DNA from: Caenorhabditis remanei
Lineage: Eukaryota; Nematoda; Chromadorea; Rhabditida; Rhabditidae
Assembly: GCF_010183535.1 (NCBI RefSeq)
Contig: NC_071333.1
Span: 1,550,001-1,614,000, forward strand
Reading direction: 5' to 3'
Length of the DNA: 64,000 nucleotides
Below the pieces are notes generated by a model. It searched no databases. It had not been told where the DNA came from and saw nothing but the letters and a program-made list of their open reading frames with translations. Each line of letters begins with the position of its first letter. Within the stretch, counting starts at the first letter, position 1. The translations under genes were made by a program, and so were the position numbers. Positions 1 to 64,000 of the stretch are shown piece by piece.

Positions 1-27
1 ATTTTCAAAAAAGATTTTGTTATTCAG

Positions 28-1254
28 AACGAGGAACCCGCAGGATCTTCATCTGCGCATCGTCTTGGTTCCCGTCGAGAAACTCCAGATTCAAATGAGA
101 TGTATAATCAAAACCATCCAGAATATGCAAATAAACAGGTTGGTTTTTAGGTTATAACTTCAAACAAATGGCATTTTTATCACAGATGGTGATGAATGGC
201 ACCGAAAAACCGTTTACTCCAGATTATGAAGGTCTTGCTGTGGAAGAAGCATATGAGCTTCCGCCTCCGCCACCAACCGAGGGTTCATCCAGTTATTCCG
301 GAAACCGCATTTCTGCTCGCTCCCATGAAGTCTCCGTAAGTCATGTTATGCAACTTTGTAGTGTAATTTGTGAAATTGCAGATAACAGAACAAGATAGTC
401 GTCGATATATCCCTGAACATCCTGTTCCATTGACCCTGGAAACGATAGCCAACTCGAAAACAGAACGAATCAAATTTGGCAAAGTATCAGTGTCTCGTGT
501 TCATGTCGTAGCAATGGTTGAGTCGATCGAAATCAAGGAAAATGATTTGGCACTTTCAATTACTGATGCGAACAGACAAACTCGAGTGATGGTTCAAAAG
601 GTTATCTCTGTAAGTAAACAAATCATTAGAAAGTTACATTTATGAATAATTACTTTTTCAGGACTCTTTTCCACGTAATCGAGCTGAAGAAATTCTTGTT
701 GGAGATTTTGTACAAATTCTCGGTAGAATAAGGATGATGGAGAACGGAACATCATTTTTGAACGCTACCTCATTGGACATCGTCCCGAGAGCACAATACA
801 ATATCCACGAGTCACTCTGCCAAATCTCAAAAGTTTTTCATGAAAAGGTACCAGTTTTGCAAAATAAAATGTCCTTAATGCCAACTAAAACTTTTTTCAG
901 AATCTTCCATTTCTTCCAACAGGAACTCGTACAAGCGTACCAAAGAAACTTGGGTTGGAGGAGAGAGCTGGGCAATTGGATCGTTTCCCGATTCAAATGC
1001 TGGAAGAATCTTCGTCTGTAGAAAATAATATGGGTATTTGGCCAAAAGAGATCGAAGAATTGGCGGGTTGCATGGAAGCCGATGATTCAGAAGATTCAGA
1101 TGAGGATGAAGAGGAGAGTGAAGAAGAGAGTGAAGAGGAAAGTGAAGACTCTTTCGATGACGGAACAGAATCTGTCGATCTGGTCAACAATGCATCTGTT
1201 CAAGAATCACTTATGAAAATTGAAGATTCTATCGAAGCAGGTCCAGACCAGTGA
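28..1254 (+). CDS. RPA32-like OB-fold single-strand DNA-binding protein, 5'-partial
   Basis: Five exons are readable with all junctions in phase 0: 28-138, 186-335, 382-609, 662-847 and 901-1254. The first exon follows an acceptor at 26-27, so the gene begins before the window. Exons 3-4 have the layout of an RPA2-type OB fold: a V.lVg-like strand (VSRVHVVAMVESIEI), a SITDANRQTRVMV strand pair, GDFVQILGRIR, and the closing helix region beginning NIHE. By family this would bind single-stranded DNA in the nucleus. The C-terminal exon lacks the winged helix of canonical RPA32. It carries instead a long acidic stretch (about 1080-1160) of D, E and S, then a TGA stop at 1252-1254. The fold is fairly secure; whether it is RPA2 itself or a divergent paralogue is not. 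Confidence 0.65.
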
Positions 1255-2470
1255 AGGAGCCAAAAATTGAATCAGATGTGTAGTTATTTTTGAATTATTG
1301 GTTTCTTCCCCTGCCAACAGCATGATAAATCAACAATTTGAGCTTTTGGGCAACCTCTTTCCCCTCTCTTTGTTTTTGTTTCCTTCTCCAGCCGTTCGCC
1401 TTCTATTATTATTTGCATTCATAAAAATTGACCCCAACACCAATTGCTATCTCAATTCTTCACCCCCCCCCCTTTTTTGCAACACATGTACCTTATTCTT
1501 ATTTTTCTTTTCCCTTCCCCTAATACTATTTTGCCGATTGGTGTCCTTTCTGCCGTTTCACACTTTTTCTTCTCTTCTGACCAGAACATTGCCATTGTCC
1601 GCGATTTAGATCGTTTTTTTCTGTTCGTTACCTTTTTTACCATGATGTTGTTTTTTACATGAATACGTGAATATTAGGTTTTCAATTGAAACATGGTTCT
1701 TTTTGTGATACCAATTTTCTACATGAATTAATTTATAATAACCAATCTATTTCAAAAAGCAGTACACAAAAATTCCAATTGAAATTATTTATAATTAAAT
1801 TGCTAGCGTATCTAATTTTCTCAAAATTGTTTTTTATTGCCAGACTCTTTCCCCTCAAACTTTGTCGTTGTCCCCGTTTCATTTTTTACACATTGTGTAC
1901 TTTTCAATTCATTCTTGTCTTTTCTTTTACATTCCCACTTTTTTAATTCTAAATTTATCAAATCTCCTTTTTTCCCTGAAAAATTGTTCGTTTTCTCCTG
2001 TGCATTCTATGTTCCGATGTATCATTTTTTACACCATTATTTCTTTCGAAAGATATTTTGTTAATAAAATTCTTGAAAAGAGAGATTTATATGTTATTTT
2101 GGTAGCCATGTTTCAAATTTTGCTGTTTTTCATTAATCAATGGCTGTTCTAATTGCCTAAACTTTTTTTTTAAACCGCAATTTAGGGATGTGCGAGTATT
2201 TTCGATTTTTCTTAAAGACATTGATGTAGCAAAATAAATGTTGTTTCAATTATTCACGCCAAATGCCTTTTTTCGCAATAAGCGCCAAGTCAACATCCTC
2301 AAATTCACGTGATTTTTGATTTTAATGAAGCCTACCGCTCGTACTTCTGAATCAATTCACTAGATCTTTTGCACAATTCTAAAACAATGTATCGTGTCGG
2401 TTACTGTTCACAAATGAACTGAAAACTTTTTTCATAGTTGAGGAAGATAAAAACCTTATATATGTTTCAG

Positions 2471-2602
2471 GTACCAGGTGCTAATAATGGGATGCTGCAA
2501 GCTGCTCATCCGATTCGCACTGGACCTAATCGCTGGTTTCATTTAAAATATGGGAAGAAGAGATTGTATAGGGGCCTAAACTGCACAAAATATCTTTTTT
2601 AG
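2471..2602 (+). other. Possible orphan or alternative terminal exon (43 codons)
   Basis: A canonical TATGTTTCAG acceptor is followed by 43 open codons beginning VPGANNGMLQAAHP and a TAG stop. It is open in phase 0, the phase of every intron of the RPA-like gene upstream, so it could be an alternative 3' exon of that gene. No matching start or donor of its own was seen. Confidence 0.25.
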
Positions 2603-4346
2603 AGATAATCTCATTTCTATAAAACAATATTTAATATTTTTTCGAAATTCGCAGAAAATTATGGAGCTTCTCAAGTCGTTGTATGATTAATCGTCGACTT
2701 CCATCGTTTTTGTGTTCATTATTCCCTCTCCCCTTCTTTTAAAAATCTATTTCTCTATCGCTCCTCACTGTCTATAGACACATTAGTTAATTTGACCTGA
2801 TTCTTCTGTTCTCCTCAACTTTCCTGTTTCATTTATTTCTGCCTCTAATAAATATTTTAGACGAGATTTGTCCAGATTGAGCTCCATGTTGTCCAAATTT
2901 ATATTTCCTGTGTTTCACATCATCTGTGTGAATATAAGTGTGAGTGAAGAAGAGAGATCAGAGAGAAAGGATTAGTTGCGGATTTTGATTTCCGAAGAGT
3001 GCAAGCTAACAATATCCGCTAGGGTGGGTGAGCAGGATTAATGAAACCAGGTGGCTAGAGCGCAAAGACTTAGCAGGTGGGGACAATGTAGCAAATGAAG
3101 AAATCCAACGTTGGGTACGTTGCAAAATGTAAAAAGAAGAAGAAATTCAGGGGACCAGAAATAACCGATAAGGATTACGTCGGGAAAGAATGAAATGCGT
3201 TTCGAAAACATAAAGATCTTTTCTAATACTGTCACTTAAATCTTGAAAGTGCTTTCTATAGGTCAAGAAAGAATCACATTCTGAATCAAAACTTTTTGTG
3301 TTTCATCTTTTTCGATTGTCTTCCCAATACTCGTCAATTATTTTTTTTAGTTTGCTTGTTCTTTTCCTGAAATTTAGCGTGTATTACTAATAATGATTAC
3401 AAAAAAAATTCTAAAAGCGCTTGCACGGGAAGATAGGTAGAAGAGAGAAGGACATTTGTAAAGTTGGGCACATGACAACAAGGGTAAAAAAGAGATTAAT
3501 TGCACGTTCGTCAGGAAAGCAAAAAATGCGGAAAAAAGAATAGGGATTTCGACTGGTACTACAGATGTTAAAGTAATGTTTGGAAAACTGGGAATGCGAA
3601 AAAGAACAAAAACAACAAGAAAGTTGTGTTACGGACTACAGTATCCAGAGAAAGTGACATTTACTTAAACTTTAAAATAGTGACTTCAAACTAAGCCAAT
3701 CGTTTTTTTTTTCAACATACAATACCGGCTAAAAATATATCATATTGTATATCGTCATAGTAATTTCTCTCTTAATTCGATCAGTGCAGAACTGTGCGAT
3801 TTTTGAGCTGCTCACTAAAAATTACAATAAGTCTCTAGGAAGTGTTGGTTCAGAAAAGTGGTCAATTACAAAAATGGAGTTCTACTTTTGGTCAGTTCGA
3901 TCCCATAAGAGATATTCTGTGGAACAATTAGTCTTACTATGTATGAGATACTCTCAAAGTTGGGCATTTTCATTTCAAAATGGCTTTTTGGGAAGATTCT
4001 TGGATTGTTTTTTTTTCTTCTGTATTCATTATTTTGTTTTGTTACATTTTCACCAAAAAGTTAAAGATTAACTCGCTCCTTTCTTTTTCTCTGCTCACCC
4101 TTTTAGCTGGCCCCAGTTCCCATTTCACACAAGATCAGAAGATTATAGCTGCTCGTTTTCCCCGTTGTCATGAATACAACAACGTGCTTCCCATCTGCCC
4201 TCTGTGCATGAGTGTGTGTGTGGAATAGGCTCCTCCCCTTTTTCCTTGTGGCGCACTCATTATTACTCTCCGAGCGTCATTCGTCGGCCGGCTTGAACTA
4301 TTTTCTCGCATCTTTCGGTACAACTGTGCTTCTGAAAATTCCGAAG
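2603..4346. other. Intergenic, no gene recognised
   Basis: AT-rich sequence without a supported exon. Around 3680-4070 it resembles the dispersed family of short sequences described at 19936 (words like CAATTACAAAAATGGAGTTCTACTTTTGGTC split over diverged copies). Confidence 0.4.
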
Positions 4347-4954
4347 ATGGCAGCCAACAATGAATCGTTCCCGTTGGAATTGTTCGAAACGCTTATAAGA
4401 CAAAACTATTCTTATGGAGGAGTTCTCAAAAAAATGAAAATCAGTGCCAATTCGGATGTCAAGGAACTCTACACTCGCAATGTAGACCGCATGATTTGTA
4501 TGGAGAAGGATCCGATGTACGCCACAATTACGATAAAAAACCAGGATCAATTCTTGTCAGAATTGAGAGAGCTGTGGGAACAACTAAAAAAACGCCAGGA
4601 AGATAAAGCGGAGAGGTATGTTCAACTAACATAAATATGGGGAATTCCAAAAATTTAATGCAATCACTTTTCAGAAAGAGACATGGTGATTGCAAAATAG
4701 ACCGGATAACTAGAAGAATGAAGCAGCTTAAAGTTCGAAAGATAAAAGCTCTTCAAGAAGCAATACACATACCCAAAGGTCGTGCACTAACCCTAGAAGA
4801 AATTAAGGCATGGAGAGCCGCTCTGTTAGTTTTTTGCGTTAGAATAAACTTTAAATTAATTGTTTTTTTTAGTGCGAACAGGAAAAAGGGTGGAATGGTG
4901 GATGGAAAGGAAGAACGGCAGTGCAAAAGATGTCATCTCGTAATACGCTTTTGA
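4347..4954 (+). CDS. Uncharacterised small protein with C-terminal CxxC (family member 1)
   Basis: Three exons, 4347-4615, 4675-4824 and 4873-4954, give 166 aa with introns in phases 2 and 2. The start ATG follows a pyrimidine-rich leader. The first exon reads as a helical domain containing VKELYTRNVDRMICMEKDP; the middle exon is lysine/arginine-rich; the last ends CKRCHLVIRF. It matches the gene at 13966-14728 in the motif ELYKRNAEYMICLKSE, in both intron phases and in the terminal CxxC, so the two are paralogues. I do not recognise the family and assign no function. The basic centre plus a lone CxxC could suit nucleic-acid or zinc contact, but that is a guess. Confidence 0.6.
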
Positions 4955-7912
4955 AGGATCTGAGAACTATCAATCAACTATACTGTTCTTTTTTCATTTA
5001 CAGTTTTTCTACCCCGCCGTATAATATTTTCCATTCGTCCATTCTTTTAACCTCAAATACCACTTTCAGATTTTCCTCTTTCCCATTACCTTTATTTCAC
5101 AGTAACCTCCAATATGTATTTACCTCGATTTCTGTATGTCTTGCGAACTACTCCATAAAATTGTTTCTTATAACCAATTCTCTTCAATATCCGTTTCCTA
5201 CATTCCTATTTTTGGGATTTCAAATTTCATATGAAATTGCAAGTTAAGCCCAAAGAGCGATAAAAGGGCGCTGCCACCGGATTATGCGTTGTGTATGAGA
5301 GTGTGTGCTACTTCTAGAGCAGAGGGGAGATGAGAAGATAGAGTGCGCGTGGAGCCAAAAAGATAAAGATAACATTTATCAGTGAAGCATGGAAAATGGG
5401 GAGAAGGGGGGGGGGATGGTGATCTCTGTACTTTGTCTTGGAAAAGTGTTGGCCTCCCGCAACCGGAATTTAAGTGAATGCAGTTTTAACAATATTGCAT
5501 CAAGGATCATTTTCCGATTTTAAATTGACATTCCTGTGATGTCATGCCGTGATGAATTCGAAATACTAGCAACTCATTTGTGTCCTTCGGATAATTTCCT
5601 GGGAGATTTTCTCAGATTATTCCAATTTCACAGCCATTTTTTCGGAACGACCTTTTTTTCAGAATTCTTAAAACCCATTATCATCTTTTGATTTTGTTGT
5701 GTGTATTTGCTTTTCGGACCTCACACGCTAAGTTTGCTGATTTGTTGAACTCAATGAATAAACCTTGTAATGTCACTGGATTATAGGTATATGAGAAAGT
5801 GGACTAATCATATACTTCAATTTAGTGAAAATACAAAGATAGAGAGAGTGCCCAAAGCTCGCGGTGGCTCCAGGGACGAGGATCTAAAACACGATAGAGT
5901 GTACTACTAAAGAAGAAAAAGGGGACGAAATGATGTCAATGACGACATAAAACCAAACTCTAGTTTTATCAGTGGAAAAAAAACAAAACTGATGTCGCTG
6001 AATTATGTGTGCATTTGAGTGGAATGCAAGAGTACACCAAATTATGAACTAACGGAAACCAACTAGAAAAAGAAGGAAAATATTCTTTCAGGCATTGTTC
6101 AAAACAAAATATGCCAGCCTGATCGGTGGAATTTGTGAGAGGTGGAACATAAACATTTAGAGTACAATTATGCAGAAAACTTTTCCGAACCCAGAGAATT
6201 TTTCGTTAATCATTTTTCTAGCCGAACATTTGGACCATAGTAAATGTGGTCAATTATTACGGTGGACAATTCAAAGATAAGAGACATATTCACAAAACTA
6301 ACAACAACATTTTTACTCCCTAATGTGTCTATTGTTTATTGGTGTTCTCACCGTACTTCTACCCATTTTTGTCCGTAAATCAATGCTTATATTCCACGAT
6401 GTCACCCCGGTAGTGGGTATCTCGGTGTGCGCAAAAACAAGAAAGACAGGGAACAGTATTTTGTGGATAGAAACAAAGAGTACGAGTTGTTTGTAAGGAG
6501 AGGGGAAACAGAACAGAAGAGATTAATTGCGCTGCGGCGGGAAATGGACCTATAAATTAGAACAACAAAATTAGTGAGGTTGCAGTGTTAAAATTGAGAA
6601 TACACTAAATCTTGAAACATACATATTACCTCACAAATTTTTTCTAGTTTGTTCTCTTTTTAACCCAACCATTTCAATATTTTTAGTCTAGTCATGTTGA
6701 ATTTCTATTTCCTTTTTTTCCGGCAAATAATTGATGTGTTTTGTTTCTTTTTCAACTTTCATAGATATCTGAATTCTCTGTCTAACATTAAGTTGCAAAA
6801 AAAATTCATAAAGTGAAATATCACTTTTTGGAAAAAAAGTTGTTCAGAACCTCCCGTTCGATGTTTCATAGCTTCTGATATTAGTTTACATAAGTTACCA
6901 ACTTTGAAAAACCTCCCTTTCCTTCCAAATATTTTCTAGAACTTATGACATCAGAAGTTGTATTTCTGTGGGTTTCTGGGAGAAAAATTGTAATTTAGAA
7001 AATTCTAATAAGGTAGTGATACTACAAACTTGATATTTTGACCTCCCTTATAGAAATTTCAAAAACGAAATATCTTGGGTCATTTCTGCGATACAGCCGT
7101 TTTTCTACACATGTTATCATCATTATCATATTTGTTTCCTTCTAGTAATTTCTTGTTATGATGTGGAACCTTCAATCTTTTCTTGTCCATTTTCAATGTT
7201 TTTGGCGCAGTGTATCTTTTCATTTTGATTAATTTCAGTCTTTTTTCCACTATGATTTATTGTTCCTCTCTCCCACCATTTTTTCTAATTTTTTAAGTAC
7301 ATATAAAAAAGAATAATAAATCTTGATCTTACGAATTTTTAAATTAGAACACCTCACTGAGTTCATTTGAAAAATACTCAGAATTTGCCTTCTTCGAGCT
7401 ACTAACAGTGATTTATCACTCTTCTTTCATTTTTGTTGCTGCATGAATACCTTTGAATGTATTGAGTCGTTTACAGTTGTTTTGGTCCCACAAAAAAGGT
7501 ACCGTAGGCACTGTTAGTTATCCCACACATTTTATTCTCTCTAGAAATTTGGGTTGGTGGAATCAAAACAGTAGCCAAAAATTATTACTTGGTACCAACA
7601 GATTCCCGCGAATAATACCACCCAGACATGTCTTTAGGGAATAATTTTGATTTCTCATTAACGTTCGTTCCGTTTTTTTTATATTCCAGTTTGTTTGATA
7701 CTTGTCTGTGTGGGCGGTCTTTAGCTTATTATATTTTAAATAAAGGTATGTCCAGATTGTTTTTCAAAATGATATTAGACGTTGTCTTTAGGTTTTTTAA
7801 ATACTGAAACACTGAATTGCTTTTTTTAACTCTCAATAAAAGTATTGGTGTTTCAGAAAGCATTGAAAAAACGAAGTCATAGTTTTATATTATCGGTTCA
7901 CGAACCATAGCG
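4955..7912 (+). other. Long gene-free stretch
   Basis: About 3 kb with no convincing coding exon on either strand: short ORFs only, no linked splice sites. It contains a G run near 5408 and T-rich tracts. I see no clear transposon ends. Confidence 0.45.
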
Positions 7913-8052
7913 GGGGAGTGTTAAAAACGCATGAAACTTGTTCGGATCGGTTTCGTAGTTGAAATGAGTGAACATCCGTATTTAATTACGGTTTTTCATA
8001 CTTTCAACTAGAAGACTCACCCGAACAAATTTCAAGCGCATTTAATACTCCC
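7913..8052. repeat. Palindromic MITE-like element
   Basis: Left arm 7913-7946 (GGGGAGTGTTAAAAACGCAT, then GAAACTTGTTCGG) pairs with the right arm ending at 8052 (CCGAACAAATTTCAAGCGCA, then TTTAATACTCCC). A second small palindrome, CCGTATTTAATTACGG, lies at the centre. The length of about 140 bp with imperfect long inverted arms is typical of non-autonomous DNA elements. No target duplication was recognised. Confidence 0.55.
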
Positions 8053-8386
8053 TATAAAAATTGAAAATAAAGAATTATGAATTGTTTTACTTCTAGTCCC
8101 ATGATTTTTATTGTTTCTCATATCTCCGATAAACTCCTCTTGGGAGCCGTTTCGCGTCCGTCCCGCACCCAACCGATAAGCTCCGCCTTTTTATTGACAG
8201 ACTCTACTTCCACCTCCTTCTTCATTAGTTTCAGTCACTACTTATTTTCAGTTCACCGATTTTGGAACAGCTCAGTAACTTGTTTTTCCTTTGTTATCTT
8301 ATTCTTATTTTTGCGATTTGAACTTTTTCTTTTTCGGTTATTATCCTAACTTGTTAAAACATTTCAGGTTATGCTCTAAGGAGAAA

Positions 8387-8899
8387 ATGCTGTCTGCTAT
8401 CTTCTGTGGTTGTTTCTCCGGACCAAATGAGGTGACTACAAATGAAGTCAAGCCGAAGGACCATGATGACATTCCAGTTACCTACGCATTGGTCCGTTCA
8501 TGGGGTGTCTCCTTCGAGAATTTGATGAAGTACCGTATCGGACAAAAGCATTTCGCCGACTTCCTTAAAGGAGAGTTTTCGGACGAGAACATCCTTTTCT
8601 GGCAGGCCTGTGAGGAACTCAAAAGGGAGAAAAACGTGGAAAAGATCGAGGAGAAGGCAAGAATCATCTACGAGGACTTCATCTCCATCTTGTCTCCGAA
8701 GGAGGTTTCATTGGATTCACGTGTTCGCGAGATTGTCAACACCAACATGGGACAACCGTCTTCAGCAACATTCGATGGTGCGCAGAGCCAGATCTACACT
8801 CTCATGCAGAGAGACAGCTACCCGAGATACATTGCGTCGGAGATGTATCGCAGCGCACTTCAGTCATTTGGGATCACGGAGGAAGTGGTAAACATGTAA
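8387..8899 (+). CDS. RGS-domain protein (regulator of G-protein signalling), single-exon CDS
   Basis: This is 170 aa with an uninterrupted reading frame. The upstream ATTTCAG at 8361-8367 is a likely trans-splice or 5'-UTR acceptor, and the ATG at 8387 is the first in frame after it. The N-terminus MLSAIFCGCF has Cys7 and Cys9, a plausible palmitoylation patch. The RGS box follows: SFENLMKYRIGQKHFADFLK, then FSDENILFWQACEEL, then YEDFIS and YTLMQRDSYPRYI. These match the nine-helix domain that accelerates GTP hydrolysis on Galpha subunits at the membrane. Size and architecture fit the small RGS proteins of nematodes. The domain call is secure, the exact orthologue is not, and absence of introns in the CDS is unusual for this family. 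Confidence 0.9.
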   Translation: MLSAIFCGCFSGPNEVTTNEVKPKDHDDIPVTYALVRSWGVSFENLMKYRIGQKHFADFLKGEFSDENILFWQACEELKREKNVEKIEEKARIIYEDFISILSPKEVSLDSRVREIVNTNMGQPSSATFDGAQSQIYTLMQRDSYPRYIASEMYRSALQSFGITEEVVNM

Positions 8900-9339
8900 T
8901 TTAAATTTGTCTTTTTTCTATAATTTGTCCTTTCGATAATCAGTGATATGTTTCACCCGGTCAACTTTGCTGCTAATTCTTTTCTTATGCACATTCGGTT
9001 ATTTTTTATTTTCCCATCTTGATCTCACCGCTTTCCCCCTTCACTCAACCCATCCTATGTGTATATACCGTATCCAATCTCTTTTTCCCAGAAGAATGTC
9101 TCGTCCGTCGGTTCTCAAATTGAATCTCAAATCTCACAAATATTCCCATATTCCCACTTGTTTTCAAGTCTCGCTTCTCTCAAATCAATAAACTTTCTAT
9201 TCGAAAACTTCAAGGTGGCATCAACTCAACTTTTCAGCCCAGCTCAGCCCAGCACCGTTACCCATGGTAACCGCTGTGCTCATTAGATCTTGAGCATTCC
9301 TCATTAGCCGCAAGAGCAAATGGCTTACTCATACTTATG

Positions 9340-10900
9340 TGAGCTCTTCTCGAGTAGAACGAAATGCGGTGGAGCGAAAACCAAAAGAAAGGGATTTGGG
9401 TACAAAATATGAAATTTTTTGAAAATTTGATTTTTGAATTCTAGGAAAGTATAATGAAGAACAAGTTTCCGGTGAGCATCAGGAGGTGAATCATTCTGTA
9501 GTCGTCGAATTTGATCAGAAAAAACAACCTGAGGCCTGAAAAACGTGTTTCCAGAAAACGAGCCTTGATGATATTGTCGACTACAGTTTCTAACTGAATT
9601 AAAAACTCATCCAGGCAAGGTTCTCAAGCAAATATATTCTACAAAACCAGCGCTGATGTCTTCATTTATTCAATTATTTGATAATAAAATAAAATGAATA
9701 TCGAGATGTGGATAATTAGCACAACAAAACATGAATGATAAAAATAAGAGACTTCAACATAATGAGAATTTTCTATTTGAAAATGGATTTAGGAAAAATA
9801 AGCATACTGACACGTTCTGAAATCAGATGAGTGCTATGAAAGCACGACCAGAGGAACAAAAAAAATGGGAGACGATCTAGTAAGTGAACCGGGAAAAATG
9901 ACAAAACCGGTAAATAAAGATAAGTTATTGAACACGAAAAGACTTGTCACGGAAAAAAGGAGTGACATAGAACAATTGAATAATTCGAATACACCAAAAC
10001 TCAGCGTTAGGCTTGAAAACTATTAGGCAAGGGAAGAAGGAAAAGAAATACGACATCATAGAAGCAGTTAGAAAAATTGGGAAAACGTGAAGCTGAATGA
10101 AAGCACGACCAGAGGAACGAAAAAAAATGGGAGACGATCTAATGAATAATCTGGGAAAAATGACAAAACCGGTGGATAAATTCATTGTTCTATTCTTGTC
10201 CCGAGGACCTTCACCATTGCTGAGATCCATTTTATGCACCTTGTGAGTAATGCTGACTTGATAAGCATCATTTGGGATGACCAAGTTTTCCTTATCATTT
10301 TCATCCTCGTTTCCCTCCATCATGAATCGTACCATTTGTTCATCGATTTTCACATTGATTGAAGCACCAATTTTCGGTTCTTGGTCTCTTCTCTTCCTGT
10401 CCGCGTCTCGTTTGTCTCGTTGATCCCTTGCACAATTGACAGCTCGGGATGATTAGTCTGTAAATACAGTCTTGTTAATTTTTGTGGGAAAAAAATATAA
10501 AATTGTCAAATAGACCAGAAATAATCATTGGAAAAAATGAAAAATGCAGCCAAAGTCCAATTTGTTTCACATTCAGTCGGAATACCGTCAAAGCAGTATA
10601 AATGTTGTTTCTGCTTTTTCGTTATTGCGGTGACTCTGTTGCAATCTTGTCGTGCTGCACTCTCTATGGTCAGTGCAGTGTCTTTTCTCTACAGATGCTA
10701 ATTCATTTTGAAAAAAAAAACTAACGACCAGTTTTTTTCCATCAGCCCAAAGTCCATCAGCGTCTCCTTTTCCTTTTTTGCTGTCTTCTGTTCCGTGCAT
10801 AGATTTTTGTCCTTCTTTCCTTTGTTTTTTGTATCTGTTGAATTCCTTTCAACATTTTTCAGTGCACGTGCCATATCTAAAAATAAAGATACTAAAGTAA
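9340..10900. repeat. Diverged duplicated block (copy A)
   Basis: Several words recur in order in copy B at 15640-16580. A GTAGAACGAAATGCGGTGGA-like segment is near 9350 versus 15675. AAAAACGTGTTTCCAGAAAACGAG is near 9540 versus AAAACGTGTTACCAGAAAACGAG near 15898. A GTCAGTGCAGTGTC...CTACAGATGCTAATT segment is near 10668 versus 16537. Inside copy A a 73-bp segment (GAAAGCACGACCAGAGGAAC...) is itself repeated at about 9838 and 10097. Copy B carries a dead kinase; copy A keeps no recognisable kinase motifs. Confidence 0.5.
10168..10445 (-). CDS. Possible coding exon or gene remnant, function unknown
   Basis: On the minus strand a charged open stretch reads from about 10445 down to about 10168, with segments such as DQRDKRDADRKRRDQEPK and VRFMMEGNEDENDKEN. 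Composition is protein-like and unlike the surrounding AT-rich DNA, but no start, acceptor or domain is secure. The longer ORF to 9925 continues into repeat sequence. It may be an exon of a gene partly lost in copy A of the duplicated block. Confidence 0.3.
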
Positions 10901-11269
10901 AAAACTGAAGAAAGAAACTAAAAAAATCAAAATTTGCCAAAAGAGCCGCACTCTTTATGCTCATTACTGCACATTCTACTAGTGCTTTTCATTTTAAAAA
11001 ACCTCACCTCAAGTTCTGCAAAATCCGTCAGCTTCTGTTTTTCAGTTTCTTCTCCCGTTTTGGTATTGACTTTCGGGATCTACTTTTCTTGTTCTTTCTA
11101 TTTGCTGAACTGCCATTTTTTGGAAGATCTACCTGAAAATTGGAAAGAAAACTAACTGTATGAAACTCGGAAAAGTAAAAAACAAAGAAGAAGAAATTTG
11201 AGAAAAATTGGTTTTTTTTCGAAAGATGGGATGCGCAAAAGAAAGAAGATTTGTAATATCCAAAATTGA

Positions 11270-12410
11270 AATGAAAATGATAAAAAATGGGAAAACGAGG
11301 TTGAAATTTCAAAATATCGATTATGAATATCCGAGGGAGCGAATTCCGCATCCATGCAACTGTATATCGGTATAAAAACTAGAACTTGTCGGTTTTGTAG
11401 TTGAAAATTTCTAAAAGCGACCGAAAAACTCATGAAAATGATAAAAAAAAGAAAGCGAAGCTTAAATTTCCAAAATTCATTTTGTCCGTCGGAGATAGCG
11501 AATTTCGAAACTGTATATCGGTACAAAAAACTAGATATTGTTAATTTGGAGTTAAAAATATGTAAAAGCAACCTGAAAACTCATTAAAATAGTCAAAAAA
11601 GAGACAGCGAGGCTGAAATTTCAAAAAATCGATAATGAGCGTCAGAGGGAGCGAATTTTGCGTCGATGCAACTGTATATGGTTAAAATAACTAGAAAATT
11701 TCGTTTTTGCTGTCGAAAACCTGTAAAAGCGACCGAAAAACTTATAAAATTGGTTAAAAATGAGAAAGCGAGGCTGATATTAAAAAAAATCGATTATGAC
11801 CATCGGAGTGAGCTAATTTTGCATCGATGCAACTGTGTATAGGCATAAAAAACTAGAATATGTCGGTTTTGCAATTAAACATTTGTGAAAGCGACCGAAA
11901 AACTCATAAAAATGATTAAAAAGGAGAAATCGAGGCTGATATTTCCAAAAATCGATTATGAGCGTCAGAGGGAGCGAATTTTGCGTCGATGCAACTGTTT
12001 ATGGGTAAAAAAAACTAGAAATTGTCGATTTCGCAGTTGCAATATTGTGAAAGTGACCGAAAAACTCCTAAAAACGATTAAAAAAGAGAAAGCGAGGCTG
12101 AAATTATAAAAAATCGATTATGTATGTCCGAGAGCATCGATGCAGCTGTGTATAGGTGAAAAAAACTTGAACTATTTAATATTGCAGTCAAAAGCTTGTA
12201 AACGCAACAGAAAAACTCATAAAAACGGTCAAAACTGAATGAACAAGTCTGATATTTTAAAAAAATCGGTTTTGAGCGAATTAAGCATTGATGCTATTGT
12301 GTATAGGTAGTGAAAACTCGAGAATTTCAATTCTGCAGTCAAAAACTCGTTAAAGCAACCAAAAGCTCATAAAAATGGTTAAAAATGAAAAAGCGAGGCT
12401 GAAGAAATTT
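11270..12410. repeat. Tandem repeat, about 8 units of 150-163 bp
   Basis: The word GCGAGGCTGA or close variants recurs at about 11295, 11455, 11605, 11768, 11930, 12091, 12240 and 12391. Each copy is followed by an ATCGATTATGAGCGTC-like word and a GCATCGATGCAACTGTATA-like word. A diverged partial unit lies near 12800-12860. ORFs called across this array are repeat translations. Confidence 0.8.
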
Positions 12411-13965
12411 GAAACTGCCGCAGTGTGCAAGCGCGCGTTGACACGGCGAGAAAGTAGAGACGCAGACATCACTGAGGGTGAAAGGGCGAGAAATGACTTG
12501 GACAGCGGCGAAAACTCGAAATGATGATGTTTTCGAGTAAAATAATGTCGAAGAATCTGAAAAACGGTGATACAAAATTGGAGGTTTACTCCTTTCACTG
12601 ATTCGGATTGTTGCCTTTAGCCCGGAAGTTCAGTACTGAAACAATACAAAAAAAATTTTCCGATATTTTTTGAAAACTTTTTTAAGAACGATTTTCTGGT
12701 TTCATAGGTTTTTGAATAACGTACTTGAGGAAAAAATGGACATATTTTAGGAAATAAATTTTATTTAAAATTGTAGTGAAAAAAAGTTCAAAAATTCAAA
12801 TGAATCGATTTTGAGCGTCGGAGAAAGCGCATTTTGCATCGATGCAAGTATTTATGGATGAAAAAAACTTGGAAAGTTAAAAAAAAACGTGTGAAAGTGT
12901 ATGTGAAAGAGCAAACTCAAGATGATGATGTCTCCGTGTGAAATGAAGTTGGCGAATCTGAACCTTTAGGTATTAATTTATATTATTCACCCATTCAAGT
13001 AGACAGTAAAAGTGACAAGATGTAAAGTAAGATCTCTCACGAGACTAACTAAGAATGGTCATGGAGTCAATATAGTGATATGAAACGTGGCCTATTCTGT
13101 TGGAAAACTGATCATTACCTTCATAGCGTGTGGAAAGTGCGTGGTGTCGGAAATAGCAATGCGGCGTGGAATGGGGAAGAGTTTGGGTTTGATTCCAGGC
13201 CATGCAAAGTTTTCGAAGAAATTTAAAGATGCTCTAGTTGTGTCTGATTTGATTGTCACTATTCAGAATTATTCTTTTCTCTTTTGTTTTTTTTTCTGTT
13301 ATCTCTGCCATTTGTTTTTCAGTGATTCAAAAATGATTTAGAAAGCGGTATTTTTCGAAAGCAAATCTGCATGCACCTTTTATTTCTTCACAATTGGGAT
13401 CTTCATGTGCCGCTTCTAATTATGGACAGTTGCCAATGACCTAATCCCCACCTGCCCGTTTTTGAGAAGACCGACATGCATCTCTTTCACGTTACGTTAA
13501 TCTCTCTCCATTTCATCTAATGGGATTGCTGTTTTCCAAATTGGTCCCAACGATAATTAGCATCACCTGTCCTTTTCCCTCTAAACGTAGCAAATTATAT
13601 AAAATCAGTATTTTTAATTTCTAGTTCTCGGTCGCTATTTTTTCAAGCACTTCCCTATTTTCCTGTTTGTCTGCATACGTCCCCACAGCTATTCTCTTTG
13701 TTTTATTTTGGTGGGGCTCACAATGTCTTCCAGACCGTAACAGGAGTATTCAAGCAACTTATCTACTTTTCTTGCGTAAGAACCGGTATCACGTTTTCTT
13801 TGAAAACGTTTTTGCCCATCTCTTTCTTCTCATTTTTTTAAAAACCTCTGTACAGTTTTATATTTCTTTATTCTTTTCCCTTTTTCTTTATTTTTCTTCT
13901 TTTTCTTTTTTAGAGTTAAAATCCAATCATTGACCGTAATTTCACAATGACTTAATTTTTTAGTT

Positions 13966-14728
13966 ATGATTCACTCAATCAGAACTGAAGAAGCGGAGGA
14001 CTACATAGCAAGGAACCCGTTTCCTCTTATTGAAATTCAACAGTATGCCGATAAAATCTTGGACTGCTCCGCGTTCATAGATTTTATGCGAACAAGATCA
14101 GTTCCAGTTTTCCGAGAACTGTACAAAAGGAATGCAGAGTATATGATTTGTCTCAAAAGTGAATTGAGAACGAAACCAAACACAAGAGGTATTAGAAACA
14201 AAATGTTTGATGAATTACAAATTCTTTGGAAATCCCACGAATTCCTACGAAAGATGCGAATATCTCAAAAACAAACTCGGAAAATAATTTTGTCGGAAAT
14301 TATGTGAGGAACATGTTTTATTCCATAAATTTTCACTATTTTTTCAGGTTGGTGGATGGGGTGAGAAAGGCGGAAGAACAGATAAACAAGTGGAAAAAGG
14401 ACGATAAAGAATCTCAAGAACGATACTTTCAAATCGCACGCAAAGGAGCACACCAACAAAAAGGAAAAATTTTGAATAAGAAGCAAAGAAAAGAGTTTGC
14501 TGACGCAATGATAGCGATATACCGTGTCGGGTAAGCACTAAAAATTACCATCAAGCTGGTTAATTTCCATTTGTTTCCAGTAGAAGACATCTTCGTTGCG
14601 CTCGCTGTTCTGCTCTTCTCGGATCGGTAAACAATGTTTACGCTGACCCAATTTTGCTATCGAAACATCGATTCCAAAGACGCTTCTCACTCATCAATAA
14701 TGTCTTACATGTATTGTACTATTATTAA
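13966..14728 (+). CDS. Uncharacterised small protein with CxxC (family member 2)
   Basis: Exons 13966-14303, 14348-14530 and 14581-14728 give 222 aa, again with introns in phases 2 and 2. A TTTTTTAG acceptor sits just before the ATG. Exon 1 carries ELYKRNAEYMICLKSE, matching the paralogue at 4347-4954. Exon 2 is rich in K, E and Q. Exon 3 has RRHLRCARCSALLG (CxxC) followed by a basic, aromatic tail not present in member 1. No known domain was recognised. Confidence 0.6.
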
Positions 14729-15639
14729 GAAACGGTCAAGTTCAATTTCTGTCCCGCTATAATCATTCCTCTTGTAATTGTGTTTTATATATTCATCATA
14801 GACAATGTAAACATGTTTTGTATTATCTTAATTTGCGTTTCGATATTAATTACCATTATCTCAAACTCTTATGCGCAACGAATTTCGATTTTGCAAAGTT
14901 TCAAACATTATTTTTCCTGTAGTGTTATCATTGTCACAAAAAAAAGCACCGCTTCAAAGAACTACGACCTGGATAATGATTTATATACACCTTTAATAAC
15001 ATCTTCAACATACCTATTTATCTTAAGTTTACACATACCTCTTACCACTCTAATTACTAGTTTCATCATCTTTTTTGAAATAAATTTGGCTATTTTTAAG
15101 TCCACGTGTGTTTATGTGTGTTGAAGTTCTAATATTTCGTAATCAAAAATGACAAAATAGCCGGATCCTGAAAAACATGAAGCTTGGAAGCTGGCCATAC
15201 AAGTTGTTGGTGTGTGTTTTGTGATAATCAAATTACGTGGTGTTCTGCTGCCGATGTAACAAGCTAATAGGTTTGATTGCTGATAGTGAAGTCCACTTTC
15301 ACATAATAAAATTGACTATTGAATTTTTGCTGAAAGTTCTATTTCAGATACTTCCAGTAACATCTTTCATTTGTTTTGTTTTTTTATTCTTATGTCAAGC
15401 GAAGCAATCAACCACCAACCTCATTTTTGTAATTAACCACATTCCTATTTTTCCACATTAACCTCTGTCAGTTTCAATGATATTTTACACAATCCCAAGG
15501 AAGAGTAGACTATGGAATTATATAAGCAGAGAAAACAGAGAGCACGGTGCCTTAAAGCCACACAGTCGTCAGGGCGCCTCAATTCATTTGGAAAGATGAT
15601 GATCTGGAGTGCAACGGCGTCACCGGGAAAAATTAATGT

Positions 15640-16540
15640 TAGGGACCTACTTATACTTTCGTCAGCTCTTTCCGAGTAGAATGGAATCCTTTGGAGCGGA
15701 AACCAAAAAAGGGATTTGGAAAAAGGAAAAAAGGTTGTTTTTTTTTGTAATTTTGGAAAACGGGACTACCTCTTCTCGTACAATTAATCATCTGAAAAAG
15801 TCAAGTTGTCACTAGAAAAACAGGAAAATTAAGACTTTGAAACTCATGACTGCTAGCTACGTAATGTCCCGTCGCCAAAAAACCACCTGTGCTTTGAAAA
15901 ACGTGTTACCAGAAAACGAGACGTGTTGAGATTTATTTTTATTTAATTCATAAGGATAAGGAAAAATCATGACGATAAGGAAACATACAAAATGTTGTTT
16001 TCGTATTACCGGAGTACAAAACACTGATTGCTACCGGGTCGGGAACTGGGAGGTCTTGTGGTAATTAAACATAATTTGGAGAAATAACAGAGAATAAAAA
16101 ACAGCTTGGTACTGCGCTCTAGAAATGATTAGAGAAAAAGAGAAAAACGGAATCAAACTAGAAAAACCGGAAAAAATATTAACAAATATAAAACGGTATG
16201 ATCCTTGATTCATCGGAGTAGCTTTGACCCAGGAACAACTTTCAGTTCAGTTGTTCAGCTTGAAAGAAATCCGTGCTTGAGGATCTGAGATTGAATTTTC
16301 TTTATCATTTTTCTCTTTCGGTGTCTATGTAGTGTTCCATTTAGGCATCAATTCTCCAATGCCAAAATGCTGTTGACGTTGATTTCTGGAAAATAATGGA
16401 AAAGTTTTTGCAAATATTCATCATAATAGAGACTCACTCTATAGTTCAGGGCAGATAAAATTGGACCATCCGTGATACCGAGGCATATTCTCAAACCACT
16501 CCGTATCCTACTAGAACCATGCTGTCGTTTTCTCTGTTGT
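15640..16540. repeat. Diverged duplicated block (copy B)
   Basis: Counterpart of the block at 9340-10900. It leads directly into the 3' end of the kinase pseudogene on the minus strand. Similarity is patchy and reads as an old duplication. Confidence 0.45.
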
Positions 16541-16558
16541 CAGTACAATGCCTTCTTT

Positions 16559-17890
16559 TTACAGATGCTTATTCCTCTCACAAAAAGCATTTGATGCAGT
16601 GAGAGATGCAGTGAGACGAGATCCTGCTTTGCGGACAATAGTTTCTGTATCAAATCTTTTGAAATGTTGCTCAAATGATGTGGATAGGACACTTTTTGCC
16701 GAGTCAATTGCAGCAATCATGTCGGACGTTTTCGCTTGAGGGAACGGGAGACGGTTAGTCAATGCCTCAAATATGCAACCAAGACTCCACATATCAACAC
16801 CAGGTGTTTGTTTTTCATGTGCCCACATCTCTGGAGCTTTATACTGCTCTGTTCCACATGCTGTCAAAGCTCTGAACATCATAAATTGATTTTGAAACAG
16901 AAATATAGGAAAACGTACCTAGTGTTGGGGCTAAGACCAAAATCCGTGATTTTTGCAGTTCCGTGGTCACTGAGCAAAACATTTTCTGGTTTCAGATCTC
17001 AGTGAAGAACCCCATGAAGGTGACAGACGGCGATTCCGTTGGTAGCGTCATGCAAGATCCAACTTGCATCCTTCTCACACAGAGCTCCTCCAGATATCAT
17101 TTTTTGTCTCAGGCTGTGGGACATCAATTCCATGATTATGTGAATCTGAGCTGTAGTCGCAAATGAAGTAATAGTTTGTGTGCTGCATTTCAGCCTGAAT
17201 CAGAATCTCTCTCTCTCTCTCTCGACGACATGTCGGTCGGCCAAATCCGCCAAGGTGTTGGGCAATACCTGAAATATGTAAATTGTTGATATAGTTATAA
17301 AAATCTGAAGGATCTCACTTTCATCGCGAACTTTTTACCGGTGCGAACGGACTCCACCAGTTGAACATATCCGAATGTTCCTCCGCCAAGCATTTTACCA
17401 ATTTGAAAGTTATTGAGACTGTATTCGTTTCCAAAAACTCCACCTTTTGGCTCGTTGAGTTCTTTGACAATGTGGCGTTGATCCGCTGCCGCCACTTCTC
17501 CTTTTTTTGGTTTTTGCTGGTTTTGAAGACCACAAATCTTCTCATACTGTTTGTGGAGGTTATCCGACCTAAAAAATGTAACTTTATCAAAAAGAATATT
17601 TTTATAACTACCGAAAATTGCATGTAGTTGGTCGTCCAAAGATCCGACAGCAACAACTTGCCCTCAATGTCTTGTATCGGAGAGTTGCCGGGATTTTCCA
17701 CCAATTTGGTAGACTTCCGAAAAGTTGATCTACAAAAAATTAATTATATTAGAAGTTCTCAAAACATATTTGAGTAATGCAAACTTACGTAATTGTATTG
17801 GTTTCCATGAATTGCAAATGAAGGCGACTTATCGTTTCCCTCCAGAAAACCTAAGCACCAGTTTTTTTCTGTTGGGAAAATCGTGTTGTA
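16559..17890 (-). pseudogene. Ser/Thr protein kinase pseudogene
   Basis: Minus-strand exons spell a near-complete kinase domain. The N lobe has GKMLGGGTFGYVQLVE (glycine loop) and KKFAMK (VAIK lysine) at about 17440-17335. After an intron come the alphaC and hinge (MELMSHSLRQ), then DLKPENVL, ITDFGL, and after another intron GTEQYKAPEMW and VDMWSLGCIF. Two lesions are visible: the arginine codon of the HRD catalytic loop is TGA (near 17000), and a (GA)n run of 17 nt near 17206-17222 breaks the frame, with a second shift shortly after. Upstream exons to about 17890 are degenerate too. An intact version would phosphorylate Ser/Thr; this copy cannot make a full kinase. The subfamily is not clear. 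Confidence 0.75.
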
Positions 17891-17959
17891 CTGAAAATTG
17901 AACGATATAATATCAACCGGTAAGCGGTATTTACAACAAAAAAATTGAGAACATTTCGC

Positions 17960-18330
17960 GGCAACTAAATAGCGTTAGAAAAAAAATCACAGCAAAAATT
18001 GCAATAAATTGGCGAAAATGACGGAAAATTTGAAAATTGTTTCTATACGGAAAGCTATGTACGTTTCGCGGCGGCGACAACTAAAAATTAACACAAATGA
18101 AAAATTTATCGGTTTTCAACCGGAATAACGCCTAAAATTACGGTCAAAGTTGCAAAAAAACTCACGAAAATGACAGAAAATTTGAAAATTGTTTTTATAC
18201 GGGAAACTGTGAACATTTTGCGGCGGCGACAACTACAAATTAACAGAAATGAAAAATTTATCGGTTTTGAACCGGAATTACGCCTGAAATTACAGCAAAA
18301 ATGAAAAAAAAAATTTGGACAAGGAAAAAA
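17960..18330. repeat. Tandem duplication, period about 152 bp
   Basis: The segment ACGGAAAATTTGAAAATTGT at about 18021 recurs as ACAGAAAATTTGAAAATTGT at about 18173, and GCGGCGGCGACAACTA and AAAATTTATCGGTTTT words repeat with the same spacing. It holds a position relative to the family-3 remnant like that of the 11.3-12.4 kb array relative to family member 2. Confidence 0.65.
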
Positions 18331-18437
18331 TATGAAATTTTTTTTGCTAAACAACGCGCGATAACTGAATAACGGAGTGTCGTTGCTAAAATTGATTTTA
18401 AAAAAATTTCGATTATCGAGATTGAATATTTAGAGAG

Positions 18438-18758
18438 ATGAAAGGTGTTGAAAAAAAAAACATTGTTCCAGTCGGAGTCATAGTTACGCACCATCCTCTT
18501 TCTCACCTACGGCGGGCGGCATGTCTTTCTTCTTATTCTTTTCGGCAAGCTCGGGGAGAGAGAATGCACAGGCAATTGGTGCTAGCTGATCAGGAAAAGT
18601 TTGGGTTAGTTTTCAAACTTTTTGATATGATATGTACATGCATAGAATTATACGTTTTGCTACTAAACAAGTCAGCTTCAATTTACAGAAAACGTGCGGT
18701 TTTCTGCCCACAATGCGACGTCATAATGGGATATCGGTATCCAAGGACGGAAACTTGA
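18438..18758 (+). pseudogene. Remnant of the CxxC small-protein family (member 3)
   Basis: The 3' part, after the acceptor TTTACAG near 18687, reads KRAVFCPQCDVIMGYRYP and stops at 18758, resembling the last exons of the genes at 4347 and 13966 (CKRCHLVIRF; LRCARCSALLG). No convincing first exon with the ELYxRN motif was found, so the copy is probably truncated, although a short functional product cannot be excluded. Confidence 0.4.
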
Positions 18759-18759
18759 A

Positions 18760-19930
18760 TATCAAAATTGTTCATATATTTTGCATGCATATGTATTTTT
18801 AACAAGTTTTTGTTTCTTTTGTTCCCGAAATTGTTGATTCAAATGTTCCTGATATCTAACAGCCTTGTCATATCCAACTATTTCCATGTTTCTTATTTTT
18901 GTTCCTTATCGTGCTCTCATTTAAATGCAAGTACGTCCTGTTACTATGAAATTATCTACCACTTGTTTTCAAAAAATGTATATTCTTTTTGAGATTTTCA
19001 TAATGAAATTCAAGAGTTTAATTCAATTTTTTTTTAATAGTAACCAGAATATAAAAATTGATGGAAAATTGATTCGCGCTTCACTTTTGTAGTTGACCAT
19101 TGTAGAAACCTCACTGAAATGCCCAAAGTTGCAATATACAATTAAAAATGCAACAAAGACAGAGAATTTTCAAAAGATTTTAATGAAGGAAAACTATGAG
19201 AATTCTTACTAATGGTAACGTTTAGAACGAAAAACTTTAAAACAACATTAATTTTTTCAAAATAGTTAATAAAAAACAAAACAAAATTAGAAAAGTAATG
19301 AATAATTACACTGAAATTTGAAGAAGCGTTGTTGAAGTGAAGTTGCACCGAAGATCTACGATTTCAGCGAGAAGACAAGGCGGAGAAAAAGAAAATTGAA
19401 AATTTTGTTCACGAAACCAGGGGAAAACTCCCTAAACAAAAAATAAAACGTGGAAAAATTAACTTGAAAACTCCGTATTGAACTGCACGTTGAGTTTGTC
19501 TACTATTCGCTGCGTTAATTGACAGAAACTATGTTTTTTTTCGATTCTATGTTTTTGTTTGAAACGAAAAACAAGAAAACGTACAAAAATCTAGTTTAAA
19601 ACTACCAAGTATGAAGAAAATTAAACTTTTTTTGAAGAAAAAAAGGGATTCGCGCCTCATCACTGGAAGGGAGCCGCGACGCGCACGCAACTCATCTCAA
19701 TCGAAAAACTTTCTCGTCTGAATTGGAGGCTTTTTGGCATTACCCGGTGTCTGAACCTAAAAAAAAAATTTCGTAGTAAAATCCTAGACCTACTTTAGTT
19801 TTCTATTTGCGCCCAAATGCAAGTGCGCCCCCTTGAACACTCGCGTGGATAAAGTTGGTAAAGCAATAGAATTGTCAAACTCGGGAATTAATTGAACTAT
19901 TTTTTCTTGCGTAGCGAAATGTTAATAAAA
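18760..19930. other. Intergenic, no gene recognised
   Basis: AT-rich with only short ORFs. No domain, splice-linked exon pair or clear element ends seen. Confidence 0.4.
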
Positions 19931-19940
19931 TTTAAAGCGT

Positions 19941-20012
19941 CATTTTTGTATAATAGTTGACAACTTTTTTGCACGGAGGTGCTTGTACAAAAAAGTTGTC
20001 AACTACAAAAAT
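19941..20012. repeat. Short palindromic repeat with GTTGACAACTTTTTTG arms
   Basis: CATTTTTGTATAATAGTTGA followed by CAACTTTTTTGCA is mirrored by GTACAAAAAAGTTGTCAACT followed by ACAAAAAT around a 12-nt loop. Related half-sites occur near 22390, 33090, 33160, 43605, 48880 and 50825, so this is a dispersed element family. Confidence 0.55.
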
Positions 20013-20435
20013 AAATCTCCACCATTTGTTCTGTAAGGTTTTGTTGAAAAAGGTCAAAATTGTATATCTTTTCTTTTTCCTGTTGAATAATCTTCGTTAC
20101 TCAAAATTTCATTGGTTTTTATTGTTTTTAGAATTGTATAAGTGCCGTTTTCAACTTTTGACAACTTTATCTATTTTTGAATCTCCAAATAAATGTATCT
20201 CAAAATCTGACATTTCTGTAATGATTTTCATACTTCAAAGTAATGCGGACCATCTAAATTATAATGTTTTCACAATGTATCAATCATTAATATTATCTAC
20301 CAGCAACAACACAATTTCATTAAAAAACTCATTTTGAAAGCGAACAACAATGACTGGTGGAATACTTACGCAACACTTTGACTTTCTTTCACATATAAGC
20401 TAATTTTTTTTCTGCACGTTAAACTTCCATTCTGT

Positions 20436-20595
20436 GGTTTTGCACGTGGACTTGAGCGTCTAATAAGCAGCTGGCTGGAAGCGAATCCTTTTTGACGCCG
20501 TTTTCTGCTTTCTTTATTGTGCAACAGGAGCATCACTAAGGATTCCCTCCCAACCTGTCAGATGCTCGATTGACGCTCAAGTCCACGTTCAAACC
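20436..20595. repeat. MITE-like inverted repeat
   Basis: Arms CACGTGGACTTGAGCGTC (20443-20460) and GACGCTCAAGTCCACGT (20572-20588) are near-perfect inverted copies. The flanking GGTTTTG and CAAACCC extend the pairing. The element is about 150-160 bp with an internal spacer. No target duplication is clear. Confidence 0.6.
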
Positions 20596-21114
20596 CACCG
20601 ACTAAGGCAATAACAAAAATTGAACAAGCGGAAAAAAAGAAAAAAGTTCCGATGTGTTAAGTGTTAGTACCCTTTTTTTTAGATAGTTGAATACAAGTAA
20701 CAAAACCTAATCTCATACTGTCAAGAATAAATATATTGGAGGAATTCTCCGGTTTTAAACTTTTTTTTCAGATTCTTCATTGTCATTTTCCCTAGGACAT
20801 CTGTACTCGTCATCGGCACTCCGGTTCGACTTCTCAGCCGCCCGTTCGCTTATCGCAATGTCTGCGTCTATTGTCAGTTCAACACTTTTAGTATTTATTC
20901 GTATTTGTTTTGAATATGTTATTTATATGACTTTTCCTTTATTCTTACAATTTTTCAATTTCCTTTTCAGCTTTATGTGTAATTATAGTCTTCACCTTTC
21001 CTATGTTTTCCTCACCAATTCACGAAGAAAAATATACCTAAACCAGCCTTTCTCCCCCGCCTTTGAGCAGGCTGGTCTCTCTTCATTCACGTGGTCATTG
21101 ACTTTCGAATGTGC

Positions 21115-21190
21115 CCGCATGGCCGAGTGGTTTAAAGCGGCAGTCGTTGTCCAAAGCACGCTAGTTTGGTTTTGCCCGCTGGCTTAGTTT
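21115..21190 (+). pseudogene. tRNA-like sequence, probably a degenerate tRNA
   Basis: The segment contains TGGCCGAGTGGTTTAAAGCG, an excellent A-box/D-arm of Ser/Leu type, but the expected GGTTCGAATCC B-box is replaced by GGTTTTGCCCGC and no cloverleaf closes. It reads as a tRNA relic. Confidence 0.3.
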
Positions 21191-22071
21191 CTCTTCTCTT
21201 TCCAAAACCGCTGCGGACAGTGCCTCAGACAGACAGACAAACACCACTTGTCTTTTATATATAAGAATGATGGCCTGAAATCAGCCAATTTACATTATAA
21301 TCATGGAAATCTAAGCCTAAAAATCAATGAAATCAATTATTTTCCTAGAATTCTATCATTTCTAATATTTCTTTTGAATAATGTTTTATTCTTTTTACTC
21401 ATTTCGTCGTCGCTCCGATGTTCACTCTTACTTTTCCCGTTGTCGCGTCATCATTTTTCTTCCATTTCGTCACTAAGCGCGCTAATATTACATTTTCCAC
21501 TCACACATCTATTTAAAATAATAAAAGTACTCAAACAGTTTCACATCCTTGTATTTTTGCTCCATAAGTCTCTTCTTGAGCGTATTTTTTCTGAATGTAA
21601 AAATTCTCATACATTCTACAAATAAGCAAAAGCATTACGAGATTAAAAAAGAGATCATCTTCTCTTTCTCAATGATCTCGCGATAACATCTTCTCTCAGC
21701 AGTTCTCCAAACTCACCAATAAAACAAAATGACTAAAAGTCCTCGGTCTCTTTTTGGCGCCGGTTCACTCATCTGTCCCAATATTCTCAGTATTGAAATA
21801 AAGATCCAAGATAACTGAAAGTCCTCTAATCTTTCTGTATTTCATGTGAAACTGCTGATACTTCCAAAGTTCCGAGTCAAGTGAAAGGCACTTCTGAATC
21901 TCACAAATTTACCTGAAATGGATAGAAAGAAACGAAAAGCAATCTTTATTCAAAGAAAAGTAAAATTGGAAAAGCAAAACAAATTGAACATGTAGAAACT
22001 TTTGTTTAAAGTTTTCAAAAGGAATTACAGCAGAACATTTTTCAAGCACGCAAGATCGAAAGCATGCAAGC

Positions 22072-22130
22072 TTGAAAGCATGAAAGCATAAAAGCATGTA
22101 AGCATAAAAGCATGTAAGCATAAAAGCACA
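22072..22130. repeat. AAGCATGNAAGCATA-type microsatellite
   Basis: At least seven tandem copies of a 9-15-nt unit built on AAGCATG/AAGCATA. The same word recurs near 22532-22556, just 3' of the stop codon of the DUF316 gene. Confidence 0.7.
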
Positions 22131-22583
22131 TCAACTTTGGCTGTTTTCAGTGGAAAATGACTGTTTGATAATGTATTTTGGTGTTACCTAGTTTGAATCC
22201 ACATTTGTATGGGTTAAACAGAACAAAAACAGATTTTTATGTGCGACCTTTTTTTGTAGGGACATTATCTAGAAAGTTATATGTTGTCAAAGTGAAAAAC
22301 TCCGGAATTTCGCAAATCTTCACTGAAATTAGTCGGTTTTAGAGAAAAATGGCTTTGATTAATTTTCACTTCAAAGGTAGTGTCCCTACAAACAAAAACG
22401 TCGACTACAAAAATCATGTGTGCTCTGTTCGACTCAGACAGACAATCAGGTGAGACTGAAATAACCTATCGAAATTGGTCATTTTCTCTGAAAACAGGCA
22501 AAATTGATAACCTTGGGAGTGGTTCTGTAAGCATGAAAGCATGTAAGCAAGTAAGAATCAAATTATTGTTCGCATTGGCATTT

Positions 22584-23694
22584 CTACTTTTTCTCCTCGA
22601 CATCGGATACGGTAGACTCATCGGTGGCTGGCATTGTTGCATTTGATGCTGAAGTTGAAGTGGTAGATGGTGATGTTGTTGTTGGCACGTCAGGAGTGAC
22701 ACAATTTCCAGTCACCTCGCAAATCATCTCCATGTGATGAGTGAGATCCAGGAAACGGTATATATTGTTTCCTGCCGAATCCGTTTGACAGTCGAAGGAA
22801 ACTCCAAGAAGTTGGGAAGCAAAGGAATATCTTCTCACAACAATTGTACCGCGCATCATCTGAAAAAGATCATGTAGTTGGATTTCTGATTATATTTGTT
22901 TTACCTTGCATGGTCCAGATTCATCCATTTTAGCGCATAAGTAGGGTCCGTCGGTTTCACACTTGACTGGTTTGAACGCGTCTGCTGCAAATTTTCCTTC
23001 GCTGAGATGGTATCCATAATGGGCATCCAATGACCACCATATTGCCGTCGAGTTTGCAACACAGACAGGATAAACAATCGACTTGAATGAATGATGAGCA
23101 GTTGAAGGTGGTTTCAGGACTGATTTTTTCATCTCGAGTACCATCAAATTGGTAGGAGTCAACTCAGTGCAGCCATCAAGAACCGTGATTCTGACCACCT
23201 CGTTTTCAAAGACCCGGGATCGATTGAATTTCCTGTACCATTCCAAATCATAATCAAAACTGGGATAGAACTGTTCAGGAACGATCAAGTGGTTGCCATC
23301 GCAGGAAAAATTCTTGATATTCGTTTCCATGTTAGTCAAACTGAGGCTCTCATTGACATGTTTGATAGAATTGACAGTCAGAATATGAAACGGAGTAAGG
23401 ATTGCTCCTGGAGCCATCGTTGTTACAGCCATCTCGGTTCCATCAACAATCGTCAGGTATTCTGAATAGATTTTGACAGCCCAGTTCAACATTACCCTCT
23501 CGTTGAACTCATGGGAAAACCACATCTCCTCCGCCGGATTATCTGAAAAACGGTGTTGTTTACGAGAGAGTTGAGGTTTCAAACTTACAGTAGCCACAGC
23601 GTCCTTGAAGCCAGCCATTATTGGCTGAGGTTAATTTTCGAGAGGTAACAGTTGCCACGAAGAACACAGTTAGAACACATATCAAAGCCCTCAT
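22584..23694 (-). CDS. Secreted trypsin-like protein of the nematode DUF316 family, probably inactive
   Basis: Exons 23694-23589, 23542-22905 and 22859-22584 (minus strand) give 339 aa. The start at 23694 yields a signal peptide (MRALICVLTVFFVATVTS), followed by a GWLQGRCG segment before the first intron. The body has the trypsin-fold arrangement of DUF316 proteins: a GAILTPFHILTVNSI segment where serine proteases have LTAAHC, scattered cysteines, and CAKMDESGP where GDSGGP is expected. The catalytic His is replaced (VNS for AAH) and the Ser motif is altered, so proteolysis is unlikely. The last exon ends in a Ser/Thr-rich, probably O-glycosylated tail (TTTSPSTTSTSA) and an acidic/lysine terminus. 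The role is unknown; family members are secreted. Confidence 0.7.
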
Positions 23695-23739
23695 TTTTTC
23701 AAGAGATCGAGAAGACTGACTGTGTGGTTATTTCGTCAA

Positions 23740-25190
23740 ATTGCTCCGGGTGTTCTGGAAGAAATAAGAAATTGGAATCACTTTGGAAATATCGGTTGTG
23801 ACGGGTATCACTGAAAAGCTAGAAAAAAACGCTGATGCCAAGTGTTTATTCAATTTTGCTTCTGAGGTCTGGTATTCAAAAAAGGAGGTTCAGATTGGGA
23901 CCGCTAACAGTTCATTACTTTCCTGACTTATAAAATGTATCAGCAATGTGGTGAATGGGGTATCGAGGCTGTGTGGTGTGAATAAAGGTGTCGGTTTGGC
24001 TCCCGGCCACGTGAAAGATTTTTTCAAAACATTTTGCACGGCACTGTATATTCTCGCATAAAACACGTACAATGCCTAAAATAAGGGTATTTTGTCTATC
24101 CAAGAGTCAAACAAAATGGGCAGGCTCTTGAAAAGACGTATTTCAGGATTCTACCGCGGGCCTTTTTATGGGGCAATACATGAACGCAGATTAGTTTGAG
24201 CAGAGCACCTGACACTGCAAGTTTCGGAGATTGATGTCTAAAAAAGCATAAGTCGTAAGACGAGAAATTTTAATACATGAAAAACGTTGATTTTATGCAT
24301 TTTTCTAAGATTCGGGCAAATTAAAAATGTTCTGAGAAAATTGCTTTTCGGGGAAAAAGAACAAAAAAGAAACTACTGTAGTTTTATGAGAAACCTCGAG
24401 AATAATTGTCCGCGCACTTTCTATCTGATGTCAGCCGTCAAGACGTCGCCCTTTTAAAGGATCCCATTACAGTACGAAAGAGCGTGGACTTCTCTCAGAA
24501 ATAGTATACATTAGAATTGGACCAATCAGAACGTTGCCTAATTAGCTGCATTTAAAGTCGTTTTCTGTGGCTCTTAAAGAAATGTCATCGTTTTTTTGAC
24601 GCTACTTTCAAACGGTCTATAAATTTGGTTATAGGTATTTTCGACCACGAGGAGTCCATTTCTGTAGTCAAAACCTTCAAAATGTTCCTGCGAGCTGAGT
24701 TATGAGCTCTCAAACTTTTCATATGAGTAAGCCTCTTCACATGGAATTTCAAATCAGCCTTATAAATGAGCCCGCGCGGTTTCATTTGTGTTCCTCAGCG
24801 GTTCACCTGTGCTTGTACGTAGCAAAAATAAGAAAATCTTCCGTATACTACTTGTCGATTTGGAATTCCACGCGAAAAAAACTCCTTACTTTTCCTTCTT
24901 TCTGAATTAGTTTTTCTCACGACGCTCCAAAAGATTTGATAATTAACTAACTTCATTGAGCCAAACTAATGTCTTCAATTTGCGCTTTTCCTATTATTAC
25001 ATTATCTTTATTATCCTAATTTCAAATTATCTAAACTGATGAACTGAACGTACCTGATAGACTTCACTTCGCTTTGAGCACAACGAAAGATTGGAAGAAC
25101 GAAAGAATGAAGTTCTCTTGAATGCGGAGGCTGTATTTATACTGAATTCTTTTCGTCCCCGAGGTCTTCTGCGGCTCTCCTACTTTTCTG
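23740..25190. other. Intergenic, no gene recognised
   Basis: It holds the presumptive upstream region of the DUF316 gene. Short ORFs near 23890-24100 and 24585-24905 lack support. Confidence 0.35.
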
Positions 25191-25640
25191 CTCTATTCCA
25201 TTACACTTTCTAGAATATGCACTCTTTCTCGTTCGCCTCTAGATGTTCCCTGCTATCTGTTTGGTTTTTTTGGAATGCCATACATTTTTGAGCACTAAAT
25301 GTTCCTCTGCTCTCTCGGGACTATAGTTTTTTCGAATTGACGCACGTTTCCTGTTCTCTAATTGTGTCGGCTTTCTTATTCATGGCAGCGTTTTTTTTGA
25401 GCCACATGCTTTCTGCCCAAGCTCTCAAGAGGCAGCTTCTTCCGTTACACTTTCTGGAATGTGAACTCTTTCTCAATCGTCTCTAGATGTTCCCTGCTAT
25501 CTGGTCCGTTCTTGTGAGTGCCCATGCATTTTTTAGTGCAAAAAGACAGCTCCTTTCCGTTATTTTTTGCTCAGATGCTCTTTCTTTTCCGTCTATTGAG
25601 CTCCCCTGCTTTCTGTTCCGTTTTTATGTATGCCAGGCGT
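25190..25640. repeat. Diverged tandem units preceding the 381-bp repeat
   Basis: Three related stretches: TTCCCTGCTATCTGTTTGGT (about 25248), TTCCCTGCTATCTGGTCCGT (about 25490) and TCCCCTGCTTTCTGTTCCGT (25602). Each is followed by a GCC(A)T(A/G)CATTTTT-like word. The first two are also preceded by matching CACTTTCT(A/G)GAAT(A/G)T sequence. The spacing suggests three old tandem units of roughly 120-240 bp. Confidence 0.45.
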
Positions 25641-25982
25641 TTTTTTGTGCATCTTTTCTCATATATCTTATTGCGCCGTCTTTCTCCTTGATTGACGGCT
25701 CCGTCAGTTTGGGCACACCATGAACCCTTATTTTCTCAAACATCACACATCGAGAATTTCGTTAGCAGGATGAGGGGTCTGGCTGGAAAGCACCGATTTT
25801 ATTCTTATGAACTATCTGTGAAATCATATTTATTGAGAGGAAAATATTTGCAGGAAAACTCAAAGTCAGAAATTTTCCAGTCCACCGAATCTTCTTCATG
25901 TCTGCAATTATGATGAAATCTCACCGTAGAATGATATTTTACACTACTCCTCATCTTCTCGAAGTTCATCTTTCATGTCTAG
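25602..25982. repeat. 381-bp direct repeat, left copy
   Basis: It begins TCCCCTGCTTTCTGTTCCG and ends CTTTCATGTCTAG, with no difference seen from the copy at 28638-29018. The left LTR of the retroelement begins at the very next base (25983). The reverse strand contains an AATAAA. Confidence 0.85.
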
Positions 25983-26123
25983 TGTTATATCCGTGAAGAT
26001 ATATAAACCTGGCCTAGCACCCTAGTTCACGTGCTCTACTTATTGAACTTGTTATTTCCTATGGAAATCAGTTTGTAAATAAACCTGTTCTAAATAACTC
26101 GCTTACGGCTCGATCGCACAAAC
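25983..26123 (+). repeat. 5' LTR
   Basis: 141 bp, identical by eye to 28174-28314. It contains a TATA-like GATATATAAACC and an AATAAA near its 3' end. Confidence 0.8.
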
Positions 26124-26130
26124 GCAACAG

Positions 26131-26141
26131 TGGCGATCAGG
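26131..26141 (+). promoter_or_regulatory. Putative primer-binding site
   Basis: TGGCGATCAGG starts with the TGG that pairs with a tRNA CCA end, 7 nt after the shared LTR end. The tRNA is not identified. Confidence 0.45.
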
Positions 26142-26214
26142 ATCACTAAAGAACGACGAGAGACTCAAGAAGAGAACCACCAAACGACCACAAGAGAAAC
26201 CAAAGGAGTAGACG

Positions 26215-28164
26215 ATGGTAGAAGAAGCTCAAGGTATGAACGTTCACATTTCGATGGATGAGGTGCTGAAGGCGTTGGCCGACGGACGATTGAAATTGAC
26301 GACAAAGACAACCGAAGGAGCAGGAACTGGACTCGTGGATTCGATTTCGAGAAGAATCGCAAATTTTGAGTATGAACCAGAAGAAGGTCAGGCATTTGAA
26401 GACTGGTACTTGAGATATGGAGACACCATTACGGGTGAAGGCACTGATTTATCAGATGAAGCCAAAAGAAGACTAATAGTGAGCAAATTGAACCAAAGAG
26501 ACTACAACTATTTTACAAATAGAATCCTACCAGATAAGACGAGTGAGTTCAAATTTGAGGAAATTGTGAACAAACTGAAAGAATGTTTTCCATCGACAAG
26601 ATCAACATTTGCAAGAAGAATGGAATTTTTGAAAATCATAGACGAAGGCGGCGATTTAGGAGAATACACCGGAAGAGTGAAGAAAGCCTATGCTGATGCC
26701 AAATTCAATGAGATGAGTTCTGAACAAGTGCAGTGTTTGATGTGGATAAAGGGTCTAAGAACTAACGGAACAGTTGATATAAGAGCTCGGGCTATGCAGA
26801 TCATGGAGACAAGACCGACGACGACACTTATTCAATTGGAGCATGAGATCATGAAGTTGCTAGAGTTCAGAGAAGACGCCAAAAACATTGGGGGATGTAG
26901 AACTAGTGAAGAGGTATTTGCTGTGAGAAAGATGAGAACTGAGAAAGCGAATGAACAGAAAAGATCGAGCCAGAGACACTTGCAAAGAAGAAAGAAGCAA
27001 CGTGAGAACGAAGGAAGTTCTGTAGATGAAGATGATTCGGACGAAGAGAAGCCGACGAGAAATCATAATCAGAGAAAGAAGAAATGCCATCGATGTGGAG
27101 GTGAGCATAACGCAATGAATTGTTGGGCCAAGAATAAGGAATGTTTTGACTGCGGACGCAGAGGACATGTATCCAAAATGTGCCAAGAACAACAAGATGA
27201 TGATGAGAAGTCTGACCGGTTGTGTCACAGAGCTATTTATGCAGAAGATGACAGTTATGAGAAGACTCGGATCTATCGAACTATTGAGGTGAATGGACTT
27301 GATGTGAAGATGCAGGTGGATACCGGTGCAGACATCAGTTTTATTAGCAGAGAGGACGGGAAAAGATTGAGAAGACCAAAGTTGAAGAGAACAAAAACTG
27401 AAATTTTTGATGCTGGCGGATTGAAGATGCAACTGGATGGAACATTCAAGTGCAAGATCAAATACCAGGGAATTGAGAAAACAGTTGAAGCTTACGTCGG
27501 AGACGCGAAGAGTTTGTTCGGTTTGGATTGGTTGAAGAAACTTCCGGAAGTGCTGAATCTCGAGAAGATATGGATGAATCATATAGTTGCGAAGACCCCG
27601 AACAGAAGTGGAGACATCTACAAAGTCAATGGTGTATACGTGAATGATTCGAAGCCGAGAAAGGGATCGACAGAGGTCGTGAAGAACGGATCGATGAAGA
27701 GACATGTGAGACGTTGGCCAGATGAGAAGTTTGTGAAGATTCAAAGGAATCGTGAAGAGACTGGAAAGGAGAGATTCAAGAGTTTCGTGACAAGAAGTCC
27801 AAATCCTGGTCGGAAGGAGAAAGTTGGAGCCTTTGAGAGACACGATCGTTGGAAAAAGAAGAACCCTAAAGAGAACTCGAGATTGCAACCTGAACTAAAA
27901 GTTAGTTTTCCAGAGACATTGGGGCAGCATGCACAGTGGAATCGTGGCTGGAATCAACAAGGAAGTAGCACACCATCGTTGCCAATCCCACCACAGGCCA
28001 GCTTTGCAATGTACCCATGGAGAAACAATTTTGGATGCTCGGAGATGACCGGACGATACGTGTGGATTCCAAATTGTTACGAGATGAGAATGATGAGTGG
28101 ACCAGATGCCAATTGGAGAGGATTCCATCAGAATGACGTGGCACCCGTGGACTTTCGCTGTTAG
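26215..28164 (+). CDS. Gag-protease polyprotein of an LTR retroelement
   Basis: A 649-aa single ORF. Residues about 50-230 match retroelement capsid style (AFEDWYLRYGD, FPSTRSTFARRMEF). Two zinc knuckles follow at about 291-323: CHRCGGEHNAMNC, a CX2CX3HX4C variant, and CFDCGRRGHVSKMC, canonical CX2CX4HX4C. The aspartic-protease signature VDTGADISFI lies at about 368 with a downstream SLFGLDWL segment. The C-terminal 200 residues are basic, then tryptophan- and proline-rich, and end at TAG without polymerase motifs. The stop overlaps the polypurine tract, so the deletion of pol is clean. Confidence 0.85.
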   Translation: MVEEAQGMNVHISMDEVLKALADGRLKLTTKTTEGAGTGLVDSISRRIANFEYEPEEGQAFEDWYLRYGDTITGEGTDLSDEAKRRLIVSKLNQRDYNYFTNRILPDKTSEFKFEEIVNKLKECFPSTRSTFARRMEFLKIIDEGGDLGEYTGRVKKAYADAKFNEMSSEQVQCLMWIKGLRTNGTVDIRARAMQIMETRPTTTLIQLEHEIMKLLEFREDAKNIGGCRTSEEVFAVRKMRTEKANEQKRSSQRHLQRRKKQRENEGSSVDEDDSDEEKPTRNHNQRKKKCHRCGGEHNAMNCWAKNKECFDCGRRGHVSKMCQEQQDDDEKSDRLCHRAIYAEDDSYEKTRIYRTIEVNGLDVKMQVDTGADISFISREDGKRLRRPKLKRTKTEIFDAGGLKMQLDGTFKCKIKYQGIEKTVEAYVGDAKSLFGLDWLKKLPEVLNLEKIWMNHIVAKTPNRSGDIYKVNGVYVNDSKPRKGSTEVVKNGSMKRHVRRWPDEKFVKIQRNREETGKERFKSFVTRSPNPGRKEKVGAFERHDRWKKKNPKENSRLQPELKVSFPETLGQHAQWNRGWNQQGSSTPSLPIPPQASFAMYPWRNNFGCSEMTGRYVWIPNCYEMRMMSGPDANWRGFHQNDVAPVDFRC

Positions 28165-28173
28165 AAGGAGAGA
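28163..28173 (+). promoter_or_regulatory. Polypurine tract
   Basis: AGAAGGAGAGA lies immediately upstream of the 3' LTR, where plus-strand priming is expected. Confidence 0.6.
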
Positions 28174-28314
28174 TGTTATATCCGTGAAGATATATAAACC
28201 TGGCCTAGCACCCTAGTTCACGTGCTCTACTTATTGAACTTGTTATTTCCTATGGAAATCAGTTTGTAAATAAACCTGTTCTAAATAACTCGCTTACGGC
28301 TCGATCGCACAAAC
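28174..28314 (+). repeat. 3' LTR
   Basis: 141 bp, same sequence as the 5' LTR. Confidence 0.8.
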
Positions 28315-28363
28315 ATTGTTATGTCTTCTGGTGGCGGGAGAAGGGACTTATAAAACCATTTAT

Positions 28364-28621
28364 TTACATGGTGAGAATCGGCTTATTCTGCTGATTTCCA
28401 CGTCTCGATTGGCATTTCCTTGCAATGTGTCCCTTCTCTCCACACTCGTAACAATCTTCATTCATAGTCCAACATCCATCTGATGCGTGTCTTCCTCCAC
28501 ACCGATAACATCCTCGATAAACTCCCTTTCTTTCACTTTTTGCTGCTCGCACCATCCAATTCTCTTGTCCGACGGTTGCGTCCTTCTTTATCTCCATAAT
28601 CTTCAGAATCTCGGCTTCCAA
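28364..28621 (-). pseudogene. Antisense gag zinc-knuckle fragment of a second, related retroelement
   Basis: The minus strand encodes CYRCGGRHASDGC and CYECGEKGHIARKC, the same CX2CX3HX4C plus CX2CX4HX4C pair as the sense Gag but clearly diverged. No capsid or protease remains. It lies between the right LTR and the right 381-bp repeat. Confidence 0.7.
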
Positions 28622-28637
28622 CTTTGCTAAGGTTGTA

Positions 28638-29018
28638 TCCCCTGCTTTCTGTTCCGTTTTTATGTATGCCAGGCGTTTTTTTGTGCATCTTTTCTCATAT
28701 ATCTTATTGCGCCGTCTTTCTCCTTGATTGACGGCTCCGTCAGTTTGGGCACACCATGAACCCTTATTTTCTCAAACATCACACATCGAGAATTTCGTTA
28801 GCAGGATGAGGGGTCTGGCTGGAAAGCACCGATTTTATTCTTATGAACTATCTGTGAAATCATATTTATTGAGAGGAAAATATTTGCAGGAAAACTCAAA
28901 GTCAGAAATTTTCCAGTCCACCGAATCTTCTTCATGTCTGCAATTATGATGAAATCTCACCGTAGAATGATATTTTACACTACTCCTCATCTTCTCGAAG
29001 TTCATCTTTCATGTCTAG
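28638..29018. repeat. 381-bp direct repeat, right copy
   Basis: Same length as 25602-25982 and no mismatch seen. With the antisense gag fragment it may represent the terminal repeats of an older minus-strand element into which the newer one inserted or recombined. Confidence 0.85.
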
Positions 29019-30232
29019 AGAATACACTATTTTTGTTGCAAAGATAAGACCGCGAAAGTAATCAGATTCTTTGCTTCCAAGCGAAATTAAAAAAAAGCAG
29101 TCATAAAATTGGAGCAGTTTCACGCGAATAATGGTTCACTGAGATGGCGAAATGAATGCTTCAGGAGCAAATATCGGTGTAGTTATTTTGATATATAGTT
29201 ATTCATAAAATAACAATGAATGTAAACAGTCATAAGAGATCTCGAAGTTAAAGTGTCAAAAAAGTGCAATGAGAAGATATGGAATTTTGGATCTGGGGAA
29301 TGACTATGACGCATAAGAAAAATTAGATAGTGAACTTAACATCCGTTCAGCAGAATTAACTTAGTACGAAATAAAGAATGCAATCCGAAAATTGGAAAAA
29401 AACAATTTGAAAAAGCTGTGGGAATGCGATACTTGCAGTTTTAAGTAGAAAATGGACAACTTTGGTAGTGTGACAGGTCTCACTGATTATCACATAATAT
29501 TGATTGTTCATGGACTAGACATATCACAAATAGAACTTCAATTTTGTAGTTAACGACTTTTATGTACAAGCTCATCCTAAAAAGTAACAGGTAGTCAACA
29601 GCTCAAAAATCTCTTCCACACTCACAAATGTGACAATTTTCAGCTAAAAAATGAACCTGTTGCATTCTTTATGACCAGTACTGTATTTTGAGGGAGACGA
29701 AATATGGCGATATTGTGAATTCAGATAAGATCATTTTTAAATAATCGATCCCCCTATGAAATTCTGTGAATATCTCAACTTTTCCTACGCATCAGATTCA
29801 TTTCAATATAACTGGTTGTTTCAGTGATCTTTTATGACTGTACATTTTCTTATCCAGAGTTTGATTAGTATACTGTATACTGCAACTGACAGTGTTTATA
29901 ACTGATTGTATCTCAAGATAAATTGGGAAGGTAGGCGAGATGACCTAGTCTTGGGGCGGAGTCATCGTTTTGGGCGGAGTCGTCGTTTGCAATGCAGTTC
30001 CTAATACTGATCATCTCCATTCTATTTCTGATTCATTCATTCCTCAATATGGGTTGTGACCAGTGCAACCAAAAGTGGTGATGCATGTTTCTCTATCCTT
30101 GCTTTATTCTTTCTTACTTTTTTGTTCATTCAGCTTTGATGCCAATTCTACCCGTCTTCCAACATAACCATTCTCAACAAATATTTTTTCAGCTCAACCA
30201 CCGTGTTTCAACAAAACTTTAATCTCGGAAAG
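29019..30232. other. Intergenic, likely promoter region of the ELM2 gene
   Basis: No exon recognised. A TTTTTTCAG acceptor at 30184-30192 just upstream of the next start is a likely trans-splice site. Confidence 0.4.
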
Positions 30233-31646
30233 ATGTCAAAACGACATTCAAAAGCAGTGGCTCCATTTCAACCGATTGCCAAGCGTGCCCGGCATGTCCT
30301 GGGCGAACAATTTTCTAACTCAAATCAATCGGTTCCACGACAGAAGAAAACGAAAAGAAATCAGGATCATATAGAAACCAAGTCGAATGCTTCACCATTT
30401 CAACGGCCTCAGTCCACCACATTATCTGAAGCAGAAAAGAAGAAAAACATGGGACCGACTATCAAGAAGGGAAAGATTAGAATGGGTGTTAGATTTCAAG
30501 CCAAAATTCCCCAACTACTCTCAACTGTCCCCAAACAGGACTATAAGGATGAAAAGGATCGCGAAGAAAGAATCTGGGCGCCTTATGAGTCTGATAACAA
30601 GAATGTGGTGGAGAAGAAAAAATTAGAGAAGAAGTTCCATGATGATGTCAGAGATGTCTACTTTATGCCAATTTGGAGGCAATTTAATGGTCACATACTT
30701 TTTGAGGAGGCTTTGCAGCATTTGATGCAAAACAAGTACAATATGGCTGACAGTTTAGATACCATCGACGAAGTTTTGAAACGTCGTCCGCAAATGATCA
30801 AGCATGCCCGCATAGCACAAACTGCCAACTTGGAGTTGTATGGAGTGAATGAGATGGTTTCAATGAGAGATTTGCAGCAAAAAGCGGTTAGTTATTTCTA
30901 ACAGTTTCTACAAAAAAACTTCATAGTTCTCTAATAAATTCAATGTTTTATATTTTCAGCTTCCCAACTTTTCACTCGATGAAGTGCACCACTACAGCTT
31001 CCAATACATCAGAAACTTCATGTTCCACAACTACTGGAATTCCCTCTGTATGTGCAAAGACAAATCATGCACAATTGTGGAGTTTGAGCCAAGAATCGGA
31101 TGTGTTAACTGCACAAAAAATTCAAGAAATCCAAGTGCTAATGAAAAATTGTGCTTGATTTGTCAGACATATACAGCTTTGACTGGGAAAAGGCGTCCGG
31201 CGAGGGATGTTTGTTTCACAGCCGAAGAGGAGAAGACAATCGAACAATGGAATACGAAGGAGCGAGATGTTGGAAAAAGTTTGAGAAGAGATCAATTCGA
31301 AAAGTTAATCAAGGATGAAGACATGCAACGACTCAGAAATCTGGATATCACTGAAGAAGAGAAGATTATTCTCAACTTCTCAGACACTGAAACGGAGCAA
31401 AATTACTCAAGAATGAACAAGAAAGCAAAGGGAAAGTATCTTATCGATCAACTGAAATCATTCAAGTTGCCTCTTTTCGCTTCTTGCAATTGCAAAGGTG
31501 TAAAGAAAAGACAAGATCTTATTGTAAAACAGGAACTCGTACTCCCAGATGAATGTTTTGGCAAAGATTACATAATGGAATTCCTCGGGAACTTCAATCC
31601 GTGGTTTGATCTCAACGAACAAATGGAAAAGCAGAAGGATCAGTAG
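30233..31646 (+). CDS. ELM2-like / GATA-like zinc-finger chromatin protein (copy 1)
   Basis: Exons 30233-30886 and 30960-31646 give 446 aa with a phase-0 intron. The start MSKRHSKAV follows a trans-splice-like acceptor. The N-terminus is basic and disordered. An ELM2-like core follows: ERIWAPYES and GHILFEEALQHLMQNKYNMA. Exon 2 carries a GATA-type CX2C...CX2C finger, GCVNCTKN...LCLICQTY, and an acidic helical stretch. ELM2 and GATA fingers together occur in MTA/EGL-27-type subunits of histone deacetylase complexes, so a nuclear chromatin role is likely by family. The canonical SANT domain is not obvious. The paralogue at 45904-50024 shares the intron at the same site (…QKKA|LPNF). Confidence 0.65.
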
Positions 31647-32288
31647 GCGGGTGGGACAACTCAAAAGAAGCTCAAAAAGTGATTCACATTTCTAATTTTT
31701 TCACATAATTTTCTGTTTTATGAATTGAAACATAATTCAAAATTGTTTTCTTTCTGTCCATGTCTCATATTTTATTCAGTTTCTTTTCCTCCACTTTTTT
31801 ATGAGTCATTTTTTGTGTTGTTCTTCTTTTTTTTCCTTCTTATATTTTACTCTCAATAAATATGTCAAAATAGTAAAGTTATTTCTCGATGACACTTATA
31901 TTTTTTATTATTTCATCATTTTGCCATCTACATGTGGTCTGCCCAGGTTTCAGCATCAGTAGATAAGCATACGAGTAACTCGAGCGGTGGTACTGGTAGC
32001 ACCATGCAGAAAGTATTCATAAACAATATGCGTATTCTTTATATTGTTAGAGTACTTTAGTCTCATAGCATCGCCGAAACTCTATCAGTTTCTAAAAGAT
32101 CCACGGCACCGACGGGCTACCTGTAATATTGCTTTTTCCTACTCCGAGCTCTACACGGTATCTCGGTTTAGGGGCATTTTGTAGAGGCGAGATTCAAAGT
32201 ACAGCAGAATCTGTCCTGGACAGCTTTCTAATTTTGCCTCAAAAACCAATACTTTTTCTCCTAACCATCTTTTTTTGAACACCGTTAT
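31647..32288. other. Intergenic; 3' region of the ELM2 gene
   Basis: An AATAAA lies near 31857, consistent with polyadenylation of the gene ending at 31646. Nothing else recognised. Confidence 0.4.
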
Positions 32289-32296
32289 CCGCATAC

Positions 32297-32769
32297 CAGA
32301 GTTGCATGGAATTCCGACTTCCGACTTCCGACTTCCGGGCATTTTTTCCATTCATACTTCCGACTTCCGACTTCCGGATAACAAAAATCACTTCCGACTT
32401 CCGACTTCCGACTTCCGGATAAGGAATTTTACTTCCGACTTCCGTCATTCCATAACTGTGGAATTTTCGAAAAGTGCATTTCGCAAAAATGCATGGAAAA
32501 ATGGTCTAAAAGGACAGAAAATAGGCTGTTCTTCAGCCAAAAACTAACTTTTCCACTGATTTTCGCGAATTTTATGATTTTTCTCTTGGAGTTTTTGAAA
32601 GTTTGAGAAAAAATCTAATTCCGACTTCCGACTTCCGACTTCCAACTTCCGACTTCCGGGCGTTTTTTCACTTCCGACTTCCAAGTTCCGACTTCCGGAT
32701 AAGGAAATTCACTTCCGACTTCCGACTTCCGACTTCCGGATAAGAAAATTTCACTTCCATGCAACTCTG
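32297..32769. mobile_element. Non-autonomous hAT-like element filled with ACTTCCG repeats
   Basis: Perfect 15-bp terminal inverted repeats CAGAGTTGCATGGAA / TTCCATGCAACTCTG are flanked on both sides by the 8-bp direct repeat CCGCATAC (32289-32296 and 32770-32777). Eight-base target duplications and CAG-starting termini are the hallmark of the hAT superfamily. The 473-bp interior has no transposase. It consists of two clusters of tandem ACTTCCG units (about 32312-32450 and 32618-32755) around a short spacer. Confidence 0.8.
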
Positions 32770-32777
32770 CCGCATAC

Positions 32778-33010
32778 CCAACACTATCATCCGCACCACG
32801 CTATTGCTCTCTTTTACCGGCTGCTCATCTGCCCCCGGCTCACAAACTCCAAGTAAACCTATAAATGCTCACTTCTTCGATCTCAAAGCTTTCATTCGAA
32901 TCTCTCATCTCACCTCATTTCTTTACCTCAACGAGCTTTTATTTGATCCTAAAAATGTGTTCTACTCTATTTATTTTACCCGTTTCAATTGAAAATTGTC
33001 AACTTTGAAA
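32778..33010 (+). repeat. Possible LTR fragment hosting the hAT-like insertion
   Basis: CCTATAAATGCTCACTTCTTCGATCT here resembles ACTATAAATGCTGACATTTCTCGATCT in the LTR-like region near 55835, and similar pyrimidine-rich sequence follows. Similarity is short and judged by eye. Confidence 0.3.
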
Positions 33011-34117
33011 GGGTGCCGTGGTATCAATAATTGCCCCAAAAAGTTAAAGTTAATAAATTAAACAGAACGAATATAAAAGTATATTTTTGTAGTTTATAAC
33101 TTTGATTTGAGCTGTTCAATTAAAATCACTATAACTCTCTAGAAAGAGCCACACAAAAAAACTGCCGAGTACAAAAATGCATCTTTACTTTTGATCTGTA
33201 CAATCCATAAAAATTTCACTTTGCGGGACAATCAGTTTTACCGTAACACACTCTCAAAGTTTTTTTCGCTCTTCTTGCTGATCAGCTAAAAATGTCTACA
33301 TTTTCATTCTGACAATAAAATTATAAAAACTCAAGAAGACGTATTCCCCTTCTCTGTTATTTTTTTCACAACTTTTTTTGCCAAAATCCATTTTTCTTGT
33401 CCTTCCAACATAATAATTGGTGATTCAACATTCATTTTTGTGTTATTATATCTTTTTCCACTACTTTTATGCTTGTGGTGTACAAAATTAAGAAATTTGG
33501 ATAATTATCAAACTTTTCGGGGTAAAGTTTGAGCGATATTGCCAAAAAATTGAGAGTTTGGCGCGCCGTTGACGCGTTCCTCATCGAGGCGCGCTCTCCA
33601 TCGGCGAGCGTTCTGGACAAAGTCCCCCCTTCCAACCTCCCCCTTTGCCGAACGAAGTGTTCTTTTCTTTGCCAGTGGTAACCATTGCGTGTCGACCCGC
33701 ATTTTTTATTTGCTCTCCTCTCCTCAAAAGCGTTACTGGTCGTATCAAAAACGAGAGAGAAAAAGAGAAAAAGAGAAGAAGTGAAAGTGATGACGTCGTC
33801 TTAGGATGGTCGAAGCGGGAGAACAGTTGCGAAACACTCGTGATGTCGTCTGCGTCTCTCTCTCACTCCCTCTCTTTTTTCTATCTCTTTTTCTTTTCTC
33901 TCTTTTTATTGTCTCTCCATGCTTGCTTCTTCCCGCTTCTTCGGTGCCCGCCTGGCGCTTTTACACACTATGTCACGTTCCGTTTTCACCAACGTTTTTA
34001 TCGGTTTTTTGTCTTGCTCACTCTTAAATTTTTATTTCGAAAACAATCGTAGGACAACTTTCAGGTAATGTGATAGAGGAGAACATCAAATCAAACGAGA
34101 AAGAAAACGAACACCTT

Positions 34118-37100
34118 ATGTCATCCACATCTTCTTCCACTGTCTTCATCAGGTTGGCGGTTCCTGGCAACGAAAACGGCCGCAACCAGCACATTGATGA
34201 CCAAGAACAATTTGTTATAAAAGTAAGTATTTCACTTTTCTTTTGTTAAACTATGTATACTAAAAATACTTATTTCAGTTCATGACAGAAGACAAAATTT
34301 TAGACGAATTTTATGCCAAAACGAAAGCCGAAATTGACGGGGAACGGCTCAAAGTAAGCAGCGAATGTGAGGACCCATTTTTCGAAACTACGTTCCAAGT
34401 ATGTTTTATTGGTTTTGAATTGTTAAAGCAAAACAGTGAGAAAAAAGAAGAACGAGGCTACATTTTTGTAATTTACTATTTACTGGTATTGGTATTGAGT
34501 TTAGAAATATAAACTTTTGAAATGTTCTGTTTTTTTCTTAGAAAAATTGAAATTCCGAAAATTGGTTTTTTTGACACGATAACACGACGACCCCAAAAAA
34601 TGCTAATTGTAGGAAAGAATGAATAAATTCCATAAATAAAAACTAAAATATGTTTTGATTGAATTTTTCCATAGCACCGCCCACTTTCCAGATAAGTGCT
34701 TTTCAAGATCGCATCTCGTCTCTTCCTTTTTTCATAGGCGCTTTTTCCAAAATGGCCGTAGCTATGTGAAAACAGACCACTAGAAGTTAGTAGTCTAGCT
34801 TTTCAATTGTTAAAAAAATAAATTTACAAAATTTTAAATTCACAAGACTCCCCCGTTCCAACCTTCTCAATCTTAAATTCTTTCAGATCAAGCCCGCCAA
34901 TGGGCTCGTCTTTTTGCTACCTACTTTCCTCGACGGCGTCTCATCTTTGGTGTGCGAACTGAAGAAAAGAGTAAGAATCATAGTTTAAAAGTATTTGGAA
35001 AGTACATTAAATTTTTCAGTTCCGTGAACTATCTGGAACAGTGATTTTACAAGATCCGGCTCTATTCAATCAGAGCTTGCAGTAAGTTTTTTTTTTGAAA
35101 AAGTCGCCACTAAACAAAAAATTGATCACTTGTTTCAAAAAAACATGATTATATAAATAGAACAAGGGCTATACATTCGTAATTAAAATTCTTATGATTG
35201 CCCCGAACATTTTTGAAAAATCTGTTTCCAACTACAGCGGAGATGGGAAGACAGAAGAGAATATTGCAAAGAGTGATTCAAAGAGAGCAGCTCGCGCTAG
35301 CAGAAAGCTGATAAATGTCTGTTGAGCCGGCACGGCCCGATCGGCCCGGTGTCAAAAATGTGCCCAATTTTTTCACAGAATGTTTCAAAGACTTTCGAAC
35401 TTTTAACCAGAAACAGTTAAAAACTTTATGTACTCTTGAGTTTTTATCGATATTTGGAAATATAGTCAAAAACTCATTTTTGCAGAAAAATCAACAAAAA
35501 TTCAAAATTTCAATTTTTGTACTAAGACCCCGCCGCGGCTTGTGGCAAATTTGCTGTAAGATGATTTATTTCAATCAATCAAACGTAAAATTGGTCACAT
35601 TTTACAACATCTTCTATAGTTCTTTTCCGTTTGGAACTATGCGTATTTAATTTAAAATTTGGGCACCGCGCGACGAAATGGGAAGAAACGCCAGAGAAGC
35701 AACACTTTTTCTCCTCGCGTACCGTTAAAATTTCAAACACCAGTTTCTGTTTTTTTATTTTTTTATTTTTTTAAAATTTTTGAAAATTCAACTAATTGTG
35801 ATCTACGTTTTGCTTGTTAAAAAATTATTATATAAAAATCTTTATACATCTTCGAGATGTGCAAGGAGACGCAAAGAAACGCTGCACGCTTTCTCGCCTC
35901 CTCCCTTGTGTCTAGGTACCTGCTTTTAATTCCCACTATCAGAAAAGTGGGTATAGCTTTCAAAAAATTGTCTATTATAGAAATGTAGTCTTTGTTTCAA
36001 TCTATCTAGTCTTGTAAATTTCTAATTATTCCATAATTGCTTGACTCTACCACAAGCGTTCAAACTTTTTCTTCTAACAAAAGTTTCTTTCAGTCCCTCC
36101 ATCCGAAAACAGCCAACCGAACGCATTCTCTTTGGAAACATCTTGAACGATGAGTTCTACAATCATTTCAATGTTTTCTTCAAGCCAGGATTTACTTCAA
36201 CTAATCGAAATGGCCCAGAGATAAACACGATCCAGACGCATTTCGAATTCGACAAAGTTTGGCCGGTGACCACGGAGTTCACTGTGGAGGAGTATGATGG
36301 TAACAGTGGAACTTGGGTTTTGGCGAAGTATCTGATATCGGTAGAAGGAGATGCAATCCGGCAGATCATAGTCGATCAACGCCATCAGCCTCTGCAAGGA
36401 TCATGTGTGAAACGAATCTACTTTGTGATGAAGACCCCGGTGGTTATCAAAAAACAAGTGAATCCAATGAGTGCCCCGGAGAAGAAAACTTTTTCGAATC
36501 GAGTGTTGGATCTGCCATGCGGACACAATCCAAATCTGAGGTCATCCGAAAAAGTGCTTACGGAAAATAAGGTATTCTGCTTGGAATTCGGATACAACAC
36601 TTTCGATCAATATACATTTCACATAATACTGTCGAGGCTCTGCTGTAGATGGAACATTCCAATTGAATGTGGAAGATTTTTTGACTACTACAGGAAAGAC
36701 ATTCCACATGTCATCGAAGACCACAAAATAAGTCCATACATTGCGGAGAAGCCATGTGATTTGAGCAATCGAGATTTTTCGGACTTCCTGAATGCTATTT
36801 TTCCACAGCGACAATCAGGAGGCGACAGAAAGGTTGCGGATCGAATCAGCGAAAGACGATTCACGTACACATACCTCATTGAAGCTTTACTGTCAAGGTA
36901 AGTTCTGGATGTTCAAGAACTATTTTTGAAACCGTTTTCTTTTTCAGAGGATCCTCAGTCAAAGATCAACTCCTGTTAAATCGTGACAGATGGTTGAAAT
37001 TTTTGAGAATTATCTATGATCATGTGGATGACGATGCGGGTAACTCCTTCTGGCAACGACACAATGTGAGTGTGTGATTTTTCAGTCTTAAACACAGAAA

Positions 37101-40100
37101 ATAAACAAAAATTTGAAAGAAATCTACAAATATTGAAAAAAAACCCGCTCAAATTGTATTTTTCTTGAACGTGCCGACGTATTATCTACGTTGATTCAGT
37201 TCCTGCAATGATACCCTCCTGAGTTTTTATGAGGATCAAGTTATGACCTAGTAAAACTTTTGTTGATGCTTTACGGGGTCATAACGTAGCTCTCATGCAA
37301 CTTTTCACAGATTTTATTGCATGAAAAGTTTGAAATTTTATGTGCGGTGTAGCTTATTATTTGAAACTAGGGCTATCAAAAAGAAAAGTGGAAAAAATAT
37401 CTTCATAGGTTTATAACAGTTTGCAAACTTGATAACCTGTCATAGTTTGATTTATGATCGAAGCTAGAATTTAAGTTCATCATTTGAAAATCCATAACAT
37501 CTGAAAATAGTGCTAGATTACTGCATTTGATCATTTTTGGCGTTATCTTGCGCTCTGGAACATTTTTTTCTGATAGATTGGTTAAATTTGAGGTTTTGAA
37601 GTTTTGAAGTACCCTTTTAGTGTACTTGTTTTAAATTTAACGTTGCTGTTTAGAATAAACGCGTTGTTTCATTTTGTAGTGAACAGCTTTCTTTTGTTTC
37701 TTACAGCTTTTGCAATGTGCGCTCTCTAAAGCATCGCTCGTCTGCCCGTCCGGGCTTGATAACTGTACTCTGCGAAAGCATGAATTAGTACTAAAGACAA
37801 GTACAGAAAGTGAAACACTACAAACGTGTAGCTCTAGTTTTGATCTACAGAACGGTGTAAACATGAAAACTGTGTGATAACGTAGTAGAAATATATCTTC
37901 TTTTCAAATTAGTTTTATTTTCGATATTTTTTATCTGAAAAAAAGTGTTTTCAGCTCTGCGAAGCCGCGCTTGAAGATCTTCTGAATCATGTCGACAATC
38001 GTCCTCGGCTCGGGGACCTCATAAAGGTTTTCAAACGATTATGCCTTGCCAGAAAAGAGAGTGGCCTCAGTAATCAAATTACTGAGGAAGAATGGAAGGA
38101 AGGCTATAGAAAAGTGCGAAAAGTGATTCTTACTCCAACTCGAATAATTTTTTTGGCACCGGAAACAATAATGGCCAATCGAGCAATCAACGGTGCCGAT
38201 CACGATGGAACTCGTATTATAAGAGCCACATTTCGAGATGACAACTTCCAGAAGATGAGGTACAATCAATTGAGAGACTTGTTAGAGGAAAGAACACTCA
38301 ATCATCTGAGGGACGGATTTGTCATCTATGGAAGAGGATTCAGCTATCTTGCTTCTTCAAATTCCCAGATGCGAGATGGCGGGGCTTACTTCATGGAAAG
38401 ATGGAATAAGACACAGCTGGCAGAATATAAAGAGAGATATCCAAGAATCCGTTTTCCAGATCCATCATTCAAACCAAAAATCATCGATTACCGGAAAAAG
38501 CTTGGAAAATTCAGTAAGACCGGCAGCATTCCCAAGGCCATGGCAAGACTGGGACAGTGCTTCACACAAGCGAGACGTTGTGATGGAGTAGAGATCTGTT
38601 TGCAAGACTACACTATGATAGTAGACGCTGTTGGCGGTGCGGGACAATACAAGTTCACAGATGGCGTCGGATGCATCTCTGCCAGGCTTGCAACAAAAAT
38701 CTGTCAAAGCATCTCCATCAAATGTCTACCTAGTGCATACCAAATTCGGTTCAGAGGTCTGAAAGGAATGCTGGCCATCGAACCAAGTATTGATGAGATT
38801 GCCGACTATTTCCTGAATATCTATCGAAAAGGATTTATGATAAAGGAGTCTATAGAATCGGCTGACTTGGAACCTTATACATTCAAATGCCTCTTTCGTG
38901 GTAGCCAACTGAAGTTCCACAGCAGTCGAGGAAAAGTTGAAGAGTGGCCCATCGAAATGGTCAAATGGTCCTCTCCAACACCAGTGACTCTCAACAAACC
39001 ATTCATTAACATTCTGGATCAAGTATCCGCTATGCAGTCACTGAAATGTCATAAAAGAGTAACGGCTCGAATAGAAGAGTTGCTCTCAATGGAAATGGTT
39101 AACTACTCGAAATGGATTGTAAATGAGGAGCAATGTCGAAACAGATTAGAGGGAATGCCACGGCGAGTTCATTTTGCGACGCTGGAAAGGAAGTATGGAT
39201 TTGTGTTGTCGGCAGAGCCATTCTTCAGAAGTATTGTCAAGGCCGCCATTGATTCGTCCATGTGTGAGTTGAAAGTTCAAAAAAGATTTCAGCATTTAGC
39301 TTGTTCTAGTGTCTACAGTAACTAATTTTCAGACAATTTTGTGACATAGATGTTAAAAAAACATCAATATGTAATAGTTATCAACTTATAAAGCTAATGT
39401 TTTGCAGCAAGACTCCTGCGCAAACTTCAAATCCCCATCCCCAGCCATCTTGGACGCTCAGTGTTCGGAGTTGTCGATGAAACTGGACAATTGCAGTACG
39501 GCCAAGTCTTCGTCAGATACACGGAGAACGTCGACAACAAAAGTCCATTGAAGGACTTTGGAACTACCTTGAAAGGTGAGAATTAGTGAAAATTCAGTGA
39601 ACTTTAAAAAAGTCGGGGATACAAAGGTTTCAGTCATTTGTAATGCGTGTAAATGGAAAATGAGGCTACACTTTTGCGATTTGAAAAATTTTGATAACTA
39701 TACAAAGTTTCATAGTGAGAACACCGAAAGAGACGGACGCCGAGAAACGAGACTCCCGTATCTTTATTAATTTGTATACTTCAAAATATAGAAACAAAAG
39801 ATTCCGTCTCTTCCACCCTTATCACAAGATGGGCATTTGTAAAAGACGCGTACCGCAAAAGCAAACATAGATAGTGAAAATTAGTCACCTACCAAAATGT
39901 AGCGCTAGGTTTACTCTGCCCGAAAATACAAAATTTGAAAGTCATTAATTGATTCTCACATGACAGGGAGCAAATAACAATGTTTCAGGAAAAGTCCTCG
40001 TCACGAAGTTTCCGTCCTTGTGCGAAGGGGATGTGCGCATGTATGAAGCCGTGGATATCCCCGAATTGTACCATCTCAAGGACGTAATTGTTTTCCCTCA

Positions 40101-43100
40101 AACAGGTCCACGATCGCAACCAGACGAGATGGCCGGGTCTGATCTGGACGGCGACGAATACGCCGTCATCTGGGACCCGGAGTTGTTTTTCGAGAGGAAT
40201 GAGCCAGCATTTGCTTATTCCTCCGATAAACCCGAAGTCCCGTTTACCTCATCAGAGATGGATCATAAGATGAATCTATTTTATGCAGAGTACATGAAGC
40301 AAGAAGATGTCGGAGTGACGTCAACAAATCACCTGCACCAGTCCGATCAATTCGGAATTAACTCGGATGTTTGTAATGCGATAGCCGTGAAAAATGCGAT
40401 GGCATTAGACTACTCCAAGTCAGGTGTCGCCCCGCCACCTTTGACAAGTGAATGGACTTTTAATCATATCACCGGAATCAATGAGCCGCCCGAACGATCG
40501 GAGAGACGGCCGGATTTCGCTGCAAATCGATATAATGGCAATGTATCCTATCAATCGTCCCGTCTTCTTGGGCAATTACATCGCGAATTGCGATGTGTGA
40601 ATGATGTGCTCGCGTCGTCATCAGCGAAGCAAGTTCCCATTGAACTCGACCCACTATTGGTTTGGAAAAGATGGGAGAAGTACGCTGAAGTCGCTCGCGT
40701 TCAAATGATTAGATATAATGGCCAACTGCGATCGATAATGGACACATTTGGTATTAACACTGAAGCAGAGATCTTCTCGGGATGTTACCGGGAGATCCGA
40801 AACAGACATTCGGAGAGAGAGCAAGACGACATGAGTCTCTACAATACGGAAACAATAATCGAGACTCAAATGACAGAGATCTACAGAAAGTATAGAGAGC
40901 AGTTCTTCGCCGAGTTCCTGGAAGGGGAGAACGCCTATATGAGGCTTACGGAAGTAGAGAACTCAAGAATGAGCGATGATGAAAAGGATGTGTTGAGAAG
41001 AGTCTGCAGGGAACCAAATAACAAAATGATGGCAAAGGCTGTGGCTTATTACAGAGTTTGTTATGGTAAGTTGGACAGTTTTGTATTCAAAAAATTTGGA
41101 ATCTAACTAACTTTGAGGGCTCACAATTTTTAACACATACATCAGATCGATATATTGTTATCATAATTTGGTAGATCAAACTTAGAGTTACATTTCTATA
41201 ATTCGTTTCCTTTCGTTATCTCTTTCCTATATTGAGATATGGTACTTTAATGATGGCAGCTTGACGAAAAGGCTCAAAATCTAGAAGACGTAGGAAAAGT
41301 ATTCAATCACAGTATTAGATAATTATGATTGATCTGTACGACACGATTAAAATTATCAATTCTTGTCTATTTATTTGGATGATACAACTTCAATCAATTT
41401 ATCATTTTTAGCAGCTGCTCAGAAGACTGGAGACCAAAAACTGTCGTTTGCTTGGATAGCATATGACATTCTCAACACAGTCAGACAAAAAAACGTGTTT
41501 GCGTCTGACGACATTCCAGTTCCCCGTCCGCCACAGTTTAAGGTAAGGTTTTTGAATATAGGTCAGAGTTTGCTTCATAACGTTCAGAATGATTTCGAAG
41601 TCTCAAAATATATAGAAATTAACTGATTACATTAAGGGCGTCAGCATTATAGTTCATGTTTGGTTACTATGCAGACTTTTTAGTTATACATATGCCTGTG
41701 GGGCTTCGACACATACCTAGCTCAATTAGAAGGCGATTTTTTTTAATGAGGGAAGTTAATTAACGTTTACAAAAAACGTGGATCAAATTTTCAGGCAATC
41801 TGTAACCACAGAAAAACCTTCATAGAGGATGACAAACAGGAATGTATGAAAAACGGTGGTATACATAAATTTGGTAAATTCATTGACCGACTTTTGGTTA
41901 CCTCGAGCCCATTTGCGCCGCCGATATTGGATAAACAAGAGGAAAGAGCGACGGATATCATTATTTCCTATGTTCAAAACAATTTGGAACTACAGAAATG
42001 TCTATTCATTATCGAGTCATGGGCAAAAGCGAAAGGATTATTGAGCGATAACTTGAAAAGTGAGTGGAAACCAATTACAGATAATGTTCAAATTTTTTGA
42101 ATAGCACATGTTTTAGGAAAAATTGTCAACTAGAGCTCTATTTTCTAATACAGCTCTATTTTTGATTTACCAAATCGTTTTAACGTTTTTCGAAATGATT
42201 CATTATTTCAGCACCGCAGAGTGGTCTCAAATGGTATCACCTCTCATTGATGGTCATTATGGTGGGCACCAACAAATTGGGATCTCTTATTGACGAGAAT
42301 CAGAGACAGAGCGAATCGAATATCATTGATTTCGTAAGTCTCAATTTTCAGTTTTTGTATGTTAATTTTCTTAATTTATTTTCAGATACCACCATCAAAA
42401 ATAATTAGCCAAGCACCCAGAAACCAATATTCAACGGCGAACCAAGATCCTCCGAACCCTCGAAAACTGACAGATACGGATCTCGATCGTCTAACTCTCT
42501 CATTCTTCCACTACCTCTCCACCCAAGACTTCCGACGTCTCCGAAATCTGAACTTCAAGCCATTCGGTCTGAGCAGTTTGTTTATGAGAGGAGAATGGAT
42601 TGAGTACCATAGAGCGGCCACTCAGACCTACTTCAATATTTTATTGAATCTGAGATTTGACGATCTCCCGATTTCCACGGACCGCATCTTGGACAGAAGA
42701 AGTAATGTGATCGAAGGAGATCCGTTTATCGTTGAACTTCCATTCGGAGTCAAAGAGAAAGAATTGTTGGAAAAGTTGAGAGAAAACTCAACATGTGTGG
42801 AGATTCAAGGCAGAGTGGACAAGAAGTTCGTTGAGGGAGTTGGTGAGTTGTTTTTAATATCAAACTTTTAAGAGCTCGTCACGGAGCATAAAAATTTTAT
42901 GCGATTTCAAAACTTATATAAGTCGAAAGTTTACACCCACGGCTACATTTTTGTTGTTGTTGATATTTTTCTATTTCTCTTTCTGTTTGAAATATGGGTT
43001 TCATAAGAAAGACGCGCTGGCTGCTGTCATACTCACTTTTAAGGACGCATCTTAAACATCTAGCAGAGATATCAAAAAGTTGATAACAACAAAATCATAG

Positions 43101-44134
43101 TTCCGATTTTGATCTATCGATAGATATAACTTGTGAGACACTTAATCAAAATCTGTTCCCGTGACGAGAACTCAAAAATTAACATTGTATTTTGTAGAAT
43201 GAAATTGAATTTTTCAGAACGGTTCGTCATCTCCTGCCGTGGGACAATCGAGGCAATCAATCAACTAAAAGATTTTGCCATTATCAAGGTAAGAATTTGA
43301 AAACTGTTCCTTCTCGTCTCGGTGATTAGGATGATGTGGTGGAGAATGAGCTTTTTTGAAGTTGGTGTCAGAAATTGAGATTTTATCTAACATTAAGCTT
43401 ATCTTTGCAATGACTACGCAACCTTATCGCATACAGTACCAGCCAAAATATCATATTTGTGTAAATGATGATAGTTTATTATAATTTTTGCAAGACTGAC
43501 ATTCTACAGCGAAACGCCTAAGGCGATGATAAACTTACTCAATTTTTAAAAAAATTGCACTATTTTGCACTGAAACTGGTTGATTTGAGAGAAGGCATCC
43601 GTACAAAAAAGTAACCAACTACAAAAATGAAGTTCTGCTCTAGGTCTGTTCGATCCTGCAAAAAGTTATTTTGCGGGACGGTTGGTTTTTACTATGACAC
43701 ACTTTCAAAATTTGGGATTAAACTGGTTCTGCCGGTACTGCAGGTCAAATCACGCTTTTTTAAAAATGAATACGCTTTGATAGACGCCATGAAGAAATAA
43801 GCACCGCTAATCAAACATTCAGCTTATCTTATATTCAATTTTTCAGTTGCCTCGCTACCAATATCAACAAAACGAGAGAATGGCCAAACCTCTTGCCCAT
43901 CTCGTCTACTATCAAGTGATGGGCGAGAAATATGTTGACAAGAACCCGAATCGACCAAAAAATCAGAAAAAGGACAAGGGTAGAAACCGCAGAAGCATGC
44001 CAGAGCGGCAAGTTTCGATGCCTGGTCCAATTGCCCCCCGCCGAGGAGGACAATATGGACATGCGTTCCAGGGCGGACCTTCCAGGCAGACCGTCGGCGG
44101 TGCGATTCAGGAGTTGAGTGAAGACAGATATTAG
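34118..44134 (+). CDS. RNA-dependent RNA polymerase, EGO-1/RRF-1 type
   Basis: Fifteen exons join in frame: 34118-34222, 34279-34398, 34887-34970, 35020-35081, 36094-36897, 36948-37065, 37955-39263, 39408-39575, 39989-41065, 41412-41542, 41795-42059, 42212-42333, 42386-42842, 43218-43288 and 43847-44134, about 1726 aa. The first ATG follows a TTTCAG trans-splice-like site near 34064. The catalytic loop DLDGDEYAVIW is at residues about 975-985, preceded by PDEMAGS; this DxDGD motif binds the metal ions of cellular RdRPs. Such enzymes copy target mRNAs into 22G-type secondary siRNAs that load onto worm Argonautes. Length and the wording around DLDGD favour the EGO-1/RRF-1 branch over RRF-3. The C-terminus is basic and Gly/Arg-rich. 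Intron 4 (about 1 kb) contains repeat-like sequence. No lesion seen. Confidence 0.92.
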
Positions 44135-45903
44135 ATTTCAAAGTTATTCCCTCCCCCCTTAGTAACTAGTCATCTTTTCCAATTTTCGCCACTTTTTCCC
44201 TTTTTTCCGTGTTGCTTACTTGAATTTTCTGATTGTCTTACCGATGTATTGTAGTTATGTCCCTTCCATTCCATTCCAAATCAAACTTTGTTTTTTATTG
44301 ATCTTTTTAAAGTTTCTAAACTGGTTAGAAATTGTACTGAATTGTAAGTTTTTACTATACGCTGACTTTGCCCGGTTCATACTTTTATTATGACACAACA
44401 GAAATTGAATAAATCAATAATTATCAAGGTGAAACACTCGTTCTGTTCAAAAAACGGAGAGATGAACATAAAGAGAAACAGAGACGAAAGAAATAAATGT
44501 CTCCTTCAACAAATGTGTTTTATGTTTGTACACGCGACTTTTTTTGTCGCTATCTGTCTTTTTCCGCGTGCGCACTTTGTTGGTCGGTCAGCGTGGTCAG
44601 CGTTACGATTGAAAAGAATACAGAGCGGAGACTAGAACAAACAATTGAGATGATGCGCGATAAGAAAAAGCGAAAGAGTCGTAAAGATGGAAATTTTGTA
44701 TTAACTCACTGTTTGCGAGTTTAGGTAAGTTGACCAAGTTCCTTCCAAATTGATCATTACCCAATATAGTACTATTCCAAAAAAAGCCCGTTTTTACTAT
44801 TCAGTATTGCCTATTGAAATCTGTCATATCCGCCTAAGACAGGGGATTCCTCTAAGTACCCTTTTTCAGGCGACTCTAAGACTTGGCCCCTGATATTTTT
44901 GAGACCGTAGATTCCGAATCTGAAACAAAAATCTGCTATATCCTTCTTTGAACCGAGTTATGAGCCGTAAAACTTTTTTATGGTTAGGCGACGGATAAAA
45001 CGGTGTTACTTCCAGTGTTTCAATTAAAAAAAGATAAACCTCAAATGGGTGTCTCGGGGTGTTACTTTTTGTTCTATTATAGATAAACTAACTTTTCAGA
45101 GAGCTTCAGTCCATCCGCTATGGGTACTCTTTCATGGTTACATCATCTCTTACCGGTAGACGTTAACAAACATTTACCTCAAGTACCTCTATACATGCCA
45201 TGCATACATTATCTACCTTGAAACATTTGTATTTCTTACTTATTTTATATATTTCAATTTGTTCTGACTTGTTGACATCTGCTCAAAACTCACCGTCTTG
45301 AGTCAGAAAAATATAAAAATACAAGATTTGTATCAACATTTACGCGTGACAAAACATGACAAAGCTTTTGATTTCTCAAAGATTCATATCTCTTTCTAAT
45401 CCTCACACATGCCTTTCACTTTGTCTCTTCTATCTCTTCACGCGAGGCATTCGTTATTTTTACAACGTTCTGGGCCGCTCGGCATGCTACAATAAACAAT
45501 TGGTCAATCACCAGAAAATAATGAGCTTTTTATGAATTAAGTTTTCAGTGAGTATTCCCAGATTTTGATCTTCGCAGTATTGTCTAGTTCAATGTATTCC
45601 CTCCTCTCTCTCTTTCTTGGTATAGAGCGACTGACCTAGTATCGGTATTCTTCCCCACCCCACGTTTTCCCTCTTTCCCTCTTTCTTTGTGGCTTCTTTG
45701 TTCTCCTTTTCTCTCTTTCTCCGATGAGACACCCGCCACTATTACACTCTTAATAAAATAGTTGGCGGGAAAAAGGTTTTTTGAATGATTTTTAATGGTT
45801 TTCTTTTCGTTTCTTATCAACATTTGCATTCTTTCATTATTTTGCATTATTATATTTTTAGAAAAACTTCGATCTCAATTTGACCACTTTCCACCTTGGA
45901 AAA
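44135..45903. other. Intergenic between RdRP and ELM2 copy 2
   Basis: No exon recognised. A CT-rich tract lies near 45600-45720 and a TTTTTAG acceptor at 45855-45861 precedes the next start. Confidence 0.4.
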
Positions 45904-48900
45904 ATGTCTCGTCGACGACAAAGTAAAAAGGTATACGATTTTTTCTTTAAAAATTTGAAAAATGTACATAATTTGAGAACACAATGCAATTTTTTTAAAA
46001 TTTTCAATTTGAGTTTCACCTATTTAGAAAAATAAACAATAAAAAATGTTTTCAGAATTCATCCTCTCGTGGTCGTCCAGCAATTCCTCTTCCACAAGAC
46101 CAAGCCGATCCACAAGATCAAAAATCTGATAGTGTACGTTTTCCTAATGTTTAAAATTAAAACTTATGTTAAAAAACGTTATTCTGTCGATTTACCGTAT
46201 TTTCTTTGTCAAATACTTATTTCCAATTTGCCGACATTCTCTAAAAATAGGACAGTAAAATTTTCTATAACGAAGCATGTTATCAATCAAGAAATGATCA
46301 CTTTTCTGCAAAAACCGTATTGTTTATCATATTCATATATTTCAGAACTAGAATATTGGTTCTTTGACAACTTTTTTAAAAACCTAGAAAAGGAAATTTG
46401 CAGTTAGAGGGCTGCTCTGATTTTTGGATAAAATTTCGAAGGCGGCGTATAAAACATAGAACTTTTCGAATATGCTTTATTGCTTTCACCTTCCGGAAAC
46501 GCATTTTCTCTGGAAGAGACTTGTTATATCTGAAATTGTCATTTAAAAATTTCGAAAATATACTAGAATCTGTTACAGAGAGGACCGCAATCTAGTGAAC
46601 CGATCCGTGCAGAAACTGAAGGGACACCTTCAAATTCCGTCGCTTCTTCAAAAGGATATTTATATCGTTTTGTGAGTTAACCATACCGCGAAAAATTTGA
46701 AATCACCACAAATTTAAGATCAACGGAGTGTATAATTTTGCTTTCGGAAAGAAAGCTGATGAACAAGGAAGTACGTCCTTAGAAAAACATGTTTCCCTCC
46801 GTCAAGTTTCTGCCCCATCTTCGGCAAACAATGTGGATTCTGTAAGTTTTTATACAGTTTTTTGACTTTGGGTGTTGTTGGTTTTGTAGTACCAGAAGAA
46901 GCTGGCCATGACATACCGTAAACTTTTATTAAAACAATCTGCAAAAGTGCAGTAAAAACTAAGCTTTTCCCTTGTATAAGAAAGGGCCTGCATTAGCAGG
47001 ACTTTTGAGCTTGAACCAATCCTGTCGCACGGCCGGCCCTCGGCTTTTAGGACCGCCAAGGCCGCGGATTAACCAAACGGGCTGAATTTTTGTACATCGA
47101 CTAATCTTTTGGTCCTCTACAAGGTCGCCTGAAGAAGCGAAAATTTTTCATGGCTGGGAACTAAGAAATAGAATCGGCCCACGGTCTTTTTTATATCCTT
47201 GGCTTGCACTCTTGATTTAAAAAATTGTTTTTTTGTAGTTTTGTAAAAATTTGTAATTTAAGCGAAACAACCCTTTTAATGTAAATTTCCGATATATCCT
47301 TACTTTCAAAATTGAGTTTTTGCTATCACAGAATATCACAATTTTTACAAAACTGACTCTGCAAGATTTACGTTATTATAGTCATCTGATCTATTTGTGT
47401 TTTGCAGATGGAAGATGCTCCAGGACCATCTGGATTCGTTGGATTCAATCATGACATGAAGATGGAGAACACACCGGTTCGACCATCTCTGATGGAAATT
47501 CAAGTCAATGTCAATCAGAAAAATGGACGTGTCACTAGAACTCCTCGCGTTAGTTTTCAAATCATTCGCTAGATAGAATTCATAAAAATTGGAAATCGGA
47601 TAAAGTAGTAATACATGAATAACTTTTCCATGCACTACCCCTCGAAAAATTGGAAACCGTGGCTATTGACCACAAAAAGCTTTTTGTGGGAAAAATTGCA
47701 TTGCTAAAATGCAATTTCTCACAGGAACAACTACACCGAGAAATTTCATTGTTTTAAACTGAGAATCTCAAAATGTTCCAACTATTTGAGCGGTACTGTA
47801 GGTTTTCATGAATATACATAAAATGTTTCCGTACTTAAACATAAATCTCAAATCTGATAACATTTTTACAGTCTCAAAATGCGTTGCCACCTCGAAAAGG
47901 CACCAAGCGAGCTCGCCAATCACCGTGTCCAGGATCTTCTCCGGATGAAAACAGTACGCCAGCGCAAGTCAAAAGGTCGCGAAGAGAAATGCGTCCAATG
48001 GACAATGACGGTGATGAAGTTGAGCCAATGCAAGTTGAGGAGAAAGGTAATTTATTTTCTTAAATATACTGATTTTCAAAAAATCTTTCAGGTCTGGAAA
48101 TTCGCCGAAAACTGCGAATCCGAAACGCCCAAGGCAGGTGTCTCAAGCAGGAGGAGATTATTCAACAGAAGAAGATCGAAATGATGAGGTGCCAAGTAGG
48201 AGACACATACCAGGCCGTCATCCAACCACTCCTGAGAACCAATCCAACACTAGAGTATGATGATGATGTAGAACGCGAAGAGCTGATCTGGGAGCCACAG
48301 GAGTCTGGAGCCCTGATTGAACTGAAGAAAGAAGCCGAGGAAAAAAATAATCACAAAATGATCCGGAATGTGTACTTCCGCGCAATCTGGAGACAGTTTG
48401 GTGGCCACATACTCTTCGAAGAGGCTCTCTTGCATTTGATGAAAAATGGGTATGATTTGGCGGTCAGTTTGGAGACAGTTGACCAATTGCTGAAGGAGAA
48501 GGCTCTGATCATTAAACATGCTCGAGTTGCCCAAGTCGGCAACCTGGCCAAGTACGGCGTGAACGAGATGATCTCTTTGAAACAGTTGCAAAAAAAAGCG
48601 GTGAGTTATCAATGCTTGAATAAAATGTAAAAAGAAGTTGAAGCTAGATACGTAGGTAATCACTTTCCAACGTTTCTGAGGATATTTTCAGTTTTTCTCT
48701 TACTCATCCAATTCCCATCTGAAAAAAAGACTTGCTCTCTTTTTTTTAAATAGCAATCGCTAATAGAAATATGTCTTAAAACTGCACAGTACTGTATGTC
48801 CATAAATGTTGTACTTTACCAATGATTGTCCCTCAAATTAAATTATGTGAGAACCAAACAGAACAAAGGTAAGGCGTCATTTTTGTAGTTGACAACTTTT

Positions 48901-50024
48901 TTGTAAGGCCACTCCCTAGGAAACAAAACTGTTTCTCTTTTAAGTCGACTCAATTCAGTTCAAAATAGTGAGAATTTCAAGCTGCCCGCCTAAAATTACT
49001 ATGAATAATGATGAAGTTCAACTCTTGGTCTATTCGATATCGCAAAAACTTATTTTGTGGAACAATTCGTTTTGCTATTACCCACTTTCAAAGTTGTGCA
49101 TTTTCTACTTAAAAAAGCGAAAAATGATATAGTTTTGATATATTTCTCTGCGTGGCGAGGCTAGTAGTTAAAACCATTTTTAAACCGTTTTGAAAACATA
49201 ATCATGAAATTGCATCCCCACTGACAATATTATTCAACCAAACTTATTTTTTCCGATTTTCAGTTGCCGAACTTCACTCTTTCTGAAGTCACAGCCTACC
49301 ATTTCCAATACATGAAACATTATATGTTCATGGATCAATGGGATGGTTTATGCCAGTGCTGGGATGATCTCTGCCAGCTCGAAAAGTTTGAAAGCAGAGT
49401 GGGCTGCGCCAACTGCACCAAGCATCGGCGAACTCGAATCAAAGGGCAAGGTTTATGTCTGATATGCAAGACACACAAGAGACTCACAAAACGAATGAGG
49501 CCAGCAGCCAACGTTTTCTTCACACTTCAAGAAGAAGAACAACTGGAGAAATGGGAGAGAAAGGAAAGAATTGCTGGAAAAGCGCTCAACAGAGTCGAAT
49601 TTGAGCGTTTGATGGAAAAGGACAATGAGGAAAGACTGAGAAAGTTGGAAATCACGGATGAGGAGCAGGAAATTATGAAATCAATGGATCGAAGAACGAA
49701 GAAGCTGTATGAAGGAATGACTGTGAGAGAAAAGGGAGATTGGTTGGTTAAGCAACTCGCACCTTTCAAGCTGCCACAGATGTGGGCGTGTTATTGTAAC
49801 TGGACAAGAATAAAGGCACAAATCATCAAAGAGCAAGATCTGGAACTAGTTGAAGTAAGACCCTGCTGAATACCTGTTTAACATTCTAATTATGATTGTT
49901 TCAGCATCCAGAACCCTTGTTCGTGTTCAAGTTCTTTGAAAACTTCAATCCCTGGGTAGCTGGCTGGAAACCAAATAAGAAGACTAACCAGAAAGGAGGA
50001 AAATCAGAAAATGTTGAAAAATAG
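45904..50024 (+). CDS. ELM2-like / GATA-like zinc-finger chromatin protein (copy 2)
   Basis: Nine exons join in frame: 45904-45930, 46056-46133, 46579-46671, 46719-46841, 47408-47548, 47872-48046, 48092-48600, 49264-49854 and 49905-50024, about 618 aa. The N-terminal 200 residues are disordered and absent from copy 1. The ELM2-like block reads ELIWEPQES and GHILFEEALLHLMKNGYDLA; the GATA-type finger reads GCANCTKH...LCLICKTH. A helical region rich in E, K and R follows, and both proteins contain an ENFNPW/GNFNPW motif near the end. The shared intron and block order show duplication with copy 1, with the RdRP gene between the two. Confidence 0.65.
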
Positions 50025-51275
50025 TCGATTTTCCTTCATGTTCATGTTTCCATATCCACACATCCCCTCAGTTCTGATTCATAGTTTCCGCCTCTCTTTC
50101 TGTTGTAATGACCACCGAACTCTGATTGCTGTCTTAATTCTTCACATCTTTCTCTCCGTCCGTTCTCATATTTCCACTGTTCTTGAATATTGCCGTAAAA
50201 CTTATTTCTCTCCTCTTCCCAATTTCTCTTACTTCTAAAAATGCCCAAACTCTTTGTTTTCTCCACTTCTCCTTCCATTTTGTATGTCTCACATTTAGTT
50301 GTTTTCACTAACTTCCTCTCCCATCTCGTTGTTGCAATCATTACCGAAAGTAGATTTTTGTTAGTTTCTAGTCGTTTTCCTACCTTTTCATACCCAACTG
50401 CGTCTATTGCTGATTTTTTTCTGTACATTTTTGTTTTCCATTCACATTCAGTTTTCTTTCTTCCAACATCCAAAGTTTCCAACTCATTTTTTCTCACGTT
50501 TTAAACATTTTCACAGGGTTTTCCATGTTTTGTTAACTTTTCACCGGTTTCTTACGTCTGCTACTAGATCGTCTCATTCCATTGTTTTCTGAATTTTCTT
50601 GTTGCTTATTATTGTTTTCTATTTATTGTTGGCTATCTATTACTATATTCTAAATAAATGTAAAATCACAGGTTCATATCGTGAAAGAAGGAGTTTTAAG
50701 AAAAGCAGATTCAAAAGTAAATTGGTCATGAATAAGAAGTGACCAGTTACCGGTTACCGGTGACCAGTTCAAAATCAAACAAGAAATCATTATTTTACAG
50801 TCATCCGTCTTTTTGTAGAGTCTGTATAGAAATTGTCAACTACAAAAGTTAAATATAAAATTTGTATTGCTTACGACATCCAACCTAGGCTATTCTAACA
50901 ATTCAGACTACTGACGAGCGCGTTGAAAGTAATAATCTCTCATCACCACATGTTTTCGCCGCATTACGATTTATTTAATTTTCATTACGTAGGATAGATT
51001 TGAAAATCCAGATTGGTGAAGTTTTAGTGATACTATCTCAGTTTCTGAAGCAGAATCCAGAAAATAATTGATGAGAAACATCAAAAACATGGTGTCACAA
51101 ATTTAATCAGTTCTTCACTTTTTACCTCAATTTTTTCAATTATGAATTGCAGAAAACACATTGTTCCCTACTCTTTGTCATGTTTCAATCAAATTTTTAG
51201 AAACACAAATTTATTGAGAAAAAGCAAACAAAATTTAACCATAACAACAATTGAAGGAAACAAAAATAAATAGAA
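50025..51275. other. Intergenic, no gene recognised
   Basis: Pyrimidine-rich downstream of the ELM2 gene, with a palindromic GTTACCGGTTACCGGTGACC near 50747. Nothing else supported. Confidence 0.4.
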
Positions 51276-52748
51276 CTACGTTCTGGCACGAATAACTTTT
51301 AGTTCCAATTTGTATCGCACCTCAATACCGCCAGAAATCACAATGTCGTATGAAACTCTCAAATTAGAGGTATCGGTCATTTTGAGTGTGACGGATCTGC
51401 AAAATTTCAGATGTACATACATTGACCCTGGTTTAAACGCACCGTTCGGATACTTCAGTGACTTCCTCTCGTAATTTCATCGTGTTCAAACATCTTAGTA
51501 CAGTTTCTTCTTCAATAATAGAAAAAGTGTACCAAGTTCCAATATGCCGCTTGTGTTCCATCCAGAATTGAATCAAATCAGTGTAATCATTCGCTGGTTC
51601 TAGTGTATTTTCATATAACAATGTGACACGTGGATGATTGAGACCCTGGAGAATTGGAGTCCATGATTCCCTTTCCATAAAATCGTTGTCCAGTATAAGA
51701 TTTTTGACTTCTCCAAACGATGATCTTTGATAATCCATGAATTCATCCGTTGCACCACCAAGGGTTAAGCTATTCAATGGAAAAGACGATTTATCTAGAA
51801 TAGCCTTCAGAGCTCCAATACTGCTCATAGTGCTGTTGTAATATTCCAAGTTCAAAACTTTCAATTTGAGACCTGCAGGCAATCGGAGAACCTGTTGGTC
51901 TGAGGTAATTTCTAGGTTTTTCACAAATATCGCTGATTTCCGTCCTCCAAACAGTACTGAATTCAGATAATTCATCGCTTGAAAGATGGGTGCGTTATAG
52001 ACAACTCTTTCTACTCGATGGGCAGATGAGATGGTCAACTGGATGGAATTGAAGTATGGCGCATCAACTCCGAGGCGACGATTGTTGTATGGTGCCAGCT
52101 TGTTGTTGGTATTTTCAATGGATTTCATATATTGTTTTGGATCCAACACAAAGCTGCTCACAATCGCTTCAACATCTTCGTTCTCAATCGGCAGTCCTTC
52201 GGTGAGAGTTGTCATAATAGTGTCCCCTAATAACGCATCATTGAAAAAAACGTTTCCATCAACTAACTTCTTGCTATTCTCTTCAACTTTTTTAAATATT
52301 TGCAATAGTCTTCTGAGATAGTTTTCAACATCGAATTCTTCATCATGTTGCAGTTGCTCTCTCAGGACGACATCTCCTGGCAACACATATTTGGAACCAG
52401 GATTCGTTTCCAATCCATATCTATCGATGTCTCCTAAAACTCCTCCTTCTTGATTTATTTCTTCAATGTATGCCGGTGTCGGACCATAACGATCCTTTCT
52501 GTGAATACCCAACTTATAGGAAACATTGTTCACAATTGTGGCGAAATCCGAAAACTTCAATTCCTTGATTCTCAATGGTAATAACTTTTCCAATTTGTGA
52601 AGCAATGGACAGCGTTGGGAAAGAGAAATTCTGAAAAGGGAATGAATTTTAGATTTGAAAGCAAACTAATCAATTACCGTTTATTGGCTTCCATATACAG
52701 CAAAACAACCTTCAAACTTGGGTAATACAACGGTTTGTTGGTATTCAT
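51276..52748 (-). CDS. DUF3557-family protein (nematode-specific)
   Basis: Minus-strand exons 52748-52678, 52630-51443 and 51396-51276 give 459 aa. The start reads YYPSLKVVLLYMEANKR, then after the first intron ISLSQRCPLLHKLEKLLPLR, then YKLGIHRKDRYG and GGVLGDIDRYG. This is the layout I know from the large DUF3557 family of Caenorhabditis. The middle region has F-box-associated-like leucine/asparagine repeats (LNSLTLGG, VKNLILDNDFM). The last exon is a short beta-rich tail ending RART. Molecular function is unknown. The gene looks intact. Confidence 0.75.
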
Positions 52749-52869
52749 CTCGATGAGCAACTGAACGCAGAAATGTCGAATAGTGTGTAGTAGCTGACGG
52801 TATAACTAAGGTGTGTGTGTGTGCATGCCCCGCCCTCTCTCCTCATCCCTCCCTCCTACTGTTCACACC

Positions 52870-53020
52870 AATCGTAAATTATTCCCAGTACTACATCTCC
52901 TTTGAGTGACAAATTAGTAATTTCGAGATTAAACTACCGTCATAAGTATGTTTAAGCAACCTCGTTACAGTAGTTGAGCAGATAATTGACTAATCTCTAG
53001 GTCAAACAGAGAATAGTCAT
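52870..53020. repeat. Direct repeat, left copy
   Basis: GAGTGACAAATTAGTAATTT and GTTTAAGCAACCTCGTTACA followed by GTAGTTGAGCAGATAATTGA are shared with 53810-53960, about 940 bp away, at roughly 85-90% identity by eye. Confidence 0.6.
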
Positions 53021-53809
53021 ATCGGGTCCCCCTCGATGTATCAAGGGATTGCCTGAAGAAAACCAGTGAGAATAGAAAAAAGTTGATTACACAAATAAGG
53101 TTTATCACCCGATATTTTAACAGAAAAAGGAAAATCGCGTATTTGTGCACTAAGTGGAAGGAACAAAACTCATCCATTTATTATGGTATATTCTAAATCC
53201 AGAATCAGAACTTCTATGAAAATGTTGAAATGCGAATTGCTGAACAAAAACGTATTGAACTCAGGAAAATGAGAAAAACAAATAATTCAGATTTAGGCTA
53301 CGACCATTGACAGCTTTATGATACTTTCTTGATTTTTCAACGAGTGAGCATTTTCTGAATAACAGTCAATTTTGTAATGTTCTTATTTTATCAATATGTA
53401 AAGATTTTTCAAAAGTCAGATTATAGCCGGGTTACATGAAAAAGTCATCAAAACAACAACCGAGGTGGACCCAAAGGTGTCAGTGCAAATCGGTTTATCT
53501 CGAATACCTGAAGAGTTACTGAAAAGTTGTCCGCTAAGAAAATATAAAACAACATTTGCAAAATAATTGATGGAGCACTTCTTGTTGCAAACCCATTGAG
53601 ACACGGTGCTCAAAAGTTTTTCTATTGATTACGCCTAAAATAGTTTTCACAGTGATTCCTGCGTAATTCTGTTCGCAATTAAATATTCTTTAAGATTCTT
53701 GTCTATTATACTTTTAAGTAACATCCTGAGATTTTCTGGAGTTTCTTTCCTTTTTCTTTCTTTCCAGAAAAAGTTAATTCTGCCTTTCTTCCCATAACTC
53801 TTTTTATTG

Positions 53810-53960
53810 TTCACACAAATCTTCCCCCTGCTCTACATCTTCTCTGAGTGACAAATTAGTAATTTCAAGATTGCACTAGCGTCATAAGTACGTTTAAGCA
53901 ACCTCGTTACAGTAGTTGAGCAGATAATTGACTAAAAGACAAATAGAGAATAGTCGAAAA
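53810..53960. repeat. Direct repeat, right copy
   Basis: Partner of 52870-53020; the same words in the same order. The intervening DNA has no recognised gene. Confidence 0.6.
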
Positions 53961-54189
53961 GTATGAGATCCAAATTAGGTCGCCTCACTGTTTAAAGGAA
54001 TCTCTTGAAAAAAACCAATGAAAGTACTGAAAAATATCTCAAATGTTCTAGTGTCCGGTATTCTTTTTGTAAACAAATCCTGGAATTAGAGATCGATGAG
54101 GTTCAGTTGCGCATTAGAACGAAGCGAGTTGATTTTCATTTGAGTAATTCAACAGGTGTTATGACCAGTGAACAGCTTTGTGTAAAGGT

Positions 54190-54370
54190 TTCTCCAAAGA
54201 AATGGGACATCCGGATGGAACGACACACAAACGGACTCACTGAGAACAACACTTTTCACACAGATCTAGACAACTCACAGAAAGACAGATTCATCCTGTT
54301 CTCCATTTTGTAGAAAGGGTTCTTCAAAAAAAAATAGGACATCCGGATGAAACGACACACTGACAGACCC
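54190..54370. repeat. Local duplication, period about 144 bp
   Basis: GGGACATCCGGATGGAACGA near 54206 and AGGACATCCGGATGAAACGA near 54338, each followed by a CACTGAGAA or CAGTGAGAA word. Confidence 0.55.
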
Positions 54371-54426
54371 AGTGAGAATACACACATCGTTGTCAAAATC
54401 TCGGTTAGAAGTTGCTCGGAGAGAGT

Positions 54427-54687
54427 CTATCGGTGTGTGAGTTCACTCGGATGTAAGCTCTGATTCGGACCAGCTCTGTAAACTTGATTGAATTCTATAA
54501 TAGAACTTTTATGATTTCTAAAGCGGCTATATAACTTCGAATGTTCACCGTGACGCAAAAATATACCATTCTTATCTAAAAAGCGCGGCTGCATTGATAG
54601 TCCTGGTTTTTTCGTGTTGGCATGTTGCGAAATTCTTGCAGCGTTCTTATTCTTTTTTCTGAACACCACCTGCCTCGTCTTTGCCAC
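54427..54687 (-). CDS. Hypothetical basic 86-aa protein
   Basis: The ORF starts MAKTRQVVFRKKNKNAARIS and is rich in K, R and N. It has no recognised domain or splice partner; it could be spurious. Confidence 0.2.
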   Translation of the reverse strand: MAKTRQVVFRKKNKNAARISQHANTKKPGLSMQPRFLDKNGIFLRHGEHSKLYSRFRNHKSSIIEFNQVYRAGPNQSLHPSELTHR

Positions 54688-55065
54688 TCTTTTCGTCTCC
54701 CCTATTTTTATATCGACTCGCAGTGGCCGTTGATATATTTTCTCTCTTCGCTAATTGAGGTGTTCTAACGCAGCACACTATAAACCCACACATGCACACA
54801 TAGACACACATTCATGTTTTTATTTTGTCCTTTTCTTTTTCTTTCTCTCTCTCTGTTTTTTTCTTCTCTTTCTTTTGCTTCTGGGAAGGTTCTTGAAGCA
54901 AAACATTAATGCATCTATTTTTAAAGCTATTTTTTCTTTTTTCCACCACTTTTCATTCTTTTTCTTCATGCAGCCGTCTTATTTTTATTTTCTACGAAAA
55001 GAGGACTACATAAAAACTGGAAACAAACAATATGACTGATATGAAATCACCAAACGTGTCGAATG

Positions 55066-55256
55066 CTGCGGTTTATGCTACCCAGCCTGTGCAATCACTC
55101 AGAAACCGCTCAAGGAAGGAGTGCTCCCACCCCGTTTTGCTGATGACGACATCGAGGTTGCTTGCTCTAAATGCTTCCAGCAGTCATACTCCGAGCCACA
55201 GGTGTCTGCGGTGTACAGAAAAAGAGTTGTTGAACAAGTTCGCTTATTTGGATAGA
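55066..55256 (+). pseudogene. Cysteine-rich coding fragment without a start
   Basis: One frame reads ECCGLCYPACAITQKPL, then a segment with CSKCF, ending RVVEQVRLFG and a stop at about 55254-55256. The paired cysteines and balanced composition look more protein-like than the overlapping 84-aa ORF in another frame. No upstream ATG or acceptor is clear, so it may be an exon or relic. Confidence 0.3.
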
Positions 55257-55962
55257 AATATTTTCATTTTTAATTGCAAATTGTAATCATGGTTATCTAT
55301 TTCTCCTATCTTTCCTTCCAGTAAAGATTGAATAACCAGCTCATCCTCCCGTTCTCCACACTCCACGGTTTCCCCAGACTTTATAGTGTAAGGAATATTC
55401 ATATTCCTTAGGCTTTGCCTGTATCTTAGTCTCATGACGTCACCCATTCCCGGGAGCAAACCCGGAACTAGTCGTCATCTGGGAAGGGCTCAGATATTGC
55501 CTTTTCCCTCTCCGGAAAGAGCACACTATCTCCTCCATTCCAGAAGGCATCCAAACTAGAAAGGATTAGGTTTCCTCAGAGACTGTCCAGGACAGATCTC
55601 TGAGACCCTCTTACATATCAATACTATTTCTAACCATTCCATCTTACAGGCCCATCTCATCCTTCTACTCTCTCCGTCTCCGCGTCTTCCATCATGCTCT
55701 CGCCGGATGCCCTTTGGAGCCCAGCCGACATTCCACCCCGCCTACTGGAGCCCACGCACCGTGCCCTCCGCGGCTGGAACACTCCCTCGCCGACCGGCTG
55801 CTCCTGAATCTCCGCCTCCACATTCCAGTCGGACTATAAATGCTGACATTTCTCGATCTCTAGGCTTCTCCCCGACTCAACATATACCTGATCTCTTACC
55901 CAATGCTTATATCCATCACTCTAATAAACCTATTCCGACCAGAACCACTGTTCTTATTTATT

Positions 55963-55975
55963 GGTAGCAGCGAGT
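55963..55975 (+). promoter_or_regulatory. Putative primer-binding site
   Basis: TGGTAGCAGCGAG directly after an LTR-like 3' end (AATAAACC...TTCTTATTTAT). The TGG start fits a tRNA CCA terminus. Confidence 0.5.
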
Positions 55976-57172
55976 TTTGAGGTTTTTCTTAAAACCTCAC
56001 GTAAGTCCACCCCCTCGGTTACCCCCCTTTTTTTGGGTTGAGTTCTTGGTTGACGTAGGATAGGTCTATTAGTTTGGGGTTAAGAGTCAAGGTTAGCTTT
56101 TGTCTCACTCTCCCTTAGTTAAGAAGTTAAGAAGTTAAGAAGTTAAGAAGTTGAGTTAAATTGAGTTAAATTGAGCTAAGTTAAATTAAGTTGAGTTGAA
56201 AATGGTTAAGAGTGAAGCACTAAGAGTTTCCCGTTGGAAAAGTACGGATGTGAGTTTCCCGCGTAGGTTGCGGAGGTAAGGCGCCCAGTATTAGATGCAG
56301 CAGTTAAGTTCAGAATATTAGGTAACCAGGGCCCGGTTCCTTATGTTTCTAGGTTAACTGTAATTAGGGACTAGCTAGCCCTAAGCATCTCAAGATTGAG
56401 AATTAAGAGTTGAAATATAAGAGTTAAGAAAGTAAAGAGAAGTGAGTTAATAATTGAGATAATTGAGTATGAAAAGAGAACAAAAGAGTTAAGTTGATTT
56501 TGAGTTAAGCTAGCAGAATTTGTAGCACAAATAAGTCCGGCAAGTGCAAAGTATTGAGAAAAGTTTAGTCTAAAGTTTGAGAGACAACCATCGAGTCATT
56601 TTTGAGTAAGATATAGAGAGAGTGAGACATAAGCATTAGGATCATTTAGAGAGAGCAGAAGCCCCGTCGTCAGAATTTCATTCTTCTTGTAAAAGCAAAC
56701 ATGCGACGGTCAAGGTCAGAAAGCAGGCAGCTTTCTGACCAGCGCAAAGAAGCAAAGTATGAGTAAGCGCCCTTGCGTCTAGCCACGGGCATAACCACGG
56801 GACACCTTCCCCCCCCCCGTCCCTCTTCTCCTTGCCGTCCTCATTTCTTACAACATTTTTCGCTACTAGCCGACTGTCGCCTTCCACCCGTCTTTTAGCT
56901 TCCCTTCTTTTTAGTTTCGTTTCCTGAGTTTTAGTTCCTCACGGCGCTAGGTTTTTGGGTTCACCGATTTTTCTTTTGGTTCTACATTTCTCTACATTTG
57001 TGGGTTTCCCCCCCCTTCCTCCTTTTTGTTTTTCCGTCCTTAGTAGTGCTGACTATCGCGGAAACAGGCCTGGCCAGAGTGCCAGGTCTGTTCACCCGCT
57101 GTATTCAACGCATTTTTTTTTCTTATGTGGTACACATAACCCGAGGAGGGATATCCAACAAAACCATTTCAG

Positions 57173-57856
57173 ATGAACTCTCTTGTGAACGCCGACGATC
57201 CTCCTCCCACCGAGCAGGTCGCCACTCCAACCTCTCCGGAATTGCCGGAACACATCACCCTGGCAACTGAGACAGCCGTGGAACACATTAGGACTGCAAA
57301 ACTGACTGGGCAGACCCTCATAGAGCTACGCGAATGCGTCTCCACGGATCTCCGAGCCATCCACCTCCGTCTAGGCCGTCTCACCGAACTTTCGGTCGAG
57401 CGGTTCGAGAACCTGGAGGCCCGGGTCGGGCGTCTTGAAGGCCCTCCTTCGAACGAACCAGCGAGTACGCAGACACTCGTCGGTTCAAGTTCGGAGAAGA
57501 CCGCCGAAGACTCGATCGCCCTTTCTACCATCGACAACATCACCTCAGCCCCAGAAAAAGATTCCCAGAAGACCGACGACATGAAGACGCCCACTAGGCC
57601 GCCTCCTTTGATTCTTCAAACCGCTCCACATCGTCCTGACCTCGACGGCACGCCATACCCACCAACAACAACCCGATCTGCACCACCAGCGAACGAACAG
57701 AACGACTCCGAAGCGACGCCCAGGGTTACAAGAGCCGCACCAAAGAAAAGCGAGTCCTATTACTTCAATGTCCTAAATGGAAAGATGGCAGCCCACATCC
57801 CGACGTTTTCCGGCAGAGAAGTATGGGAGCTTGTTAGGACACAAAGTGTAGTTTGA
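57173..57856 (+). pseudogene. Truncated gag, N-terminal part only
   Basis: 227 aa. An N-terminal helical segment (LRAIHLRLGRLTELSVERFE, coiled-coil-like) and a Pro/Ser/Thr-rich linker lead to AHIPTFSGREVWE, the start of the capsid region in BEL/Pao-type Gag proteins. The frame ends 15 residues later at the truncation point. Base composition is much richer in GC than the neighbouring host genes. Confidence 0.6.
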
Positions 57857-57997
57857 TCTTTGATCTCTGGCCATTCTCTAGTCTGGCCAACTACACTGTC
57901 CCACAAGCCTATCCTTAATGAGGTGCCTATCGCTAAGCCTAAGGGGTCCCGGTTAATGAGGTCCCGATTAATGAGGTCCCTATATCCTTAATTAGGT

Positions 57998-58262
57998 ATG
58001 CAATTTCAGATTTTCAGAATTTTCAGATTTTCAGAATTTTCAGATTTTCAGAATTTTCAGATTTTCAGATTTTCAGAATTTCAGATTTTCAGAATTTCAG
58101 ATTTTCAGATTTTCAGATTTTCAGAATTTCAGATATTCAGATTTTCAGAATTTCAGATTTTCAGAATTTCAGCATTTTCAGCAATTTCAGATTTTCAGAA
58201 TTTCAGCAATTTCAGCAATTTCAGAATTTCAGAATTTCAGCAATTTCAGAATTTCAGATTTT
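57998..58262. repeat. (TTTTCAGAA)n satellite
   Basis: About 265 bp of irregular TTTCAGAATTTTCAGA units. The protein called across it is repeat translation. It marks the truncation edge of the LTR element. Confidence 0.85.
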
Positions 58263-58279
58263 TTGGAAATTCATTTAGA

Positions 58280-58358
58280 GCCCCGGGTGGGTGTCGAACC
58301 GGCGGAGGGGAACCGACTGCCGGTTGGACACACAACCGGGTGCGCCAACTGTGTAACC
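58280..58358 (-). pseudogene. tRNA-like sequence
   Basis: The minus strand has GTTGGCGCACCCGGTTG (A-box/D-arm-like), a hairpin AACCG-GCAGT-CGGTT and GGTTCGACACCC (B-box-like) at tRNA spacing, but the arms do not form a clean cloverleaf. It could be a tRNA relic or the head of a tRNA-derived element. Confidence 0.3.
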
Positions 58359-58379
58359 TAGACTGAGGGGTAAGATGAT

Positions 58380-58800
58380 ATTTATATACCGAGCGCGCGC
58401 CCCCCTCGCGGGGCGCCTTGTCCCCTCGAGGGGCGCCCGGTGTGTGGAGAGAGGGGAATGTCTCTGCGTCTCTCATACCAGGCGCATCTCTCTCGTCGGC
58501 GCCCCCTCGAGGGGCGCCCGGTGTGGGGAGAGATGAGAATGTCTCTGCGTCTCTCATACCAGATGGAGGCCTGTGCCCGCTCCCTCGAAGTTTCTCGAAG
58601 TTTTCTTTGTGTCTCTCATGGGAAGATCGTCTCTCGGCTTGGCTCCCCCTTTCTCGGCGTCTCTCAGAAGATATCATTGCGCCCCGACTCTCTCTCGTTT
58701 CTGAGGGAATATGCGTCTCTCCGAAAATATCATTGCGCCGCGCTCTCTCGTTTCTGAGGGAATACGTGTCTCTCGCCTTCAAGGAAACGTGGCTTAAACC
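58380..58800. repeat. GC-rich tandem duplications at the Maverick edge
   Basis: CCCCTCGAGGGGCGCCCGGT at about 58422 recurs at about 58503, each followed by a TGTCTCTGCGTCTCTCATAC word. A second pair, ATATCATTGCGCC...GTTTCTGAGGGAATA, recurs at about 58670 and 58727. CTCGAGGGGCGCC contains its own short palindrome. It may be part of the terminal region of the adjoining Maverick. Confidence 0.6.
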
Positions 58801-58882
58801 CCCCACATCTGAAATTAAGGAGAAAACATTTTTCAACATAACCAAATTTATTCATGGGACCATTGAAAAATTATGCGAAAAT

Positions 58883-60083
58883 TTAAAAATCTTCTGGTTC
58901 CTGTTTTGGTTCGGCATCCATTGATGGGGCCATTGGAGGAGTCGGCATAGTGTTCTGGGGAGCTTGGAATATTGCTGGTGGTGGAACGATTGGAGCTTGG
59001 AACATGGGCGGCGGTGGTGGGATGAAGAAGGTCCAAACCAATGGCAACGGTGGCGGCGGGAACATCCCAGTTGGAGGTGGGAACATCCCAGTTGGAGCCA
59101 TCGTTGGTGGTGGCGGGGGCAAGGTCTGAAAATTCACAGGTAAGTTAACAGAAAATGTCTACCCCTATAAATGGCTCCCAATGTCTAACCCTATAAATTA
59201 CCTGGAATCGGTCCATTGGAGCCGCCGGCACTTGTGGTGGTGGGTGTGGGGGTTGTCCAATTTGAGTGGTGGTTGGCGGCGGTGTTGGTGGAAGCGGGAT
59301 GGTCTGAAAATTCAAGTTTTCATTTCGAATTTCACCCCATAAATGATCCCCCAATGTCTAAATTCCCCTATAAGTTACCTGGAAACTGCCGTTTGGAAAT
59401 ATTTCGTTGAATCTGTCGAGTAATGAGCGTGACTGAAAAAATAATCTATATACAAGAAATTTGAAAATTTTCAATTTTACCTGGGTAGACTCTTTTTTAT
59501 TCCGATTGGCGTGATGCCAAATCGGGCAGGCGTCTTGAGTCCGGTGAAACGCGTTCTTGCTGCGTTTCATGTTGCCCCACCCGAGACATCCGGGGGTGGG
59601 GCAAATTGACACCGATACGGCCTTTCCTCTCAAGTCATCTGAAGACACATAATGAATATTTTCAAAAACTTTGAAAAGGCTTACCCAGCTCTATTGGGCT
59701 CTTCCAAGACATACGCAAAATTGGAATAATGGGAAGGGGGGAAGTTGGGGACGAATTCATTTTGCAGGTTCGCAAAGTGGTGAATGAATGATTGGAAGTC
59801 GTTTTCGCGGACTGTTTGTGTAACGTGTGTCCTCCCTCTGTGCCAGCTCATGATTGAAAGCGATGACTGTTCACCCAGAAGCAACATGATGCTTACCGAG
59901 TGCGTCTTTGTAAATTTTGATTGTACCCACAAGAGTCATATTCTGGAACTTGTCATCCAAAAGAGGGATCATTTGCGGATATGGCTTAAATCCCGTGGTG
60001 CGCTGATCCTGTGGTGGGAAAGGCATTACAGGAGATGGTGGTGGAGATTGTGGATCTGTTGGGAGTGGAGTTTCGTCAAACAT
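58883..60083 (-). CDS. Proline-rich protein with a MYT1-type C2HC zinc finger (Maverick cargo)
   Basis: Minus-strand exons 60083-59897, 59837-59685, 59638-59481, 59432-59379, 59303-59202 and 59125-58883 join with canonical sites and matching phases to 298 aa. The N-terminus is proline-rich (MFDETPLPTDPQSPPPSP). Exon 3 holds CPTPGCLGWG...H-x5-C, the C-x4-C-x13-H-x5-C pattern of MYT1/L3MBTL/MYST-type C2HC fingers, which occur in chromatin and transcription proteins. The last two exons are Pro/Thr-rich. The region 59681-59932 is also fully open in a second frame (segment ENDFQSFIHHFANLQNEF), which looks equally protein-like, so the splice model or reading frame there is uncertain. Not a core Maverick gene that I know. 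Confidence 0.6.
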
Positions 60084-60101
60084 GGTGAATGAATGAATGT
60101 T

Positions 60102-60593
60102 TCAGGCGGCAAACGGTTTATATACCCTACACTCGCACCGTTTCAGATGATTTTTGACCCATTTCTCGACTAGTCTATCATTATTCGCCAAATTTCTGGA
60201 AAAGGGGGCTCTGATCTTCTTGTTGGACTGTTTCATCGCTTTCCTGATCAAGAAGTATATGCAGTAGAATCCACACACGTCCGAGAGGAGTCCTTGTACG
60301 GGGGAGTCAAAGACTTTTTTCCACTTGACACAGTTTTTGGTGAAAAATTCCCGAAACTCTGATTGTGGGTCTGCACCACTGCTATCCATAAAATAACCAA
60401 AGTTTCGGTCGTCAACCCAGAGAGCTACCCAATGTTCTCCAGAATCATCACTTGGTGCTGTATTCCAGATAAATGAGCATGGTCGGCGGAAAATTGTTGG
60501 GTGTTGATCACATGGAAAGACTCCAGAAAAGTGTGGTCGTGTAATTTTGCATGTGCTAAGAAACAAATCCAACTGACTGGTGGATAGAGCCAT
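60102..60593 (-). CDS. Adenain-type cysteine protease (Maverick PRO)
   Basis: A 163-aa single exon. The catalytic pattern of adenovirus proteases is present: His54 in GEHWVALWVD, an acidic residue at about 70 (YFMDSSG), Gln100 in SPVQGLLSDVCGFYC and nucleophile Cys107. Such proteases cleave capsid and core precursors during virion maturation. It is somewhat shorter than adenain (about 204 aa). It starts 7 bases after the stop of the PAZ-like gene and ends 18 bases before the start of the zinc-finger gene. A TATA-like TTTATATACC lies at 60118, at the 3' end. Confidence 0.9.
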   Translation of the reverse strand: MALSTSQLDLFLSTCKITRPHFSGVFPCDQHPTIFRRPCSFIWNTAPSDDSGEHWVALWVDDRNFGYFMDSSGADPQSEFREFFTKNCVKWKKVFDSPVQGLLSDVCGFYCIYFLIRKAMKQSNKKIRAPFSRNLANNDRLVEKWVKNHLKRCECRVYKPFAA

Positions 60594-60600
60594 AGTTTAT

Positions 60601-61124
60601 TCAGAAAACACGGTAACGGAACCAAACAGTTTCAATGGGGAACATGGAACCCGATGGGTCACGCAAAAGGGGGGAATTTGGGTAATTTAGGCGAATCTTG
60701 TATTTTTCCTCAAAGTAGTGCTTAATTGAGACTTGGCGACGACGTGGTTGAGGTTTTGAAGCCGACTTGTTGACAAAGTGGTGGGAATGTGGTGTTGCGT
60801 CTCTGAAAATTGATAATGATGCTGGAATGTGTGGAACCGAAAACTTACAGGCTCAATTCTGATCCAGGGGGAATTATGAAGCCATTGCATGAATTCCAAA
60901 CTTTGGTTGGTCCCAATTCATGCATTTTGCGATTCATCTCCCGAATTTGTTGTGCAGAAATTCTCTCGACACGACCCATCATCATCATATAGGTTGCCAA
61001 GTTGATGTCGACAAACTGAAAATTGAAAGATAAATTTTGAAGACGTGTGTGGTTGGCTTACCCCTGGTTCTGGCGGTGTGTAGTCAGGTGGGAGAGTGAT
61101 TGGGCGAGCCGTTCCTGGTAGCAT
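60601..61124 (-). CDS. 143-aa spliced protein with a C-terminal PAZ-like (Argonaute) segment
   Basis: Minus-strand exons 61124-61062, 61015-60849 and 60802-60601 join in frame through GTAAG donors and TTTTCAG acceptors. The N-terminus is proline-rich (PITLPPDYTPPEPG), followed by a helical stretch (ERISAQQIREMNRKMHEL). Residues about 101-123 read VSIKHYFEEKYKIRLNYPN followed by SPLL, then MFPIE. This is how the second half of Argonaute PAZ domains reads (V-x-x-YF-x-x-KY-x-I-x-L-x-YP-x-x-P-L...-P-x-E). PAZ domains hold small-RNA 3' ends. The first half of PAZ and the PIWI domain are absent and the protein ends shortly after. PAZ identity is my recognition, not a search result. It lies between the capsid and protease genes of a Maverick. 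Confidence 0.6.
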
Positions 61125-61162
61125 GACTGGTGCTTGTGCACAAGTGCGCGACCACTTTTATA

Positions 61163-62440
61163 CTAGTGCCTATGAGTCATCACCACATTGCGGAAGCCAT
61201 CAACCGTGATCATCCCGTCAAATTGTGACAAAACAAGCGCGTTCAGGCCTCCCGTCGGTGTCTTCTCATTGAATTTGATGAAAAGTTGAGTGCTTCCGCT
61301 CTGTAGCAGTTCCCATGAATTTGAAGCATCAATCGCTGCAAGGTTGAAGACGTAGAATGCAAAGCCGCTTCGGAACATTTTGTAAGTGATTCGTGGACAT
61401 GATTTGCTGGTCACACACCCAAGCTCTTCGTATAGTCTGGTGAATGCCTGAGCATAATTTTTGTTGTTAAAGTCGCACTGAATTGGCTGTGGAGGATAGA
61501 CTGTTCCGGCAACGTCCAATTGAATTTGGGCCAGGTTGTGGTGGGCAAAATTGAAACAATTCTTTGAAAATTTTCCTTCCATTGCTTCAGGGGAAATCAG
61601 ACCAACAATAACTCGGCGTGGCAAAATATCTTGGTAGAGCATGTTGAATGGGAGCTCCATTCGTCCTTCAGGAATCGAAATCACCTTTACCTTCGTGACA
61701 GTGAATGGATACCGAGCCGGTGTGGTTCTGAGACGATTTTCCAGGGCAATCGATGCTGACGCGACAACCTCAATAGCTCTCATATGTAGTTTCAGGTCAG
61801 TGATGTACATTCTGGCTGGTCCATCTTCCTCAACGCATTCCAGACAGAAGGCATCCGTGTTTCGGTACAAAGTCAATTGAATGTTAATGTGTGGAACCAA
61901 GAGACGATCGGTTTGGAATGGTTCCAAAAAGAGTGGTGTGCAAATGTCAAGACCGTCATCGCCCGAAACTGTCCTTTTGGCCGGGTTCACAGTACTCAAA
62001 TCTTCCTCATCGTTGATCCAGCGTGCAGCTCCAAGAAAGCCTTCCTTGGTTTCATCGTTTTCGCCTAAAAGTGTTTGAATGTACGCTTTGTAGGCGTAGT
62101 GTGACGAGTCGTAGACGGGGACGTTGTTATACGAGAGCTTGACTTGGTTGAAGAATGTGGCCCCAATGAAATTGGAATGAGAGACGACTACCGGTTTCCC
62201 GTCAGCCTTCTTCTTGAGACCAGCCAAATGAACTTTGAATGAAAGGTAGGTTTTGTTGAGTTGGAAGAAGTGGGCACTATCAAAAATGTTGAATGTGTAG
62301 GGACCTTTAGCGTCAATTGGGTTTGATGTGGGGAATGTCATCCATTTTCCCTTGTTGAATGCAACTTGACTGGGTGGTGTGTCGAAAAGGCAAATGTTCG
62401 CTGTAGCACACGGAGTGCTCTTGTTCATCAATTTTGCCAT
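61163..62440 (-). CDS. Major capsid protein of the Maverick, double-jelly-roll type
   Basis: 425 aa. Hallmarks of Polinton/adintovirus hexon-like proteins: an N-terminal beta-rich half with FFNQVKLSYNNVPVYDSSHY and AYKAYIQTLLG, then IPEGRMELPFNMLYQDILPR, RVIVGLISPEAMEGKF, NCFNFAHHNL and a terminal strand-rich domain. By family it forms the trimeric capsomers of an icosahedral particle. The start overlaps the stop of the basic core protein by 13 bases, the kind of compaction seen in viruses. No frameshift or stop seen. Confidence 0.85.
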   Translation of the reverse strand: MAKLMNKSTPCATANICLFDTPPSQVAFNKGKWMTFPTSNPIDAKGPYTFNIFDSAHFFQLNKTYLSFKVHLAGLKKKADGKPVVVSHSNFIGATFFNQVKLSYNNVPVYDSSHYAYKAYIQTLLGENDETKEGFLGAARWINDEEDLSTVNPAKRTVSGDDGLDICTPLFLEPFQTDRLLVPHINIQLTLYRNTDAFCLECVEEDGPARMYITDLKLHMRAIEVVASASIALENRLRTTPARYPFTVTKVKVISIPEGRMELPFNMLYQDILPRRVIVGLISPEAMEGKFSKNCFNFAHHNLAQIQLDVAGTVYPPQPIQCDFNNKNYAQAFTRLYEELGCVTSKSCPRITYKMFRSGFAFYVFNLAAIDASNSWELLQSGSTQLFIKFNEKTPTGGLNALVLSQFDGMITVDGFRNVVMTHRH

Positions 62441-62943
62441 TTTCCAAAAATGTCACGTTTGCGGGATGAAGACTTGGCAATGGTACGTTTCTTGCGAGTG
62501 ATCTTCCGTTTTCCAGATTTTTTGAGCTTCTTGGTGGTTCGTCGTCGTCGTCGTTGTCGTTGTTTCACAACCTTCTTACGTTTGACTGTTCGTCGTTTAC
62601 GGCGTCCACCTTTTTGACCAAGTTTGTCGATTGCTCGATTGACAAGTGAATTGTAGGAATTTGAAGCGTTCTTTGACAGCGACTGTTTGAACGAGTCACC
62701 AGCCGCCACGTCGTTTGCAACGCGAAGTGAGGAATCCATGACTTCGCGGCCAACTGAGACTCCCATCCGCTTTAGAAGAGGTACGGCAGAAATGAAGAGC
62801 TTTCCGAGTAATTGTGAAAACGGGCCATTTCCCCGCTGATAGATACTTCCGGCACGAAATCCACCAAAACCTGCTTGATTTGGGTCACACTCAAAGAAGG
62901 CAACCCAATCAACAGAGCGATCAGGATCAAAATCAACGTACAT
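62428..62943 (-). CDS. Basic core-like virion protein (Maverick)
   Basis: 171 aa. The first half has GFGGFRAGSIYQRGNGPFSQ and LLGKLFISAVPLLKRMG, wording shared by a conserved Polinton/adintovirus protein placed beside the capsid genes. The last 65 residues are almost all Arg and Lys in runs such as KKVVKQRQRRRRRTTKKLKK, which would bind and condense DNA. Compared with adenovirus core and pVI-like proteins the role is inference. Confidence 0.7.
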   Translation of the reverse strand: MYVDFDPDRSVDWVAFFECDPNQAGFGGFRAGSIYQRGNGPFSQLLGKLFISAVPLLKRMGVSVGREVMDSSLRVANDVAAGDSFKQSLSKNASNSYNSLVNRAIDKLGQKGGRRKRRTVKRKKVVKQRQRRRRRTTKKLKKSGKRKITRKKRTIAKSSSRKRDIFGKWQN

Positions 62944-62976
62944 CGTAGGAGAGCGCTTTTGTAACCGATTGAGTGA

Positions 62977-63750
62977 TCAGCCATCAAATGAAATTTTGAC
63001 TGGTCGGAAGTGTAGCACTATGACCACTTTTCCAGAATTGAAAGGAATGAAATGGTCCCGGTCGTTCTTGATCTGGATTCCTATACGTGAGACGTCAGTT
63101 GGTCGAACTCTAACATATAACGGTTTTGTGAAGGTTTGCTCAACATTGGCTCCATTTCCAGTGTTCATGCTGATAACCTTTAAAATTGGGACTTTCATGT
63201 GACTGATGGTTTGGGGCTCCACGAGGTCTTCAGAATACACATACATCAAATCGGAACCCGAAAATGTAGAATATTTTCCCAATGTTGGAAAAGTCTTGAT
63301 TTCACGATCGTGGCCTAGAAAATATGCCAGTCTTGCCGAAAGTTGAACTTGTGACACGCTTTCCTGTGTCTTGATCAGGATCCGTTTGTAGAGTGGGTTA
63401 TACTCAAAAATTCCGATCGTTGTGTTGGTGGTGTTCAAAATTTTATCCAATTTTGAGGATAGTGTATGATTCAGAATTTCGGTCAGCTCTTGGGGTGTTG
63501 AGAATGTGCAACTTTGAATTTTGCACTTGATTGGTGAATTTGTGAACCACACGACAAACTCGTTTTCATTCCATCCATTGTCTTCTGGTAGATTGGAAAT
63601 CAAGTCGTGCGAGGATGGGTAGATGATGGAAGACAAGCCAACTTCAAATTCACGTTCAAAGTGTATCGGGCTTGGAAGTTGTGTATTGAAATTGGAAATT
63701 GATGAAGTTGCCTGGGCATTACTGACTAGGGTGATGTAAAAGTCACTCAT
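62977..63750 (-). CDS. Minor capsid / penton-like protein (Maverick)
   Basis: 257 aa if the start is MSDFYITLVSNAQ (63750); an upstream in-frame ATG at 63798 is less likely because MSDFY matches the family N-terminus. INFYNTQL-type strands are followed by FEVGLSSIIYPSSHD, the segment that in Polinton penton-like proteins reads evaLaeI.YP.sw. A single jelly roll is expected; such proteins close the capsid vertices. The ATG overlaps the stop of the membrane protein gene (ATGAGTGA). Confidence 0.75.
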   Translation of the reverse strand: MSDFYITLVSNAQATSSISNFNTQLPSPIHFEREFEVGLSSIIYPSSHDLISNLPEDNGWNENEFVVWFTNSPIKCKIQSCTFSTPQELTEILNHTLSSKLDKILNTTNTTIGIFEYNPLYKRILIKTQESVSQVQLSARLAYFLGHDREIKTFPTLGKYSTFSGSDLMYVYSEDLVEPQTISHMKVPILKVISMNTGNGANVEQTFTKPLYVRVRPTDVSRIGIQIKNDRDHFIPFNSGKVVIVLHFRPVKISFDG

Positions 63751-63952
63751 GATCTTTGAGTTTTGGGTTAGGCAAGAGGTAACCAATGCAGGAGCCAAGT
63801 ACGGTCATCCACTGATGTTGTTGAGTTGGATCAGAACAAATTTTATATAGAGCAACAAGACTGACAATGTAGACAATGAAAACTTGGGAGCAATAGACAA
63901 TGAGGGCCCTAGAGCAATCTGTGTTTCCACAAGACCACTTTGAGTTATCCAT
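63743..63952 (-). CDS. Small single-span membrane protein (Maverick)
   Basis: 69 aa. A Cys-containing N-terminus (SKWSCGNTDCSRA) is followed by a hydrophobic span (LIVYCSQVFIVYIVSLVALY) and a second weakly hydrophobic part ending LGSCIGYLLPNPKLK. Small membrane proteins with a terminal PNPK motif occur beside penton genes in related elements, from memory. Virion or cell-membrane role unknown. Confidence 0.55.
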   Translation of the reverse strand: MDNSKWSCGNTDCSRALIVYCSQVFIVYIVSLVALYKICSDPTQQHQWMTVLGSCIGYLLPNPKLKDHE

Positions 63953-64000
63953 GATAGTCTTTGAAATCCGATTCTGGGATCCATGAGTTGAATGAGTCGT

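What the first reader, a model, noticed from the sequence alone, without database searches (positions are those of the whole stretch)
60601..61124. PAZ-like Argonaute segment carried inside a Maverick capsid module
A spliced, intact 143-aa gene between the capsid and protease genes ends in a stretch that reads like the second half of an Argonaute PAZ domain. Mavericks are not known to me to encode PAZ. A truncated PAZ without PIWI could hold small-RNA 3' ends or bind Argonaute partners, so it could act as a suppressor of the piRNA/siRNA defence that silences transposons. The function is inference; the reading frame and splice sites are seen.
Basis: partly seen in the sequence, partly recalled or inferred. 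Interest (0 to 1): 0.88.

Follow-up and report, generated by a model that had tools for sequence, protein, structure and literature searches.

The report
Standalone PAZ protein in nematode Maverick
A virus-like transposon of a roundworm carries, between its capsid and protease genes, a small protein with the predicted fold of the Argonaute domain that grips the ends of small RNAs, so it may interfere with the RNA silencing that holds transposons down.

The parts
61062..61124 (-). PAZ gene exon 1 (aa 1-21; begins with MLPG, invariant in the relatives that cover it)
61016..61061 (-). intron 1, 46 nt, GTAAGC..TTTTCAG
60849..61015 (-). PAZ gene exon 2 (first half of the predicted PAZ fold; no detectable sequence similarity to Argonautes on its own)
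60803..60848 (-). intron 2, 46 nt, GTAAGT..TTTTCAG
60601..60802 (-). PAZ gene exon 3 with stop codon
60616..60741 (-). stretch with clear sequence homology to Argonaute PAZ (aa 98-139), holding Y106, K110 and Y111, the equivalents of Y309, K313 and Y314 of the human Argonaute PAZ
   Evidence: pocket residues named
61163..62437 (-). capsid-like gene (424 aa), upstream neighbour; Pfam DJR-like domain only at E 0.11
60102..60593 (-). C5-type (adenain-like) cysteine protease gene (163 aa), downstream neighbour
   Evidence: (PF00770, E 2e-4, just over cut-off)
62446..62976 (-). basic protein frame of the same element, no Pfam match
57814..64000 (.). part of the Maverick inside the window; left edge where 6 of the 9 other copies matched over 2 kb begin (3 begin about 35 nt later); the element runs on past the window (integrase with chromodomain and P-loop ATPase in L088)

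Best explanation
The gene encodes a complete, free-standing PAZ-fold domain of Argonaute type that is a regular component of the capsid-protease gene block of one Caenorhabditis Maverick group. SHOWN by computation: the gene structure, homology to PAZ, predicted PAZ fold, near-constant linkage to capsid and protease, purifying selection, and a relative in a second Maverick lineage. INFERRED: the protein binds the 3' ends of small RNAs (or of other single strands) in its pocket and, lacking PIWI, holds them unproductively. It would then act as a decoy that weakens the small-RNA silencing of the element.
For: PAZ homology and fold. Residues that hold the last phosphates of the RNA in a human Argonaute PAZ (Y309, K313, Y314; passages of PMC5896489) are invariant as Y106, K110, Y111 in 21 of 21 distinct group members; F86, probably F292 by its place in the fold, is also invariant. 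The 7 window-group proteins tested are basic, pI 8.9-9.9, as expected of a nucleic-acid binder. Only PAZ, no PIWI, is matched in the protein. dN/dS is 0.12-0.44 in the 34 of 66 pairs with finite dS. Linkage: 41 of 51 capsid and 41 of 43 protease places.
Against: No binding or silencing data exist. H269 and Y277 have no evident counterpart (C64 and a non-aromatic residue by my own reading). In the second lineage the Y309 and K313 equivalents are changed (I/V/A and D) and pI is 5.9-7.7, so RNA binding may not be the shared function. By sequence that lineage matches Argonaute PAZ only weakly (hhalign probability 79.8; Pfam E 0.15 for P0018 and no PAZ match for P0020 and P0022). The place among virion genes fits a virion role equally well.
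Confidence: 0.45

Rival explanations
1. Virion or replication accessory: the PAZ fold binds 3' ends of the element's own single-stranded DNA (as in protein-primed replication), or binds the capsid, and has nothing to do with silencing.
For: Fixed position between capsid and protease, with gaps of 38 and 7 nt in the window; near a capsid gene in a second lineage too; RNA-pocket residues drift in that lineage. PAZ is described as an oligonucleotide-binding domain and DNA has been seen to bind AGO2 PAZ (passages of PMC6361761).
Against: Three pocket residues are invariant within the window's group; no similarity of the gene to a structural protein of a virus was found.
Confidence: 0.27
2. Protein decoy: the domain does not bind nucleic acid but mimics the Argonaute PAZ surface and titrates Argonaute partners or loading factors.
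For: Partial loss of the pocket (H269, Y277) and its drift in the second lineage; the invariant W61-N62-x-C64 stretch (20 of 20 sequences that cover it) has no evident Argonaute counterpart.
Against: No partner interface was tested; the Y309/K313/Y314 equivalents would not need to be invariant.
Confidence: 0.15
3. Captured host exon without function, carried along as cargo.
For: Similarity to host Argonaute PAZ exons, best 29.9 bits with L024.
Against: Purifying selection, conserved introns, near-constant presence in the group and distance from every host Argonaute exon compared.
Confidence: 0.04
4. Chance or convergent resemblance to PAZ in a short helix-strand motif.
For: Pfam score below the curated cut-off; residues 1-97 alone give no PAZ match in profile comparison.
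Against: Score 68.6 against 24.6 at most in 200 shuffles; complete PAZ fold predicted without templates, in two lineages (the second model's alignment included the first group).
Confidence: 0.03

Closest known systems
Argonaute PAZ domain (Pfam PF02170; human AGO1/AGO2, HIWI1 PAZ structures)
   Different: Free-standing, no PIWI matched; H269 and Y277 not evident; 11-19% identity in the 50 structure matches shown; below Pfam's curated cut-off
Nematode Polinton/Maverick (rve integrase, ATPase, C5 protease, capsid)
   Same: The host element has an rve integrase with chromodomain, a P-loop ATPase, a C5 protease and a capsid-like gene
   Different: A PAZ gene between capsid and protease is not mentioned in the passages of Polinton papers seen here
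Accessory genes of nematode Mavericks (wosp proteases, krma kinases, putative fusogen)
   Same: Genes carried by Mavericks of nematodes, some of the same genus (meeting report PMC10680173, passage)
   Different: The PAZ gene is not sporadic cargo but a near-constant neighbour of the capsid in its group
VANC anti-silencing proteins of Arabidopsis VANDAL transposons
   Same: Transposon-encoded factor against host silencing, if the decoy reading is right (starts of abstracts in the listing)
   Different: VANCs are sequence-specific (same abstracts); no sequence relation is claimed or was tested
Viral suppressors of RNAi
   Same: Proposed outcome: block of small-RNA silencing
   Different: No viral protein with this fold in BFVD (0 of 102 matches at E<=0.001); none of the 10 papers listed of 71 names a PAZ-built suppressor in its title or the abstract start shown

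Membership tests
PAZ domain | Sequence homology to PAZ | tested here: met
   PF02170 E 4.9e-5; hhalign probability 96.9, score 68.6 against 24.6 at most in 200 shuffles; confined to aa 97-143
PAZ domain | Pfam curated gathering score (28.8 bits; a curation threshold, not a biological feature) | tested here: not met
   23.7 bits for the window protein; 16.4-27.1 for its group; P0018 12.5, P0015, P0020 and P0022 no PAZ match. Relative P0009 bears PF02170 in the database's precomputed table
PAZ domain | PAZ fold | tested here: met
PAZ domain | RNA 3'-end pocket residues (H269, Y277, F292, Y309, K313, Y314, as in PMC5896489) | tested here: inconclusive
   Y309, K313, Y314 kept; F292 probable; H269 and Y277 not seen
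PAZ domain | Binding of single-stranded 3' ends | not testable with these tools
   no bench data
Argonaute protein | PIWI domain in the same protein | tested here: not met
   only PAZ matched in the 143-aa protein
Polinton/Maverick (the host element) | rve-type integrase | tested here: met
   PF00665 E 7.5e-8 over cut-off, chromodomain E 5.9e-7, in L088
Polinton/Maverick (the host element) | C5-type cysteine protease | tested here: met
   PF00770 21.6 bits, cut-off 21.3
Polinton/Maverick (the host element) | packaging ATPase | tested here: inconclusive
   P-loop NTPase matches in L088; no FtsK/HerA model among the 25 of 31 families shown
Polinton/Maverick (the host element) | double-jelly-roll capsid | tested here: inconclusive
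   PF21738 E 0.11, below cut-off; no PDB sequence match at E<=1
Polinton/Maverick (the host element) | protein-primed PolB and terminal inverted repeats | not tested
   only the left edge near 57814 was located
Viral suppressor of RNAi / anti-silencing factor | Inhibits small-RNA silencing | not testable with these tools
   no bench data

The most novel reading that the evidence does not exclude
Caenorhabditis Mavericks have made an anti-silencing protein out of an Argonaute's own RNA-gripping domain: a PAZ-only decoy, kept in the virion gene block and older than the split of at least two Maverick lineages, which holds the 3' ends of host small RNAs.
Probability: 0.4. Interest if true: 0.93.

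Novelty: new variant of a known kind. Interest (0 to 1): 0.85.

Why it matters
PAZ domains are known to me only within Argonaute and Dicer proteins (recalled). A free-standing PAZ fixed in the capsid block of a virus-like transposon would be a direct handle on how Mavericks live with the small-RNA defence of nematodes, and on what their particles carry. It can be tested with one purified 143-aa protein and one gene deletion.

Tried and rejected
Chance similarity: rejected (200 column shuffles). Half-PAZ: rejected by the predicted fold; but residues 1-97, 22-97 and 69-97 alone give no match by sequence, so the first half rests on the fold and on the relatives. Recent host-exon capture: rejected. 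A viral precedent: none at E<=0.001 in BFVD. TATA box as a general feature: TATAAA at -38 appears in 4 of 13 copies checked, all of the window's own subfamily. PAZ in every other Maverick: of about 24 places with capsids 26-30% identical to the window's, 4 have a PAZ-like match close by; of the other 20 or so, 5 were fetched for 1.8 kb downstream of the capsid, and none of the 5 gave a match with four profiles; other positions were not looked at. The two papers likely to matter most (msad274 on nematode Polintons; the Science paper on Maverick gene transfer) are not held and were not read, so earlier notice there cannot be excluded.

Rows dropped or merged: of 29 copies given to the gene-model script, 8 gave no model and one (L057, a broken 114-aa frame) was left out later, leaving 20. 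In one search, 32 of 66 pairs had saturated dS and are not counted; the close pairs rest on 6 to 12 differences each. For one search I picked and merged places by hand from the rows: distant capsids and proteases, second pieces of the same gene, and 9 weak matches to the small PAZ-like genes were left out. The ten capsid places without the gene are eight short pieces (242 aa or less), one pseudogene with six stops, and one split gene whose other piece does lie beside a PAZ gene; one of the two proteases without it has a PAZ gene 0.9 kb away. Of 25 host PAZ stretches extracted (30 loci held, 71 matches), 20 went into the Argonaute profile; L015, L016, L025, L028 and L030 were left out, at least three of them read on the wrong strand. 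P0012, P0013 and P0014 (short pieces) were left out. In one search the splice of L079 was wrong (a 4-residue stub), and this stub stayed in the alignment used. L076 as read probably includes an in-frame intron.

Full report
WHAT IS THERE. The minus strand of 61124-60601 holds three exons (63, 167 and 202 nt) parted by two 46-nt introns with good splice sites; they join to 143 codons and a stop. The window is part of a 130.5-Mb genome in 186 contigs. A 97% identical protein of the same length is recorded for Caenorhabditis remanei, and its contig length equals that of contig C4, so I take the organism to be C. remanei. The gene lies 38 nt downstream of a 424-aa capsid-like gene and 7 nt upstream of a C5-type protease gene (PF00770, just over its cut-off). 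Just beyond the window the element encodes an rve integrase with chromodomain and a P-loop ATPase. Its left edge is near 57814, where 6 of the 9 other copies matched over 2 kb begin. It is a Maverick (Polinton); PolB and the terminal repeats were not looked for.

IS IT PAZ? Pfam PAZ matches aa 98-124 at E 4.9e-5, 23.7 bits, under the curated 28.8. Its group gives 16.4-27.1 bits, and one member bears PF02170 in the database's own table. The window protein alone reaches only E 0.63 against PDB sequences, but its two matches are both Argonautes. A profile of nine sequences (window protein included) finds 14 PDB sequences at E<=10, of which the best 11 are Argonautes and the other 3 unrelated. Profile against profile, 15 Maverick sequences match 20 PAZ exons of this genome's Argonautes with probability 96.9 and score 68.6; the best of 200 column shuffles scores 24.6 and the reversed profile 15.0. 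The signal comes from aa 97-143. Residues 1-97 alone give nothing.

COPIES AND SELECTION. By DNA the gene has 20 matches in the genome; by protein there are 116 exon-level matches. I merged these by hand into 45 places and compared them with the closer class of capsid and protease matches. Of 51 capsid places 41 have the PAZ gene within 1.5 kb; the ten without are short, split or broken capsid pieces. Of 43 protease places 41 have it within 0.6 kb; 38 of 45 PAZ places have both. Twenty of 29 copies tried could be modelled full-length with the same three-exon structure. Among 12 representatives, 34 of 66 pairs have finite dS, with dN/dS 0.12-0.44; the other 32 are saturated. Public relatives come from C. 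remanei, C. brenneri, C. nigoni and C. tropicalis, the last a 79-aa piece. One C. nigoni protein record runs the end of the capsid and this gene together (P0004).

POCKET. In the modelled human PAZ the last nucleotides of the RNA are held by H269, Y277, F292, Y309, K313, Y314 and Y336 (passages of PMC5896489; that the numbering is that of hAgo1 is recalled). The alignment with the human AGO1 PAZ chain places Y106, K110 and Y111 on Y309, K313 and Y314; all three are invariant in 21 of 21 distinct group members, as is F86, whose place in the fold suits F292. H269 falls near C64 and Y277 on a non-aromatic residue; that mapping is mine and uncertain. In the second lineage the Y309 and K313 equivalents are I/V/A and D, and only Y314 stays. 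Window-group proteins are basic (pI 8.9-9.9, 7 of 7 tested), second-lineage ones are not (5.9-7.7, 3 of 3).

MECHANISM. Shown: a selected, PAZ-fold protein without PIWI, tied to the capsid-protease block. Inferred: that it grips 3' ends. A PAZ without PIWI could hold but not use a small RNA, which suggests a decoy against silencing (0.45). Rivals are a role in the virion or with the element's own 3' ends (0.27) and a protein decoy (0.15). The drifted pocket of the second lineage speaks against RNA binding as the shared, ancestral task.

LITERATURE. Ten searches of the held library were answered; several list only part of what they found (10 of 71; 20 of 100; 10 of 55). In the listings and passages seen, no paper links PAZ or Argonaute to Polinton proteins. 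Two papers hold both 'polinton' and 'PAZ domain': in PMC6361761 the passages do not connect them; PMC6128900 was not opened. In PMC11071308 'PAZ' and 'Argonaute' occur zero times; in PMC3671162 'argonaute' occurs zero times. The two papers likely to be most relevant are not held.

Noticed in passing
L076, L077, L078, L079, L080, L081, L082: A dispersed family of compact (about 110-125 aa) PAZ-like genes, most with two exons, in this genome; some lie beside distant Maverick capsids, others have no capsid match nearby; possibly relics or domesticated copies.
   Followed up: partly
window 61157-61162: TATAAA starts right after the capsid stop codon, 38 nt before the PAZ start; seen only in the window's own subfamily (4 of 13 copies checked).
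   Followed up: yes
window 57140-57856: The Maverick's left edge (near 57814) falls inside an open frame of a repeat; a match of that repeat elsewhere (C6:21204662-21205347, 89% identity) ends at the edge, so the element seems to have inserted into another repeat.
   Followed up: partly
L078 (C148:265719-266789): Two PAZ-like genes in tandem, convergent to a distant capsid gene; the second has a charged C-terminal extension.
   Followed up: partly
L083, L084, L086, L087: Distant Mavericks have, downstream of the capsid, a different small open frame with a CxxC-like motif (by eye) where the window's group has the PAZ gene; its family was not examined.
   Followed up: no
window 61113-61124: The first four residues MLPG of the PAZ gene are invariant in the sequences that cover them, although outside the PAZ fold.
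   Followed up: no
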